Below are positions 1 to 64,000 of a stretch of DNA of 64,000 nucleotides, one piece after another; the first letter of the stretch is position 1, and each line of letters begins with the position of its first letter. The DNA is from Plicaturopsis crispa FD-325 SS-3 (taxonomy: Eukaryota > Basidiomycota > Agaricomycetes > Amylocorticiales > Amylocorticiaceae), in the NCBI GenBank assembly GCA_000827205.1, contig KN832556.1, positions 1,275,849 to 1,339,848 on the forward strand. Reading direction: 5' to 3'. The translations under genes were made by a program, and so were the position numbers. The notes under the pieces are model-generated. The model was not told the origin of the DNA and made no database searches. It was given only the letters and a program-made list of their open reading frames with translations.

Positions 1-540
1 TGAGTAGTAGTGCGACGATGGGAGTTTGTGCTGAGACGCGACAAGTGCGGTCGACTTTGAATGCTCCCAGGCGCGGTAAGAGACGTCGAAGTGCTGAGCT
101 GCGACGGCGAATTGACCAGGTTCAAACTTGAAGGCAGAGATGCGAATGACTTGTCCATGTTTCAGCAGTTGAATAGGCGCTAGGCATGGGCGTTTCAAGG
201 TCAAGTTGAAGTTGGGGAAATCCAGGTCAAGCGAGTCCGCGGTGTAGTACTAGCCCGGAGCGGGACTCGGATACAGTGTTTGGCTCCGCCGGGCCCCCCG
301 GATCCAAACAACGCCTACGAGATGTGTAAGCACCATTCTAGGCTTCCCCCCTGTCGTTCGTATTTCGTTTTGCGGCGTCCGCAAAATGGCTCTGCGCGCC
401 GCAGTTCGCACCCGATCGCCCTCAAATAATCTTGCATCGCTCGGGATGAGATGCACGCACAACTGTTGGCGCGGCACCCGCCATCGCTTCCCATCAAATC
501 CAGGCACAAACAGAGATTTGGTCCGTGCATCTTCCGCCCG
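1..540. other. No supported gene (left edge to U2 promoter)
   Basis: I see no convincing coding exon, tRNA or repeat here. The short open frames at 250-530 lie on both strands, overlap each other and resemble no family I know. The right part must hold upstream control sequence for the U2 snRNA gene that follows. Confidence 0.5.
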
Positions 541-547
541 TATAAAA
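541..547 (+). promoter_or_regulatory. TATA box of the U2 snRNA gene
   Basis: The sequence TATAAAA lies about 27-33 nt before the predicted 5' end of the U2 RNA (about 574-576). That spacing fits an RNA polymerase II start. I saw no other clear proximal element. Confidence 0.7.
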
Positions 548-573
548 CGTTTCTCTGGATCTTCCTGGCTTCT

Positions 574-840
574 CTACCACTCTGGCCTATTGGCTTAGAT
601 CAAGTGTAGTATCTGTTCTTAATAGGTACGCGTTCTAAGCCAAAAGACGGGCGTTCGAGCCCGTTTGAAGGAGTTCTATGCTAACCGCTGTTTTCTTTGT
701 TTTTGCAGTTTAACCACTATTATGGAGGCACCGCCTCCATTCTTGGTTATCTTATTTTTGCCGCCCTTGCTCCCTGTCCTCTGCTTGCACGACGGGGACG
801 TGATGACCTTGCCGCTGCACTACCGGCTTGCGTCGTCGGG
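574..840 (+). ncRNA. U2: U2 spliceosomal snRNA gene, split by an intron
   Basis: Exon 1 (about 574-625) holds the most conserved part of U2: GATCAAGTGTAGTATCTGTT, with the branch-site-pairing GTAGTA at 605-610. The normal continuation is missing until 709. If 626-708 is removed, every expected part follows in order: stem IIa (TAATAG 620-625 pairs with CTATTA 717-722 around the loop TTTAACCA), stem IIb (TGGAGGC 723-729 with GCCTCCA 733-739), an Sm site ATTTTTG (754-760), stem III (GTCCTC 775-780 with GGGGAC 794-799) and stem-loop IV (802-837, loop CTGCACTAC at 815-823, close to the U2B'' loop). The spliced length is about 184 nt; human U2 is 188. The exact 5' and 3' ends are inferred. U2 base-pairs with the intron branch site and with U6 in the spliceosome. 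Confidence 0.9.
626..708 (+). other. Spliceosomal (mRNA-type) intron inside U2 snRNA
   Basis: This 83-nt segment starts GTACGC and ends TTTTTGCAG. It carries a branch sequence GCTAACC (branch A at 684, 24 nt before the acceptor) and a U-rich tract. These are the same signals used by the protein-gene introns across the window. It sits exactly between the 5' strand of stem IIa and its loop. The middle holds a hairpin, ACGGGC at 647-652 pairing with GCCCGT at 659-664. The segment TCTAAGCCAA (634-643) is a perfect complement of exon 1 at 590-599. Confidence 0.88.
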
Positions 841-1656
841 GGATCTCCCTTCTTTTCTTTGCTGCGCGCGTCATTCCTGTCATTCGACCTGGAAGAAACG
901 CGTAGCAAATGAAGTTAGGGTGTCCTGTTGTGCGCATGTCGTTCCTCTGTCTGTTAGCCGCCAGTGCGACAACGTATGGGATATATTCTGTGAGTGTATA
1001 ACTTACTATGGATACGTTATGTACAGTCGGTACGCAGGGGCTGACCATGACCTTTCTAATGGTACAGCATAATACATATCCTTTGACGGTGTAGCCTGAC
1101 TACGTCCCTGGGACCATCTGTACCGTCGCCGTTGCCTTCGGATACAGGTGTATCTCTCACAGATGTCGGCCCACCGCCGTGCTGGCCCGTTGCAGGTTCA
1201 CCGTCGGAGTGGACTCGAATGCCATGTCGCACCAGCCTCTTGCGGATGTTATTCAGTACTTGGTCTCGCTAGCCCCGTCGTGCATCCATGACGCCTCCAA
1301 TTTTTTATGTCAAATTTTCGATATATCAGTATACTGAGAAGCATATGCATGGCCGTCGCGCGGTGCGTACGACATATTACACTTCATCTAAGCCAAGGGA
1401 CCACAGTCTTGCTAAGTCGCCTCCTCATGTTGAGTAACAAATGCAAATCACTTACTACTTACTGGTATTAGGAGCATGGGAGGGTTGTGCGCAGGCAAGG
1501 GCAAGTACCTAGAATCGGCGAGAATCCTGAGTCCTGCAGCAGGACAGATGCGACATAGTGCAAATATTATAATGAGCCGTACAACAAAACTCCATGTCCG
1601 TGCAGAGAATGACCGAAACGAAACAATTGCAATACAGCGAAAGAAAATAAAAACAC
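841..1656. other. Intergenic, nothing recognised
   Basis: This is the gap between the U2 3' end and the stop codon of the next gene on the opposite strand. The open frame at 665-1072 overlaps the U2 RNA and is not a credible protein. I saw no repeat or tRNA here. Confidence 0.5.
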
Positions 1657-3896
1657 TCAAGCCTTCCGTGCCCAGCTTTTACGCCACCCTACAACCTTAG
1701 CCACGAGCCGCCCAACACTACCGCGCTCCAGCCGCCCGGCGACGCTTCCCCTCTTAGCGTTCCCGCGCCTACTCGCCCGCGGCCTATCCTCTGGCTCGGG
1801 TGTCACCTCCTCCCAGAAGCTCTTCATCCCATTGTGCTCCGCCGTCCCTTGCCGGTGCCCATAGCTCATAGCAGACCGGTGCCCCAAGCGCGGAGACAGC
1901 GGCGTGCCGTCCTCGGTGAGCCGCGGGGACGCCATCATGGCCTCGGTGTTGTTGCGGCGGTGCCGCCCGGTCGCTGCACGGTCGGCCACCGGCTTGTCGA
2001 GGAAGAGGAACGGCGCGGAGAGCATCCGCGGGTCAGTGCGCGCGGGAAAGGCCGACGGGGGCGGCGTTTGCTGGATGGGCAGCGCGCGTATGCGGGAGGG
2101 CACGGACGAAGGGCACAGCGTGGGCGCGGAGATGCGTGGACGGATCGACCGCGTTTGGGTATCGGTCCCCGAGCGCGTAGGCATGTCTATCCTGAAAGAC
2201 AGCCGGGAAGGCGCAGTGGGACGGGCCAAGGTGTCGACGGATTGGCTCCCTGCGACATGCCGCGCGATGGTGCTACCCGGCCCATGTCCTTTCAGCTTCG
2301 CCATGCTCTCCTCGAGCCGTGCGAGCTGCGGCATGGGCAGCGGCATCAACGTCTTTGGCCGTGCTTTCGCGGTTCCATATCCCGGAACTGCACCGTTGGA
2401 TGAGGAGAGCGCAGACCATGCCCTTTCGTAGTCGGGCCGCTCCATGAACGCAGCCTGCACGGGACGAACGCCTGTTCCGGGAAGTGACACCAGGGAAGCA
2501 GACGCTTGCAGCTTACGGGCGTCGTCCAAGCTTCGCTCGCCCGTCTCGTTGCACAGAATGCCTACCAAGCCACGGTCACGGCGGTGCCGAATCTCTGCTT
2601 CGGAGCAAGTCTTGCGCAGCACCGGCGCAACGCGCGAGTCGTCGATTGGCTCGTATATCGTGGCCCTGTTGCACAGCGAGTCCGAGTAGTGCGAACCGTC
2701 TGTAGACGCCAAAGTCTGTGTCTCTCCGTCCTCGGCACGGAGCGCACGGAGCACCTGCGACACGTCGTCGTCAGCTGCAATGTCTCCGTCTTCACTCCCC
2801 CGGTTTTCGTCACCGTCCGCGGATCCCCGGCCATACAAAGACGGGGACAGCGAGGCCTCGCCTTCAGCCTCCCAGGAGAAATCACCTTCGCCGTCTTCAG
2901 TGTCCCAGTACCGGCTCTCGTTGTCCGCATTTACAGCCGATGCGCTGTCGATTGTTTCGAGCCCCAGTCCACGCGTGGGTTCCGTAACCTTTCCCCATCG
3001 CCTCCTCAGGAACTCACGCACTGCGCTCGTCTCTGCGTCCGAGAAAAGCAACAATGGTGATCCAGGGGCATCCGGACTCGTAAGGGTTGTCGACGGCGGC
3101 TGCGGGAATTCCAACTGAAGTGCCGTGCTGGAGTCAAAAGTGGACGACATAGACGCCGACGAAGAGGTGAGCGGGCTCAAGAGGGCAGCTGGAGTCTGCG
3201 GTGACTCAGTAGCGTCATCGTCGAGCAATGAGGGTAGGAACGATGTCCGTCGTTCACGGGCGCGCGCCTTACTGTCAGGCTCAGTCTCGAGGGTGAACCC
3301 GTGCCGACGAGATTTGAAATCCGTCTTCTCATGCTGGACCTCTTCGTTCCAAGATGGAACGACGGCAGTCTTTTGGGGACGCGCATATGGGTTCGCTAGA
3401 ACAGGGGGCGGAGGTGGAGCACGCGACGGAATTTTGGGTCGCGTAGTCGTAGGAAAGGACGTGCGCGTGCGCAAGCTTTTCGAGGGTTCATATGGCAGGG
3501 GTCCACTTATATATCGGCTAGGTGCAGGTTCTGGAGTCGCATCTGAAAAGTTTTGTTCCGCCAAGCTTTCGGACAAGATTAAAACGCGTAGAAGTGGATA
3601 ATAAGAACGAGGCAAACGTACTTGCAAAACGAATTCGACGAGAGTGGTGAGACAAGGGGCGGTATCTGCGGCGCGCCATTGGATATACCCAAGCTTAGAT
3701 TTGGAACGCTTCCATACGGGGCGATAACGCGCGCTGCACGGTTATTGCCTTTGCGTTGATTCAGCGGAAGTGATGGCAGAGGTGGAGACGGCGTGGGTTG
3801 TGCAGACGCGTGTTTGGAGAAAAGTGATGTGCGCGGCAACGAAAAGGGCAAGGCAGATTTGCGACGCGACGGCGGTTTCGATTTCGTTGAGAACAT
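1657..3896 (-). CDS. Unrecognised Ser/Pro-rich protein, about 727 aa
   Basis: Two exons: 3896-3622 and 3565-1657, joined across a 56-nt intron (donor GTACGT, acceptor AAAG, phase 2), giving 727 residues. The start at 3896 gives a strongly basic N-terminus (MFSTKSKPPSRRKSALPF). Most of the protein is low-complexity Ser/Pro/Arg sequence with acidic patches in the middle. One more ordered piece contains AVREFLRRRWGKVTEP. The extreme C-terminus (GRLVAKVVGWRKSWARKA) would form a short basic amphipathic helix. I recognise no domain. It may be a largely disordered regulatory or scaffold protein, but that is inference from composition only. Confidence 0.7.
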
Positions 3897-4624
3897 GATT
3901 GGTTGTTCAGGTCTTTATATCTGCTTGACGCGGTGATCAAGACTCCAACTAGCATGTTGGAATAATTCAACCACTCACTGTTCGGTGCGACTCTGGCCGC
4001 TGCCGACGTTTAGCACGCCAGTGTCGTTGAAGCCGTCGTTTGCACGACCTTTACGCGCCTTTTTCTATCGTCTTTCCGACGAAAGATACGAATCGTTGTA
4101 GATGGACGCAGAAAGCAGGAAGCAACCATCGGACGGTGGGCTCTTGGCCAAACGCCATTCGTGGAACTTGGAATTCATAACCGCATTGAATCGCAGCGCT
4201 AGGCAGCGCTGTGGCGACGGCCGCAAATGAAGCAGCGCTTTCCTGGCGCATGCTGAGAGAGCCTTGTAGTGTCGAATCGCCTAGGCTATGCTGGTTTTCT
4301 AATTGAGCAAGTACCAAGTAGTACAAGAGAGTTTGCAAAGTGCGACGTTCGACCGTGAAGTTCATGCAGTCAAAATAGGGGCTAATTATTTCACGCGCTT
4401 CCCCGCGCGCAACCAGTACGAAACCTGTCCAAAACTCTGAACCTGACCATAACGGCCAACATGCTCCACTTTGAATGCTGATCAGGCTTGGTGGCATATA
4501 CGCGTCTGAAAGCTTCCAGAGTTTAAGCAGTGTTGCATAGGAGAATCTCATCAAGTTTGGTGCTAGGCGGATGTCTCGTCCTAGACTGCTTTGTCTAACG
4601 CACCATTAGCTCGTGTCCCCACAG
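3897..4624. other. Intergenic, with one weak ORF
   Basis: This gap separates two divergently transcribed genes and probably holds both promoters. A 167-codon open frame on the minus strand (4554-4051) fills much of it. I cannot relate it to any family, and it lies immediately upstream of both start codons, so I do not call it as a gene. Confidence 0.4.
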
Positions 4625-7200
4625 ATGGCGCGAATACGAGACGCGGACAGCGACGAAGAAGAGATTGGGAGAGGGCGTAGAGCACAGGATTCATCGTAAG
4701 TCACAAATACATCTTTGCTTCGATCGCGCACGCGCGTTATATATTGTTGCATCCTCCAGGAGTAGCAGAGAAAGCTCGCCATCTGTAAGTACCCTCGTCA
4801 TAACGTCGCTTGTGTCTTATGGAGTCCTGGGTAGAAAAAGCAGAAACGGTCTTTCACGCCCACTTCAGACGACGGCGACCTGGTCGTCCCACCGGTAATC
4901 GACGATGACACGCCCCCGCCTGAAAACGCGCCTATCATCCGCCAGGCAGTCGCGTTTGGCTCTGCGTTTTCCCACCCAGTGCCCGTAAATACATACCAGG
5001 ATACCCAACTATCCACACCACAAGCATTCCTCCCAGGCCAAAAGCCCGCCACCCTGCCGCCCCCGCCCCCGCCGAAGACCAAATCAGCGTCGCAGAGTAA
5101 GCGCCGCAGGAACGGGCGCACAAAGCACTTCGATGACCAGTTTTCGGATCAGACGGGGAGTTTTCGTCTGGGCACGTACTACGACACCCATTTACCTGCT
5201 CCTGCGCCCCCCGCGACCTCGCGTCAGAATGGAGCGGGTCCATATCGCTCTGCATTCAGAGCCACAGAAACCCCCACTTTTAGCTTCCCTAGCACGATTC
5301 CTGCACCGGCCCCTCCTCTCCCACCTGCATTATCGGATCCAGTGGTAGCGTATAACCCCATGTTTGGTTTTCAAGCAACGTCCAGTCCAGGGCCTTCGTC
5401 CACCTTGAGTAACACGCCGTTGTACTCTCAGAACGGTCCACAGGCTCCCCCTCAGCCCCAGCAGGGTTCAGCCGCGAAAAAGACATCGACGACAAAGCCA
5501 CGGGGCGAGAAGAAGACCCGAGGTGCTGCTCAAGCACCCAAGCAGAAGCGCAGTGGGCGCGCAGACAAAGATACGACGGAACGACCTGATGCCTCCGGAT
5601 CTGGTACGACCTCATCCACAGCTGGTACATCGTACTACCGTACCAACTATGAGCACCAGGCCGAGGCCGAAACCCAAGCGAATTCCGCGTCTGAACCTCC
5701 AGCACCTTCTAGCAGCCAAAACGCAGGTTCTGGCAATAAACCTCCGCGGCCGACACGCATGGTGACACTGCTGATTGAGGACCAACGCAGTGGTGTCATC
5801 GACAGTCAGCTCGCGGAAATACGCGTCCCCCTGCGTGCCGCTGATAACAAGGAGGACGGTTTCTGGGCGGACGCGAAGGAAATAGTAGAACAGCTGCAGG
5901 CTGGGCCATTCCGTATAGACGGTGCGGCGATGCCATGGCACCCGTGCTCATATTTATCTGTAACTGCGTTCATACAGGTCCAGCCAAGGCGTATACAATG
6001 CGCGGGAAGTATCGTCAGTTCTTCCTACGGCTGTCGGAGACGAACGAGGTAGACTGTATCTCCGCGAACCTCAGCGTGTCTCAAGAACGAACCATCGATG
6101 TCATCGTTGAAGCAGTGAGCACTTTATTCGTGGCATCGTTTTCCGCACTTATTTACGCTTTGCCAGCCTCATCCGCCTGGAACAATCCCACCTCCCCCTC
6201 AAATCCCTTTAGACCTCCTACCTCCAGAAGAGGCCGAAAGACTACAAGAAATAGAGAAAGCGCGCGAAAGGGAGCGAATGGAAGCAGAAGAGAGGGCGCG
6301 CGACTTTTCCATTGTGTCGCCCGAAGCGCGGAGGCTCATGCGGCCGTACGATTACGGTGCTGTAAAGAGCGATATGAGACAGCTGCAGCGAGAAGAGGGC
6401 TCCCATCCGCCGTCGCATCGCCGGTCGAGTTCGTCTTCGTCCCGCTACACGCCGCCTGCTTGGCCATCGCAACCCACACAACGGGATTCCCAAGGGCCCA
6501 CATCACCAGGGCAGAATGCACCAGGTCCGGAGCCGTCCTCAGGGGCGTCCCCATCGCGATCTACAGAGAGCCTGCGGCACCGCGGGACTTCGCCGCACGC
6601 CTATTCCTCAGACGAGGAAGATGAAGAGGAGATTGATAAAGCTATTATACAGTACCTCAAACCATTCATCGAGGAGGACCGTGGGTGGACGAGGTATATG
6701 GAGTCTCGGGCGAAGCCGCAGAGGGTAACAGAGGTGCTCGTCCAGTACGAGTTTGTGCAGGAGAAACTCGACCGGTTAGTCGGCATGTCGACGCCCCCGC
6801 ATTGGCCCGGCGCGCCAGCCAAATCTGTCCGCAGGGTGAGTGTGACTTAGCCCTGCACACATGTCCTGTGCGGCTTACGGTCTCGAACCAGGATCATGTA
6901 CTCGGAGTGCTCAATCTCCCTGAGCAATGGGGCGATGAGTGTACGGAGATGCTTTCGTTGCTCCGTCTGTATGGCCCTGGTGGTGTACGGGAGCACAACC
7001 CAACCGTCGTCGAACAGGTCGAATCTATCGAAATGCCGCAGGGGAAACCAGCCAAGCGGTGTCTCAGACTCTTGAGGGAGATTGATAAGGACTGGAGGGA
7101 TAGTCACCCAAACGACCCGTCATACGAAATCGCCCTCGCAAAGCTGGAGAAGGAAAAGAAAAAGGCGTTGGCGGCGGCAGCAGCAGCGGGAAAACCATGA
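4625..7200 (+). CDS. Unrecognised Pro/Ser-rich protein, about 762 aa
   Basis: Six exons, all phases consistent: 4625-4695, 4760-4784, 4844-5921, 5978-6114, 6167-6835 and 6892-7200. The second exon is only 25 nt. The protein begins MARIRDADSDEEEIGRGRR, runs through a long Pro/Ser/Lys-rich part, and then shows two ordered segments. The first has TRMVTLLIEDQRSGVIDSQ and GKYRQFFLRLSETNE, probably beta-rich. The second is a helical C-terminal part with YLKPFIEEDRGWTRYMESR, a region containing VLNLPEQWGDECTEMLSLL, and an alanine tail. Acidic stretches (SDEEDEEEID) suggest a nuclear protein. I cannot assign a family. Confidence 0.8.
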
Positions 7201-7524
7201 ACATCTTCCCGGTTATGTAGCATTGCCATTTAGAAGGTTAAGGGCTACATGGTATAGAGTACATCCTTGGAGTGGAACGATGTACGACTCCTCTCCGTCG
7301 TCCGTAGTCTAATATCCAGAGGTGAAGTTGGTCTAAATGAGATAGAACGACATGCACTCGGGATAGCAAGATGACAAACAGCTCAATGTCTAGTATACAG
7401 TAGGTCCCTGGGCTTGGAACGGAACGACACCACGGCGAGAAAATCGTTGTTGAAGCTTGAGGTCGTATAGTAATAATAAGTACATGCACACAAGTGAAAA
7501 CGCAAAATGATGAAATACAATGGA

Positions 7525-9885
7525 TTACACTTTCTTCCGAGTGGGCTCGATTTTAAACGCCCAATAATGTTGATTCATAGTGCCGTGGGTCTGACAATGA
7601 TAGGCCGTCACCGAGGTTCTTTCACCAAGGAGATCAGTCAAGGCGAATACTTTGATAGCAAGGGAAGTGACTCACGACCTCGAGAATATTGAGTGAAAGC
7701 TCGTCCGTCACTGATTTTGGGAATGAATACCGCTACGTCGTATGTCAGCACAAGGTCACTTCACAAAGGAATACAGTGATGGGGTGTACTTACGGCGTCG
7801 ATATCGATCACTGACGGTAACCCTTGCCAGTTGTCGTCGTCCAAATAGTCTACGGCGGTCTCTGAATCGTCATCTCCGTTGTAGTCGATGCTGCCAAAGA
7901 GCACGGCAAGCGTCTGATAACAGATGAGGAGCCGGTTGTGTCCGTCCGAGCCCTCCCACACATCGCTGATCCGCTTTCCGTAGGCAGGCTTACACAGCGA
8001 AGCGAGAATTTCTGCGTCGTGCAATGCCATCGTGACGGTGTCGTTCGCCTCTGCCGCAAGCGAGTCCATCCATGGTTCCCGGGTATCTCCGTCCTTCAAG
8101 AGACAAAGGAGCATCGCCAGTATATGCGCGAACATACGGTTCTGATCGGCGTCGTCTGTCCACGGGTTAATGAAACCGTTCTTTTGCACCGTGTCGTAAA
8201 AACGGAGGGACTCGGTTTGGAGAAGAGACCACACAGTGCTGTCCTCCATGGGTGCGATTGTTTTGAACGGATCATCGATGACGTCCTTGACCACCATAAA
8301 GAGTAAAGAGAGGATCCCCGCGTCCAGGAGAGCACGTCCAATAGCTCTGGATGGCTGCGCAACCGTTGTGACGAACTCGAGAAAATAGTCGATGGGGTGC
8401 ACATCCTTATTACGGGATATGGCAGCTTCGTATAACAGACACGACTGCGGCTTGCTCGCAGAGCGCGAGCTGAACAGTAATTGGCACGGGAACCAAGGAA
8501 GAGTAGATCGCACGTACCCGACGCTCGAGACGCTGCCAATCATACGGGTAAAGACACGAAGCACGTCCTCAGAAGTGCTGCTGAGAAGCACAGATCGCAG
8601 AACCTTCCATACGTCGCCACCAAGGGCAATGCAGTGTAATAGCGCTGTGAGAGCGCGCTCGGTTATGTCGCTTTCGTACGACCCGGATCTGCATAGGTAG
8701 TCAGCATATAGACGCGGTAGGGGAAGTGATATCCACGCGTACCTGGATAGTTCTATTAGATCCAAGCAAGCGTCATAGACAGGTGTCATGCCCGCGTGGA
8801 ACCCAACACGGTCGAGTATGCCCTCAATCGCTACGAGCCTCTGGATAATGCGAGACCGCCCCAGTCCTACCCACACGTCCCTCCGAAGGTGCGGCAGATG
8901 GTAAGCTGTAAGGGGGATGAACTGTAACGCCGCGAGCTCCTGCCAATGATCCCTCGGCCAGACGATGTGCAAAGGATGCTCAGCCATTGCGTGCCAGTTT
9001 ACGCGGTGAGAGGCGAGTGCGGCCAATGCCTTCGTGCAATCCGTAAGCAGCGCCGACCTATTTTCCCGCAGAGACGTGGACGATTTGTCGAAGGGGGTAG
9101 GGTCTGAGAAGTCTGATATACACATGTTTAAGAGCATATCGAGGACGCCGGCACCAATCGCTGCCTGCGATGATTCGAGGTGTTTTTCACTGATTTCAGT
9201 AATGAAATTCACATATGCCGTCGCGGAGTGGGATTGTTTCCTCGCGGAGAAAATGTATACGTTCTTCAACGCTACGTGGATTTCATCGCGCTTGCCTTCG
9301 ATCCTGGGTTACGGGATCTTAAAATTGTATACAATATAAATATCAAAGGCAGAAACGCACCAGATCTCCGGCAAGCATGCCATAATTTCGCGCAGAAAAA
9401 GCTGAATCTCAACCAAGGGCCACTTGAGGAGACTTTTCACCAGATTGGCCGTGAATCCGAGTGATATATGCGTCAAGAGTAATCGCAACGCCTGCAGTCG
9501 TATGCTTGTGCTATACATACCAGGTCTGCCGATATTCTCAGTAACCTAGATCGTGACGCGATACGTGGGTAGACACTCACCTTGACAGTTCCAAAAGGTC
9601 ATCGTACAGCGGATCGGTCTCCTCCAGTACTGTGGCACTGTCTCTGTGGCGGAAACGAGTCTGAATAGCGCTCATCTTCCTGCGTATGGCTATGTCCTCG
9701 ATACCACGGATCGTCAACAGCCCGAACGCTCTCAAGGCTTTCCCTGTCAGCGCCCCCGGTCCCCGTAATGTGCTGCCAGAGGTAGCAGTGCCGGAGGAGG
9801 AGAAATATGATGAAGAAGTGAAGGAATGGCCATCGTCCGATATCAATGTGAGACCGGAGACCTTCTCGACGACCTTTTCAGCCAT
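7525..9885 (-). CDS. Unrecognised all-helical (repeat-like) protein, about 700 aa
   Basis: Five exons: 9885-9581, 9525-9361, 9303-7794, 7732-7676 and 7590-7525, with consistent phases (2, 2, 0, 0). The introns are 55, 57, 61 and 85 nt; the third has a good branch site GCTGAC. The protein is rich in amphipathic Leu/Ala helices (for example ALRLLLTHISLGFTANLV and LTALLHCIALGGDVWKVL), as in ARM/HEAT-type solenoids. It also holds an acidic loop, DYNGDDDSETAVDYLDDDNW. It ends in a short exon encoding HYWAFKIEPTRKKV. I recognise no specific family; the helical-repeat description is inference from pattern alone. Confidence 0.75.
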
Positions 9886-10307
9886 TTAGGAGTCCGGATA
9901 CGAGCTCTGAAAGGGCGATGGAGCAGCACAGGGAGACCTGTAGCATCGGGGCAAAGCAAACTCGATTTACGGGCGATAAGTGCTGTGCACATATGCCAGA
10001 AATGGGTGCCTCTCGAAGTTGAGCGCATAGATTCAGGTGCCTGGTGCATGATCTTCGTGGGCGCTTATGTCGTGGTGGAGTCAACTTGGCCATACACATC
10101 CCATTGTTCCCCTTGAACGCATTTCCAGCAAAGTGACCAGTCCACGTAGCCTACGATACAGGTCAAAGACTCGTGAAAAGCAGAAAATGTGGCGAGATGG
10201 CAGTAAAGACTGAGCGAGAATCGATAATCATGGACGCGTTTATGCGCACGTGGCGTGGCCGTCCCCGCGTCCCCGGCAAGTTCACCAGCTCTTACCAGTG
10301 CACGCCC
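9886..10307. other. Intergenic between divergent genes
   Basis: This is a shared upstream region of a minus-strand gene (start 9885) and a plus-strand gene (start 10308). I see no gene or repeat in it. Confidence 0.5.
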
Positions 10308-11628
10308 ATGAACATCCTATATTCCCTTCTCGCTCTACCCTTTCTGCTGCCCGCGCTCGCAGCGCCCGCATATAATGCATCCATACGCCCAGTCGTGATA
10401 TGGCATGGCCTCGGTTGGTCCTTTCTGTGTCCTTAGCTGTAATGTCAAACTCAGCGGAAGGCACGCACAGGTGACTCCTACGCGTCGCCAGGCATGCTGG
10501 AGTTCGCAGACCTCGTCCGGGAGGTACATCCTGGAATATTTGTCCACAATATATACATCGACGAGAAGCTCGACAATGACCGGCAAGCCGGATTCGTGCG
10601 TCATATCCATCCGAGTTGCCTTGTTGCGCTGTTTAAAAGCTGAACTTGCTTAATATAGTACGGGGATGTGAACGAGCAAATCGATATCGTAGCTGCGCAG
10701 CTACGAAATATCACCGAATTGAAGGACGGTTTCGACGCCATCGGCTTCTCACAGGGTGAGAGAAGTCACGCTTCATACTGCAGCGGCCCCTGAAATTCAG
10801 TAGGCGGCCAGTTCCTTCGAGCGTATCAACAGCGATATGGGTCTCCTCCTATACACAACCTCATTGCATTCGGGTCGCAGCACATGGGGATATCTGACCT
10901 CCCATTGTGTAAACGCACGGACTTGGCGTGCCAACTCGCCAGACGCGCCGTCAAGAGCTCGGTATATGGCGACTATGCCCAAAAGCATCTGATTCAAGTA
11001 CATGCATACCGCGTTTATTGCCATTGAAAGAAACTGACGAAGTGTATCCGCCGATTCGTAGGCGCAGTACTTCCGCGACCCCGCGCAGCTCCCGGCATAC
11101 CTAGCCTCCTCGCGCTTCCTCGCCGACATCAATAACGAGCGTAGCGATGCCCGCAATTCTACATATGCCGAAAACATCAGGGCGCTGAACGCGCTCGTCC
11201 TCGTACTGTTCCAAAAAGACGTGACCGTAGTGCCGAAGGAGAGCTCCTGGTTCGGAAGCGAAGCGCCGCCCGACGACGACGACGACGCATCTTCCTTAGT
11301 CCCTTCCCACAGCTCGTCCGACACTAGCGGAATGGACTTCTCGTCCCTTGCCTCCACGCTTAGCCTAGCGGACCCCGCAGACTCGTCAGTGGATCAAACT
11401 CGCTGGACATCTACCGACCAAGTCCCACTGTCGTCTCCTGGCTCCAAAACAATCATTCCTCTCCGTCTGCAGCCGCTCTATACGCAGGACTGGCTCGGAC
11501 TGCGATCGCTTGACAAACGAGGCGGGATCGTGCTAGGGACGTGTCCCGGGGCACACATGGAGCTTACAGGGTGCTGGGACGATTTTGTCAAGGAGTGGTG
11601 TGGGAGTACCATCGTGCCAAATGAGTGA
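10308..11628 (+). CDS. PPT1: Palmitoyl-protein thioesterase (PPT1 type)
   Basis: Five exons: 10308-10413, 10471-10595, 10659-10755, 10804-10997 and 11062-11628, giving 362 aa. The N-terminus is a signal peptide (MNILYSLLALPFLLPALA). It is followed by the family's opening strand RPVVIWHGLGDSYASPG and the nucleophile motif GFSQGGQFLRAY, with the catalytic Ser in GFSQG. The predicted catalytic Asp is in VLFQKDVTVVPKESSWFG and the His in CPGAHMELT. The enzyme removes S-acyl groups from proteins in the vacuole or lysosome-like compartment. A Ser/Asp-rich insertion of about 60 residues, starting PPDDDDDASS, separates the Asp and His regions. The first donor, GTTGGT, is unusual. Confidence 0.92.
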
Positions 11629-11973
11629 TCTACATATCTGAGTGGTGTTTACTTGTGCTACGGACGTGTAAAGTTTTATTGGGCTCTTGTAATATGTAGG
11701 TTAACCTGCTGGGTGAACCGGTGACATTAGTGCTCAGGTATAGTCAAATGTCTAAACAACGCAAGAACAATTTCGATACTTAATATTCAGGCCTCAAGAA
11801 CCTATCAGAGCTTGTCATCGGCGAATAGCACGGACTCAAGAAGGCGTGTGTGCGTGTACATTCATTTATCAAGAAACCCTCCTCCGGAATAGAAATACAG
11901 ATTGTGTGCGTGTGTAATAATACGAATGATAAATGTGTTTGCTAACGGAATGGGGATGGAAAGAAAGGGCGAT

Positions 11974-12408
11974 TTATGCATTCTTGTTTACTTCCTGCTG
12001 CGCCCGTCCCTTGTCATGCTGGGCGGTGCCTACAGTATCACGTAGATGTTTATCAGTACCGTCGCGTAGCCGTCCACACAATACAAGCTTACCGGACAAC
12101 TGCTGCTCCTTGTCGCCTTTGACCGCGCCGACGATGTTGTCTTTCTTTCCAGCCAGACGGTCGCCAGCACCTTCTACGTAGCCTTTGGCGCGGGCGGCAT
12201 CGTACTCGGCCTCGCCCTCGGCGTGCTCCTGCTGGCCGGAAGTCTGCCAGGACGTCGCGCCGGTGGCGTTACCGATCGCCTCGACGGCGGTACCCTTAGC
12301 GGAGTGGTACTGGCCGGTGGTCTTGCTGTCAATTGGCATGCGCGTTAGTGAAGGACGACGAGCAAGAGAAGCTGAAGCGTACTTTGGCTGGGAGTCGGAG
12401 CTGGACAT
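11974..12408 (-). CDS. CsbD-like small stress protein, 104 aa
   Basis: Three exons: 12408-12383, 12325-12093 and 12029-11974. The protein is hydrophilic and Gly/Ala/Lys/Gln-rich, with CsbD-type repeats such as [20 protein letters not shown] and the ending [18 protein letters not shown]. Related fungal proteins are annotated as CsbD-like or as cruciform-DNA-binding stress proteins. Both introns (57 and 63 nt) are multiples of three without in-frame stops, so unspliced RNA would still encode a 144-aa protein. The spliced form matches the family better and uses good signals (branch ACTAAC in the first). Confidence 0.8.
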
Positions 12409-13052
12409 GTTGATATGTGAGATTTAGTAGTAGATAAGTGTGTTTCTGGGTTGTCTTCGAGTGAATTCGAATGATGAGGAGTGCTAGCAAACCCTCCGTG
12501 CTTTTATATCCTGAACCGTACCAAGCCCTCGTCATTTTCTCCGTCATTCCGAGCGGCGCTTCCTTGTGAAAGTGGTGTCAACGTCAACGGACACGGGCGT
12601 GAGCAGGAGCAGGCCCCGACATCCCAGGAGTGGTGTAAAATGTCATAGCCCGTCATGGTCTCAAGAAAGCGGAGGTATGCGTCATTTTCCTAATATGGGC
12701 ATGAACGCTCGCGATCCAGTCATGTGAGGCGACATGCCCGCATTGGGACTCCGAGAAGTTCATTTCCCGAGCGAGAGGCCGTTCGTCTTGGGAAGCATAA
12801 GATGTGTTCTTTTACAAACACTTCATACGATGGTATAAATTATAAGTATCTACTAGACTGCGGCTGCAGAAGAGAGCACATATATTGTAGGTTTCAACAG
12901 CGCAAGTTATTGTAACTGAGCTTCTGTGTACGCTACTAGCCCATCCAACAGTGTGGCACAACACACCATCTACCCATCATTATACACGCTGTCAATACAG
13001 CTCATTACAACATCGTGTAGCGCATCGAAAGGGTGCGTAGGGAGTCACATAA
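12409..13052. other. Intergenic, nothing recognised
   Basis: This 644-bp gap lies between the CsbD-like gene start and the stop of the nucleoside transporter. It probably contains the CsbD-like promoter. I found no repeat, tRNA or credible exon. Confidence 0.5.
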
Positions 13053-15184
13053 TTATACCAACATGCCGCTGTAAGATAATAAACGTGCAATCAGTTCATA
13101 TACAAAACACTGGGAGAGGTTGAGATAGTCATGGAACGGGAGACTCACGCAATACCAGCGGTTTGGAGGGTCGAGATAAAGCCACAGATCATGGCGGACA
13201 TCGATATGCGGACGATGATCTTGCCGCGGGAGGGTGCGAGCGCGCTGAGCACACCGATCTGGATACCGAGCGAGCTGATGTTTGCGAATCCGCAGAGCGC
13301 GTACGACGCGATGGTGTACGCGCGCGGGGTCAGCGGGTTGCCAGAGGCCATAAGAGCCTGCAACTCTAGGTACGCAGAGAACTCGTTCGCGATGAGCTTC
13401 GTGGCGAGGAGCTGGGATACCCGGAGGATCTCTGCGCGAGGGACGCCGAGGAAAAAGGTGACGGGGTAGAAAATGTACCCAACGATAAGCTGCAGCGTGA
13501 GGTGGTGGATGCCGAAGCCGTGACCGATCCATGTAAGGAGTCCGTTGATGGTGGCGACGAGTGCGAGGATGGTGAGCACGTTTCCGAGGATCTGAGCGGC
13601 GACGACAAGACCGAAGATAGCGCCCTGTGAGAACGCGTGCAGAGCGTTGGCCGGGGGATTCTTCTCGGCAGCGCCGCGGTCGATGACGACCTGCCCGCGA
13701 GTAACGGGCTCTTCCGTCTCCGGCATGCGCATCTTCGATATGGAGATGGATGCAGGAATGGACATGACGGAGGAGGTGATGAGATTCTGCGGGGGTACGC
13801 CGAGGGCGATGTATGCGCTGAGCACGGATCCGGCAATAGTGGAGAAACCGGAGGTCATCGTAAGATGGAGCTCAGACTCGGTCATCAGGTCGACGTAAGG
13901 CTTGACGAGGCAAGCGGATTCACCCTGGCCAATCCAGGGGGAAGAGGCAGCGACAACAGCCTCGGCACCGGAAACGTTCATGAGCTTGAAAAACAACCAA
14001 GCGCTACCGGTAGAATGTAAGAACGCTGATAAATGGAAGGCAGAACGTGACGTACAAGTTCTTGATAACCCATTGCATCGCACCGAGATAGTACATCATC
14101 TGGATGAATGCAATGAAGAAAACAATACACGACAACTAAAAGCCGAGAGGTTAGTTAACAACAAATCAACCACGGGTCAAAATACGGACAGTGTTAACGA
14201 AAAACCAGTGCTTTGCGATAGTGTCCGCGTCAAAGAAGAACGCGGCTCCCACGAGACCTTGGTTCAAGAAGTCGGAAGCAAGGGTGGCAATCCAGTGGAA
14301 GATCGAGAAACCCGCGCCGGACTTGAGGACAAAGAGAGCAATGGCTTGCTGGATGAACAAGCCGACGATGACGGTGGGCCTACGCGGATAGAGTTCCTGT
14401 GTTACTGCACGCAACATGAAAAATCAATGCGTGGACGAACCAGGGGATCTGGTTGCGTTTCGACGAAAAGGCCCAGAAACAGGTTTGGAATATCAAGAGA
14501 CCAAGGACGGAGATGGCGCGGTCTCCGTAACCAGTGTTCTGCGAAAAGTCGAGCGTAAGCAATGCCTTCCTTGTATGTTTTAGAGGCCGGTAGAAAACTT
14601 ACACCTTGCAGCGGGAATCCAAAGGCAGAGCCAAAGACAATTCCAAGGAGGCATAGCCAGCCGATAGACAGCCTGACCATGTAAGGAAGGCTGTACCAAG
14701 GCCTCTGGACAAGAGGGCCCCAGACGGCCTCGACCGGGCGGGTCACTACACGGTTGGGGATGAACCGGAAGGCGATAACCCTGCAAGGAGCAAAATCAAA
14801 TTCGATTGTTAGAAATTGATATCGACGAAAAAACCGTCGCGATACGCACAAGATGAAAAACCACGCCCAAAGGGTTTGGACGATCCATCTATGCCGAGTA
14901 GCCTTGAGCACAGTGGCAGAGATCCACCACCCGAGGATGACTGCCGCGAGACCAGCCAAAATGAATGGCCTGAACTTGGCGTAAATTTCTTTACGGTGTG
15001 CGCGCGCTGCCTCGACCTCCTCCGTGTCCTTCGCCTCCTCCTGGGCTAGCAACACCTCTGGGTCAACCGCGTGCCGGTTTTTTTCCTTCTCGAATGACTC
15101 GGTCGACCGGGTGGCCTTGCGCTGAACAGCAGCGTGTTCAGCGTCCGGAGCGTGGCCAGCTTCGTATACCAGTGAGTTCGACAT
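13053..15184 (-). CDS. Concentrative nucleoside transporter (CNT family)
   Basis: Seven exons: 15184-14850, 14780-14603, 14538-14441, 14379-14190, 14135-14056, 14003-13149 and 13068-13053, giving 583 aa with all phases consistent. A hydrophilic N-terminus is followed by many membrane spans. The CNT signature appears as [20 protein letters not shown] and as [18 protein letters not shown]; both regions are involved in nucleoside and cation binding in this family. It should move nucleosides across the plasma membrane by cation symport. The last coding exon is only 16 nt and gives the ending IAGMLV. Without that splice the frame stops right after GIA. Confidence 0.9.
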
Positions 15185-15984
15185 CGTAGAGGTCGGGCAC
15201 GATACCTAGATGCCGGGAGAGCGACCAGAGGGTTCTGTGGGTGGGGCAAATATCACTCAGGAGCCTGGCGCTGCTGACCAGCTGCGCCATTTTAAGAGTT
15301 TCTCTAGCCGGTGACTAGCCGCCATGCGGTGTACTCTGAATTTGATAGGTGCCTTTCCACATTCCACGAGCTGATAAGGACTGGAGCGACGGCGAAAACA
15401 CCAACCGAGGCAACACGATGGATGGATGGAGATCATGATTCGGTCTCGATCCCTGCATTAGGAAGATCCGGCGGAGGCAGAAAATCATCTGCGCACAAGA
15501 CCCGAACTCTCGCTTCTGAATGCGCCTTGTAATTCAGTACGAGACGAAGGAAGAACTGGAGAAATCAAGCAGAAAGCTGTGAGTCTGAGAGCAAAGCCAC
15601 TGTGAAGGAGAAATTTTGTTGCACACGATGAGGACTTGATAAGATCCAACTGGAACCGTGAACGCCACAAACCTCGAAATACCACGCGAAGATCAGTCCT
15701 TGGCATCGTGAACTGAGTCGTCTACGGATCTAAAAATGCACGAGCCTACGTGTAAAGACCCTGGACTGGCTTATCGTCCACTGGCGACCTTGCGTCGGAT
15801 GATAATGAAAGACAAATCGGCATGCGGAGTTTTCGACAGCACGGTGCCCGAATTTGAAAGTCGGGGACAGCGCTTGACCGTCAAGACAAACAGACGGATG
15901 CGACACACGACTGCGAGGCACCCTTCATGATGAAGCAAAAAATGGAGCGTACATACATGCATGTATGGCGACGTTACACACACT
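15185..15984. other. Intergenic, nothing recognised
   Basis: This is an 800-bp gap between the CNT start and the stop of the next minus-strand gene. Open frames here are short, on both strands and mutually overlapping. I see no feature to support. Confidence 0.5.
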
Positions 15985-17427
15985 CTACACCTTCAGCGCC
16001 TTGATCGACTTTCCACTGGCAATGGCTATCCACTCCCCAGGTGCGGTCGAATGTCCAGAAGGCATTGTCATGGGCGCGATTTGGGGTGACCACGCCAAAT
16101 TTGTAATCTCGCTGGACGCTGTGTACGCCATCACCGGGTCCGTGACCACTCGCTTCTTCACATCTGGCCGTGGCGAGTTCAGGCGCTGGTTGATTCGTGG
16201 CGACTGAGCATTTTGGGTGAAGTTTGCAAGGTCCCATAGCATGACCTGGCAGTCATCGCCTGCGGTGACCATCCCGTCAGTTACCTCGCAAATAGAACGA
16301 CATCTCACGTACCTGCCGTAGCTAGTAGTGGGTTTTCCGCAGACCCCCAGCCCAGAGCATTTATCTGTGCGCGGTGTCCCCGTAGCTCCATGACAGGCTG
16401 TCCAGGACTCCGCATATCCAGTATCTGGATGTCCGAGCTGTCTATGTGGAACGTAGACATGTAGTTTGAATCAGAGGGGTTGAAGGCGATTCGCAGAAGT
16501 GGTGATGTCGGCGGACGCGCAGACGCGCTCGGCGAGGCGGAGGGCGGAGGCACGTTCTTCGGAGCGGGCGTTTCGTATAATATAGTCGAGTGCTCTAAAC
16601 TCCGCAGATCGAATGCGCGCAGACTGCCGTCCGCGCCAACGGACACGAATATGTCGGTCGATCCTGGGAGCCATGCGACGTCGTAGACCTCGCGATCGTG
16701 CGCAATCAGCTGGGTGATCGCAGAGGCGGTCTCGATATTCCAGACAGTACATGTTGTGTCGATCGACGAGGTCACCACTAGACTTGGCGCTTTCTCATTC
16801 CACGAGAAATTGGTAAGTGGAGCCCCGGTCGACTGGCTCTGCACTTTGGATTGCTTTGGACAAGCCGTTAGCGTCAGATGTGGTGAAGCCAGTAGACAAC
16901 AGACGTACTCCGGATAGCGCGGTTTTCAGCGTCAATCGATGGCCCGCGCTGCTCGATGGTTGCCGCCCAACATATCCCGACATCGCGGGCTGCGCATCAC
17001 TCGAGTACTCCCACACCCTCAACGCATCCCCCGTCGTCGCCAGTAACTCCGTCGAAGAGCTCTTCTGGGCCCACGCGTAACCGGCCGCCGACGCAGGCTG
17101 CCACTGCAAGCTCGTTGCGGGATATCCGTGGTTCGCCTCGCACAGCGTCACGAAGTCCGGATAGTCGGTGTAGTCATCCTCGACAAGCACTCGCTCGTCC
17201 TGCAGTCCGACGATTGCGATGCGATTCCGGTAGTCTTCGGTGAAGGAGGCGATGCCGAGGCGGAAAGCTGAGCGCGGTCTTAGTTGCTGACCTGGGGCCG
17301 CTGATTTACACCAATCAAGAGAGTGCACAGGCCCTGTGCGTGCGAGCCATATGAGCGGCAAGCACTATTACATGAGAATCAGATACTCACATGGTGCTTC
17401 GTATTGCAGCAAGGATGGATGGGTCAT
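15985..17427 (-). CDS. DCAF7: WD40 adaptor protein, DCAF7/HAN11/TTG1 type, 425 aa
   Basis: Four exons: 17427-17391, 17333-16909, 16853-16313 and 16259-15985. The protein matches the DCAF7 family from end to end: an N-terminal YEAPW, then ELLATTGDALRVWEYSS, SSIDTTCTVWNIETASAITQ, LIAHDREVYDVAWLPGS, SVGADGSLRAFDLRSLEHST and DDCQVMLWDL. It should fold as a seven-bladed propeller that scaffolds kinases (DYRK/HIPK in animals) or CUL4-DDB1. It is longer than the 342-aa human protein because of Ser/Pro-rich insertions, one around PPPSASPSASARPPTS. Confidence 0.92.
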
Positions 17428-17953
17428 GAGTGAACGTTAAATTGTTGAGCAAGCGCGCGCAAGTCCGGAGGTCTTAAGCACGAGCAGTACTGGTCTTTCC
17501 CAGTACTAGTAATGGCGTCCAACGCAGGTCCAGTGTCTTTGCGATCCAGATTTGTCTGAGAGCCGTGGTCGTTTGAACAAGCCCGATAAGTACAAGTACA
17601 GTCAGTAGTGGTCAACTGGTCGCGGTAGCAGTTCAAACATCGAAGTGGCGCCGCATACAGCAAGTGCTGTTTTACAATCGAGGGCGATGAGCAAGACACT
17701 CGTCTTAACACTCAGTGCACTCGGAAACAAGTAAAGGTTGTAATGCAGGTGTATTATAGCGGTACGGTTCATCCACTGTGCAGACAACATGTCGCAATTA
17801 TACAGAATAAATAGAACCAAGGAATGTAACACTGCAGCAGCCTCGTCATTCAGAAATGATGTGGAAGAAAAAAAGGGATCCAGGAAAAAGCACTGTGAGG
17901 ACCTAACAAATACAAGTGGGGGTAGATCGTAGACGTGTGAGAGAGGAAGCAGA
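17428..17953. other. Intergenic, nothing recognised
   Basis: This gap of about 526 bp lies between the DCAF7-like start and the stop of the first tandem sugar porter. It contains no supportable exon or repeat. Confidence 0.45.
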
Positions 17954-20383
17954 TCATGCATGGCCCGCACCGCCTGGCGCGTAAGTTTTGCCGATGGCAC
18001 CTTCGTGCTCGTATAGCGGCGGCAGCTCCCCGACGTTCATCCGGAAGAAGTACTTTTTGATGTTGTGTGGTAGGGCCTTGAGCTGGTAAGACGCGTGGAT
18101 ATGTGAAGGGACGCTGAACACTTGGTCGAGCTCTGCAGAACGGATATGTCAGTACTGGTGGCTACGGAGGTGCGGGAGAACCGAAGTACGGACCTTCCAA
18201 AGATAACGCTTTGGTTTCTGGGACGAAGAGCAAGATAAGGACGAAACCGACAATGCTGAAGATGAGACACGGCGATCAGCAAGCCATTCGACGAGCACGA
18301 CAGCACAGAATGCAACTTACTTCCATGCGGCATACCAGCCGAACGCGCCTTGCGGCTGGAACGCTCCGAGGAGACGGGGGAATGTGATGGAGACGACGAA
18401 GTTGAAGAACCAAAGGACGGCAGTGGCGAAGGACATGCCGATGTTACGAACGTACAGCGGGAACGCCTCGGCGGAGTACTACACGGAATGAATGTTAGAT
18501 GTACGTATCGAAGTCATTCATCAGGAAGATGCTTACGGTGAATGGTACGGGGCCTTCTCCTGGCGAGTAGACCATCGTGAATAGGTAGATGCCGAGTGCG
18601 ATCACACCGATACGAGCGTTCTTTTCCTCGGTGGGAATGTAGCTGCGCACACACGGTTAGTAAACCGGGTATTCTCGACGAGAAGACCGACAACGTACAA
18701 TGCGAAACCAGTCATCAACAAGAACAGCGCCATCAGCGGGAAGGTCGTCAGCAACAAGTTCCGTCGGCCGAAGGTGTCGATGGTGTAGACAGCGGGGAAG
18801 GCGAAGAGCCAGTTGATAAGACCGAAGCCGAACGATGCGAGAAGCGCCTGAATGTTGGAGAAACCACCCTGCGCAAAGATGTTCGAAGAGTAGTAGGCGA
18901 TAACGTTGACACCGCAGAACTGCTGCATGAACATGACGATGAACGAGGCCAGGGCAGCACGACGGTTACGGGGAACGGCGAAGAGCTCGATGAACTTGTT
19001 CTTGCCCAGGTGGATCTCCGACTCGGCTTCGAGCAAGACGTGGATATCTGGGGATCATCGGAACGTCAGCGCCAATCCGTTCACCGGTCAATTAAATCAA
19101 GACGTACAGTAAAGATCACGGGCCGCCTGGACTTTGCTGTTACGCAGGATGGCAAGCGACTCGAACGCCTTGTCGTAGCGCCCCTTGGAGATGTACCAAC
19201 GAGGCGACTCGGGGACGTAGAACACCTGAACCATGATGAAAAGTGCGGGAAGACCGGCCTAAAATGTGCTACATGAGTGATGAGTCCGAGTCGTACAGTT
19301 TCGCCAAACTCACAGAAGCAAGCATGAGACGCCAGTTGAGACCGGTGATATGAGGCTTGTTCGGGATGCGGAACAAGATCAAGTCGGCAACGTATCCGAA
19401 CATGATTCCAAATGCAGTCCATGTTTGCCTGCGGGGCGATTAATCACACCACACGATGAAGATAGAACGAGATATGAAAACGTACCACATCATTACGAGG
19501 GCACCACGAATGGCAGGTGGAGCACACTCGGCGGCGTAGATCGGAACAGTAGCGCTCTTGGGGCCAATTCCAATTCCAAGGAAGAAACGTGCGACGAAAA
19601 GGTGTTGCCATGAATTCGTTACGCCTTGCCAGACACAGGTCAAGAACGAAAATGTGGCGGTGACAAAGATTGTGCCGCGGCGACCGAAGAGGTGGTTAAG
19701 CGGTTCAGTAAGCCAGCAACCAATGAAGGCGCAGCAAAGCTAACGTATACAGATATCAGTATAATGAAGTGCAAGCGCCAAGAAGAAGAAAATCTCACGT
19801 ATGGAGCAGAGTTCACAAGACCGAGAAGCCACTGATTCCGTCCAGCCTTGACTGGGTCAGGGTCGTTGACATCAATGCCGAATTGTACAGCGAAGAACAG
19901 GTTGGCGCCGTTGATGACAGCCTCGTCCATCTGTGCAGCTGTGTAAGTATGAATCGGGCGGCTGGCATACGAGACGAAACTCACTCCTTGGACAGCGGCC
20001 GCCACCGAACATAAAATCACAAGATAATACAACATTTTAGGCTGATCCCATTTGTGCGTGAGCTCCCGGCGGAGCACGTTCTTGTCCTCGTCGTCCAGTA
20101 TTTCGAGAGATTCGAAAGCCGTAGGGTCCTGGGCAATGATTGCGCCCTTCTGGAACTCGAGCTTGAGATGGCCTAAGCCGTGGGCCTCCGCAAAGGCCGC
20201 CCCGTCCTCCATAAGCTGCTCATGGGTGATGCCAAAGAGCGGGTTGGCGAGCTTGGCGTTTATGTTTTCGACATGATGCGAGGCCTTCTGGACACCATAC
20301 GAGTCGTTCTTCTCGATAGACGCCTTCTCGTTGGTGGACGCCTTGTCGGTAGAGTGATCGTTCGTGACAACTGGCGTCGACAT
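17954..20383 (-). CDS. Sugar porter MFS transporter (tandem copy 1)
   Basis: Multi-exon gene; the first exons are 20383-19985, 19930-19799, 19739-19486 and 19428-19314. The long hydrophilic N-terminus includes [20 protein letters not shown]. The sugar-porter signatures are all present: [45 protein letters not shown], a GRR-containing loop ([11 protein letters not shown]), and [19 protein letters not shown] followed by a PETK motif. Twelve membrane spans are expected. Such proteins import hexoses, polyols or related compounds by proton symport; the substrate cannot be read from the sequence. It is a close paralogue of the next gene, in the same orientation. Confidence 0.88.
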
Positions 20384-21321
20384 CGTCGCTGGAACCGAGC
20401 TCGAATGCGGGGGTGGGGTAGGCGGGGAAAGCCAAAAAGAGGACTTTATAGGTATCGCGGGGGTCGGCTAGAAAGATGTATGATGGTACGGCGATGCGCC
20501 GGTAAAAGCAGGTGGAGCTAAAAGTGGGGCGTCTGTTCCTGAGCTGGGCGGGGGAGCCAAAGCTCTGGAAAGCAGAAAATGCAGGGCTCTTGTGGGGAGC
20601 CAATGGGGCTGACCCGGGGTAAAACCCCGCAACGCTCGCGAATCGACAAGTTTCCTTTTTGGGATATGTGGCGGGTACCGGACGCGCTTCCGATGAAGAG
20701 CAGGTGATTCCACAACAGATGGGATCGTCCCGTGTCGATCACAAAAAAAATATGAGTCGCTTGCTGCGCAGCGTTGTATCGCTTGTATCGTTGTGAAGGA
20801 TAGGATGAGCGGCGAGCGTCAACGAGCGCCAGTGTCCTTTGATACCAGATAGAGCATTGCAGCATCGTCCGAGTGTACCGGGGAGGTTAGAAGAGCAGAA
20901 GGCGGTATGGAGGGCCGAAAGGGATGTAGACATTCCCATCGCGACGCCGCAAAGCCCGGCGGGGCTCGGGTCGCTTCAAGTTGTCATCTGCTTGCCAGAT
21001 CAGACCATGCCCTGCCATACAGCCGGTATCGATCAGATCGTATCCGAAAATTCAAAGTGACGAGGGAAACAGAGCAAGTGAAATCGTGCACCTGGTGTAG
21101 CGCTCGTACCGCCTCGACGCATCAGTGTGCGTGGGTGAGGTGAAGAAATAAGTAGCATTACTATCATAAACATCATGAACAGGCATGTAACAATACACAA
21201 TCGTGAGAGGGTCTGGGAAAGCGAAACTTGGCACTGAATACATGGCGGAACGACGTCACCGGCTCTCGGGAGCCGGGGCCGAGCGAGTGCCCAAACAGCC
21301 CAGTCGAGAGATTAGAATGGA
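20384..21321. other. Intergenic between tandem sugar porters
   Basis: This 938-bp gap contains the upstream region of copy 1. Short overlapping open frames on both strands have no family likeness. I see no transposon ends. Confidence 0.5.
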
Positions 21322-23533
21322 TCAATATTTTTCCTTGATCTGGGTTTCGTCAATGTCGAGCGGCGTGTCAAAGTGGTAGAGCGGTGCGAGCTGCGCGGAT
21401 TTGTTGCGGAACACATAGCGCTTGAAGAAATATGGCAACGACTGTGTGAGCTGGTAGTGCGCGTGCGTCCTCGTCGGTACCGCAAATACGTAGTCGAGTT
21501 CCTCGAGCTGATAACGACGAGAGCAGTTTGAGCAAGAGAGGAAGGAGGGGCTGGCGCAGATAAGAAAAAGTGACGCACCGTTCTTTGCTTCGTCTCAGGA
21601 ACGAGGAAGAAGATCAGCACGAACGCAGCCACATTCAGACCGCTACATATGGGGAGAGACATGAGCACATTAAATTCACACGCAGATCCAAAAACAAAAC
21701 TGACGCGTAGAAGCCGAAGGCACCCTGCGGTGTGAAGGTGGCAAGGATACGTGGGAATGTCAAGGACAGGACGGCAGCCCAAAACAAGCATGTTGCAACG
21801 GCCCAGCTCATTCCGACCTCTGTGATAAAAATGCAAAAATGAGCGAACTATGTGCGCCGCAAGCAGGGGTCAATACTTACCACGATGGGACAGCGGGAAC
21901 ACCTCCGCGGAGTAGGTGAACGGAACGGGGCCTTCTCCCGGGCTATAAAAGGCGGCGAAGAGGAAGATGAACAGTGCGATCAGCCCCAAATGAGCGCGAC
22001 TGTCCTCGGGAACGTAGAAGCTGAAGCCGGCGGCGAGGAGTGTCCACGCCATCTGCGGGAATGTGAACAGAAGAAGCGGCCGGCGACCGTATGTGTCGAT
22101 CGTCCAAACCGCTGGCCACGCAAACACAAAGTTAACGAGACCGAAACCAAACGACGCAAGCAACGCCGTGCGCTCCGAGCTGCCAGCCTCGACGAACACG
22201 GTCGATGAGTAGAATGCGATAATGTTGATGCCGCACATCTGCTGCGCGAGCATGACCACGAACGACGCAAGAGTTGCACGGCGGACACGGGGAATGGTGA
22301 AAAGTTCAATGAAGCGGGTGACGTAGTTGTTCCTGCCGATGATGGCGGCTTCGAGGACGATCTGTGCGTGGATATAGTAGAGGTCGCGAGCGGCCTGTAC
22401 CGGAGTGTTGCGAAGGCGGCAAAGCGACGCATACGCTTCACGGTAGCGACCCTTTTTGATGTACCAACGCGGGGATTCGGGGCAGAAGTAGATTCCGAGC
22501 ACGAGGGGTACAGCGGGAAGGAACGCGGAGCCGAGCTGCAGGCGCCAGGCAATGGAGCCCACCTGGTAGAGAGCCAAGTTCGCGCAGAAGCCCAGGAAAA
22601 TTCCGAATGCTGTCCACATCTAGGGACATCCAAAGAGGAGTGTGAGTATCATCCATAAGTGAGCGCGCATTGAAGACGCACCTGCCAACTCATGACGAGA
22701 CCTCCGCGAATACTCGCTGGACAATTCTCCGCTGCGTATATGGGGACGGTGGATGCTTTAGCGCCCATGCCTACACCGAGGAGCAGACGGCAGATCAGGA
22801 GCTGAGGCCAGCTTTGGGTGAAGGCGGAACCGATGACCGTAACGAGACAGAATACAGCGGAAAAGAATATAACACCGCGACGTCCGAAATAGAAGTTCAG
22901 AGGGTCCGATAACCAGCAACCGCTGCATGATGACGGTCAGAATATTATACAATGATACGAGGTGGAGGGCACATACATAAGGGCAGAGCCGATGTAAGGA
23001 CCTGAGTTGACCAATCCTACGAGCCATGTATCCCGCTCAGACGTAGAGCCGATGCCGAACTCGATGGGGAAGGATAAATTGGCGCCATTGGAACCCGTCT
23101 GATCCCATCCCTGTACAGCAGCACCGATCGAGCATAGGATGACCGTGAGGTAGAGGGACTTGGGCTGACGCCACTTGTGGAGGACCTCGTTGCGAAGTGC
23201 TTCACGCTCGAGAGGCTCGAGCTCTGTGATCTCCTCGAACGCCGGAGGATCCTGCGCGATGAGCGCACCTCGCTGTAACAGCGGCAGAAGATCTGACAAG
23301 TCCTTCTCTGCGGCAAAGTCTGCGACTTGGCTCATGAGAGCATCGCGTGATATGCCAGCGAGAGGATTTTGAATCCTAGACGGAAAAAAATCAGCACGCG
23401 CAACGTCACGGTGAGCAAAAATTATCGCGTACTTGGCTGAGATGTTGCTGTTGAGGTTGACATGCTGGTTCTGCTCCTCTTTATCGAAGACCACCTCCTC
23501 TCGCGACGTGTCGGTTTTTAGATCGTCAGACAT
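21322..23533 (-). CDS. Sugar porter MFS transporter (tandem copy 2)
   Basis: Multi-exon gene starting [20 protein letters not shown] and ending [14 protein letters not shown]. It shares the whole plan of its downstream neighbour: [20 protein letters not shown] before the first span, [64 protein letters not shown] and [19 protein letters not shown]. The two proteins differ most in their N- and C-terminal tails. It is probably a proton-coupled sugar or polyol importer; the substrate is unknown. The tandem order suggests a local duplication, old enough that many positions now differ. Confidence 0.88.
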
Positions 23534-25504
23534 GATATCTGGCGGTGGGGGAGAGGAAAATGGCGGGGAAAAGGGGTAGCAAGAAAATGCGGGGAAATGG
23601 CTGCATTTTATAGGGCTCTGGTAGGTACGCGGCCTCCTGAGGCTCGGAGCAGGTATGTACCTGAGCGCCCCGCGAGGGAATCAAGATCCAAGTCGCGTTT
23701 CATGGTGAAAAGACCAGGAGCGTTGAGCGATCGCTCCTTTGGGCCTCGAAAACAGTCCATGTGATCTGCGTAGTCCATGACATGACGCCCAATGCGGTTG
23801 CGTCAAACCTTGGCAGTTCCTATGTTTGACATGGTTCAAAGTCAGCCTACCGAACGCAAAGACGCCTGGAAGCTTACTACGGGCCCCTCCGTTGACTTTG
23901 GAAACTGTCGCAAGCCAGCAGTTTCCAGTCTCAGCGCCATTTCGAGAGGTATGGGAGTGGAATGGGTAGAAACAACGGAACCGCGGAAAGTATGAAACTC
24001 GATCGGGAACCCCGCAGTCAAGTTGAAGCGCAATGTTACAACTTCGATCACAAGTCCGACTCTACTCAACGCTTTCTGCGGATGCAATTGTCTTCTTTTT
24101 TCCTGTCGTTCAAAGTTCACTTCTATTGTCTTGCGCTCGGTCCAGTCTGCTGCCCTTGTTCACTCATTCCGTCCACCAATGCTAGCCAGCACTGTCGACT
24201 GAGCACTCGTCGAGTTGCACCCCCTCTCTTTTTTCACACTCGTCTGTGTGATGGTCATCGATCAGGCACTGGCTTCAATGCCAATGCTACTGATGGGACC
24301 GCTTGTGTAGTAGTCTTGGAAAGATTTGCACCGCGTACGAATTGTATGCAATCTACGGAAGAATCAGGCACTCGGTAAGTCCAACAGACTCGTAAGTAGG
24401 CGCGCTCCGAGTCGGTGCTCAAGCGCTCAGGAGCGCTTCAGTTTAATCTGCACTGACTTTCGCGCCGGATGGCTATGCCACCGATACTATAGGCTCTACG
24501 GTACCTCCTGATACTGCATAATGCTATCCCCCACTGCTCTTATTCACCACCGCACCAGTGCGTTTGCGTCGCCCCACTACTGCCTACCGCCTCTGTCGGA
24601 TCTTCACACCTCTGCATACTTACTTAGCCGACGACGATGTCACCATTCAGGTACTCGTCCTCGATCATCCGTCAAGGCTTGCCGATCAGAAAGCGCGACT
24701 TTGGCGATGGTCGGCGGCATTTCCCCGCCTACCGTGTGCGGGGAAGCCGGGTCGCGCGTATGGGGTAGATGATGGTATCATTGTCCGCAACCCTGGGACT
24801 TGTGTTACTGTGCAGGCCCAGACGTCTGTGGCATCCGATGTACTTTGCGTCATCGTCTACTTACGATTGCACGATTGTCTTTACTCTGGGCCTGCGTGAG
24901 GGGGGCTCGTAAAGTCGTGACCGTCACGGTCGGAACTCAAAGGGCTAATGTCCAATGGCAAGAGGCCCTTCACTTTGAACTAGAAATTGGTCTAAATTGT
25001 GGCGCACACTTAGAGCATCGTAACCGGATTGCACACGTTGGAAAGCAGCGAGATACGCGTTTGGTTATACACAGCAAGCAATCTATATACATACAGGGCA
25101 AGACGTTCGGGGGCACGAGTACGACGGAGACGACAGCAACGAGACAAGGAACTGAGGGAGATGTCGGATGTAGGGAAGGAATCGCGATGGCGCAGTCGAG
25201 AGGGTATCGTCGAAGAGGATGCGTCGTGGTAGAGGATGTGTTTTCGTGATGATTGTCGGTCGTTCCGGTAGTGATCATCGTATGTTGGCGAATGGGTCGA
25301 ATTTTGGTTCGCGGCGGCCTCGAGGGTGGACAACACACAGGCGGGGGAGGAATAAAGAGAATAACAGAAAATTAGCGCAATAAGAAGGGATAAAAGAATA
25401 GTCCGTCGTGGATGAATGAGCAAGAATCGAGTATCGGAGGGTGAGTCGGAGGGCAAGGGAGAGTTGATGAGCACGTGGAGAGGTTGTCGTCCGTCGAGCC
25501 TTGA
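23534..25504. other. Long gap with no supportable gene
   Basis: Nearly 2 kb. It includes the promoter of the second sugar porter. Open frames at 23962-24378 and 24558-24899 are unlike any family I know. A gene with several small exons cannot be excluded by eye. I saw no terminal inverted repeats. Confidence 0.4.
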
Positions 25505-26188
25505 TCAATCGGATTCGACCATGGAGATCGAGCCACATTGCTCGCAAAAGCTCCACATAGTCCTCTGGCCATTGAGGCCAGGAGCGCACGCGACCTTGAG
25601 TTTGGGGATTTGCGAACAGCTCGTCCTAATGCACCCGGAAAGAAATCAAGGATCAGCGACGTCCTGGAATGGCGAGGAAAAATGACATGTAACGGCGGGA
25701 TTACATACCCATGGTGGGAGAAGTTACTTGACGGCTGGATAAGACCGACACTGGGGGAGGGAGGAGTAGAGGGGCCGGAGAGGTCGTGGTATCGCAAAGG
25801 GTTCGAATCACTTGCACCTTCGGGTTTAAATGTTAGCGGATAGAGGTCGAAGGACGGATAAACGGCTGGGCACGTCGGTAAATGACTGCTCATGTCCGCA
25901 GTGTTGCCGAGATAAATTACACGTACGGGAGTCAATGTCAATATCAGAGGAATTAGAGCTGGTGTTGGAGGGAATGCGAATATGGAAGGTTTGGTCAGAG
26001 GGGGGCTCAACATCAGACATGGCGACGTCGACGTCGGGCTCGTATTGGGGAAAAGGTACGAGCTTTTGGTGCTTAACGGTCTATTCAGAAACGGGCGTCA
26101 GTATGTTTATCTAGGTATGGGCATATGACGGGAAACAAACATGGGGGGATGCGTCCTCGGACTCGACGAATTTTCGCTTCATGGCCAT
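25505..26188 (-). CDS. Small conserved protein of unknown function, 159 aa
   Basis: Four exons: 26188-26141, 26080-25927, 25865-25709 and 25625-25505, all phases consistent. A second in-frame ATG at 26182 could be the true start. The protein begins MAMKRKFVESED with a basic patch, then has KLVPFPQYEPDVDVAMSD. It ends in a Cys-containing segment: QIPKLKVACAPGLNGQRT, then MWSFCEQCGSISMVESD. From memory, proteins with this C-terminus occur widely in Agaricomycetes and have no assigned role. The Cys pair (CEQC) could bind a metal, but only one such pair is present. Confidence 0.72.
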
Positions 26189-26657
26189 TATGAAGAGTGG
26201 ACGAGGGATGGCAACGACTAGGGACAGTGAAGACGAGGGCGTGGAAGTGTTGAAGAGGGAAGAGAGGAAAGAAGAGCGAACTTACCGCTCAATCTAAATA
26301 CACAGGGTTGTTGTGGCGTATTTGCATATCACGAAGAATTTTTTACCATGATTACACAATCCTTCTTGTCCGAAAGAGGCAAAATAACCCGCTGATCGCG
26401 GGCTGCCGGGGCTGTGCCGAACGACCCACCCTCGATTTACTCCCATGAATTTATGGAATAAACTCATTTAAAAAACTATGTAATAACGTCGCTCACGTGG
26501 TACGAACCACGCAAGCACGCGAGACGCATTCGACTGCGAGCTCAACGCCGCCGCCTTGCTCCATGCTCGTTGCGACAAACGACGAGCTCGACTGATTCAA
26601 CGACGAGCACGACCATATCCACGACGAGCGCAACGATTTCATACGACGCACAGTGAA
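26189..26657. promoter_or_regulatory. Divergent intergenic (shared promoter) region
   Basis: This region of about 470 bp separates a minus-strand start (26188) from a plus-strand start (26658). I found no specific element. It is called a promoter region from geometry only. Confidence 0.4.
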
Positions 26658-27431
26658 ATGGAACACATATCCCCCGCCGACATACCCCTTCCCCAGTTTC
26701 TGGACCCAGTGCTCGATTATCTGTCCGCGAATTTACCGCCATCGCTGTACTCATTCCTCCTCACGCTCCTCTCGCATGCACTAGCACTCTTCACAGCGTT
26801 ATTCAACCTCTTAATATCGTTAGCGTCCTCGCACCCGTCGGAATGGGATCTGCAAACGGTGCTACCGCCACTCATTAGCTTCCTCGCCGCGTACCTCGCG
26901 CTGGTGAGCCTCTACCGAACAACGAGCTGGATGTTCAGGACCGCTGTATTTTTCGTCAAGTGGGGGACCATCATCGCAGCACTCGCAGCAGGCGCAGGGT
27001 GGTACATGGGCACCAACGGTGGGAATGGTGTCGGCCGCGGGGCTGGTGGCGGGCTCGCCTCCGGCCTTGGTGGGCTGTTCATGGACATGATGAACGGCCA
27101 GGGTCAGAATAACCCACGGGCGCGTTCGCAATCCTCTCGCACGAGGGAAAAGCCGAGGCCGAAGCCTTGGGAGTCATTCCAGACGCACCAGGATTGGCAG
27201 TACCAAGAGAACGATGATGTCGACGAGGGGGGCAACGGAGCACAGAAGATTCTTGGGGACCTTATGGGGGTTATGCGGGAAGGTGGCTGGTGGGAAGCTG
27301 CAAAGAGCTTTGTAGACGCCCACACGGGGCCGGACGACAGAGAGGACGGTAACTCGGATGGTACAGAGACCCGGCGTAAGCAGCCTCCACGAAAAGCCAA
27401 GACGAAGGGACGGAATTCGAGGCAGCGGTAG
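26658..27431 (+). CDS. Apq12-like nuclear envelope membrane protein, 257 aa
   Basis: Single exon. I chose the ATG at 26658 (MEHISPADIPLPQFLDPVLD) because the frame upstream of it is Arg-rich and unlike coding sequence. Two hydrophobic stretches, LYSFLLTLLSHALALFTALF and LISFLAAYLALVSLY, are followed by RTTSWMFRTAVFFVKWGTII, a pattern I associate with the Apq12 (nuclear pore assembly and biogenesis) domain. A Gly-rich linker and a long charged C-terminal tail follow. In yeast, Apq12 acts at the ER/nuclear envelope in membrane homeostasis and pore assembly. The family call is from pattern memory and should be checked by profile search. Confidence 0.62.
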   Translation: MEHISPADIPLPQFLDPVLDYLSANLPPSLYSFLLTLLSHALALFTALFNLLISLASSHPSEWDLQTVLPPLISFLAAYLALVSLYRTTSWMFRTAVFFVKWGTIIAALAAGAGWYMGTNGGNGVGRGAGGGLASGLGGLFMDMMNGQGQNNPRARSQSSRTREKPRPKPWESFQTHQDWQYQENDDVDEGGNGAQKILGDLMGVMREGGWWEAAKSFVDAHTGPDDREDGNSDGTETRRKQPPRKAKTKGRNSRQR

Positions 27432-27756
27432 ACGACTTATATTTGATTGGAATTGATGCTTTCTTTCGCTTTGGCACATCTGCATGTACAATTACAGTGT
27501 ATTCATGGAGCTCTAGAACGGAACGGTGTACATGTGTGCGTCAACGCGATGTAATGCATACATAAAATGTGAGAAATGAGCAAGCACAAGATGCTGAGTA
27601 GAAGGAGAATGTGTGTGCGCCCTAGAGACGCTGGCGGCCGAGTGTCCTGCTGATAGGCTATAGGTATGTGTACGTGGGTTTCAAGGAGGGAGTGAATGTC
27701 CGGACCCCGAGTAGGCGTTGGGGGACGATAAGGGTACCGTGCCGGTAAGCCCCAGC

Positions 27757-28367
27757 TCATGCGGGCACCGCTTCTGCCGGAACGACATGTCGCTGGGTTT
27801 GTGGCTGGGTAAAGCGGTAGCTGTCCTCCCGACCCTGTAAGCACCAAACTGGGGAAAGAGGGTCACGACGTACTGTGCGATACGGCCCAATTGGATAAAG
27901 CCCGTTGTGCCGACAAAGAAGTTTACCTTATCAGGGAGCAACCACGGTAGTTTAAGCATGCCGAAGAACAATCAAAGGAGCAAGAAGACGTACTGCAGCG
28001 AGGCCGTAGTTTTTGGGTATGATTTGGAAAGCGTTGCGGACCCAAATCATACCGCTAGTTGCCAGAGCTGTACGCCAGGACGTGAGCGTCAGGATACCGA
28101 GTACCCTGGGGCAAAGCAGAGACTCGTTGCTCGACTCACCGGCGTTTTGGCCTGGGACGAGTTTATCTGCTGGCCGTGCCATGTCCTTTACCCCGGCGAG
28201 TACGATGCACCATTTCATCAATGGCGCGTAGAAAAAGATTGTTTTAGGGCCTACATCCACTGGTGAGTACATTGTTATAGTCATCGCTGAGAGTGTGACG
28301 CACCTGCGGGATGGTTCATGAACCATGTCAATTTCGAGGAAAAACCAGAAGCAGCCGCGCCAGACAT
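27757..28367 (-). CDS. Mitochondrial pyruvate carrier subunit (MPC2 type), copy 1
   Basis: Five exons: 28367-28304, 28250-28140, 28067-27994, 27926-27874 and 27820-27757, giving 121 aa. Conserved MPC motifs are present: FMNHPAGPKTIFFYAPLMKW, VLAGVKDMARPADKL, TSGMIWVRNAFQIIPKNYGL and VNFFVGTTGFIQLGRIA. MPC subunits pair in the inner mitochondrial membrane to import pyruvate. The last junction is set by similarity to the neighbouring paralogue (HYRFTQP here, NYRYTAR there). The neighbour is a tandem paralogue in the same orientation. Confidence 0.9.
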
Positions 28368-28889
28368 TGCAAAAACGATCGACTCTAAAAGATACAGAGG
28401 GAAGAGAGGGTGAAGGTGGGGGTTGGAAGACAAACGAGGGGAACACGACGAAGACACATAGCAGTATCTTATATACCGTATGTAAGCGGTGGGAGGGTCG
28501 CTGACCTTCATCTCCTATGGGAGATAGACCCGCTAGGCAGGGGCAGGGTCTATTACTATTCGCGGTGGGATGGCTTCAGTAAGTGGTGCCAAAATACACG
28601 GTCGAGGGAGACAATCTGCCGCCGCGGATCGGCAAATAAGCATTATCGACCGTGGGCCAATGCGTTGAGACGTATAGCCGATTGGGCACCATTGCCTGCC
28701 AATGCACTGGAGGAACGTGCCGAGCACCAACCGAGTACCGGAGAAGTCGCTCAGACCTACAGATGGAGCCAGTGAATTCAGCCATTGCAGAGATCGGGCA
28801 GGTGGGACAAATATGACGGAGTCTAAAATATAAGGAAGGGGAAGATACATAGAAAACCAATATGCTCAAGTGATGACTCCTTGACCCGT

Positions 28890-29493
28890 TTAGACTGCGT
28901 GGGGCTTGTCGGCCGCTGGTCGTGCGGTGTATCGGTAGCTGGGCACAAGTCACGTCAGGAGTGCACGATAAGGAACGGTGAATAATGCCTTACTTTACGA
29001 TGCGACCAAGTTGGCTCAAACCTGATAACCCGACACAGAAATTGACCTGCAATAATGTGATGAGATAGACTTGACATCATTACGGGAGAGGCAATACTGA
29101 CGGCTGCAAGACTGTAATTGATAGGTGTGATAACGAGGGCATAGCGGACCCAGATAAATCCTGTTGCAGTCAGAGCTGTAGTAGAAAGAGGGACGGCGAA
29201 CAGCGCATGCGATAGGATGGTGTCAGTCTGTGTCTGCACTGCGTCATGTGCATAGCACTTACCGAGGTTCTGCGAAACACTGAGCTTCTCTACAGGGCGC
29301 GACAGATCCTTCAAGCCAGCCAAGACCAGACTCCATTTCATCGCAGGTCCCCAGAAGAACACTGTTTTCGGACCTGCAGCGTGATTCCTCGGTTAGGCGG
29401 AAAAGCCGGAGGAAAACAGGAGCACAGACCAGCAGGGTGGTTCCAGAAAGCAGAGAGCTTGGACGTGGCCACGGTCGTTGCTGCGCCAGACAT
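28890..29493 (-). CDS. Mitochondrial pyruvate carrier subunit (MPC2 type), copy 2
   Basis: Starts MSGAATTVATSKLSAFWNHP at 29493 and ends PAADKPHAV at 28890. Motifs in order: GPKTVFFWGPAMKWSLVLAG, DLSRPVEKLSVSQNL, ATGFIWVRYALVITPINYSL and VNFCVGLSGLSQLGRIVNY. Exon structure mirrors copy 1, including intron positions after the HPAG region, after SQNL/GQNA, and before VNF. One donor is GTCTGT, a minor form seen elsewhere in this window. Having two MPC2-type genes side by side suggests duplication. Whether they pair with each other or with a separate MPC1 cannot be told here. Confidence 0.88.
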
Positions 29494-29611
29494 TCTTGAT
29501 GTAGGTGTCGTTGATGCCGAGGGGAATAGAAGAGTATGCTCGTCGCTGTCAGCGACGGACAAGAGAATTTGAACGCGGGGAGGAACGGCTCGGATACCGG
29601 AAGTAGAATGC

Positions 29612-29619
29612 CCCTGCAA
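29612..29619. repeat. Target-site duplication (left copy)
   Basis: CCCTGCAA directly before the left end of the MITE. The same eight bases follow the right end at 30279-30286. Confidence 0.78.
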
Positions 29620-30278
29620 AGGACCTATGATAGTCCCAATGGAGGTCACATACGGAGTCCGGACAAATTTTTGATTTTGAGCCCCGAATGTTGGATATTT
29701 GTCCGGACAAATCGCCAAAATCTGACAACAGGTCGGATATTTAGTCCGGACAAGCCAAATTGGCGCCACAGAGGTCTGATATTTGTCCGGACAACCTCCT
29801 TACACGGAAATTGTCCGCCTCCATATACGACCGGTCCGCGGCTGGGCTCGTGGTCTATCGACTTTTGTATGGAAAGCTGGCCAGTTTGGGTCCTATCGGT
29901 ACTTTGTACCTCTGTATTTACCCCGTTCTCATTATTTCTTAATGTCTTACTCGCCGCTACACATAAATCCGTAGTTACTCATTGTGTTTCCTCCCGAGCT
30001 CTCCTCAATTTGGGGTAGACCACTCATATTGCATACTTGACCCGGGTAGGGCGCTAATATGTGCTTACACCGCCTACGACAACATTCTGGGATTTTTCGC
30101 GAATTTATTCGATTTTTAGATGTCTGATACGTAGTCCGGACAAGGCCATTTTTTCTTCGAGGTCGGATACATAGTCCGGACAAAATCTTCGGCACGTGCG
30201 GTTCAAAGTCCGGACAAATTATATTCGATTGTTTCTTTCAGTATGTGACCTCCATTGGGACTAAGTATCATCGGTCCT
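29620..30278. mobile_element. MITE-like DNA transposon with an 8-bp target-site duplication
   Basis: The element is flanked by the direct repeat CCCTGCAA (29612-29619 and 30279-30286). Its inverted ends begin AGGACC and include a perfect 22-bp inverted pair (29632-29653 against 30241-30262, AGTCCCAATGGAGGTCACAT and on). No open frame for a transposase is present. The inside carries seven copies of GTCCGGACAA, four near the left end (29657, 29701, 29744, 29785) and three near the right (30134, 30174, 30208). Most are preceded by a GGTCGGATA-like motif. An 8-bp duplication is known for hAT and KDZ-type elements; the ends do not look like standard hAT ends, so the superfamily is left open. Confidence 0.82.
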
Positions 30279-30507
30279 CCCTGCAATGACTCTGAGCGCA
30301 GTCATGACCTTGCGGCCGTCTCAGAGGTCTTGGTGTCGAAAATATGTAGCAGAACGCTTTCAATCGGTACATTAGGCAGCGCATGGACGTGAGCATAAAG
30401 TTAACGGTGTTAAATTAGGAGGATCAAACACAACATGACAGCAGGAAGAGAGCATCGAATAGGTTTGAAAATATAGTGTACGGGGTGCAGGAGCGAAACC
30501 AAAAAGA

Positions 30508-33500
30508 TTAGAGCTCGTCTGCACACGAGCAATTACAGTCCGCTACGGCACAAACCGTGTTCGGTCTATTGCCGTCGTCGCCGAAGAACCAGTCCATCAT
30601 ATGGGATGCATGACCGCCGTGCCTACACGATTGGCACATAACAATGGCATCCTCGATGGTGTCTGCAATAAAGACATAGATCAGTAACGAATAATTAATA
30701 GCGGACTGGGAAGAACCACCTTTCAGTTGGGAATGCGCAAGGTCAGCATCTCTGGCGGTATCGTGTAGAATCCCAAGTGGCATTAAACAGATGGAACATC
30801 GGGGAAGAGAACGGTCGCAATTAGGACACCTCGATGCGATGGCCTACATCGATAAGTTAGCAAGACAGAGATGTGTCGACCAATGTGGACGTACATGTTC
30901 TGTTTGGTCAACAGATCCGGGGACATTGAAGGCCTTGTTGCAATAATTACAGCGCAGCAGAATTTGCGGCGGGGCCCATTTGAAAGGCTGCACGTCACCA
31001 CTTTCAACGGCAGCGTGTAGCAACTGTCCCCTTTCGACGTCAAAAGAGACACGGTGATGAAATAACTTGAACCCGTCGAGGAGGTCACGGTATGCATCCA
31101 GCCACCGCTGGGCTCTTGCATCCTCGAAATGGACAGGGCACACGTACGAAGACAGCAGCGTGGCCGATTGAACGTCGCCTGTGCGGTTAACGTAGCTTTG
31201 CAAGATGTTCATGCCAGAAGGGGTGAGGCCCGTGACAATGATCCCTTCGATGTCCCCTTGCGTGCAAGAACTGTCGATAATTCGCCGCAAGTAGGACGAG
31301 ATGTCCTTGTCTTCCAAGAACTGGAACGCGATGGCAAGCCTTTCGCGGAGCGGCAGAGACTCTTCTTCTAGGACCTCGGACCAGTCGCTTGAAGTCAACT
31401 GCGTTAACATCGCTCGGAAGTACGGGTCCTGGAGGCGCACGATTAGTCGCTCGCAATGGGCGCGTAGTTCCGAATTTTTGGATGGACCGAGCGTTAGCGC
31501 GGTAAGCGTCCCAGACATCATGTGGTGGGATTCATCTACCGTTACTTCGATTATTACCTCACGAAACAGAAATAAGGTCGAGCGCTCACCTCCGCTATGC
31601 ATCAAGAGTTCAATTGCCTTCGAATACTGCTTCGTGAAGACAAGCCAACACGCGGCCTGGGAGTACTTGCCCTCCTTCTCCCACCTCACCTCAGAGTCAG
31701 CTTATTGAAAGCATTGGGAGATGATTGAGCCGCTCACTTTGCAACGGCCTCATTCAAGTCACCGTCGGACAGGCTCCATCCAAGTAATTGCAGCGCGAAG
31801 CGCCTTTGCGCCAGTTTAGCTGTGGACACGCTCGGCTTCCATGATGTCCGCTCATGTCCCCCGCGAGCGCCAAGTGCTAGTATCGCTGCATGGAAATCTC
31901 CATGAATATCCGCGATGGGCGAACGATCGCGTCGTTTCGAATTTCTCGGTCGAGCCGATGACGAGCGGCGCTCAATGCCATCCGGCGGAAGCTGCAGAAG
32001 AAAGTTGCGCGGGGTAGGCATCGTGGAGTCTTGGACAGTCGTGCACTGAAATCCTTCCCATATGCCGTGCAGCCCCTTGAACGAGAAATCGTAGCCGTGA
32101 AGCCGAGGCGACGGGTATGACAGTAGTTCCCGAGAGTCTGTCATGTCGTTCGGCGCTTAGTTACAATGAGAAGTGAAGACCGGTAACAGAAACAGCGTAC
32201 GAGTGATCCAACCCCATAGCTCCGATAGGACTAAGCTATCGGAAGGATTGCCTTGGGTAATCCGTATGTTTTGTCGCGGCTGCAAGTGAACTGTTAGCAC
32301 GAGTTTGGGGCCGTGAAATCTTTTACCGTACGCTAGCAAGGCCATACCCTCGGACTACTCTTTGGCGCATGACCATGGATATGTCTTCCTCGACAACATG
32401 CTGAATCAACTTCAGATTTTGCTTTCTGCCGCGAGAGGCACTCTTGTCCCGATGTCGGCCACGATGACTGCGCTCTTTGTTAATACCGTTCGTATGGGCG
32501 GCTTTGTCGGCTGTACTTCCTGAGCCCGTTCCGACCTCAGGTACGGCGGAAGAGTGCTCAAAGTGATAGCTCCGGAATGACGCTGGACTGTGCGATTGCA
32601 CGTGCCCGGGCCTCGTCGCAGCCAGGTTTGCCGGCGCGTGAGTTACATTCGCAGTTAAGGCCGGAAATCCGTCTTCGTCTCCACGGCCGAAGATAGGCGG
32701 CAACGTGTTGAAGCCACCTGCCTCGTTCATGGGTGAGCGCTCCCGTTCGTGGTGAGACAGTGTGCGGTCTATTGCTCCGCGCGACGGAGATATATTCCAC
32801 GGTTCATTTGGAGGGCTAGTCTCGTGGAAGCCTGGGACTATGCGACATGTCTTTCCTGCCCCAAGAGCAAGGTCACCGCGGGCACTCCAAACGGCTTGCT
32901 TGGGAGTGTCGTGAACTGCATATAGCTCAAGGTCGCCATCCTTGTTGACGATCATCGCTTTGGAAGTCAGGGAGTGCGCCTCGAGGCCAGGGACTAGTGC
33001 GAAGGAAGCCAGTGGGCGGTTAAAATACTTCGCTAGAACGGGCAAGTTGTCAGCAAATCTCTTTTCGTGGTATGGTAGCCGAGGCCTTACTTTTGTACGT
33101 GTCAGAGAGCACCAAATTGGATGGCGGCGCCCTTTGTTCGCCTTGGGTTGATTGGTTTCCGCTGGTCCAAGGCAGATTAGCCCACGATCGACGCTGCGTC
33201 CTCACGGACTGTGACGAATTCTGTGACTTTTCACCATCACCAGATGATTCCAAGGTTTGTGACTGCTGTATATCCCAGAAGCGGACATATGTAGAATCTC
33301 TCTGAAGAGCAGCGAGAGCGCCGCGCCGCGTGCTGGAAAACTCGACGGTAGTAACCGCAGAGTCTGAGTTGCGAGCACCGTCGGCGGCGGCATCCATCTC
33401 CGTGAATGTGAGGAGGGGGGCAGAAAGGTAGCGGATATCCCAGACGGTGACGACACTATCCCCAAAAGTCGCGATACGGTGCGTGTCGAATGGGTCGGTC

Positions 33501-34257
33501 GCAATGCCATGAACCTTGGTGGCAATATTCTTGTTGGAAGGTACAGGGCTGCGGAGGTCGAATAACCGCAGCCAGCGATGCGATATTCCCGCGAGTAGGT
33601 GGTATGTAGACCTAGGGAGGAACGTGACGGAGGAAACGACTTCGGTGGGTGCGTGGTGCTGCAGTATCCTTGAATCGGCACGTGAGCTGATGTCGGCGCG
33701 GGGGATCTGAGGCGTGGGGCGAGGATACACGGTAGTGTGTTCACCGGGACTAAGGGAGTGTGCCAATGATGCGGATGCGGTATTAACGTCCCAAATAATA
33801 AGCGATGGGTCTCCGCGCACTTTGTCCAGTCCGACTGCGAGGTAATTTGGGTCGGCAGCGCAAAATGCTAGCGCGTTGCAAGAACGCGAATTGCGAACAG
33901 GGAGGGACACAACCGGTCCATTTGACAGGACGTGATTGTGTGTTGATTTGTTCGCCTCGAGCCGTATGAGGTCGACGCGCCCTGTGCTAAGGCCAACTGC
34001 CATAAGGTCGTCGAGGTTTGGGTCAGGAGACCAGGCAAAGCACTGATATCCGCCATTCAATTTTCCTCGCATCAAGGACAGGAAAAAGGACACACCTTCA
34101 TAAATTGGAGGTCGAGCCGTGAGGTGATGTGCCGAATCTCAGGATAGTCTGGTGCCCATTCATAAAGAGTGATCTGCGAACCACCGCCGACTATGAATTT
34201 GTTGTCGTGGCGAGGGTGCCAGAGCAGGCGCCTGTCTGGTTGAGTGGACACCACCAT
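30508..34257 (-). CDS. SEA4: Mios/Sea4 homologue (SEA/GATOR2 complex subunit)
   Basis: Multi-exon gene from MVVSTQPDRRLLWHPRHDNK to DCNCSCADEL. The N-terminal half is a WD40 propeller (KFIVGGGSQITLYEW, AFCAADPNYLAVGL, HRWLRLFDLRSPVPSNKN, IATFGDSVVTVWDIRYLSAP). It is followed by a long low-complexity linker and a helical region (QAACWLVFTKQYSKAIELLM, GLTPSGMNILQSYVNRT). The C-terminal zinc-binding RING-like domain has LLRCNYCNKAFN, SRCPNCDRSLPRCSICLMP, MCQSCRHGGHASHMMDWFF and CAVADCNCSCADEL. This order is diagnostic for Mios/Sea4, which regulates TORC1 in response to amino acids at the vacuole. Confidence 0.92.
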
Positions 34258-34631
34258 TGCAAAAACGTTCTAAGGCGAGATACGCGAAGAATGAGCGCTG
34301 AGCAAGAGGACCGCCGACAAAAGCTCAAGACCAGAACTTGACCAGAACCAGAAAGTCTACGGCAAGCAACGGCCGAGCCGGCTTGACTTGAACGCAGCAA
34401 ATTAAAGCCCTCGTAGGCGTCTTGGATATGGCGGTTACAGCATACAGAGGTTTAGTGGGCGTCGTCCGGTTTCTTCCAGTTCAAAATCATTTCCACATAC
34501 AAGTAGCTCGGAAAGAGGCGTATCAAGCTGGAATGCCTGAACTTTCTAAGGGCGAAGCCACCGGCCCTAAACCCGACGCGTTCGACAATCGCGTCACGGT
34601 CCTGGAAACTTGAACTGGAACCACGCTCACG
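34258..34631. promoter_or_regulatory. Divergent intergenic (shared promoter) region
   Basis: A 374-bp gap between the Mios/Sea4 start on the minus strand and the DAD4 start on the plus strand. No element is recognised; the call rests on geometry. Confidence 0.4.
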
Positions 34632-34954
34632 ATGGAGAATCCACACGCAGAACGACAGGCAGTTCTACTAGAACGTATCCTAAAGAACACGGCAAGTAAA
34701 GTGCCTTACTCGTGTACTCCACTGGCTTATAATCTATTCCTGTAGTCCAAATGCACAGAGATGATCGTCGAACTGAACCAGTGTGTCGAGGTGCGGGAGC
34801 GTGTTGCGTCCCAGGAAGCTTCGCTCAAGACGCGAACTTTGTGCAGGAAATCTTGCGCGCCAACGCGTACGTGAAGACTGCGGCTGATTTAGCCCAGAAA
34901 TATCGCAAGAACGTGCAGTACAACTTGGAGGCCACGAAAAGTGATAATGCATGA
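34632..34954 (+). CDS. DAD4: DASH complex subunit DAD4, 70 aa
   Basis: Three exons: 34632-34691, 34746-34790 and 34847-34954. The joined protein reads MENPHAERQAVLLERILKNT, then SKCTEMIVELNQCVEEILRA, then NAYVKTAADLAQKYRKNVQY and a short tail. This matches DAD4 (about 72 aa) along its whole length, including the MENP start. DAD4 is part of the DASH ring that couples kinetochores to microtubules. The first intron is a GC-AG intron (GCAAGT at 34692): only that donor restores the conserved NTSKCTE junction in frame. Confidence 0.9.
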
Positions 34955-35434
34955 TGGATTACGACCGCCATGCGAGCCTTCTACTCGCTCGTGCGATACA
35001 GACATATATCGTCCGAACGAACGACCTGGACGCGTAGGAATATCGAGCATCGAAGCTCAGAGCTAGCCAGACGTGCGGCCTTGTCACGCCACACGATACC
35101 TATATCACCTATATCCCGACCGTGAAGAGATGCAAATTGACAATTTCATGCCGAGCAGCACTATCAAATAGAAACCGAACCACAGCAGGCTAAGTACAGG
35201 AAGGGATAAGCAAGGGGATAAAGAAAGCAATATGCGTGGTGTCTAGGCTACATTCTACACAAAAGAGATGGTCGACTTCGTGAATGACAGACAGGTGAGT
35301 AGGTATCTTTCCCAAATGGTCCATGGTGATCGTAAGGAGGTGGATATGGTGCAGGTTTTAACATCGCGGGCAATTCCGAGGGTGCAAGAGAGTGTACATT
35401 GGCGACGGGTCAGTGAGGCAGTATAGCTGGGCGC
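34955..35434. other. Intergenic, nothing recognised
   Basis: A gap of about 480 bp between converging genes (DAD4 and the membrane protein). It would hold both 3' ends. Confidence 0.5.
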
Positions 35435-37296
35435 TCATGTCATTCCCGGGGGCGACATGGGGTCATGTGTGTACAGGCTGTCCATCGATGGATGCCGATT
35501 AGGACTGAGCGTCCGATACGGGCTGGTGCGCCCGCCGTATCCCGCGCCTCGCACAGAGGCGGGGAACAGCATCACCGGATCGCCCCTTGCTGGCCGCGCG
35601 AGGCTTTCTGCAGATACTTGACGGGAATGCGTGTACGTCTGGGAGGACGGGGAATCGGGGACAAGCTGTACATTGATGGGGCCGTGTACAGGAACGTCGA
35701 GCGTCGCTCCGTCGGAGTGGGGCTAAATCGGGGTCAGTCAGCGCTCAGAGGGACAAGAAAAATAAGTCTACTGACGTTAGGAAGAGGGGGTATTGGGGGA
35801 GGGGTATGCGATGGTGATGGAGGTATGACATGTACACCGTTCCTAGTCGACTGCGTCCGCGTAGATTGGGCTCGTGTCGGAGAGGACTTGAGCGAGAAGT
35901 CGACCCCAGGGTTCTGCGAGATGAGTAGCACGCTCGTCTCGTCGTCCCCCGCGTCGTGATTACCTACATGTGAGCTACTTTGCTGGGGAAGGCCTGCGAC
36001 CGCACCTGGGCGCCGATCGCCCATGTAGGACTGCATGTCGATGGTCATGGTCTCGAACTCGAATGTTTCTCGTCGCGGCGAGTGGCCGCTTTGCGTGCTC
36101 AGGTCGCGATCATCGATCCTGAACCCTTTCCGTGGAGGCAAAGACGTGACAGGCACCGGCCTATTTTTCCATGGGATCGTTACCGCATTCCGCAGAGAAT
36201 TCCAGACGCGGCTTGAGAATGACTCTACACGCGCCTCTTGGGCGCCAGAATACGGCGCCGAGTTGAGGCGCTGATGGCGCCCACGGGAAGATCGAGTATC
36301 AGAGGGGCTTTTGACTGCTCCGCCGTCGAACTCATCAATGGCCCATACTGTGAAACTACCACGGGCGCGTGCGCGGCGCCGAGGAGCGAAGAGCCCGAGA
36401 AACCTGTGGCTGCGTATACTGGCGCTACTCCTCGAATGCCTGACGTGACGTCGACGGTAAAGGTGGTAGGAGAACCCGCAGACGAGACCGAACAGTGCCG
36501 TGAGCGATATGCCAACAATTACGGGGGCGAGCTTTTGCATCTTCGTCCATTTATCGCCGTCTAACCAATGCCGCGCTGTTAGCTGTAGCAGAGCATTTGG
36601 AGTGTTGGATAGACTTGCTCATTACGGTTACAGCAGCTTGGACGTCGAAAGTCATAGCCGAAGTCACGTTGACGTATGCCCAAGATGGTATCTCAACCGC
36701 AGCATCATGACGGGGGTAGTCTGTCCAGGTGATTGGGAAGTGTTTCGTGTTGCAGTCGTCCATTTGAGTGTAGAAAGAAGGCCAGCCAGAATTGGGCTGA
36801 TGTAGAGTCATGACGAGACATGCGCTCCAGAGATTATACACCACGGTATTACTATGAGATGTGTTGCGTGAGGGCCGTATATATGCTGAGAGGCACAGAA
36901 CACACCATGTACAGTCGGACGCTGGTTGGACATAGAGACCGTTCGACGACCCGTTCACGAGGGGCACTCCGACTAAGATATCCGGTTTAGCGTAGGCATT
37001 CGGTGAAGAGAAGATGCTGCATCTTACGACTCGTTTGGCATGGCTGCTGCAGACGCTCAGCAACCTGACATGGTGTCAGACCGTCCTTGTTGTTCACCTG
37101 TCAAAGCATGTGTTAAACACGTCCAATAACGCTCAGGAGAGTGCGCGACTCACTTGATTTGCCTTCCAGACACCGAGTCGACTCTCCGTCAGTCGCCGCA
37201 ACAAATATTCGTGAAAGTGCTCACATTATCTGGGCTAGCCGTCGCACCTTGGACAAACACGGCCGCTAGCAACAAGAGCCTCAAGGACGCGCGCAT
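35435..37296 (-). CDS. Single-pass membrane protein with a cysteine-containing ectodomain
   Basis: Starts MRASLRLLLLAAVFVQGATA, a clear signal peptide. The ectodomain is split by several small introns and has NNKDGLTPCQVAERLQQPCQ, VVYNLWSACLV, a segment with WPSFYTQMDDCN, and PSWAYVNVTSAMTFDV. One transmembrane helix follows (VIVGISLTALFGLVCGFSYH, then basic RRRHVRHS). The cytoplasmic tail is long, Ser/Pro/Arg-rich, and ends PMSPPGMT at 35435. Proteins with this plan are common in mushroom-forming fungi and have no known role; a cell-surface sensing or wall-related function is only a guess. The splice sites in the ectodomain are less certain than the large tail exon. Confidence 0.72.
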
Positions 37297-37632
37297 GACA
37301 TACGGCAAGGAATGGACTGAGCCAGGTGAAGGCTTTGAGGGGAATGGCCCTCTCGATCGTTGGCGCCAAAACCAGGAACTGCGGGGAACGGGAGTAACAG
37401 ACAAACCCACGGAAGCAAAGTACTTGAGTCCAGAACTGCCGTGAGTAAAGACAGACTTCGACGACCAGGACTTTGGTAGTTGATGCCCATCACGATTACA
37501 GCGCAGCGACGGCGGCTCCGCGGCGGCTGCTGGCCGAACGACGGCGCCAAAACCTGTGAGCACACTGCACAGCTACGACTCCAATGAGATATTCTAAAAA
37601 ATGTACAGCAGCTGGGGGATTGAATCGGTGGG

Positions 37633-37640
37633 CTATGCAT
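37633..37640. repeat. Target-site duplication of the hAT MITE (left copy)
   Basis: CTATGCAT, repeated exactly at 38058-38065 just outside the right end of the element. Confidence 0.9.
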
Positions 37641-38057
37641 CAGTGTTTGCCCTAAGGCCTTAATAAGGGCACCCTCCGTGTCTTAGGGCTTAATAAGGGT
37701 TAAGGCTTAACATGTTAAGGGCTTAATAAGGGCGGGGCAGAAATAATCAAATTAAATATTAATTACCAGGTAGCCTGCGGGAATCTTTGGTGTCGACTTC
37801 AGTAGCGGTACTACTTTAGCTTCAACGCAGTGGTACAGTGGGATTGCTTCACTCGGCACCGAGGGACACACCTGCCAGCACTGAACCTCAGCTAGGGGTC
37901 GCCCAAAACCTATGTAAGAGAGCCTGTAAATGATAATTAAATATTCCTTTAAGGCCTTACTTAAGGCCTTAGCGCAAACTCGAAATTTCTTAAGCCTTAT
38001 CATAAGGCCTTATTAAGCCTTAACATTTTTAAGGCTTAGCCCTTAGGGCAAACACTG
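37641..38057. mobile_element. hAT-type MITE, 417 bp
   Basis: The ends are perfect inverted repeats: CAGTGTTTGCCCTAAG at 37641-37656 and its complement at 38042-38057. The element is bounded by the exact 8-bp duplication CTATGCAT (37633-37640 and 38058-38065). Subterminal sequence is full of short variants of TTAAGGCCTTAATAAGGGC on both strands. The CAGTG ends and 8-bp duplication are hallmarks of hAT elements. There is no transposase frame, so it is non-autonomous. The intact ends and unmutated duplication suggest a fairly recent insertion. Confidence 0.9.
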
Positions 38058-38065
38058 CTATGCAT

Positions 38066-38802
38066 GCGCATTGTGGACAATTGATCAGCTTAGTTGATAT
38101 AAAAGCCTTGATCGTAACACCGATTTCTTGACTGCGCAACGTATACTTAGTCGCGCCATGAGCCCCGTCTCACGGGGCAGTATGGTATCCCGATTCATGC
38201 AATGACTGGATGGGACGATTCGGACGGATCGCATTAATTGGCGCATGCTGGTGTCCGCCCAGGAGAGATTGCATTGCGATCGTACTGGCCTCTCCGCGCG
38301 CAAACGGGGCAGAACATGTCCGCGATTGCTCGTACGTGCGCGTCACAGAGCAAAAATCGGGCGCCTAGCATAGATTAAACATCAAGAACGCCCTCAAGGC
38401 GGGTCGGCGTCGGCGCCAATGTTGACACCTTTTAGCGCAGGTTTCATAGAATGTACTGACAGAACGTACGTGTCTTCTGCACCGTCTTCGGCGGAGCGAC
38501 GAGACTATGATATCTGGGGAGGAGAAATTTCAGCTTGGATTCACGTTCGCGTCTGGATGATGAAACCAAAAGAAACGCCGCACTGTTCGATCTGCGCTGT
38601 CCAGCTCGGCGAAAATTACCCCGGATCGCTACTTTGTGCAGTTATGCGGCAGATATGTATTGAGCGGAACGTCCAATGGTGATGTAGATGTACATGAGAT
38701 GAATGCTCATTAAGGTGTTATGGTGTATGCAATAAGCTCTATGAAGTGCTGTCCAAGAAGTAGTCCAATCATTATACACATGCTATGAAGGTGAAAAAAA
38801 TA
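38066..38802. other. Intergenic, nothing supported
   Basis: An 87-codon frame at 38419-38682 has a few cysteines but no family likeness and no spliced partners I can find. Nothing else is recognised. Confidence 0.4.
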
Positions 38803-41800
38803 TCACGTATGGGTGGGCGTGGCTGAGTGCGGCGTAGATGCGCGCGAGAGTTCTTTGGAGGCTCCTTTCTCCTGGTCGAATGACGACGCGACGATTGTCG
38901 AGCCGCGGTCGACTTGTCCGGTCGCGTTCTCAGACATTTTTTCAGCGGACTGATCACCGTCGAATAAACTATGACGCAGAAGAACGATCAGTGACTGTAC
39001 AGTTCGAGAGGTTATTGACTTACGCCGAAGTCTCCTCTAGAGTACGCTGCACAGGCATATAGAGTTAGCCAGGATATCATGGGTGAACGCGCTAAGACTT
39101 ACATTCTTGGTTTCCACGACGTAAAAGTAGCAGAATACGACTTCAAACGCTAGCCAGAAGACATAAACCAGCTGCAGCGAGATTAGCACCCATCTACTCT
39201 AGCAAAGGTTTTGGATCTTACATAGTATTTCCATCCTAGCCTACAAATAATTGCACCGTTAGTTTCATTTCCCTGGTACGTCGCATAGTAGACTCACTTA
39301 TTAAGCGCAACCGGATTGATGTACCTGTTAGAAATGTTAATACGTTCGTAGACATCGGATGAGACAGACAAGGAACGTACTGGTTGAAGATGATCGCCAT
39401 CGAGCCCGCAAAGTTAAACAGCGTGAAGCCTTTCGCGCGCAACGAGTACGGCAAGATCTCCACCGTATATCTGACCACGCGGCAAAAGGTCAGGACGAAC
39501 TCTTGGCCCACAAATGACGACTTACGAAACAATCAGGGGGGTGAAAGCAATCTGAAAAAATCAAGACCAGTCAGAAGGAAAACGGTAACACCAGTATATT
39601 ATTTGGCATACATCATCTACAAACCGGCCGTCAGCTCTCAAAGTTCCATTAGGCAAGGAGAACAACAGTGCAACTCACAGAACGCGTAGAACATGACTGC
39701 ACCGCGGATTTAATACGCTTGGATCCCCAAAGAGGTGAACATAACTCACAGATCATAGCGATTACGCCATGCCCCGCCACAACGCTCTGGTGTTGAAAGT
39801 ACAGCGAGTAACAGACGGTCTGCACGGTCCAGGAGAGCAGCATGCCTGCAATGATACACGTCAGGACCTCGCTTTGGAAGATGGTATCAATATTGGACAG
39901 ACCGATGACGGAAATCAAAAACAAAGGTCGCCGGCCGACCTTGTCACACAACATCCCAGCAATGATGGCGACGATGAAGTTGAAGATGTTAAGGACACCA
40001 TTCTGCAGTGCACTGTCAGCCCGGGGACAAGAACAGAGGAAATTGGAGTGACTTACAATCAGGAGTTGTGTTGTGGGGTTTGTAACTGTGAAATGAGCGT
40101 TCAACCACGGGTTCAGCCTACAGGAACTTTGACATACTCCCGACATTGTTAAGTACCGCGTTCAGGTCTGTTTGAGTATTATAAGTGAAACATACTCGCA
40201 ACAAACGCCACCAGTTCACGTACAGTATGATCTGCAAGGAAACACTACGTCAGCAGTGTGAATACACCCATCCTCGCCGTTACTCACGCTAAACCGTTTC
40301 CAGACCACTGGGAGAACACCGCTAGAGCGACGATAATCCGGACACGCTTCAGGTTTCCTGGAGTCGAGAACAAGCTGACCCAGCCGACATCCGCCTCAGC
40401 TTTCGAGTCAAGCGCGATCGCTGCCTTGATCTCTTCGAACTCATACTCGACCAAGGGATTTTGTCTGCGCGTACTTTAGCGATCCCAAAGACACAGAAAG
40501 CGGACTCGGCGCGCACTTGTCACCATTGCCGTGGTAGTACGCTAGGGTGTCGAGCGCTTGGTCCTCCCTAGGACCTCGAGGTCAGCACATGAGAAGGCTA
40601 AGAATCGGGCGTCACGCACTTTCCGTGTCTCATGAGCCATCGCGGGGACTCGGGGACGAACCAAATGAGCACAAGCTGGAGGACGGAGGGAAGACCTTGA
40701 ATTGCCGACGGAATGCGCCACGCCCAACTGGAGGCGATATGGAAGGTACCAAACGTCTATCCCAGGGAGTCAGCATACGCAGACAGTGCACAGTGTACTA
40801 TGGGCTACTTACTGTCCAGGCAGCACTGTCTCGATTGTTTGCTTATTAGCGGGTGTCAAAAAGTAAATGAAGCCGTCGCGTACATGATACTTCCTAGATA
40901 CCTGTATGAGCCCAACTCAGCACGGTGTCATGCCTGATCATTTGAAAGGAGACGCACCACATGGTGTTGTACATGGATGTAGCTTGCGCGCGGTGCGATG
41001 GGAAAGCGACCTCAGACACCAATAGTGGTGCTGCTCCGGCGGCGAATGTCAGCCCAAAACCTACCAGGAATCTTCAAGCGGCAATGAATCAATACTCAGT
41101 TGAAACTAAAGCACGCAGATGTACAGACCGCGCGCCGATGAACATGCCAACAGAGTGAGACACCGTCTGGAGCACGGTACCGATGATCATCAACACGGAA
41201 CCGAAAAAGATGGCAGCGCGTCTCCCAAATCCATCCGCGACATACGGAGAAAATGGATACGCGGTGAGAGCCCCAACGCTCTAATACAGAGTTAGAACGC
41301 AGTATGCACTGCGAAGAGGTAAACTCTTGCCTGAATCGCGTTTAACAATCCCAGCTGCGTAGTATAGATAAATTAGATAACGCGGGGAGGCATGTGCTAA
41401 ATCTTCACCTTCGAACCAGTGGGATGGTTGAAATCGATTTGCCATTGGGTCAATGACTGCAGGCCGTCTGGACTGTGGTTAGCGGCTCGTTCAGATACCA
41501 TCCCTGGTGACTTACTCATCATGCTCCCTTTAATGTGGTGAAGTTAGACACTCGTCCCAAGCATAGATAACATGTAGCACACGAACCGTCATAACCATTA
41601 GTTGAAGATGTGATGAGTCTGCATAGAAAGACGCGTCAATGACCGTGCAACAAATCGTCCAGGAATTTGCGGAATTACAGAAGGATAATCCATCCGTTCA
41701 ACGCGAGTATGCCTGGACCATTTGCACGAGATTAGACGGCTTCAACACGCGACAGACGGCACACGTACGCGGATTTTTCCAAAGGGTCTTATTAGGGTCG

Positions 41801-41853
41801 ATGAACTGGGTATACCCAGTACCACCGGTAGCGATGGCAGGTCCTCCGCCCAT
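38803..41853 (-). CDS. Sugar transporter (MFS sugar porter) in 26 exons, 556 aa
   Basis: By eye the gene first looks broken, but all 25 introns have good signals and every phase fits, giving an intact 556-aa protein. It starts MGGGPAIATGGTGYTQFIDP at 41853 and ends SATPTHT at 38803. Signatures: NGYDGSMMNGLQSLTQWQID, VADGFGRRAAIFFG, IPSAIQGLPSVLQLV, WFVPESPRWLMRHGK, CDKVGRRPLFLIS, FYDIAFTPLIVSYTVEILPY, FNQYINPVALNKLGWKYYLV and VVETKN. Very short exons: 41527-41516 (12 nt), 40901-40884 (18), 40825-40813 (13), 40231-40224 (8), 39696-39679 (18), 39616-39612 (5) and 39240-39222 (19). The intron 41330-41281 is GC-AG. It resembles fungal hexose/lactose-permease-like porters; the substrate is unknown. 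Confidence 0.9.
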
Positions 41854-44483
41854 TTTGAGGTGTATGCGTGGAAGGAACGCGTAAAGATTGTGGGGTGAGG
41901 GTGAGGACCCTCTAGCGAGTTGGACAGCTGTTAAGTAGTAAAGACAGGCGGTGTTTGTGAAAGGTAAACGGAACGGAGAGAAGAAATTGGGGAACGGGAA
42001 GTGGTGGTGGAAGGATAAGGAAGAGTTTGAACGACTCTGACCTCATCCTAAGGGATAATATAAGCCTGGCGAACTTGATTTAGACTTGAAATTTTGGACG
42101 ATACGCGACTCGAGAAGGACTTCTTCGCACTAACGATTGGCCCTGGAAGTATTCAGTAAGAGTTCTATCGAGGATAAACCGAAACGCGGTGCAATTGATG
42201 CGCAATATTGACACACGGTTCTTTGTATTTTACAAGTTTGCTGGGGTCGGCGACACATCGCAGTCCGCAGGCCCGCAACCTGGGGAGAAATGCCCGATCG
42301 TACCAGTTTCGCCCTCTCGGAGTCTTGCTGTACAACCCAACCCAACATGATGTCCGCCTGCTCTACGTGTCCGAATAACTTTAGACATGACCCGATGACA
42401 CGCCCTGTTCTCTTCCGCGTGCATCCATTGTTCATCGTTCGGTGTCCAGTTGCCGGAGGGTCGCTCGGCTCTGGCACTGGCCTCTCATACGAGTCTCGAT
42501 TTTCATGACGCCCGGCGCTATGGGTATACCGAGTTTAAGAGGCGGCAAGACGTTGGCATCGACACTGGAAGTGACAAGGAAAGACCTGCAATTATGAGCG
42601 TCAACGACGGAGACCTGAGGGCGCTCGGACTTTAGGGCAGCCTCATTCGCGCGTCCAGTCGCTTCCGTTAGCGGCCCGCCGCGCCTATGCACATTTTCTG
42701 CACATTCTCTGCAACACAGCTCCTAGCAGTCCTACTAGTGCCTCTCTGCTACTGCGCGTGTACTCCGTGTCTCTATGAACCAGGAGTCGACATAAATGGA
42801 TGGTTTACCGCTGTCTCTCAGACTGTCGCGCTTTCGGCGGAAACGAGTCCGACATATATAATCCAAAGCCACTACGCCACAACGGATCGTCGGCGGCTGG
42901 CTCCAGACCAAGCTGCAGTGGACAGTAGCCCGCAGAGCTGTCTCCGGGGTTTCTGAAGAAGCGGACATACGGGACACGCCCAGGTGCATCCATCATGTCT
43001 ATCCGGTGGCTCACTTTCGCGACAAGTAGTCGCGCGCTTGGCATACTCTTGGATTGCCATGAAGTCGATGAGCGCCCCCACTAGAAGTAGTGCACCACCT
43101 ATGTGCGGAATACTATCAGCTTTGCATCGTGACTCCGACCGGAGGGGTGACCGGTCAGCTACCACTGCCTGCAAGCCTTCGATGTCACTTCAACTTTTCA
43201 CCGCAAGTCGCAGTCAGCCACTTGGTCGCCAAAAATCCGACAATGTGCTGCTAAGCACCTGACTAGTGCTCTTACGCCCAGCATACCTTACCGAGGGTTT
43301 GGTCAAAAAGGTGTGTACTCATAACCTACAGACACGCTTTGCTCAGGCCTGATTCAAGCTACGGCACCTTGTACCAAGCGTAACTTCGTTGAGTCCTGTG
43401 CGACCGTCTGCGTACAGACATCGTTAACTCCGACAAAGCCCTGGAATTCTGATCGGCACAACTACAACATAATTAATTCCAGGAGCTTATACACGCGCCC
43501 ATGGGTCTCAATATCGATGTCTATCGTATCCGAGGTCCCTCTGTCGACTTCCCAGCCGAACGAACGCCCGTGGATATTCAAGGTCAGACTCTGGAACGAA
43601 GAATGCGGATGCCTCATGTTCTGTCGTGCTGTTTCCACGGTGCTGCCCTCACTCGGCAGCGGCTGGTGTGGGCGTGTGAGGGCCTGGCCGGTAACACGAG
43701 GCTAACTCCCATCGACGCGTCTGCAGCCGTCACGCAGTCGTCCCGTCCATTTCGGGAACATCCTATGTTTAATCCGCCCTTTTGGTTCCGGCGCAGTCCA
43801 GGTCACCCGCTATAGAATTGCCAGGGTTCTAAGCTTGGGCCGCTGCAGAATTGTGTGCGTCTGTGAACTCTCTCTCGACCAGGGCACTTCTTGTCGGATG
43901 GAAGCGGGGAAACGCATCCCATTCGGCCACGACTGCTTCCCCCGGCGACTTGACGCGGAATGCGAAGACCCGGACAGGTTTCAATTGCAGGACGCTCGCG
44001 TATTACAAGACCGCCGGGACGTTAGGATCTCCAGCGCTAGCGATCATTGCGGGGCACTTGGACAGAACTTGGACAGAATAAACCGCAAGCGCGCGTGTTA
44101 ATTGCCTGTTTTTGGCCATTGTGAGTGAGCACGGTACTTTCCAAGGAACCCCGTTTCCCAAGCTTCTTCCATAGCGAACGCCAGGCCCTCTCCAGGCGTA
44201 ACAAGAATACAGTAGGACAGCGTTAGCGACTTCAACGGGCAAGAGAAGGACCAGGACCGAGAGACCGATCGGCGTGGCGGACCACTTCGATTACCATATA
44301 TGGAAAGCCAAAAGATCCGAACACATGGTGGATTCGCCGGTCAGGCGATGAGAAATTCTTCTGGACCTTGACTTTTGTGACTTATAAAACTGGGTCCCCA
44401 GAGTCCGCTCGCCTCGTTTTTCTGACCACATCAATCAAGGCAGTCAACGTCGCCTTGCGTCCTTACCACCATCTTGGACACCC
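41854..44483. other. 2.6-kb stretch with no supported gene
   Basis: This stretch lies between divergent genes. Several open frames of 60-115 codons overlap on both strands. On the minus strand a piece around 44242-44003 (VANAVLLYSC, then AMIASAGDPNVPAVL) and another near 43100 (GGALLLVGALIDF) are hydrophobic and could be remnants or exons of a membrane protein, but I could not join them into a model. No terminal repeats or target duplications were seen. Confidence 0.35.
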
Positions 44484-47400
44484 ATGGCCCCACCCCCGCC
44501 CCCTCCGCCGCCCCCGCCGCCTCTGTGCTTTCCGTTTGGCGGTCGGTCAAAGGACAAACGGCTACCACCTCACGAGCTCTATCGGGCAGACTCGCTTAAC
44601 GAGAAGTCGATCGCACCCTCGCAGCACTCCCGTTCTCGCTCAGCACTCGACCGCTCCGACTCTTACTCGTCTACAAACACCCTCACCACGCTCAGAGGGA
44701 ACGGAGGCGGTGAGGCCCTCACGTTCAAGTCCGACACAGAATCATACGGACGCCTCTCTGCTATCCCTGCCCTCCGCAATGAACCCCGATCGAAGGTTAT
44801 CCGCGCCGACACGAAGAAGGAAAAGTCGCGGTGGGGGTATGGATGGGGAGTAGGAAAGCAGAAGGAGAAAGAACAAGAGGCGATGGAGAGACCCCGATCT
44901 GTCGGCTCCGAAGCACCACTCCCCGTCTACGTCCCCGCCGTCCAGCCGCCAACCCGCCACAATAGTAAATCTAGCAGCAACACAAAGACGAGCAACAATA
45001 CAAAGGCCAGCGGTAGCACCAGGTATACAAATACTCGGCCTCCCTTCCACCCCAACGATTCCGTCAGTACACTCGTCGGCTCAGCTCTGGATCGCAAGAT
45101 GGACGTCGAGTCCATTAGAGGCAAAGTCGACACCGGGGACAGGCTTAGGGATTTACGGAAGCAGATGGAGAAGGAAAAGCTTGATTACTAGTGAGTCATT
45201 ACCGTTCCTTTGTAACGGCAGTGAAGTGTTAACCCTTGCCATAGTGTTATTCCCAGTGAAGACGCTCACGGATCGGAATATGTCGCCTCGAGTGACAAAC
45301 GCCTGCAATGGATCACAGGGTAAGTCTTGCCCAAGGCACATGCATCTTCATGGTCTAACGTATGTACAGATTTACTGGATCCGCTGGACAGGCCATAGTG
45401 TCCCGCACCGCTGCATATCTCGTGACAGACTCTCGTTACTGGCTACAGGCTCAGATAGAACTCGACCACAACTGGCGACTTATACCTGCTGGAGGTGTCG
45501 ACGCACCCAAAGATTGGTTAGATTGGATTGTCGTACGTCCTACATTCCACGCTGGACAATACACTCGATACTGATAGCTTGCTAGGAACGCGTCAAAGAT
45601 GCCCGTATCGGCATCGATGCCCGCATGATTGCTCACGAGAAGGCGACCCTCCTCGGTGCTCAACTCCAGAGTCGTAACTCCAAGCTCGCCTACCCTCCTC
45701 AGAACCTCGTTGATCTAGTGTGGCGAGACAAACCCCCCAAGCCTCAGTCACCCATCTACACTCAACCGATCGAATTCACTGGGAAAGAGGCGGCTGCGAA
45801 ACTCAGCGAGCTGCGTGCGTGGATCAGAAGGCAGCCTGCGGCGACGTTATCGTATTCCAAGGCAACTCCAACGCCGGCGCAGATACACGTAGCAACTCTC
45901 ATCACGAACCTTTCCTCGATCGCATACCTCCTCAACTTACGTGGCGACGACATTCCATTCAACCCACTGTTCCATGCCTATCTCTTCGTCTCCGCCACAC
46001 GGGCAATATTGTTCGTCGACACGGCTAAGCTGACTGACCAAGTCAATGCGTACCTTGGCTCTCTCCGGGTCGAACGAAGAGAATACAACGACGTATGGTC
46101 GTTCATGCGGAAGCGAGAGTGGGGCGAGGGAAAGGTATGTATAATGGTAATGTATCCATAACTGCTTCAGCTAATTATGTGGCACAATAACTAGGTCCTC
46201 CTGTCGAGTCAGACGAGCTATGCAATCTCCTTGATGCTCACTCACTTCCGCTACACTGTCGCACCGTCGATAGTGGAAGAAATGAAAGCGATCAAAAATG
46301 AAGTCGAGCTTGATGGTATGCGGCGTGCATACCAACGAGACGGTGCTTCGTTCGTGCGTAGTATCTACTTGTCTGTGCTACAGGATTGTTTTTGAACCTT
46401 CTGCCCTATGTATAGGTTCGCTTCTTGGCATGGCTTGAGCACAAGCTGAACCAAGGCTTCGAGATCACGGAGTGGGAGGCTGCGTTCAAACTAACAGAGC
46501 TTCGTAGGAAGAACAAACACTACAAGGGACTCGCCTACGAGAACATCTCTGCAAGCGGGGCAAACGCAGGTTTGTACCTCTCTTCTGGTTCATCGTATCG
46601 TACTGACTCCGTGTTTCATATGCATAGCTCTTCCACACTACTCGCCCACCAAGCAGGAGGCTCAGATCATCGATCGCTCGAAGCCCTACCTCAAGTAAGG
46701 ATTCTGCGTTCCTGCGTTCGCAATAATAACTAAGTATGTCTCCTCACCTAGTGATTCGGGCGGACAGTACCGGGACGGGACCTGTGACACGACCCGAACG
46801 GTGCATTTTGGCCGGCCTGATCAGGCGATGTGCGAGGCATACACTCGTGTTCTGCAGGGTCATGTACGCTGCATGCTGTTTTATCTCGTCATCGGCCGCT
46901 CAATGGTTTCTTTAGATTGCTATCGATAGCGCTGTATTCCCTGAAGGTACGAATGGCGCTCAGCTTGACGTACTTGCCCGCAGGTCGCTCTGGAAAGATG
47001 GGATGAATTACCAGGTGATTCAGTATCAGCCAAGGCGGATAACGATCTATTGCTGACGTATTCTGCCTCACTTTCAGCATGGAACGGGGCATGGCTTCGG
47101 CTCTTTCCTCAACGTCCATGAAGGTCCACATTCTTTCTCGAACAGTGTACCCCTCCTCCCCGGTTATGTCATCACCAACGAGCCCGGTTTCTGTGAGCGT
47201 TGTTTTCGCGAGGCGTTACTTTTCCATCCATCTCATTCATTCGCTATCTCCAGACAAAGCCGGGCATTGGGGTATGCGGATCGAGTCTGCCCTTGCGGTG
47301 AGAAGGGTTCAGACGAAGGAACAGTTCAACGGGGACATCTGGCTTGGCTTTGAGCGGCTAACATGCGTCCCCATCCAAACCAGAATGGTCAAAGAGTCTA

Positions 47401-47636
47401 TGCTCTCCAAGGAAGAGAAGCAGTGGCTCAAGGTACGTCCCCACATCTCGGAGCTTTAGCACCGACTGTTCTAACGCGCCACTGTCCACTAGGACCATAA
47501 CCAGCGGTGTCGGGAGAAACTCGAACCATACCTCCGTGACGACAAGCTTGCTTTGAAGTGGCTCAAGCGCGAAGCGGAACGAGGTATCGGTATCGTCGCC
47601 GCCGGCCCCGGTGGCATCTCCATTGACTGGGATTAA
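44484..47636 (+). CDS. Xaa-Pro aminopeptidase (M24B, AMPP type)
   Basis: Multi-exon gene. The C-terminal half is the pita-bread metalloprotease: [18 protein letters not shown] carries the two metal-binding Asp residues, [16 protein letters not shown] a His, NEPGFY and [10 protein letters not shown] the two Glu ligands. Upstream are two creatinase-N-like domains with [20 protein letters not shown] and [20 protein letters not shown]. The enzyme removes an N-terminal residue before proline and normally needs Mn2+. An extra N-terminal part of about 235 residues starts with [15 protein letters not shown] and is Ser/Asn/Lys-rich; it is not part of the family core. The first intron follows KEKLDY; the stop is at 47634-47636. 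Confidence 0.92.
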
Positions 47637-48067
47637 TTATCTGCCCTATATTTGTTTGTATGGCGCGACAGTCGCCCATTGTGCTCTATCTGCTCTTCTC
47701 CTTTTACACTTGCTACTGATATCTGCCCTATCTTATCGTATACAGACAGACTCATACCATAACGCCTTTGCCGAGGACCTGTCGTAGGGCGGTCCTCCAG
47801 AATTCATACCTCACGCGCGACGACGACTTTTGACGTTCTTATTTCCTTCCAGTACCTCAGGGTGCCTTTCTTATGTACTTACTTTCCTGCGGAATACACT
47901 TACATCTCCAGTACCTTGCTCTCGACAATAAACCATTGGTTTCTTGAATAATATGAGATGGATACCATACATCAAATTGCAAACATGGAGGAATCGTGAT
48001 AGGTGCAAAGACCAGCGAGGAACAGGGACAGAGATGGACATACAAGACGGCAAGTGAGCAACAACGC
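47637..48067. other. Intergenic between converging genes
   Basis: About 430 bp holding the 3' ends of two convergent genes. No feature is recognised. Confidence 0.5.
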
Positions 48068-50522
48068 TCATCGCCTGTCGGTTTTGCCGCCCTTGCGCTT
48101 CCCGGCGAAAAGATGCTTGGGCTGAACAGGAGAGTGGGTGAGCCTGCATGGACACTAACGATGACGATCATAAGACGAACCATTTTGGTCTTGATGACCC
48201 GATCTCCCTCTCCCGCTTTCGCTTGCCTGTTGCGTTCTCTTTGTCCAAGGTACCGCAGCCTGACGGCCTTGGAGGCTTGCTGTGATATGCGACAACTTCG
48301 TTTAGCATGCATCGCGAATGGCAATTGATAATCCGAAGACTTACAGCATCGTCGCGCATACCGGCGAGTTGGCGATCTGTTTTGGGACCTCTCGGGTTCA
48401 AAGCAATTGCAGCTCCCGAGTTGCCCTTCTTGCGCTTATTGGGGGTGTCGTCCTCCCCGTCGACATCCATCCACTCGCCCTCGGCAGGCTCATCCTCGCC
48501 ATCCATGTCCACATCCTCGTCCACATCCCGTTTCCGCTTCGCTCCCTGCAACTTCGCGAGCATCGCGGCCCGTTCCTCAATTTTACTTGGATCGTAGCCA
48601 GCCTTCGTGAGTTCGTCGGTGAGCTCCGTGATCGTACGCAGACCAGCCGTCCGGGGAAGACGCGATTGGTTCTTCTTCGACTTCTTAATCGATTGCGAAG
48701 TGATTTTGTGTTTGAGGGACACTTTTGCCTCCGCTTCCTCTCGTTCGTCGTCTTCGTCGAACTGCGACGTATCTCAGCGGCCTGAACTAGAATGGAGAGT
48801 GGATCGATGCTTACCATATCCTCCTCGCTGTCGTAGAAGCCTTCGGCTTGCAGTTTCTCCTCCTCGCGTTCAAGCGCTTCCAGCTTCTCGACGATGTCGG
48901 GATCGATGAAGTCAGCAACGTTCTTGCCATCCATGATCTCGGGCATAGTGTCCAACTTCCACTCGGGGTTGGCAAGCAGGTAATCCTCTGCGAGAAGGAC
49001 ATATTAGGACAGGTAGCTCTAGAAAAGACGATCGGAAACATACGCTTCATGTTGATATTGAATACACCTGCACCACCCTCCTCGAGCTCAATGTCACGCT
49101 GCAGCTTCCTCCTCTCCGGGTCGTTCTTGTCGTACTTCTTCTTGTCCTTGACGACCTCTGGAATGAACGGAGTTCGGACCACATCGTCTCTCGCTTTCGG
49201 CTGCGCAACATGAATACGGTTGATGACGGAGTTGATTTTGCTGCCCTTCAGCTTCGTGTCGACACGATGCGCAAGGAGGGCGTCGCACGCCTTGTTTTTG
49301 AGGTCCATGACACCCTCCTCAGAGTAGCATGACACTTGGACGCATTGAACGTCTTCCGCATCTATGATCTCCTGAACGAGGGCGCGATTGTCGGGGGTGA
49401 GGTCTTCGAGGCGAGTCACATCTATTTTGTTGATTACGAGCAACGTAGGCTTGCCGGAGAAAAGGGGTTTGATAGAGTGGAATAGTTTGCACTAGACAGA
49501 GGTTTCGTCAAGCTGCTATACCACTAGAAGCGATAGGAACGCACCTGAGCTTCGACGGTGTAGCCACATTGCTCACTGAGATCCATGAAGTAAAGTACAC
49601 AGCTCTTCAAATGCGCCAACGCTGTAATGCTCTGCATTTCGATAGTGTTCATGTCTTCTAACGGGTGGTCTAGGATACCGGGGGTGTCAATAACTTGCCA
49701 CCGCAGGTATTTGTAGTCTAGATGTCCGACGAAAAGCGACTTCGTTGTGAACGCATAAGGTTGGACGTCGACATCGGCACGCGTGACCTTGTTTATGAAG
49801 GAGGACTTTCCAACGTTCGGGTAACCACAGATGAGGAGTGTACGGGTATTTGGGTCGATTGCGGGGAGACGGGAAATGTGCTGGCGGACTTGTTCGAGAT
49901 ATGCAAGCGGGTCTTTTTGTCTCCGCATGATCGTCGCCATACTGCAACACAACTCGTAAGATTAACACGGCGAGTACGGTGGGTGCGTGCACTTACCGAC
50001 CGAGCGCTGCACGCTTCAGCTGTTTACACCGGTACAGACTGTCTCCGAATTTGAGTAGACGAACGTAATCCTTCGCTACTTGGTCGATCAAATGCCGAGC
50101 AGTGCGTAGTTGACCCAAAGCCAGCTTGTAGTGGTTCTTGTCGTAAAGGACATTCATTAACGAGGATAAGAATGGATGTAGATCCTGATACGGCCAAGAT
50201 TCAGCACTGAAAACATGGCATAACGTAGAACTTTTGCTTACATCGAGCATGGGGAATTCGGTCAGGATGCCTCCAAGTTTTTCATCGAATGTGTCCTGAG
50301 TGAACTTGACTTTGCGCATGTAGAAATTCCGTATCCTGCTGATCTTGAAGTTTTTGTGGATGACCTTGTCGATAAATGCGCTTGAATTTTGTACTTCAGG
50401 TTGCGAGGACATTGCAATCGACATACCGTAGGAGTTTTCCGTTGAGTCTTGGACAAGACAATGTCCAAGAAATCGGCCGCGGTAGGCACCGGGGCGATTG
50501 CTTTTAGTCCACTGGTCGACAT
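48068..50522 (-). CDS. NOG1: Nucleolar GTP-binding protein NOG1
   Basis: Starts [20 protein letters not shown] at 50522 and ends [11 protein letters not shown] at 48068, with several introns. It is close to yeast Nog1 throughout: [40 protein letters not shown], the P-loop [40 protein letters not shown], the switch [33 protein letters not shown], and a charged C-terminus with [19 protein letters not shown]. Nog1 is a GTPase needed for maturation of 60S ribosomal subunits. All GTP-binding motifs are present. Confidence 0.95.
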
Positions 50523-50985
50523 GGCGGCGAGGACTTGAGGAAGGGGGAAAGGATCTGAGGGATGCGGTCGGTGTGCTGCAGCAACTTGCGCCTGCAATAA
50601 TTTTCACAAAGTTCATCTCCGGACTCCGACTTCCGAGATGTCGCCTCGAGGCTCTCAATCGCGCGTGGTCCCGGTCATTCCTCCTCTGATGGACCTCGCC
50701 GGTTTACATCTCTAGTGAAAATTACAAGAGAAAACCCGATTCATTCGATTAGCTATGATACAGAAGACAAAAGGGCCACAAAAGTATAGCCTGTAGCAAA
50801 GATCCAAGTCATTTATGTTGATTACACGATATAAATTGCGGGATTGGCAAATTGAACGATGCAGAGCGAATCCAAGACGAGCAACACAACAATATTGTAA
50901 TAAGCAAAGCAACAGTTTTAAATGGGGAGATGTGTGTGTCAAGATCCAAAGGTATATCCAATACTTAGCATGAAGATAGCGACCC
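50523..50985. other. Intergenic, nothing recognised
   Basis: A gap of about 460 bp between the G-alpha stop and the NOG1 start. It should contain the NOG1 promoter. Confidence 0.5.
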
Positions 50986-53154
50986 CTATAACAATCCAAC
51001 CTGAGCGATGTGCGCTCGTATGATAGCCTCCCCGACGTTCGCAACAATACGTTGAGACGCATCAACATCCTGGGCAAATAGTAAATAAAGATTGACAGTA
51101 GAGAGGCAAACGCAACTCACAAGCATAGTCGTAAAATGCTACAGGATTAAATCGTTAGCGTGACTAGGTACTTAACGTTGACCGAAGGTAGGACACACCA
51201 TGTAGAGGGCCCGATTGCCGATATCCTTCCGCCGATGCGTCTGGATGAAGTGTGCACGGAAGTACTCCGACACCTCCTCGTAGGTATTCGGCCGGTCACC
51301 GAACGATGTGATACTACACTAGAGTCAGAAAAGGACATGAAAGCTCACAACAGCAATACGCACAACTTCCGGACCTTAATCCCAGCCTCAAGTTTCTTGC
51401 GTAACAGGTCAGCCTGTAAACCCGTTGAGAATGCTTCGTTAACTATGAAAATAGACCGCCCACAAACCTTGTTGAGCATGACGACTAGATGTGCTTTCTT
51501 GAGTAGCTTGTTCGAGCATATCGCCGTAAAGAGCTGCAATGAGTCATCTATCCTGTTCGTCCGCGGGTCTTCTTCTAGGTACTACACACAATAGGAACAT
51601 GATTAGAATGATGCAAAATTATCGGTGTAATTGGGGCCTCGTACCTGGTCGAATGCACTGATCGGTGCGAGGAAAATGACGGCCTTTGCTACATTGAGAA
51701 AACAGGTGTGAATATTAGACCCGCACATCGACCAGAGGGTCATAATAATAGTAATCTACGCACCATCATCGAAATAAGGCACCCATGCGTGCCTCTGAGA
51801 AGGGAAGATGAGCACTTCGGTCAGTAACCACTTTGAAAGCCATAGCAGTTATTTCAATCTTACTTGGCCTCTCTAAGAAAAAGTCATTAAGAAAGAGTCA
51901 ATGAACCGACGAGTAAGGTTAGACACAGAAAGCACGCACAGCACCACCAACATCGTACATGATCCAGTTATAGATAGATGTACCAATCTTGATATCAAAA
52001 TGGTGCTCTTTTACGCCTAGCGTTTGGAGCCGAACATTTAGGATATCACCTAGGTACAAAGTCAGACTTGGAGACACACGGTCAGGTCTATCGATGGCTG
52101 AGATACCTGTCGACGGCAGATAGTCCGGCTGAGCTATCCGGTCCATATGGTCGAGGAAACTGAATGGAGTGTTAATACCGAATAAGCATCGGTGGAGTCG
52201 TAGCTCACAATGGTGCGGATTCATCCAGTCGCAGTTTGCGGTGTCGAAGAAGGGTCTTGACTGCGGGGTGCCTCCACAGGGTCTCCAGATCGGACTGCCT
52301 TTCGCTGAGCGTCTTGGCTACCATATTTGCTACAACCTCCACAGTGGTGGTTGTAGAATGAGGCGGGAGAGTCGAGCTTCGCCAGCTCCGATTGGGGGTC
52401 ACCAGTGCCTGCCATCCGGAGCGGACATAGACACCGGTTTTACCTCCGGCGACGTGGACGCCTCCGCTCAGCTCCGATGCTAGAGAGTCTTCGAGCGCGA
52501 CAAGGGGAAGCAGCGACGACCGGAGGTGGGCTATCTCGGCGCGCGCATTGCCCGGGAGAGAAGCCAGTTCTGCTGTAGCGGTGGAGTCGGAGGACATGAA
52601 TTCATAGTCAAGTTCGTCGAACATCATGCGGACGGCTTTGATGACATTGAAGTATACCACAGGTCTCCATGACGGGCGTTCATGGTCCAGGGTATGCGAT
52701 GCAAAATGCAGCTGGAACTGTTTCTGCAGTGTGCTCTTTCCTGTCAAGCCTGTTAATTATCTCGGGGCGCGATAATTGGATCATTTCCGTACCTGACTCC
52801 GCCTGCCCGAGCAGCATCACTTGTCATCGTATAAGATTGGCCGCCTGTACACCGATGGGAGGACGAGGATGATGCGTACCTTTGACATCCTTTCCCTTCC
52901 GCTCTTTCCTTCTCAATGCATCTCTCTATGGTCACAAGTCATGAACACGAACGACGGAGGCAGATTGTTTGAGCAGTACATACCTTGATGTCCTCCTCGA
53001 TCAGATTATTGATTTGTTCCGCCTCCGTACCCTTTGGTAGTTTTCCTCCTACTTTGCGAACCTGCATAGTACTTGACGTCGACGAAGAAGAACCGGGCAC
53101 CAAAGTTGTAGCTGTCCCTGTAGATGGCGTGTTTTGCCGCGAACTCTTGCCCAT
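50986..53154 (-). CDS. Atypical heterotrimeric G-protein alpha subunit
   Basis: Begins MGKSSRQNTPSTG (Gly at position 2, possible N-myristoylation) and ends RAHIAQVGLL, a normal G-alpha C-terminus. Nucleotide-binding parts are present: VMLLGQAESGKSTLQKQFQL (P-loop), DILNVRLQTLGV (switch I Arg and Thr kept), DVGGARGQRHAWVPYFDD (switch II), VVMLNKADLLRKKL (NKxD) and YMHFTTMLDVDASQ (TCAT region). The switch II catalytic Gln of DVGGQR is Ala here. A 9-nt exon at 51872-51864 encodes Arg-Gly-Gln between DVGGA and RHAW. The helical domain carries a Ser/Thr/Ala-rich insertion. Basidiomycetes often have several divergent G-alpha paralogues; this is one of them, not the canonical pheromone-pathway type. 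Confidence 0.88.
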
Positions 53155-53979
53155 TGTAAGCCGCGCAAAAGACGAGGATAGCTGTGACCACAGGATATAT
53201 ACGAGAGCAGGCCCTGCAAGTGCAGCGCCCTATTATGCAGCCGTTTGATGAGAGAGCATCATATTTCCCTTCCGATCCTGACAAGTGATTCGGGTGTAAG
53301 CTTTCGCTTGTAGTGGCCCACGGCGGCTGTCCGAATGCTGCGTTTGCGTTTCTCACGTCTACTCCAGTCCACACGAGGCTTTCATTTTGCCCTGATCGCC
53401 TCTTGATCTTCGTCTACTTGCAAGCAATCCAGTCGAGGCTTTCGCGTTTCTTGAACAGTGCTCAACTTTCTGCTGGGTCGGTGCAATGGAACAAGTAGGT
53501 TGCGGACGTCGATACCCCGGCGTTAGGACATCCAAGACCGGTTTGATCATGGCGAGTGATTCAGTCCAGTGGGGCCCACGCCGAGTCACAGGATAGCTAA
53601 CTGATAGCTCAGGACAAGTAAGTACATAGAATGCCGTACGTGAGTACGCGGTCATCGGATCCGTAGAAACCACTCGAACCCAACGGTATCGCTGAGTCGT
53701 CTTCTTCGCTTCTTCTGTGAGTGCCCTGCGTTATGTATGCTGGTCCCGATTCTAATGGAGCTCGTCGAAGGTCAAAGGATCATTATTTTGGGCGCCTAAA
53801 CATGTCTTCGACCGCCTTAACGCCCATTTCGATTTCGTTGGCATCTTTTTTACACTTTCGATGCCGCAGCGCTGCAGCGCCCCTGCCACGAGGCTGGTAT
53901 ATAATGCTTGGTACATGTTTTTCCTACCGCAGGCTGCGAGACTTTCGCCACGAAAGTCCCCCAGCTGAATCTCCTTCGC
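53155..53979. other. Divergent intergenic region
   Basis: 825 bp between the G-alpha start and the RBR ligase start. Open frames are short and overlap on both strands. No feature is recognised. Confidence 0.45.
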
Positions 53980-56136
53980 ATGTCCTCAGTCGCTGGACCC
54001 TCGCGTCCTACAGTCAGATCCACATCTGCAAGGGCTCATGACGAGGAAGCGGACTTGCTCGATTTGGCTGCTCGCCTCAGTCTCGCTGATGTTGATGAAC
54101 TTATCGGTCAGCACAAAGGGAAGGCAAGGGAGGGCGCCCCGCTGTCTGATGCCGAGATTGCCTTGAACCTGTTTGCTGAGGATGCCCGGTCGATGTCGCT
54201 GTTCAATAGCGACCGCGCATTAGCGCGCAGTCTCGGTCAAGAGGAGGAAGAGGTGTACGTGCATGCGCGCTTGATCCTTTTCTATGCTGTTGACATCGGC
54301 TTTTTGCAGTTTTAGCGCCCGATTGCAGACACCTCCAACCCGGGCTCCGGACCAACGCCAGCGGCCGACTCGGCCACCTGTTGCTCGGTATGTAGGGTAT
54401 GCAGTGAAATTGGTGTCGTTACACATAGCTGACGAGTCCGATAAACAGGCCAGCGACAACAGCGCAGAAAACACAGACATGGAGCCAGTGGTTCTCCTCC
54501 ACTGCGCAGTCGCTTTTCAGCAATTGGGGCAGCTCGTCCCTGCCTCCAGTATCCGCACCGGCACAGCACTTTCCCCAGAATAGGTGTGCCGCATTTATTT
54601 GTCCTCTGAACAGTACGCCAACTACTTCACAGGTTGACAGGGCACACGTGTGTCATCTGCCAGGACGCCATACGGGGGCCCGAAATCCGCGCCCCGTGTT
54701 CTCACCACTACGACAAGGCCTGCGTGACAGATCTATTTGAGTCGGCTACTCGTGACGAGTCACTCTTTCCACCTCGCTGCTGCCGACTGAATATACCCCT
54801 CGCCGACGTACAGCCTCTACTCACGCCCGCCCTCATCAAATTGTTCAAAGAAAAACAAATTGAGTTCGGTACCCTCAAGCGCGTATATTGTGCGACACCT
54901 ACCTGCAGTCAATTTCTGGGCCCACAAAGCGATGGATGGTTCACCCAAACTTTTCTTTGCAAGCGACCTGGATGTACAACCCGCACCTGTGGTCGGTGCA
55001 AAACCAAGGTCGAAGGTGCCCATACATGCGCCGTGGACGAAACAGATCGCGCCGTCATGGGCCTGGGGGCTCGGGAAGGTTGGGCCCGCTGCCCCGGATG
55101 CAATCGGATGATTGAACTCAACTTGGGATGCAACCATATGACCTGCAGTAAGACAGAACAGTGTTCATCACCCATGTTCAGAGCTGACGTAGTATCCAGT
55201 CTGCAAGACACAGTTCTGCTACGTCTGCAAAGCAAGATGGAAGACCTGCACGTGCCCCCAGTGGGACGAGGCAAGGTTGTTGACCGCCGCAGAGCAGCGC
55301 GTAGATTTCCAGAGAGGACTCGGAGTGCCTGAACGACGTCAGGCGGCGCAAAACGCGCCTCTTCCCCTTCCGCCGAGGCGTGCCCCCGCTCTTGCTGCTG
55401 CCAACCGTCCACAAGTGCATGTAGCTCAGCCCCCTGCCGCCGCTCCCCACAATGACCCTCGTTCAGACATTGTTCGGCCCGCACCTCCTGCTCCCCGCTA
55501 TGAAACTCGTCCTGCTGACATTGCTCGGCGTGTCAATGCGCTCTCAATGCGTGGCGCGAAAAGGCGTGCTTCTGTGCCCCAAGGCCGAGCGGTACCGCCG
55601 CTGCCCGCGATCACGGTATCATTGCCAGCTAATGGGACACCCGGTAAACGCGGATCTTGGCGCCAGACGTCCGATGATGACGTTCCGGCACTTGAAGATA
55701 CCGCAGCGCCTCGTCGTGACGTTCGACCCGGCGCCGCTAGGTCTTCAAGCTCAACGACCAACGATGAGGTCTCTGCTGTCCACGATACCGCCTCGCAACA
55801 CCGGCGTCCCGGCCGAGGTCGCAATCACCTAAATAAATCACCCCGACCTCCTCCGTGGTTGCGCCCTATTGCAGACGTGGACGAGGAAAGGCAAAGGCTG
55901 ATCCGCGAGGCCATGGATCATCTACGCGAAAACCACGAGTGCGAGCACAGCGTCTGGAGATACCGCCACGGCGGGGGACATTGCGTCACCTGCAATGATC
56001 ATTTGCCAAAATATCTGCTTGTGAGTGGTGTTTCGAGCGTGCCAGGGTATGTTCCCATCTGATCATGTCGGTTTTCCAGCGCTGCGCGGGTTGCAACTTG
56101 TTAGCGTGCAGAAGGTGTCGCCAGAACAGACTTTGA
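53980..56136 (+). CDS. RBR-type (RING-IBR-RING) E3 ubiquitin ligase
   Basis: Starts MSSVAGPSRPTVRSTSARAH. The acidic helical N-terminal part contains DLLDLAARLSLADVDELIGQ. Exon 3 joins in frame to the first RING: GHTCVICQDAIRGPEIRAPC, then SHHYDKACVTDLF and PPRCC. The IBR has YCATPTCSQFLG, FLCKRPGCTTRTCGRCKTKV and GAHTC. RING2 has WARCPGCNRMIELNLGCNHM, then TCICKTQFCYVC, with the expected catalytic Cys region. A disordered Pro/Arg stretch follows. The protein ends with a further Cys/His cluster: HECEHSVWRYRHGGGHCVTC, then RCAGCNLLACRRCRQNRL. RBR ligases pass ubiquitin through a thioester on RING2. Confidence 0.88.
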
Positions 56137-56639
56137 CAACTGAACAGAGTACGGCCAGGGGGTGGGAGGGGCGGCGGTCCCTAGCGAACTAGCAGCTTCG
56201 CGAAAATATATACCAGTTGCACTCTTTGTGGGCACTATGTTTTCTTCTTGTGTATCACCACCTCGTAATCGACTCATTCTCTTGCATCAGCTTCACAGGA
56301 TAGTACCTTTGAGCTTCGCTTACTTGAGGCTTCCTCTCGTTTGTTTCGGGAGAGTTGAATCGTAGCCTTCGCCACGACCTCACTTACCTCCTTTTGAAGA
56401 CAACCGTTGACAATGAATTCGCTCTCGTCAACAAAGGGGATAACACGTCGTGACTAGTGGACTCGTTGGTACTTTTCGTCCACGTCGGCCAATGACGGCG
56501 CTTGTGCGGTGAAATAGCTCTTTGTTTCGTGCCCTTTGTACGATACTACGAGACAATCGGATGTGGGCCTACTCTCAAGGTATTTAAACCACCTCGAGCA
56601 GATCTGAAAGCCAACTCACCAGACCCTCGTCTGACCAGC
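56137..56639. other. Intergenic, nothing recognised
   Basis: About 500 bp between two genes in the same direction. It probably contains the promoter of the following small gene. Confidence 0.5.
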
Positions 56640-57229
56640 ATGTCGAACGCGCCACTCAGCCAGAACACTCCCCTAACGGACAAACCGTCAAGTTCGGCGG
56701 TACGCGGTGGACCCGCCCCGCCGCAGATCATTGTCGCGTACGGCGGAACGAGCAAAGCGTACGGACGAGCGTTTATCAAGGGTATGGACCTTCATGTACG
56801 TTTCCCGCCACTTACTCTCGCGGCTGCGAATGCTGATATCTTGCACGACATTATAGAGCGCGCGCCAGATGTTCATAACCGACCTCGGAGTAGGAGCGGA
56901 GGAGGCAAAGAAGATGCCCAAGTTTCTCCGAGGAACCTTCTACCATCGACACCTTGATGGCGATGCGAGTAACGTGTGGCTCGACGAACGAAGCTGGGCA
57001 GAGCTGATAGGCAATACGACCCGAATTGAGCTTCTGGGGCCTCCGTTCCCCGCAAAATGGAACTGGACACCTGTGAGTGTCTCCTGGCTGCGCGTTTGGC
57101 TACGACTGAATGTGGTATCTTCAGGTCATTGTAACTGTCGTGCTGGTGTATGCATGGATAGCCTGGAGGATGTCAGACACTGCACCTCGCCATGCCAGCT
57201 ACAACACAAGCGGGTACCCTCGATACTGA
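56640..57229 (+). CDS. Tail-anchored protein of unknown function, 158 aa
   Basis: Three exons: 56640-56795, 56857-57072 and 57125-57229, all phase 0. After a short Ser/Pro N-terminus the protein has IIVAYGGTSKAYGRAFIKGM, FITDLGVGAEEAKKMPKFLR, GTFYHRHLDGDASNVWLDER and LGPPFPAKWNWTP. One hydrophobic helix, VIVTVVLVYAWIAWRMS, sits near the C-terminus and leaves a short tail, as in tail-anchored ER or mitochondrial outer-membrane proteins. I recognise no family. The ordered, conserved-looking core makes a real gene likely. Confidence 0.75.
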
Positions 57230-57385
57230 AATGCCAATTTGTTTTTTGTGCGATGAACTTTTGACGACTTCGCGGTGGTGGGACTGTGGTGGAGGGCGGT
57301 GGCTGAAAACGCGTCGCGGTCGCGCTACGACCAAACAAAGACAAATTGTTTAAGCAGACACGACTGTCTCGTGATCGTAATACCG

Positions 57386-59840
57386 ATGGCTTGTTTCCGT
57401 ACCACCATGTTCTCCTCCTCGTCGCCTCCAGATCCTGAAATCGCTTTGCCTCTCAAATACCGTCGCAAAAGTAATTCTGCCTCGGACGATGAATCTTTTT
57501 ACTACAACGACTATCGATATGGTTCACCCTCATCGTTCGCGCCATCGAGCTCGCCCACCACTTTGAACACGCCTTTTACCTCTTCTTCGCCCGACAATTT
57601 CGCGTACGCTCGCTCTAGCCCCCACCTCGCTTTTAATATGGATCTTCATCATCGGGACGATGACGCGACCGATCTTTGGCATTCGCCGAGTAAGGGTAGA
57701 TCACAACCAGTCAATGCTCGTATGCGATACACCTCTGTGGCTCAGAGTTCCGTGTTCATGAGCGACGACGAGGATTTCCCCCTCACCTCCGAATTCGATG
57801 CTTCGGAATTCTCTGAAGACATCGATATGCGAGGATATACTTCGGACGCAGAACCGTCGCCACCACGTTTCCCGGAGGATCATGAGGATTTGGGGGTAAG
57901 CATCTTCGATGAATCCCCCAGAGAGACGTTTTTCGCCATATCGGCAGAGCGAGGGCTATGGAGGCGATCCAACCCGATTCCCTTTAGTGGACATGCACGC
58001 GATACTACTCTCAAATCTGCTCAACGCAAAAGCGTAGGGGCGGCTCTCTCGGACCTCTGCCCAAATCCTACGTTACAGGGTTGCCCTGAACCGTCTCAAC
58101 GAACGCGTAGCTCTGATCAATCATACGACCGACCGACGTCACCCTTACCTCCGTCTTCTTCGCCTCTATCGGCCATGTCTATATCGCGTCTTTGCGATGG
58201 CGACAGCCATGTCGAAATCCTACGCTCTGAAGACAAATCCGCTACGGCGGACAATCCTATCGCCGATCTTAAGACGATCGCTGAACCTTCAAGTCCAGTG
58301 AGTGTTTTTTCTGTTATCTCGTATGAATGCGATGATTCTCATGTGCACAATTCATAGATCGACGTCACGTCCGAGGCGGACCGAAATATCTCGGAGATAC
58401 CGCTTCCGTTAAGCCCGCCATGCACATCGATGTCTACGCAGGATCCTCCTCGGCAAGCCGCATCGCCCACTCCCGAAAAGCTAGTACCCTCCCGTATCCC
58501 AACGCCCGAGCCGCCCCAACGAAGCGCTAAGGCAATACCATCGGAGCCTGCGACGATACAACCGCTGTCGGCGAACCGAGCCAATCAACCACATCCGGGT
58601 CAGAGCGGTTTAAGTTTGACCATCAACACGAGCATCGATATCGAGAACGTGCCTGCACCTATCACAAGGCCTACGCCTCTCGTATCGAGGGAGGCGACGC
58701 CTGGAAATGCATTTCTCTCCGGACCGGGGGTCCCTGCGAGTGCCCCGGAAACAGCAGAGCCGATCGCTTCGGATGTCGGAGGTGGCGCCGCAGATGATGC
58801 TCAAGCAGCAGTGCGGATGAAGGAGCAGTTTGAGGAAGAGAAGGGGATGGCAGCTTGGGAAGCCATGGGTGAAGGTTTGGCCGAGAGTTCCATCGCGCCC
58901 GACACGACGCCATCGAACTTGCCTGATCACGAGATGACACATGCACTCGAGGCGGAGAACGTTGAGCGTGGGGCACCCAATGCCGGGCCGAGCCAAATTT
59001 CGCACGGCGATGGCAAGGTTGAGCGCAAATGGACGGTCAAGGTGAAGGAAAAACGGAAGAAACGACTGGAGGTGCGCGCAGAAGGTGCTCCTACCAAGAA
59101 GAGGGCGCGGACGGACTCAGTGGGCTCATCAATCCCCACTGGCGAGTCGGAGGAAACCCAGACGTCGACTTCCGCCCACGCATCCGCGAGGACTAGCAGG
59201 AAAGACAAACCTGCGAAAGACGATGCTCCCAAAACGAAGCCACAAGCCCGAAGATCGAAACCGTCCGACAAATCCGCTATGGAATCCGACGTACCTGCGC
59301 TACAAGCCGAACCCTTTGCAAGCACCAGCACATCATCCCCAACGACTCCGCCATCCGATTCCGCGTCGACCCATCCAGAGACGCCCGAGCTTCTTGGGCT
59401 ACTCATCGAGACCTTTGCGACTTCCCGCGCGTCCTCCCTCCCCGCCTCCTCGCTGTACAAGTCCCTCATCCAGAGCAGGCCCGCCCTCAAGGCCGTACGC
59501 TCGCGCGACAAATGGCTCCGCGTCATCTCCGGCGTCCTCGAGGATGGCCGCGCGCGGAGCGGTGTATTCGACAAGGTCGAGTCCAAGGGCACGGTATGTA
59601 CTTATCCACTGAATCCGTGCTTGCTTTTGGGTTGCTGATGCGTTGGCGCAGGACGGCGACAACAAGCTCGAGGCGCAGTGGTTCTACGTCCCGGAGCAGG
59701 ACGAGGACCAGGAGCGTGCTGCACTCATCCGCAGCATAATGCCCCGCGCGGGGAAGCGGAGTGAGACGAAAAAGTCCAAGCAGTACTATTGGAGGCCGCT
59801 GGATAAGATATCGCGGTGGGATCCTGAGGACGATCTGTGA
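57386..59840 (+). CDS. Unrecognised large Ser/Pro-rich protein, about 778 aa
   Basis: Three exons: 57386-58297, 58358-59593 and 59652-59840. A second ATG at 57407 (MFSSSSPPDPEIALPLKYRR) is an equally good start. Most of the length is low-complexity Ser/Pro/Asp sequence with possible phosphorylation clusters and a basic stretch (KVKEKRKKRLEVRAEGAPTK) that could be a nuclear signal. The C-terminal 110 residues look ordered: LLGLLIETFATSRASSLPAS, KWLRVISGVLEDGRARSGVF, EAQWFYVPEQDEDQERAALI and YYWRPLDKISRWDPEDDL. The last part may be a small helical or winged-helix-like domain, but I cannot name it. Confidence 0.75.
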
Positions 59841-60114
59841 GCGGCCGCCCTGCTGGACTCTCGCCCTCCCACGCGCATTGCCTCCTAATTCTGAACTCGC
59901 ACGCCCCCCATTCCTCCATCCATTCATTTGCATATGGGCCGTTGATTTTTTTGATTTTTCTTTATTCTATTTTATTGGAGAAGTGCTCTTCATGTTGTTG
60001 TTCTGTGATACATTTTGTCCCGTCCGTACGTGTCGTATCTTAATCCAGTTCATGCACACCACTGCCATGCCTTGACGTGCATCAAGTGACTAGTGACTCT
60101 ACATGCTCGCAGCT

Positions 60115-60478
60115 TCACTGAATACATGGTGCGGTAACGGTGAGCACGGAACCCTGATCGTCCAGCCGAATTCTGCTCACGTCGCGTAGCAGGGTAGATG
60201 TCGAGGTATGCATCAAGATGTTGTTGCCCCCGATCAAGAACTGGGCCTGGGGAAAGTTCGAGTCGAAACATATCTCCAGTGGGAAAGCAGTGAACGCGCG
60301 GAAGTATAACATGCAGCCATCCCTCACAGCGCTGGCGGCGAGGGACAAGTGCTGACCTCCATGGACGAGATCCAGTCCGCTGTGCGGGATGTGTGCGTCG
60401 CTGCTCCGAGTTTTGTGCACATGTCGGACTGTTCGTACTGACCTGCACCCGCTGAACGTCCGAGCAGATTGATACAGA
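60115..60478 (-). CDS. Possible small protein (low confidence), antisense-overlapping its neighbour
   Basis: A frame starting MSVVLYQSARTFSG at 60478 can be spliced to a segment ending RIRLDDQGSVLTVTAPCIQ at 60115. The right-hand part (CMLYFRAFTAFPLEICFDS, FLIGGNNILMHTSTSTLL) reads like folded protein. Against it, the proposed donor (GTGCAG) is poor, and the first exon lies antisense to the better-supported membrane-protein gene that starts at 60361. I cannot assign a family. Confidence 0.35.
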
Positions 60479-62263
60479 ACTACGCTCATTTTGTCGCTTT
60501 TGGTGCGTCCGCGTGCGACGGGTTCCCCTCCTTGTCGATCCCGGAAAAAACTGACCGCTGTCGCATTGATCTTCATAGTGATCCTCTACTATGACCACTT
60601 TTGGCTGACGCTCTCCGACGAGATCCAGTTCATCTGGGCGCACCCAAAAACGCTTTCATCTGTCGTGTTCCTGCTGAACCGTTACGTCGCGGCGGCAGGG
60701 AATATTGCGGTCGTTGCTCTCGGGAGTTTCGCGTTGACGCCACAGGTCCGTCGTTTGCTACTGGTCCTGTCACTCGGCCACCTGATCACGCATATGTAGA
60801 GGTATGTGCGGCGCACTGAGTACGCCGCAATAAGCTGACGGTCGTCGTGCAGCTGCAGGCAGTATAGCCTCTTCCGCCAACTCTTGCTGCTCATAAACCA
60901 GCTTCTCGTGAGCGGTACGTACTACCACCCATACACTCATATATATTGCATATCATGACCGCCAGTGCTCTTGCTCCTGCGCACGTACGCGCTCTACGGC
61001 CGGGACAAGCGCCTTCTCTTCGGGCTCAGCGGGTTTGGCGTAATAGTCATGGCCGGTGGTCTCGTGAGTTCTTCGTCTTGTGGCACAATACGATTGTCGT
61101 TGCGCCAAGATGACATCTCACCCGCGCGTCGACGTAGGGCGTGTTCTTCCTCGGGAACGCGAACAACGGGAACAAGGTGATCTCCACGCCGCCGGTTTCG
61201 GGCTGCCACGGAAACCATACGACTACATCGTACGCCCCGTCCCTCGAACCTCACACCACTGATCGACTCATATCTGGCTTGTCGCCCATACAGCGGAATC
61301 CGTACGCCCCTCCCCCATTCCCTCAACCACCACTAACCCGCCGAACCACAGACGTCGCCGCCCCCTGGGAAGCGCTCCTCCTCTGGGACATCGCCGTCTT
61401 CGGCCTCACGCTCGCGCGCACGCTGACGTCGCGCACTCGTGATATGCTGACACGTGAGCGGCTGCCCCTCGCGCTGCTCGTGCTACGCGACGGTACGTCC
61501 GCACATTATGCATGTTCGTATTCTCGGGCTGCATGGGGCTAAGTAGTGGTGTTTACATAGGTGCACTGTATTTTGGGTATGTTTTCTGCGTCTGACCAGT
61601 GTGCATATGGATAGTGTTTGAATGATTCTTTGCAGAGTGATGGCGCTCGCGACTCTCGCGAATGTGCTCACGTTCTACGTGCGTTGCTCTCTGCTCCTCC
61701 CGTCCTACGTCCTACTGACCATGTTACGTGGAATCGCAGCTCTCTCCTGTCAGTGCCACTGTCGCCCATTGAGATCAATACACCTACTAAACCATTCCAT
61801 ACACAGCCGCTACTGAAAGGATTCCTCTCGACGCTCGCGAGCAGGTGCGCCCCCACTCCACTCATTGCTTACCCGACTGACCTTGACCCCACCGCCACCA
61901 AACTTTCCCCGCTTCCCACCCGCCAGCGTATCCGTAACGCTCATCTCGCGCCTCATGCTAAACCTACACACCAGCTTCGAAGCCCACCCCCCCTCCTCCC
62001 CCTCCCCCTCCCCCTCCACAGACACAGCAATCGTCATCGACACGACCTTCGCCTCCTCCTCCCTCGACCTCGATTTTCTCGATTTTACGCCGGGCGACGA
62101 GGAGAACGTGTTCGTGCTGAAGGAGGGCGATATCCCGTGCTCGTTTGGACGGGCGGACGCGGAGAGGATTTTTGGGAATGGGAATGGGAGGAATGGGATT
62201 GGGAGGGGTGGTGGTCAGACGAGTACGAGGCAGAGTTATTCGACGACGCGTTCTTTGGGTTAA
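60361..62263 (+). CDS. DUF6533-like multi-span membrane protein
   Basis: First exons are 60361-60392, 60468-60502 and 60579-60745. They read MDEIQSAVRDVLIQNYAHFV, then ILYYDHFWLTLSDEIQFIW and VVFLLNRYVAAAGNIAVVAL. This is the opening pattern of a large basidiomycete family of seven-span proteins (DUF6533). Later segments: CRQYSLFRQLLLLINQLLVS, VLLLLRTYALYGRDKRLLFG, EALLLWDIAVFGLTLARTL and SVTLISRLMLNLHTSFEAH, then a charged tail ending at 62263. The junction after FALTPQ needs either a 2-nt exon (60800-60801) or one 117-nt intron. Splicing around 61230-61350 and 61490-61920 is uncertain. Function of the family is unknown; a receptor-like role has been supposed. Confidence 0.75.
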
Positions 62264-62522
62264 CACCGCACGCGCTGCTGGACGCGGACGCGCTGGAACA
62301 CCGCCGCTGGACAGGCTTTTTATTCTGTCTCCTTACATATGGTCACAAAATACTATGTGCATGCACTGTTTGCTTGGTTTTCCCTTCGCCCGCAAGACAG
62401 TAGGTGTTCGAGACGCTGGTGCAGTTTTCCTTCCTTTCTCTCTTGAGCGTCAAAGTACAAATCAAACAACTGTTGAACTCAACCAGGCTTACACAGATAC
62501 GTATACTAACTAAGTAGAGTAA
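62264..62522. other. Intergenic between converging genes
   Basis: A short gap holding two 3' ends; nothing else is recognised. Confidence 0.5.
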
Positions 62523-64000
62523 TCATATATCGAACCTAAAATCCTCCTCCAGCTCCCCGCCCCCACCGCCGCCGAGGGACAGCAACAACGCGTCCTCGTC
62601 CGACTTGGCGGCGGTCCTCGTATACGGGGTCGAGGCTGCGCCTGCGACCGAGTTGCTCCGGCGCATAACACCCGTTGTACCATTCACAGCACCCGTTCCA
62701 TTCGTACCATTCGTCCGACGCGCGGTCTGCACGACCGGGGGCGTCGTGCGGGTGTTCAGCGGTGCACGAGTCGTCGTCGTGCGCGAAGAAGTCGGCGCTG
62801 CCCTCCCAGTAGGCTTCGACGCCAGTGATGTACCGGGCCTTGAAGCCCCGGACGCACCAGGCATCGTACACGGCAGCGGCGCCCGCTCAGCCGGCGGGTG
62901 GGCTGTGCGAGCGGTAGCCGGTTGTGACCCCGTACGTGAGGTAGCCGGTTGTGTCCCCGTCGCCGGACGCATTATGACCGACCGCGAACGTACCGCAGAC
63001 GACTCCGCACCCGCGATGGACTGGGCGCGTGCATGGGTCGCGGGCGGCTGCGAACGCGTTGCTGCAGACTGGGGACGCGCTGCCGCCGATTGGGGACGCG
63101 CTGCTACCGATTGGGGACGCGTTGACGCTGATGGGGGACGCGTTGTTGCCGGTTGGGGACGCGCCACTACCGATGGGGGACGCGCTGCTGCCGACTGGGG
63201 ACGCGTTGACGCCGACTGCGGACGCGTCACTGCCGACTGAGGACGCGACAGAGCCGTCGTGCGTGCGGCACCGGCGACAGACTGCGTGCGTGCTGCACCG
63301 GTAACAGACTGCGTACGGCCGTGGACAGCGACAGACTGCGTGCGCGCTGCGCCTGCGACAGACTGCGTACGGCCATGAAAAGCGGGTACAGGGACGGGGA
63401 CGGGTTTCGCAGACTTTGCTCGCGGGAAGGGGCTGTCGTCGTCTGTAGGAGAGGAAGTAAGATGGGGTTAGATGGGATGGAAGGGGGTTGTAGAGAAATA
63501 GAACGCGGGTTGAGCGAGCATATATGTATCAGGGTTTGGCAAACGTGAGCGCAGTCAATAGTGCACGCAAATCGAATGGAGAGCGAGCACTCCAAGTGAA
63601 GACTGGACGAACGCGTCAAACGGAGAGGTCGACAGCAGAGAAACGCCAGAACAACGCCACAAACGAACGAGGAAAAACACAGAACCCACCACTCACCCAA
63701 TTCCGGCAACACCAGCCCCACATCCACCAACCCCACATCCACCCACCCCACCCCCTCCTCCCCCTCTCCCTCCTCCTTCCCATCCCACACCCGCGGCTCA
63801 TCATCCACCGGCCACACCCGCAGCTCATCATCCACCGGCCACGTACACGCCCCCGCCCACAGCGCCCTCCCCAACACCGCATACTCCGGCATCTCGAACC
63901 CAGGGTCGTACGGCACGTCCACAGCGGTGGGCGGCATGTATTCTAGCGCATCATGGTCCTCCTCGTTGATCGCACTATCACTCTCGGCGGCGATGGTGTT
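62523..64000 (-). CDS. Heptapeptide-repeat protein, partial at the right edge
   Basis: The window holds an upstream exon part (64000-63697) and the terminal exon (63442-62523), joined across a 254-nt intron (donor GTGAGT, acceptor CTACAG, phase 1). The upstream exon has AESDSAINEEDHDALEYMPP, VPYDPGFEMPEYAVLGRALW and an acidic Gly/Glu stretch. The terminal exon encodes tandem TQSVAGAAR-type repeats, then about nine 7-residue repeats (RPQSAAA, RPQSAST and similar; 21-bp period in the DNA). An Ala/Thr/Arg-rich region and GGGGGGELEEDFRFDI follow. The start lies beyond the window. No family is recognised; the basic repeats could bind nucleic acid or microtubules, which is inference from composition only. 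Confidence 0.68.
63036..63240. repeat. 21-bp tandem repeat array (coding)
   Basis: GGGGACGCG recurs about every 21 bp on the plus strand, with the variable spacer between copies diverged by a few bases. It lies inside the minus-strand gene and encodes the seven-residue repeats. Confidence 0.85.

Follow-up and report, generated by a model that had tools for sequence, protein, structure and literature searches.

A U2 snRNA gene with a probable spliceosomal intron at the stem IIa/loop border, interrupted alike in every U2 copy found in a mushroom-class fungus

One U2 snRNA gene occupies positions 574-845 (+) of the window, by which we mean the whole 64-kb stretch of DNA analysed here. Scanning with cmscan assigned it to Rfam family RF00004 at 90.2 bits (the family's gathering score is 46), and U2 was the sole Rfam match in the 64 kb, both at the gathering threshold and at E up to 0.1. 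The alignment covers the U2 model completely (1-192 of 192) and includes an unmodelled block in stem-loop IIa, and all hallmarks of U2 are present: GUAGUA, stem-loop I, IIa, IIb, the Sm site, III and IV. This full-length match bears out the gene identity proposed in a preliminary description of the same DNA. The locus comprises the following features, given in window coordinates:

518..537 (+): conserved upstream element TTGGTCCGTGCATCTTCCGC (read by eye, U2 and U4 loci)
541..547 (+): TATA box TATAAAA, its first base 33 bases upstream of U2 nt 1 (sequence)
574..625 (+): U2 exon 1, 52 nt (Rfam RF00004, paralogue alignment)
about 584-595 (+): exon 1, stem-loop I (Rfam RF00004)
606-611 (+): exon 1, branch-site recognition sequence GTAGTA (Rfam RF00004)
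620-625 (+): exon 1, 5' strand of stem IIa (Rfam RF00004)
626..708 (+): intron, 83 nt, with donor GTACGC, pyrimidine tract and acceptor TTTTTGCAG (sequence, paralogue loci)
634..646 (+): antisense arm TCTAAGCCAAAAG in the intron, complementary to majority U2 nt 14-26, that is, stem-loop I (intron alignment, fold predictions)
647..664 (+): intron hairpin ACGGGC-GTTCGA-GCCCGT (alignment, fold)
681-685 (+): intron branch motif CTAAC (sequence)
709..845 (+): U2 exon 2, ending at about 840-845 (Rfam alignment)
717-722 (+): exon 2, 3' strand of stem IIa (Rfam alignment, stem count over six genes)
754-760 (+): exon 2, Sm site ATTTTTG (Rfam alignment)
771-798 (+): exon 2, stem III (Rfam alignment, stem count over six genes)
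within 709..845 (+): exon 2 also holds stem IIb and stem-loop IV (Rfam alignment)
858..909 (+): long hairpin downstream of U2 (RNAfold)

The intron borders claimed in the preliminary description, 626-708 with GTACGC, CTAAC and TTTTTGCAG, are all present in the sequence, and the perfect 6-bp stem IIa that it expected upon removal of this segment was recovered by direct count: once the exons are joined, TAATAG and CTATTA pair at 6/6 positions. Two details shift slightly. The joined U2 measures about 185 nt instead of about 184, and exon 1, said to end inside stem IIa, in fact ends on the last base of the IIa 5' strand, at the stem/loop border.

The genome assembly (33.2 Mb, 49 contigs) contains further copies of the gene. 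A genome-wide U2 covariance search scored 46 of 257 candidates, so that its counts are lower bounds, and returned at least eight U2 matches, six of them over the family cut-off. These six (L001-L006, of which L003 is the window copy) are full, structurally intact U2 genes; L007 and L008 comprise the promoter and U2 nt 1-39 only, followed by foreign sequence. An exon-1 pattern allowing up to 3 mismatches gave 11 matches, corresponding to the eight U2 loci and three degenerate antisense fragments, and an exon-2 pattern of the same tolerance gave eight: the six genes, the 3' part of L008 and, at a distance of 59 kb from L007, one further 3' part. An intron sits at the identical position ahead of all eight exon-2 copies, with GT directly after TAG and CAG at its end, which argues against a chance origin of the segment. 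A spliced-junction pattern (up to 3 mismatches) had no match in the 33.2-Mb assembly, and this pattern thus revealed no processed, intronless U2 copy; the uninterrupted gene elsewhere in the genome that the preliminary description had considered did not emerge. Between the U2 genes, exons are 87-99.5% identical and introns 47-92%, counting aligned columns only. Since the copies are spread over several contigs and both strands and share promoter elements, they probably multiplied as DNA and not via spliced RNA. A scan of viral contigs for the U2 exon found no match.

We compared the eight introns with one another. The window intron is 83 nt long, those of L001, L002, L004, L005 and L006 measure 64, 69, 82, 81 and 83 nt, and those of the two broken U2 loci 76 and 79 nt. 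Their GT...CAG ends are invariant (8/8), and every donor carries G at +5, the eight donors reading GTACGC, GTGAGC, GTTAGC, GTACGT, GTGCGA, GTATGC, GTACGC and GTGTGC. An aligned branch motif CTNAC occurs in 7/8 introns, L004 having CTGAA; this motif lies 16-24 nt from the intron end in those seven, and the branch A of the window copy is 24 nt before the last intron base. For comparison within the same DNA we took the window's CNT transporter gene, in which tblastn searches with five homologues placed five introns. Read by eye, the donors of these introns are GTGCGT, GTAAGT, GTTCGT, GTCCGT and GTACGT. With GTNNGT donors, CTNAC in 4/5 (by eye) and YAG ends, the CNT introns resemble the U2 introns in overall architecture. 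The two sets differ at donor position +6, where T is found in one of eight U2 introns versus five of five CNT introns (Fisher p = 0.005, from small, non-independent samples), a deviation that may reflect a slightly weak donor in the U2 introns. Other intron classes were considered. The U12-type donor consensus is ATATCC or GTATCC, and none of the eight donors has either sequence, which speaks against a U12-type intron. At E up to 0.1 the window gives no Rfam match except U2, and hence none to a group I or II self-splicing intron. Among the best 120 of 2283 matches, the transporter fragment encoded at 13145-14083 (-) finds its best named relatives, at 83-85% identity, in Amanita, Mycena, Lyophyllum, Fomitiporia and Jaapia, which points to an Agaricomycete as the source.

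Several features point to functional genes. The promoter core GGTCCGTGC is found in seven of the eight loci that have a U2 5' end (L004 has GGCCCGTGC) and also ahead of both U4 genes, and TATAAA stands at the corresponding place in all eight. All positions of stems IIa, IIb and IIc are paired in each of the six genes (6/6), and stem III has a single unpaired cell. L004 shows a compensatory double change in stem IIa, from A-U to U-A, whose two halves lie on opposite sides of the intron, and stem III carries one such double change, in L004 and L006. RNAfold predicts a long downstream hairpin in all six genes despite differing arm sequences, and the 80-nt downstream regions fold at -30.8 to -39.2 kcal/mol. 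In yeast U2, such downstream hairpins serve as RNase III processing sites, and the hairpins found here probably function as RNase III-type signals for 3'-end processing. The upstream regions of L029-L033 and L020-L025, read alongside, reveal snRNA promoters of two types: U2 and U4 have GGTCCGTGC and a TATA-like box, and U5 and U6 have CCCGTGGCTCAAACAAAATGCA or close variants.

The other spliceosomal RNAs were searched for in the same assembly. All six U6 genes over the cut-off (of nine Rfam matches) are uninterrupted, as are 3/3 U5 and 2/2 U4 genes over the cut-off. Genome-wide, the Rfam models of U1 and of fungal U3 had no matches, and in both cases the control was likewise without a match. 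For U1, a TATA-plus-5'-end pattern also had none; the 5'-end pattern by itself matched nine times versus five for its reversed control, and none of the nine loci was an Rfam U1 at E up to 1. Either interruption by introns or insensitivity of the models is a possible reason for the absence of U1 and U3 from the Rfam matches.

Outside the splice sites, the best-conserved intron window is a 10-nt core of the antisense arm, AAGCCAAAAG, at 637-646 (columns 14-23 of the eight-intron alignment). Identity is 0.88 in this window, 0.67 in the adjacent hairpin and 0.49 in the remaining intron, and none of 5000 random ten-column sets reached 0.88, a result that was the same when only five lineages were kept. 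AAGCCAAAAG can pair with U2 nt 14-23, and in some copies the bases flanking it extend this complementarity to nt 14-26. Even the shortened intron of L001 keeps the block, as AGCCA..AG; the hairpin is imperfect there and absent from L002. When each intron was compared with its own exon 1, dinucleotide shuffling (2000 shuffles per intron) equalled or bettered the best complementary segment 0 times in L002, once in L005 and 0 times in L006. For the window copy the best segment scored 10, with 16/2000 shuffles as good, and for L004 it scored 7, with 544/2000 as good, against 12-13.6; in L001 the best segment is a different one (score 7.2, 300/2000). Stem-loop I has an altered loop in the window copy and in L004, and neither copy's own intron shows a corresponding change; both introns still match majority U2 across 13 nt. 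Common ancestry links the six introns, which are not independent tests. Allowing one mismatch, the core occurs 11 times in the window versus 3.4 expected, two of them exact, and so is not unique to the intron. CCAATAG, which complements the loop of the window copy, is present in the L045 intron, yet this is another locus.

Structure predictions place this arm against stem-loop I. RNAalifold, given six exon-1-plus-intron sequences and no structure, returned a helix between U2 nt 17-26 and the arm, the adjacent hairpin, and the donor paired with U2 nt 36-44. In whole-precursor ensembles, the probability that nt 17-24 pair with the intron was 0.67, 1.00, 0.96, 0.84, 0.83 and 1.00 for L001-L006; with shuffled introns the means were 0.08, 0.02, 0.06, 0.28, 0.06 and 0.09, and 3, 0, 0, 5, 0 and 0 of 100 shuffles reached the real value. 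The probability of native stem-loop I falls to 0-0.18 in the six predicted precursors and, after joining, is 0.99, 0.27, 0.99, 0.68, 1.00 and 0.99. For the spliced form, RNAfold prefers stem IIc over IIa in 5/6 genes, IIa being favoured only in L002. Exon 1 and intron of the window copy together fold 2.4 sd better than shuffles, 3/200 of which were as good. A pair count found no covariation in the exon-intron helix, where exon 1 hardly varies, and weak covariation in the intron hairpin. Shuffling the 3' letters of the helix equalled the data for paired cells in 500/500 trials; sliding the 3' partners by 1-3 columns lowered paired cells from 86% to 22-50%.

Taken together, the sequence evidence makes it very probable that this is a functional U2 gene, that its primary transcript can become U2 only once an 83-nt spliceosomal intron of U2 type (GT-AG) has been removed, and that the same applies to every U2 gene found; splicing of the intron is, by itself, likewise very probable. 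As every U2 gene found is interrupted, the fungus would depend on pre-existing spliceosomes for new U2, a closed positive loop. Transcription would start from the conserved TATA plus GGTCCGTGC promoter common to U4, and the long hairpin predicted downstream would set the 3' end in the manner of an RNase III substrate. In the precursor, the antisense arm is predicted to pair with U2 nt 14-26 and so to displace stem-loop I. The spliceosome, guided by the signals at both borders, would then excise the intron at the stem IIa/loop border, and the joined RNA would adopt the U2 fold, for which the Rfam model and the compensatory changes argue. Arm pairing might render unspliced U2 unusable, a role to which we give somewhat less than even odds. 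More tentatively still, the antisense arm, carried by the introns of all the U2 genes, could act as a built-in lock that holds stem-loop I in a dead fold. Only RNA that a working spliceosome has already processed could then become U2, and the capacity of the spliceosome would feed back on U2 supply; under the same reading, the second predicted hairpin would hold the donor against the branch-recognition strand.

The main rival to such a lock is neutral persistence of an old intron, and both share the claim of obligatory U2 splicing. The intron would on this account be spliced yet be mere baggage, fixed before the copies multiplied, and the AAGCCAAAAG block and hairpin would be remnants with no role; we hold this to be a serious contender, just short of an even chance. 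The U2 copies are clearly duplicates of one another and the exon-intron helix lacks covariation support, both as neutrality would have it, but the block retains 0.88 identity where most of the intron has diverged, persists even in the shortened L001, and in L002, L005 and L006 complements its own exon to a degree that shuffles almost never match (0, 1 and 0 of 2000). For the introns of fungal U3, the authors of PMC5832005 doubt that the intron affects U3 function, as even paralogues differ in having it, which favours neutrality here.

Retention of the 83-nt segment in mature U2 as an expansion of loop IIa would be structurally tolerable at the stem/loop border, and budding-yeast U2 does retain large expansions; it is nevertheless very unlikely here, since GT and CAG are invariant in 8/8 copies and CTNAC keeps its 16-24 nt distance in 7/8 whilst the introns vary in length (64-83 nt) and over most of their remaining sequence, and since the segment displaces stem-loop I in the predicted precursor. 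That all U2 loci found are pseudogenes, with an intronless U2 hidden in an assembly gap, is scarcely credible: the assembly is in 49 contigs with missing parts and two further U2 loci are broken, but six copies keep promoter, Sm site, compensated stems and 3' hairpin, and not one spliced-junction sequence with up to 3 mismatches exists in the assembly. A further candidate role for the hairpin is that of a Pol III B box, by which the U2 genes would use an internal intron promoter. The U6 intron of fission yeast carries such a promoter, GTTCGAGCCC (653-662) fits a tRNA B-box consensus, GTTCRAGCC recurs in 7/8 introns, and exon 1 holds TGGCTTAG, which resembles an A box. Against this, T runs of 5-7 in 7/8 introns and TTTTT in the Sm site are of the kind that stops Pol III, the promoter is common to U4 and not U6, L002 is without the B-box motif, and in the 64 kb the pattern is about as frequent as chance predicts (4 found versus 4.7 expected). 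We therefore regard an internal promoter as highly improbable; a tRNA search of the window found none.

A U2 intron has been met before, in Rhodotorula hasegawae, a member of the Pucciniomycotina and thus distant from the Agaricomycetes. Its intron is reportedly 60 bp, a length similar to the present ones, and is said to follow the branch-recognition domain directly, whereas the intron described here follows nt 52 at the stem IIa/loop border. The U6 of R. hasegawae is also said to have introns, in contrast to the six intronless U6 genes over the cut-off in this genome. PMC2586383 cites the R. hasegawae U2 intron as mRNA-type (Takahashi et al. 1993, Mol Cell Biol 13:5613), which makes it, like the one here, a spliceosomal intron within a basidiomycete U2. 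The U2 intron itself is accordingly of a known but rare kind, with one precedent cited; among titles and the openings of abstracts, in a search covering little of the subscription literature, no report of a further U2 intron was found. As far as the accessible portion of PMC5832005 goes, frequent interruption is known from just two small structured RNAs, U3 and U6, and U2 is unnamed. According to that portion, U3 introns are widespread among Basidiomycota, nearly all of them being located in the 5' stem-loop, and these U3 and U6 introns resemble the U2 introns described here in being ordinary spliceosomal introns in genes for small structured RNAs. Fungal U3 paralogues occur with or without an intron (PMC5832005, same portion), whereas all U2 copies found here have one. 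The state in which all copies are interrupted, and the antisense arm, look new. If obligatory splicing holds, a mushroom-class fungus makes U2 only through U2, across the whole gene family, and the RNA core of the splicing machine strictly requires that machine for its own production. The family would then offer a natural system for studying the origin and the persistence of snRNA introns. The arm would be a testable example of quality control at the RNA level, with splicing itself switching the precursor into its active fold.

The two broken U2 loci bear on a different kind of insertion. Utopia and Keno are U2-targeting non-LTR retrotransposons, and PMC4640811 reports their target as U2 nt 39, the place at which both broken loci are cut. 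The intron is found 13 nt beyond this site, and its length of 64-83 nt and its splice signals show that it is not an insertion of Utopia/Keno type. At L037 2232-4950 (contig C8; also L008 and L041), a U2 gene has an insert of about 2.2 kb after nt 39 and keeps its intron; no open stretch in the insert exceeds 152 aa. Close to the Sm site, the C8 locus is broken again by another insert, of about 220 nt, with a 7-base repeat on both flanks, and repeats of 6-7 bases are reported for Dada transposons. On contig C4, U2 nt 1-39 (L007, L036 7391-7545 (-)) and the 3' part with the intron (L045 1531-1609 (-)) are 59 kb apart in the same orientation, and the examined DNA between them looks ordinary and gene-bearing. 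The first 38 bases after nt 39 in L007 are common to the C8 insert. Inside the inserts, the U2 5' end reappears in the same orientation as short copies (like CCACTCTGGCCTTTTG), at L008 1674-1889, 2217-2254 and 2367-2380, at L007 1695-1710, and in L045 upstream of the U2 part. Degenerate antisense copies of U2 nt 6-39 or about 12-38 lie at 1374-1407 (-) in the window and at 2310-2336 and 2394-2419 (-) in L005, on the opposite strand 0.5-0.65 kb beyond the ends of two U2 genes, and overlap the U2 stretch matched by the intron's antisense arm.
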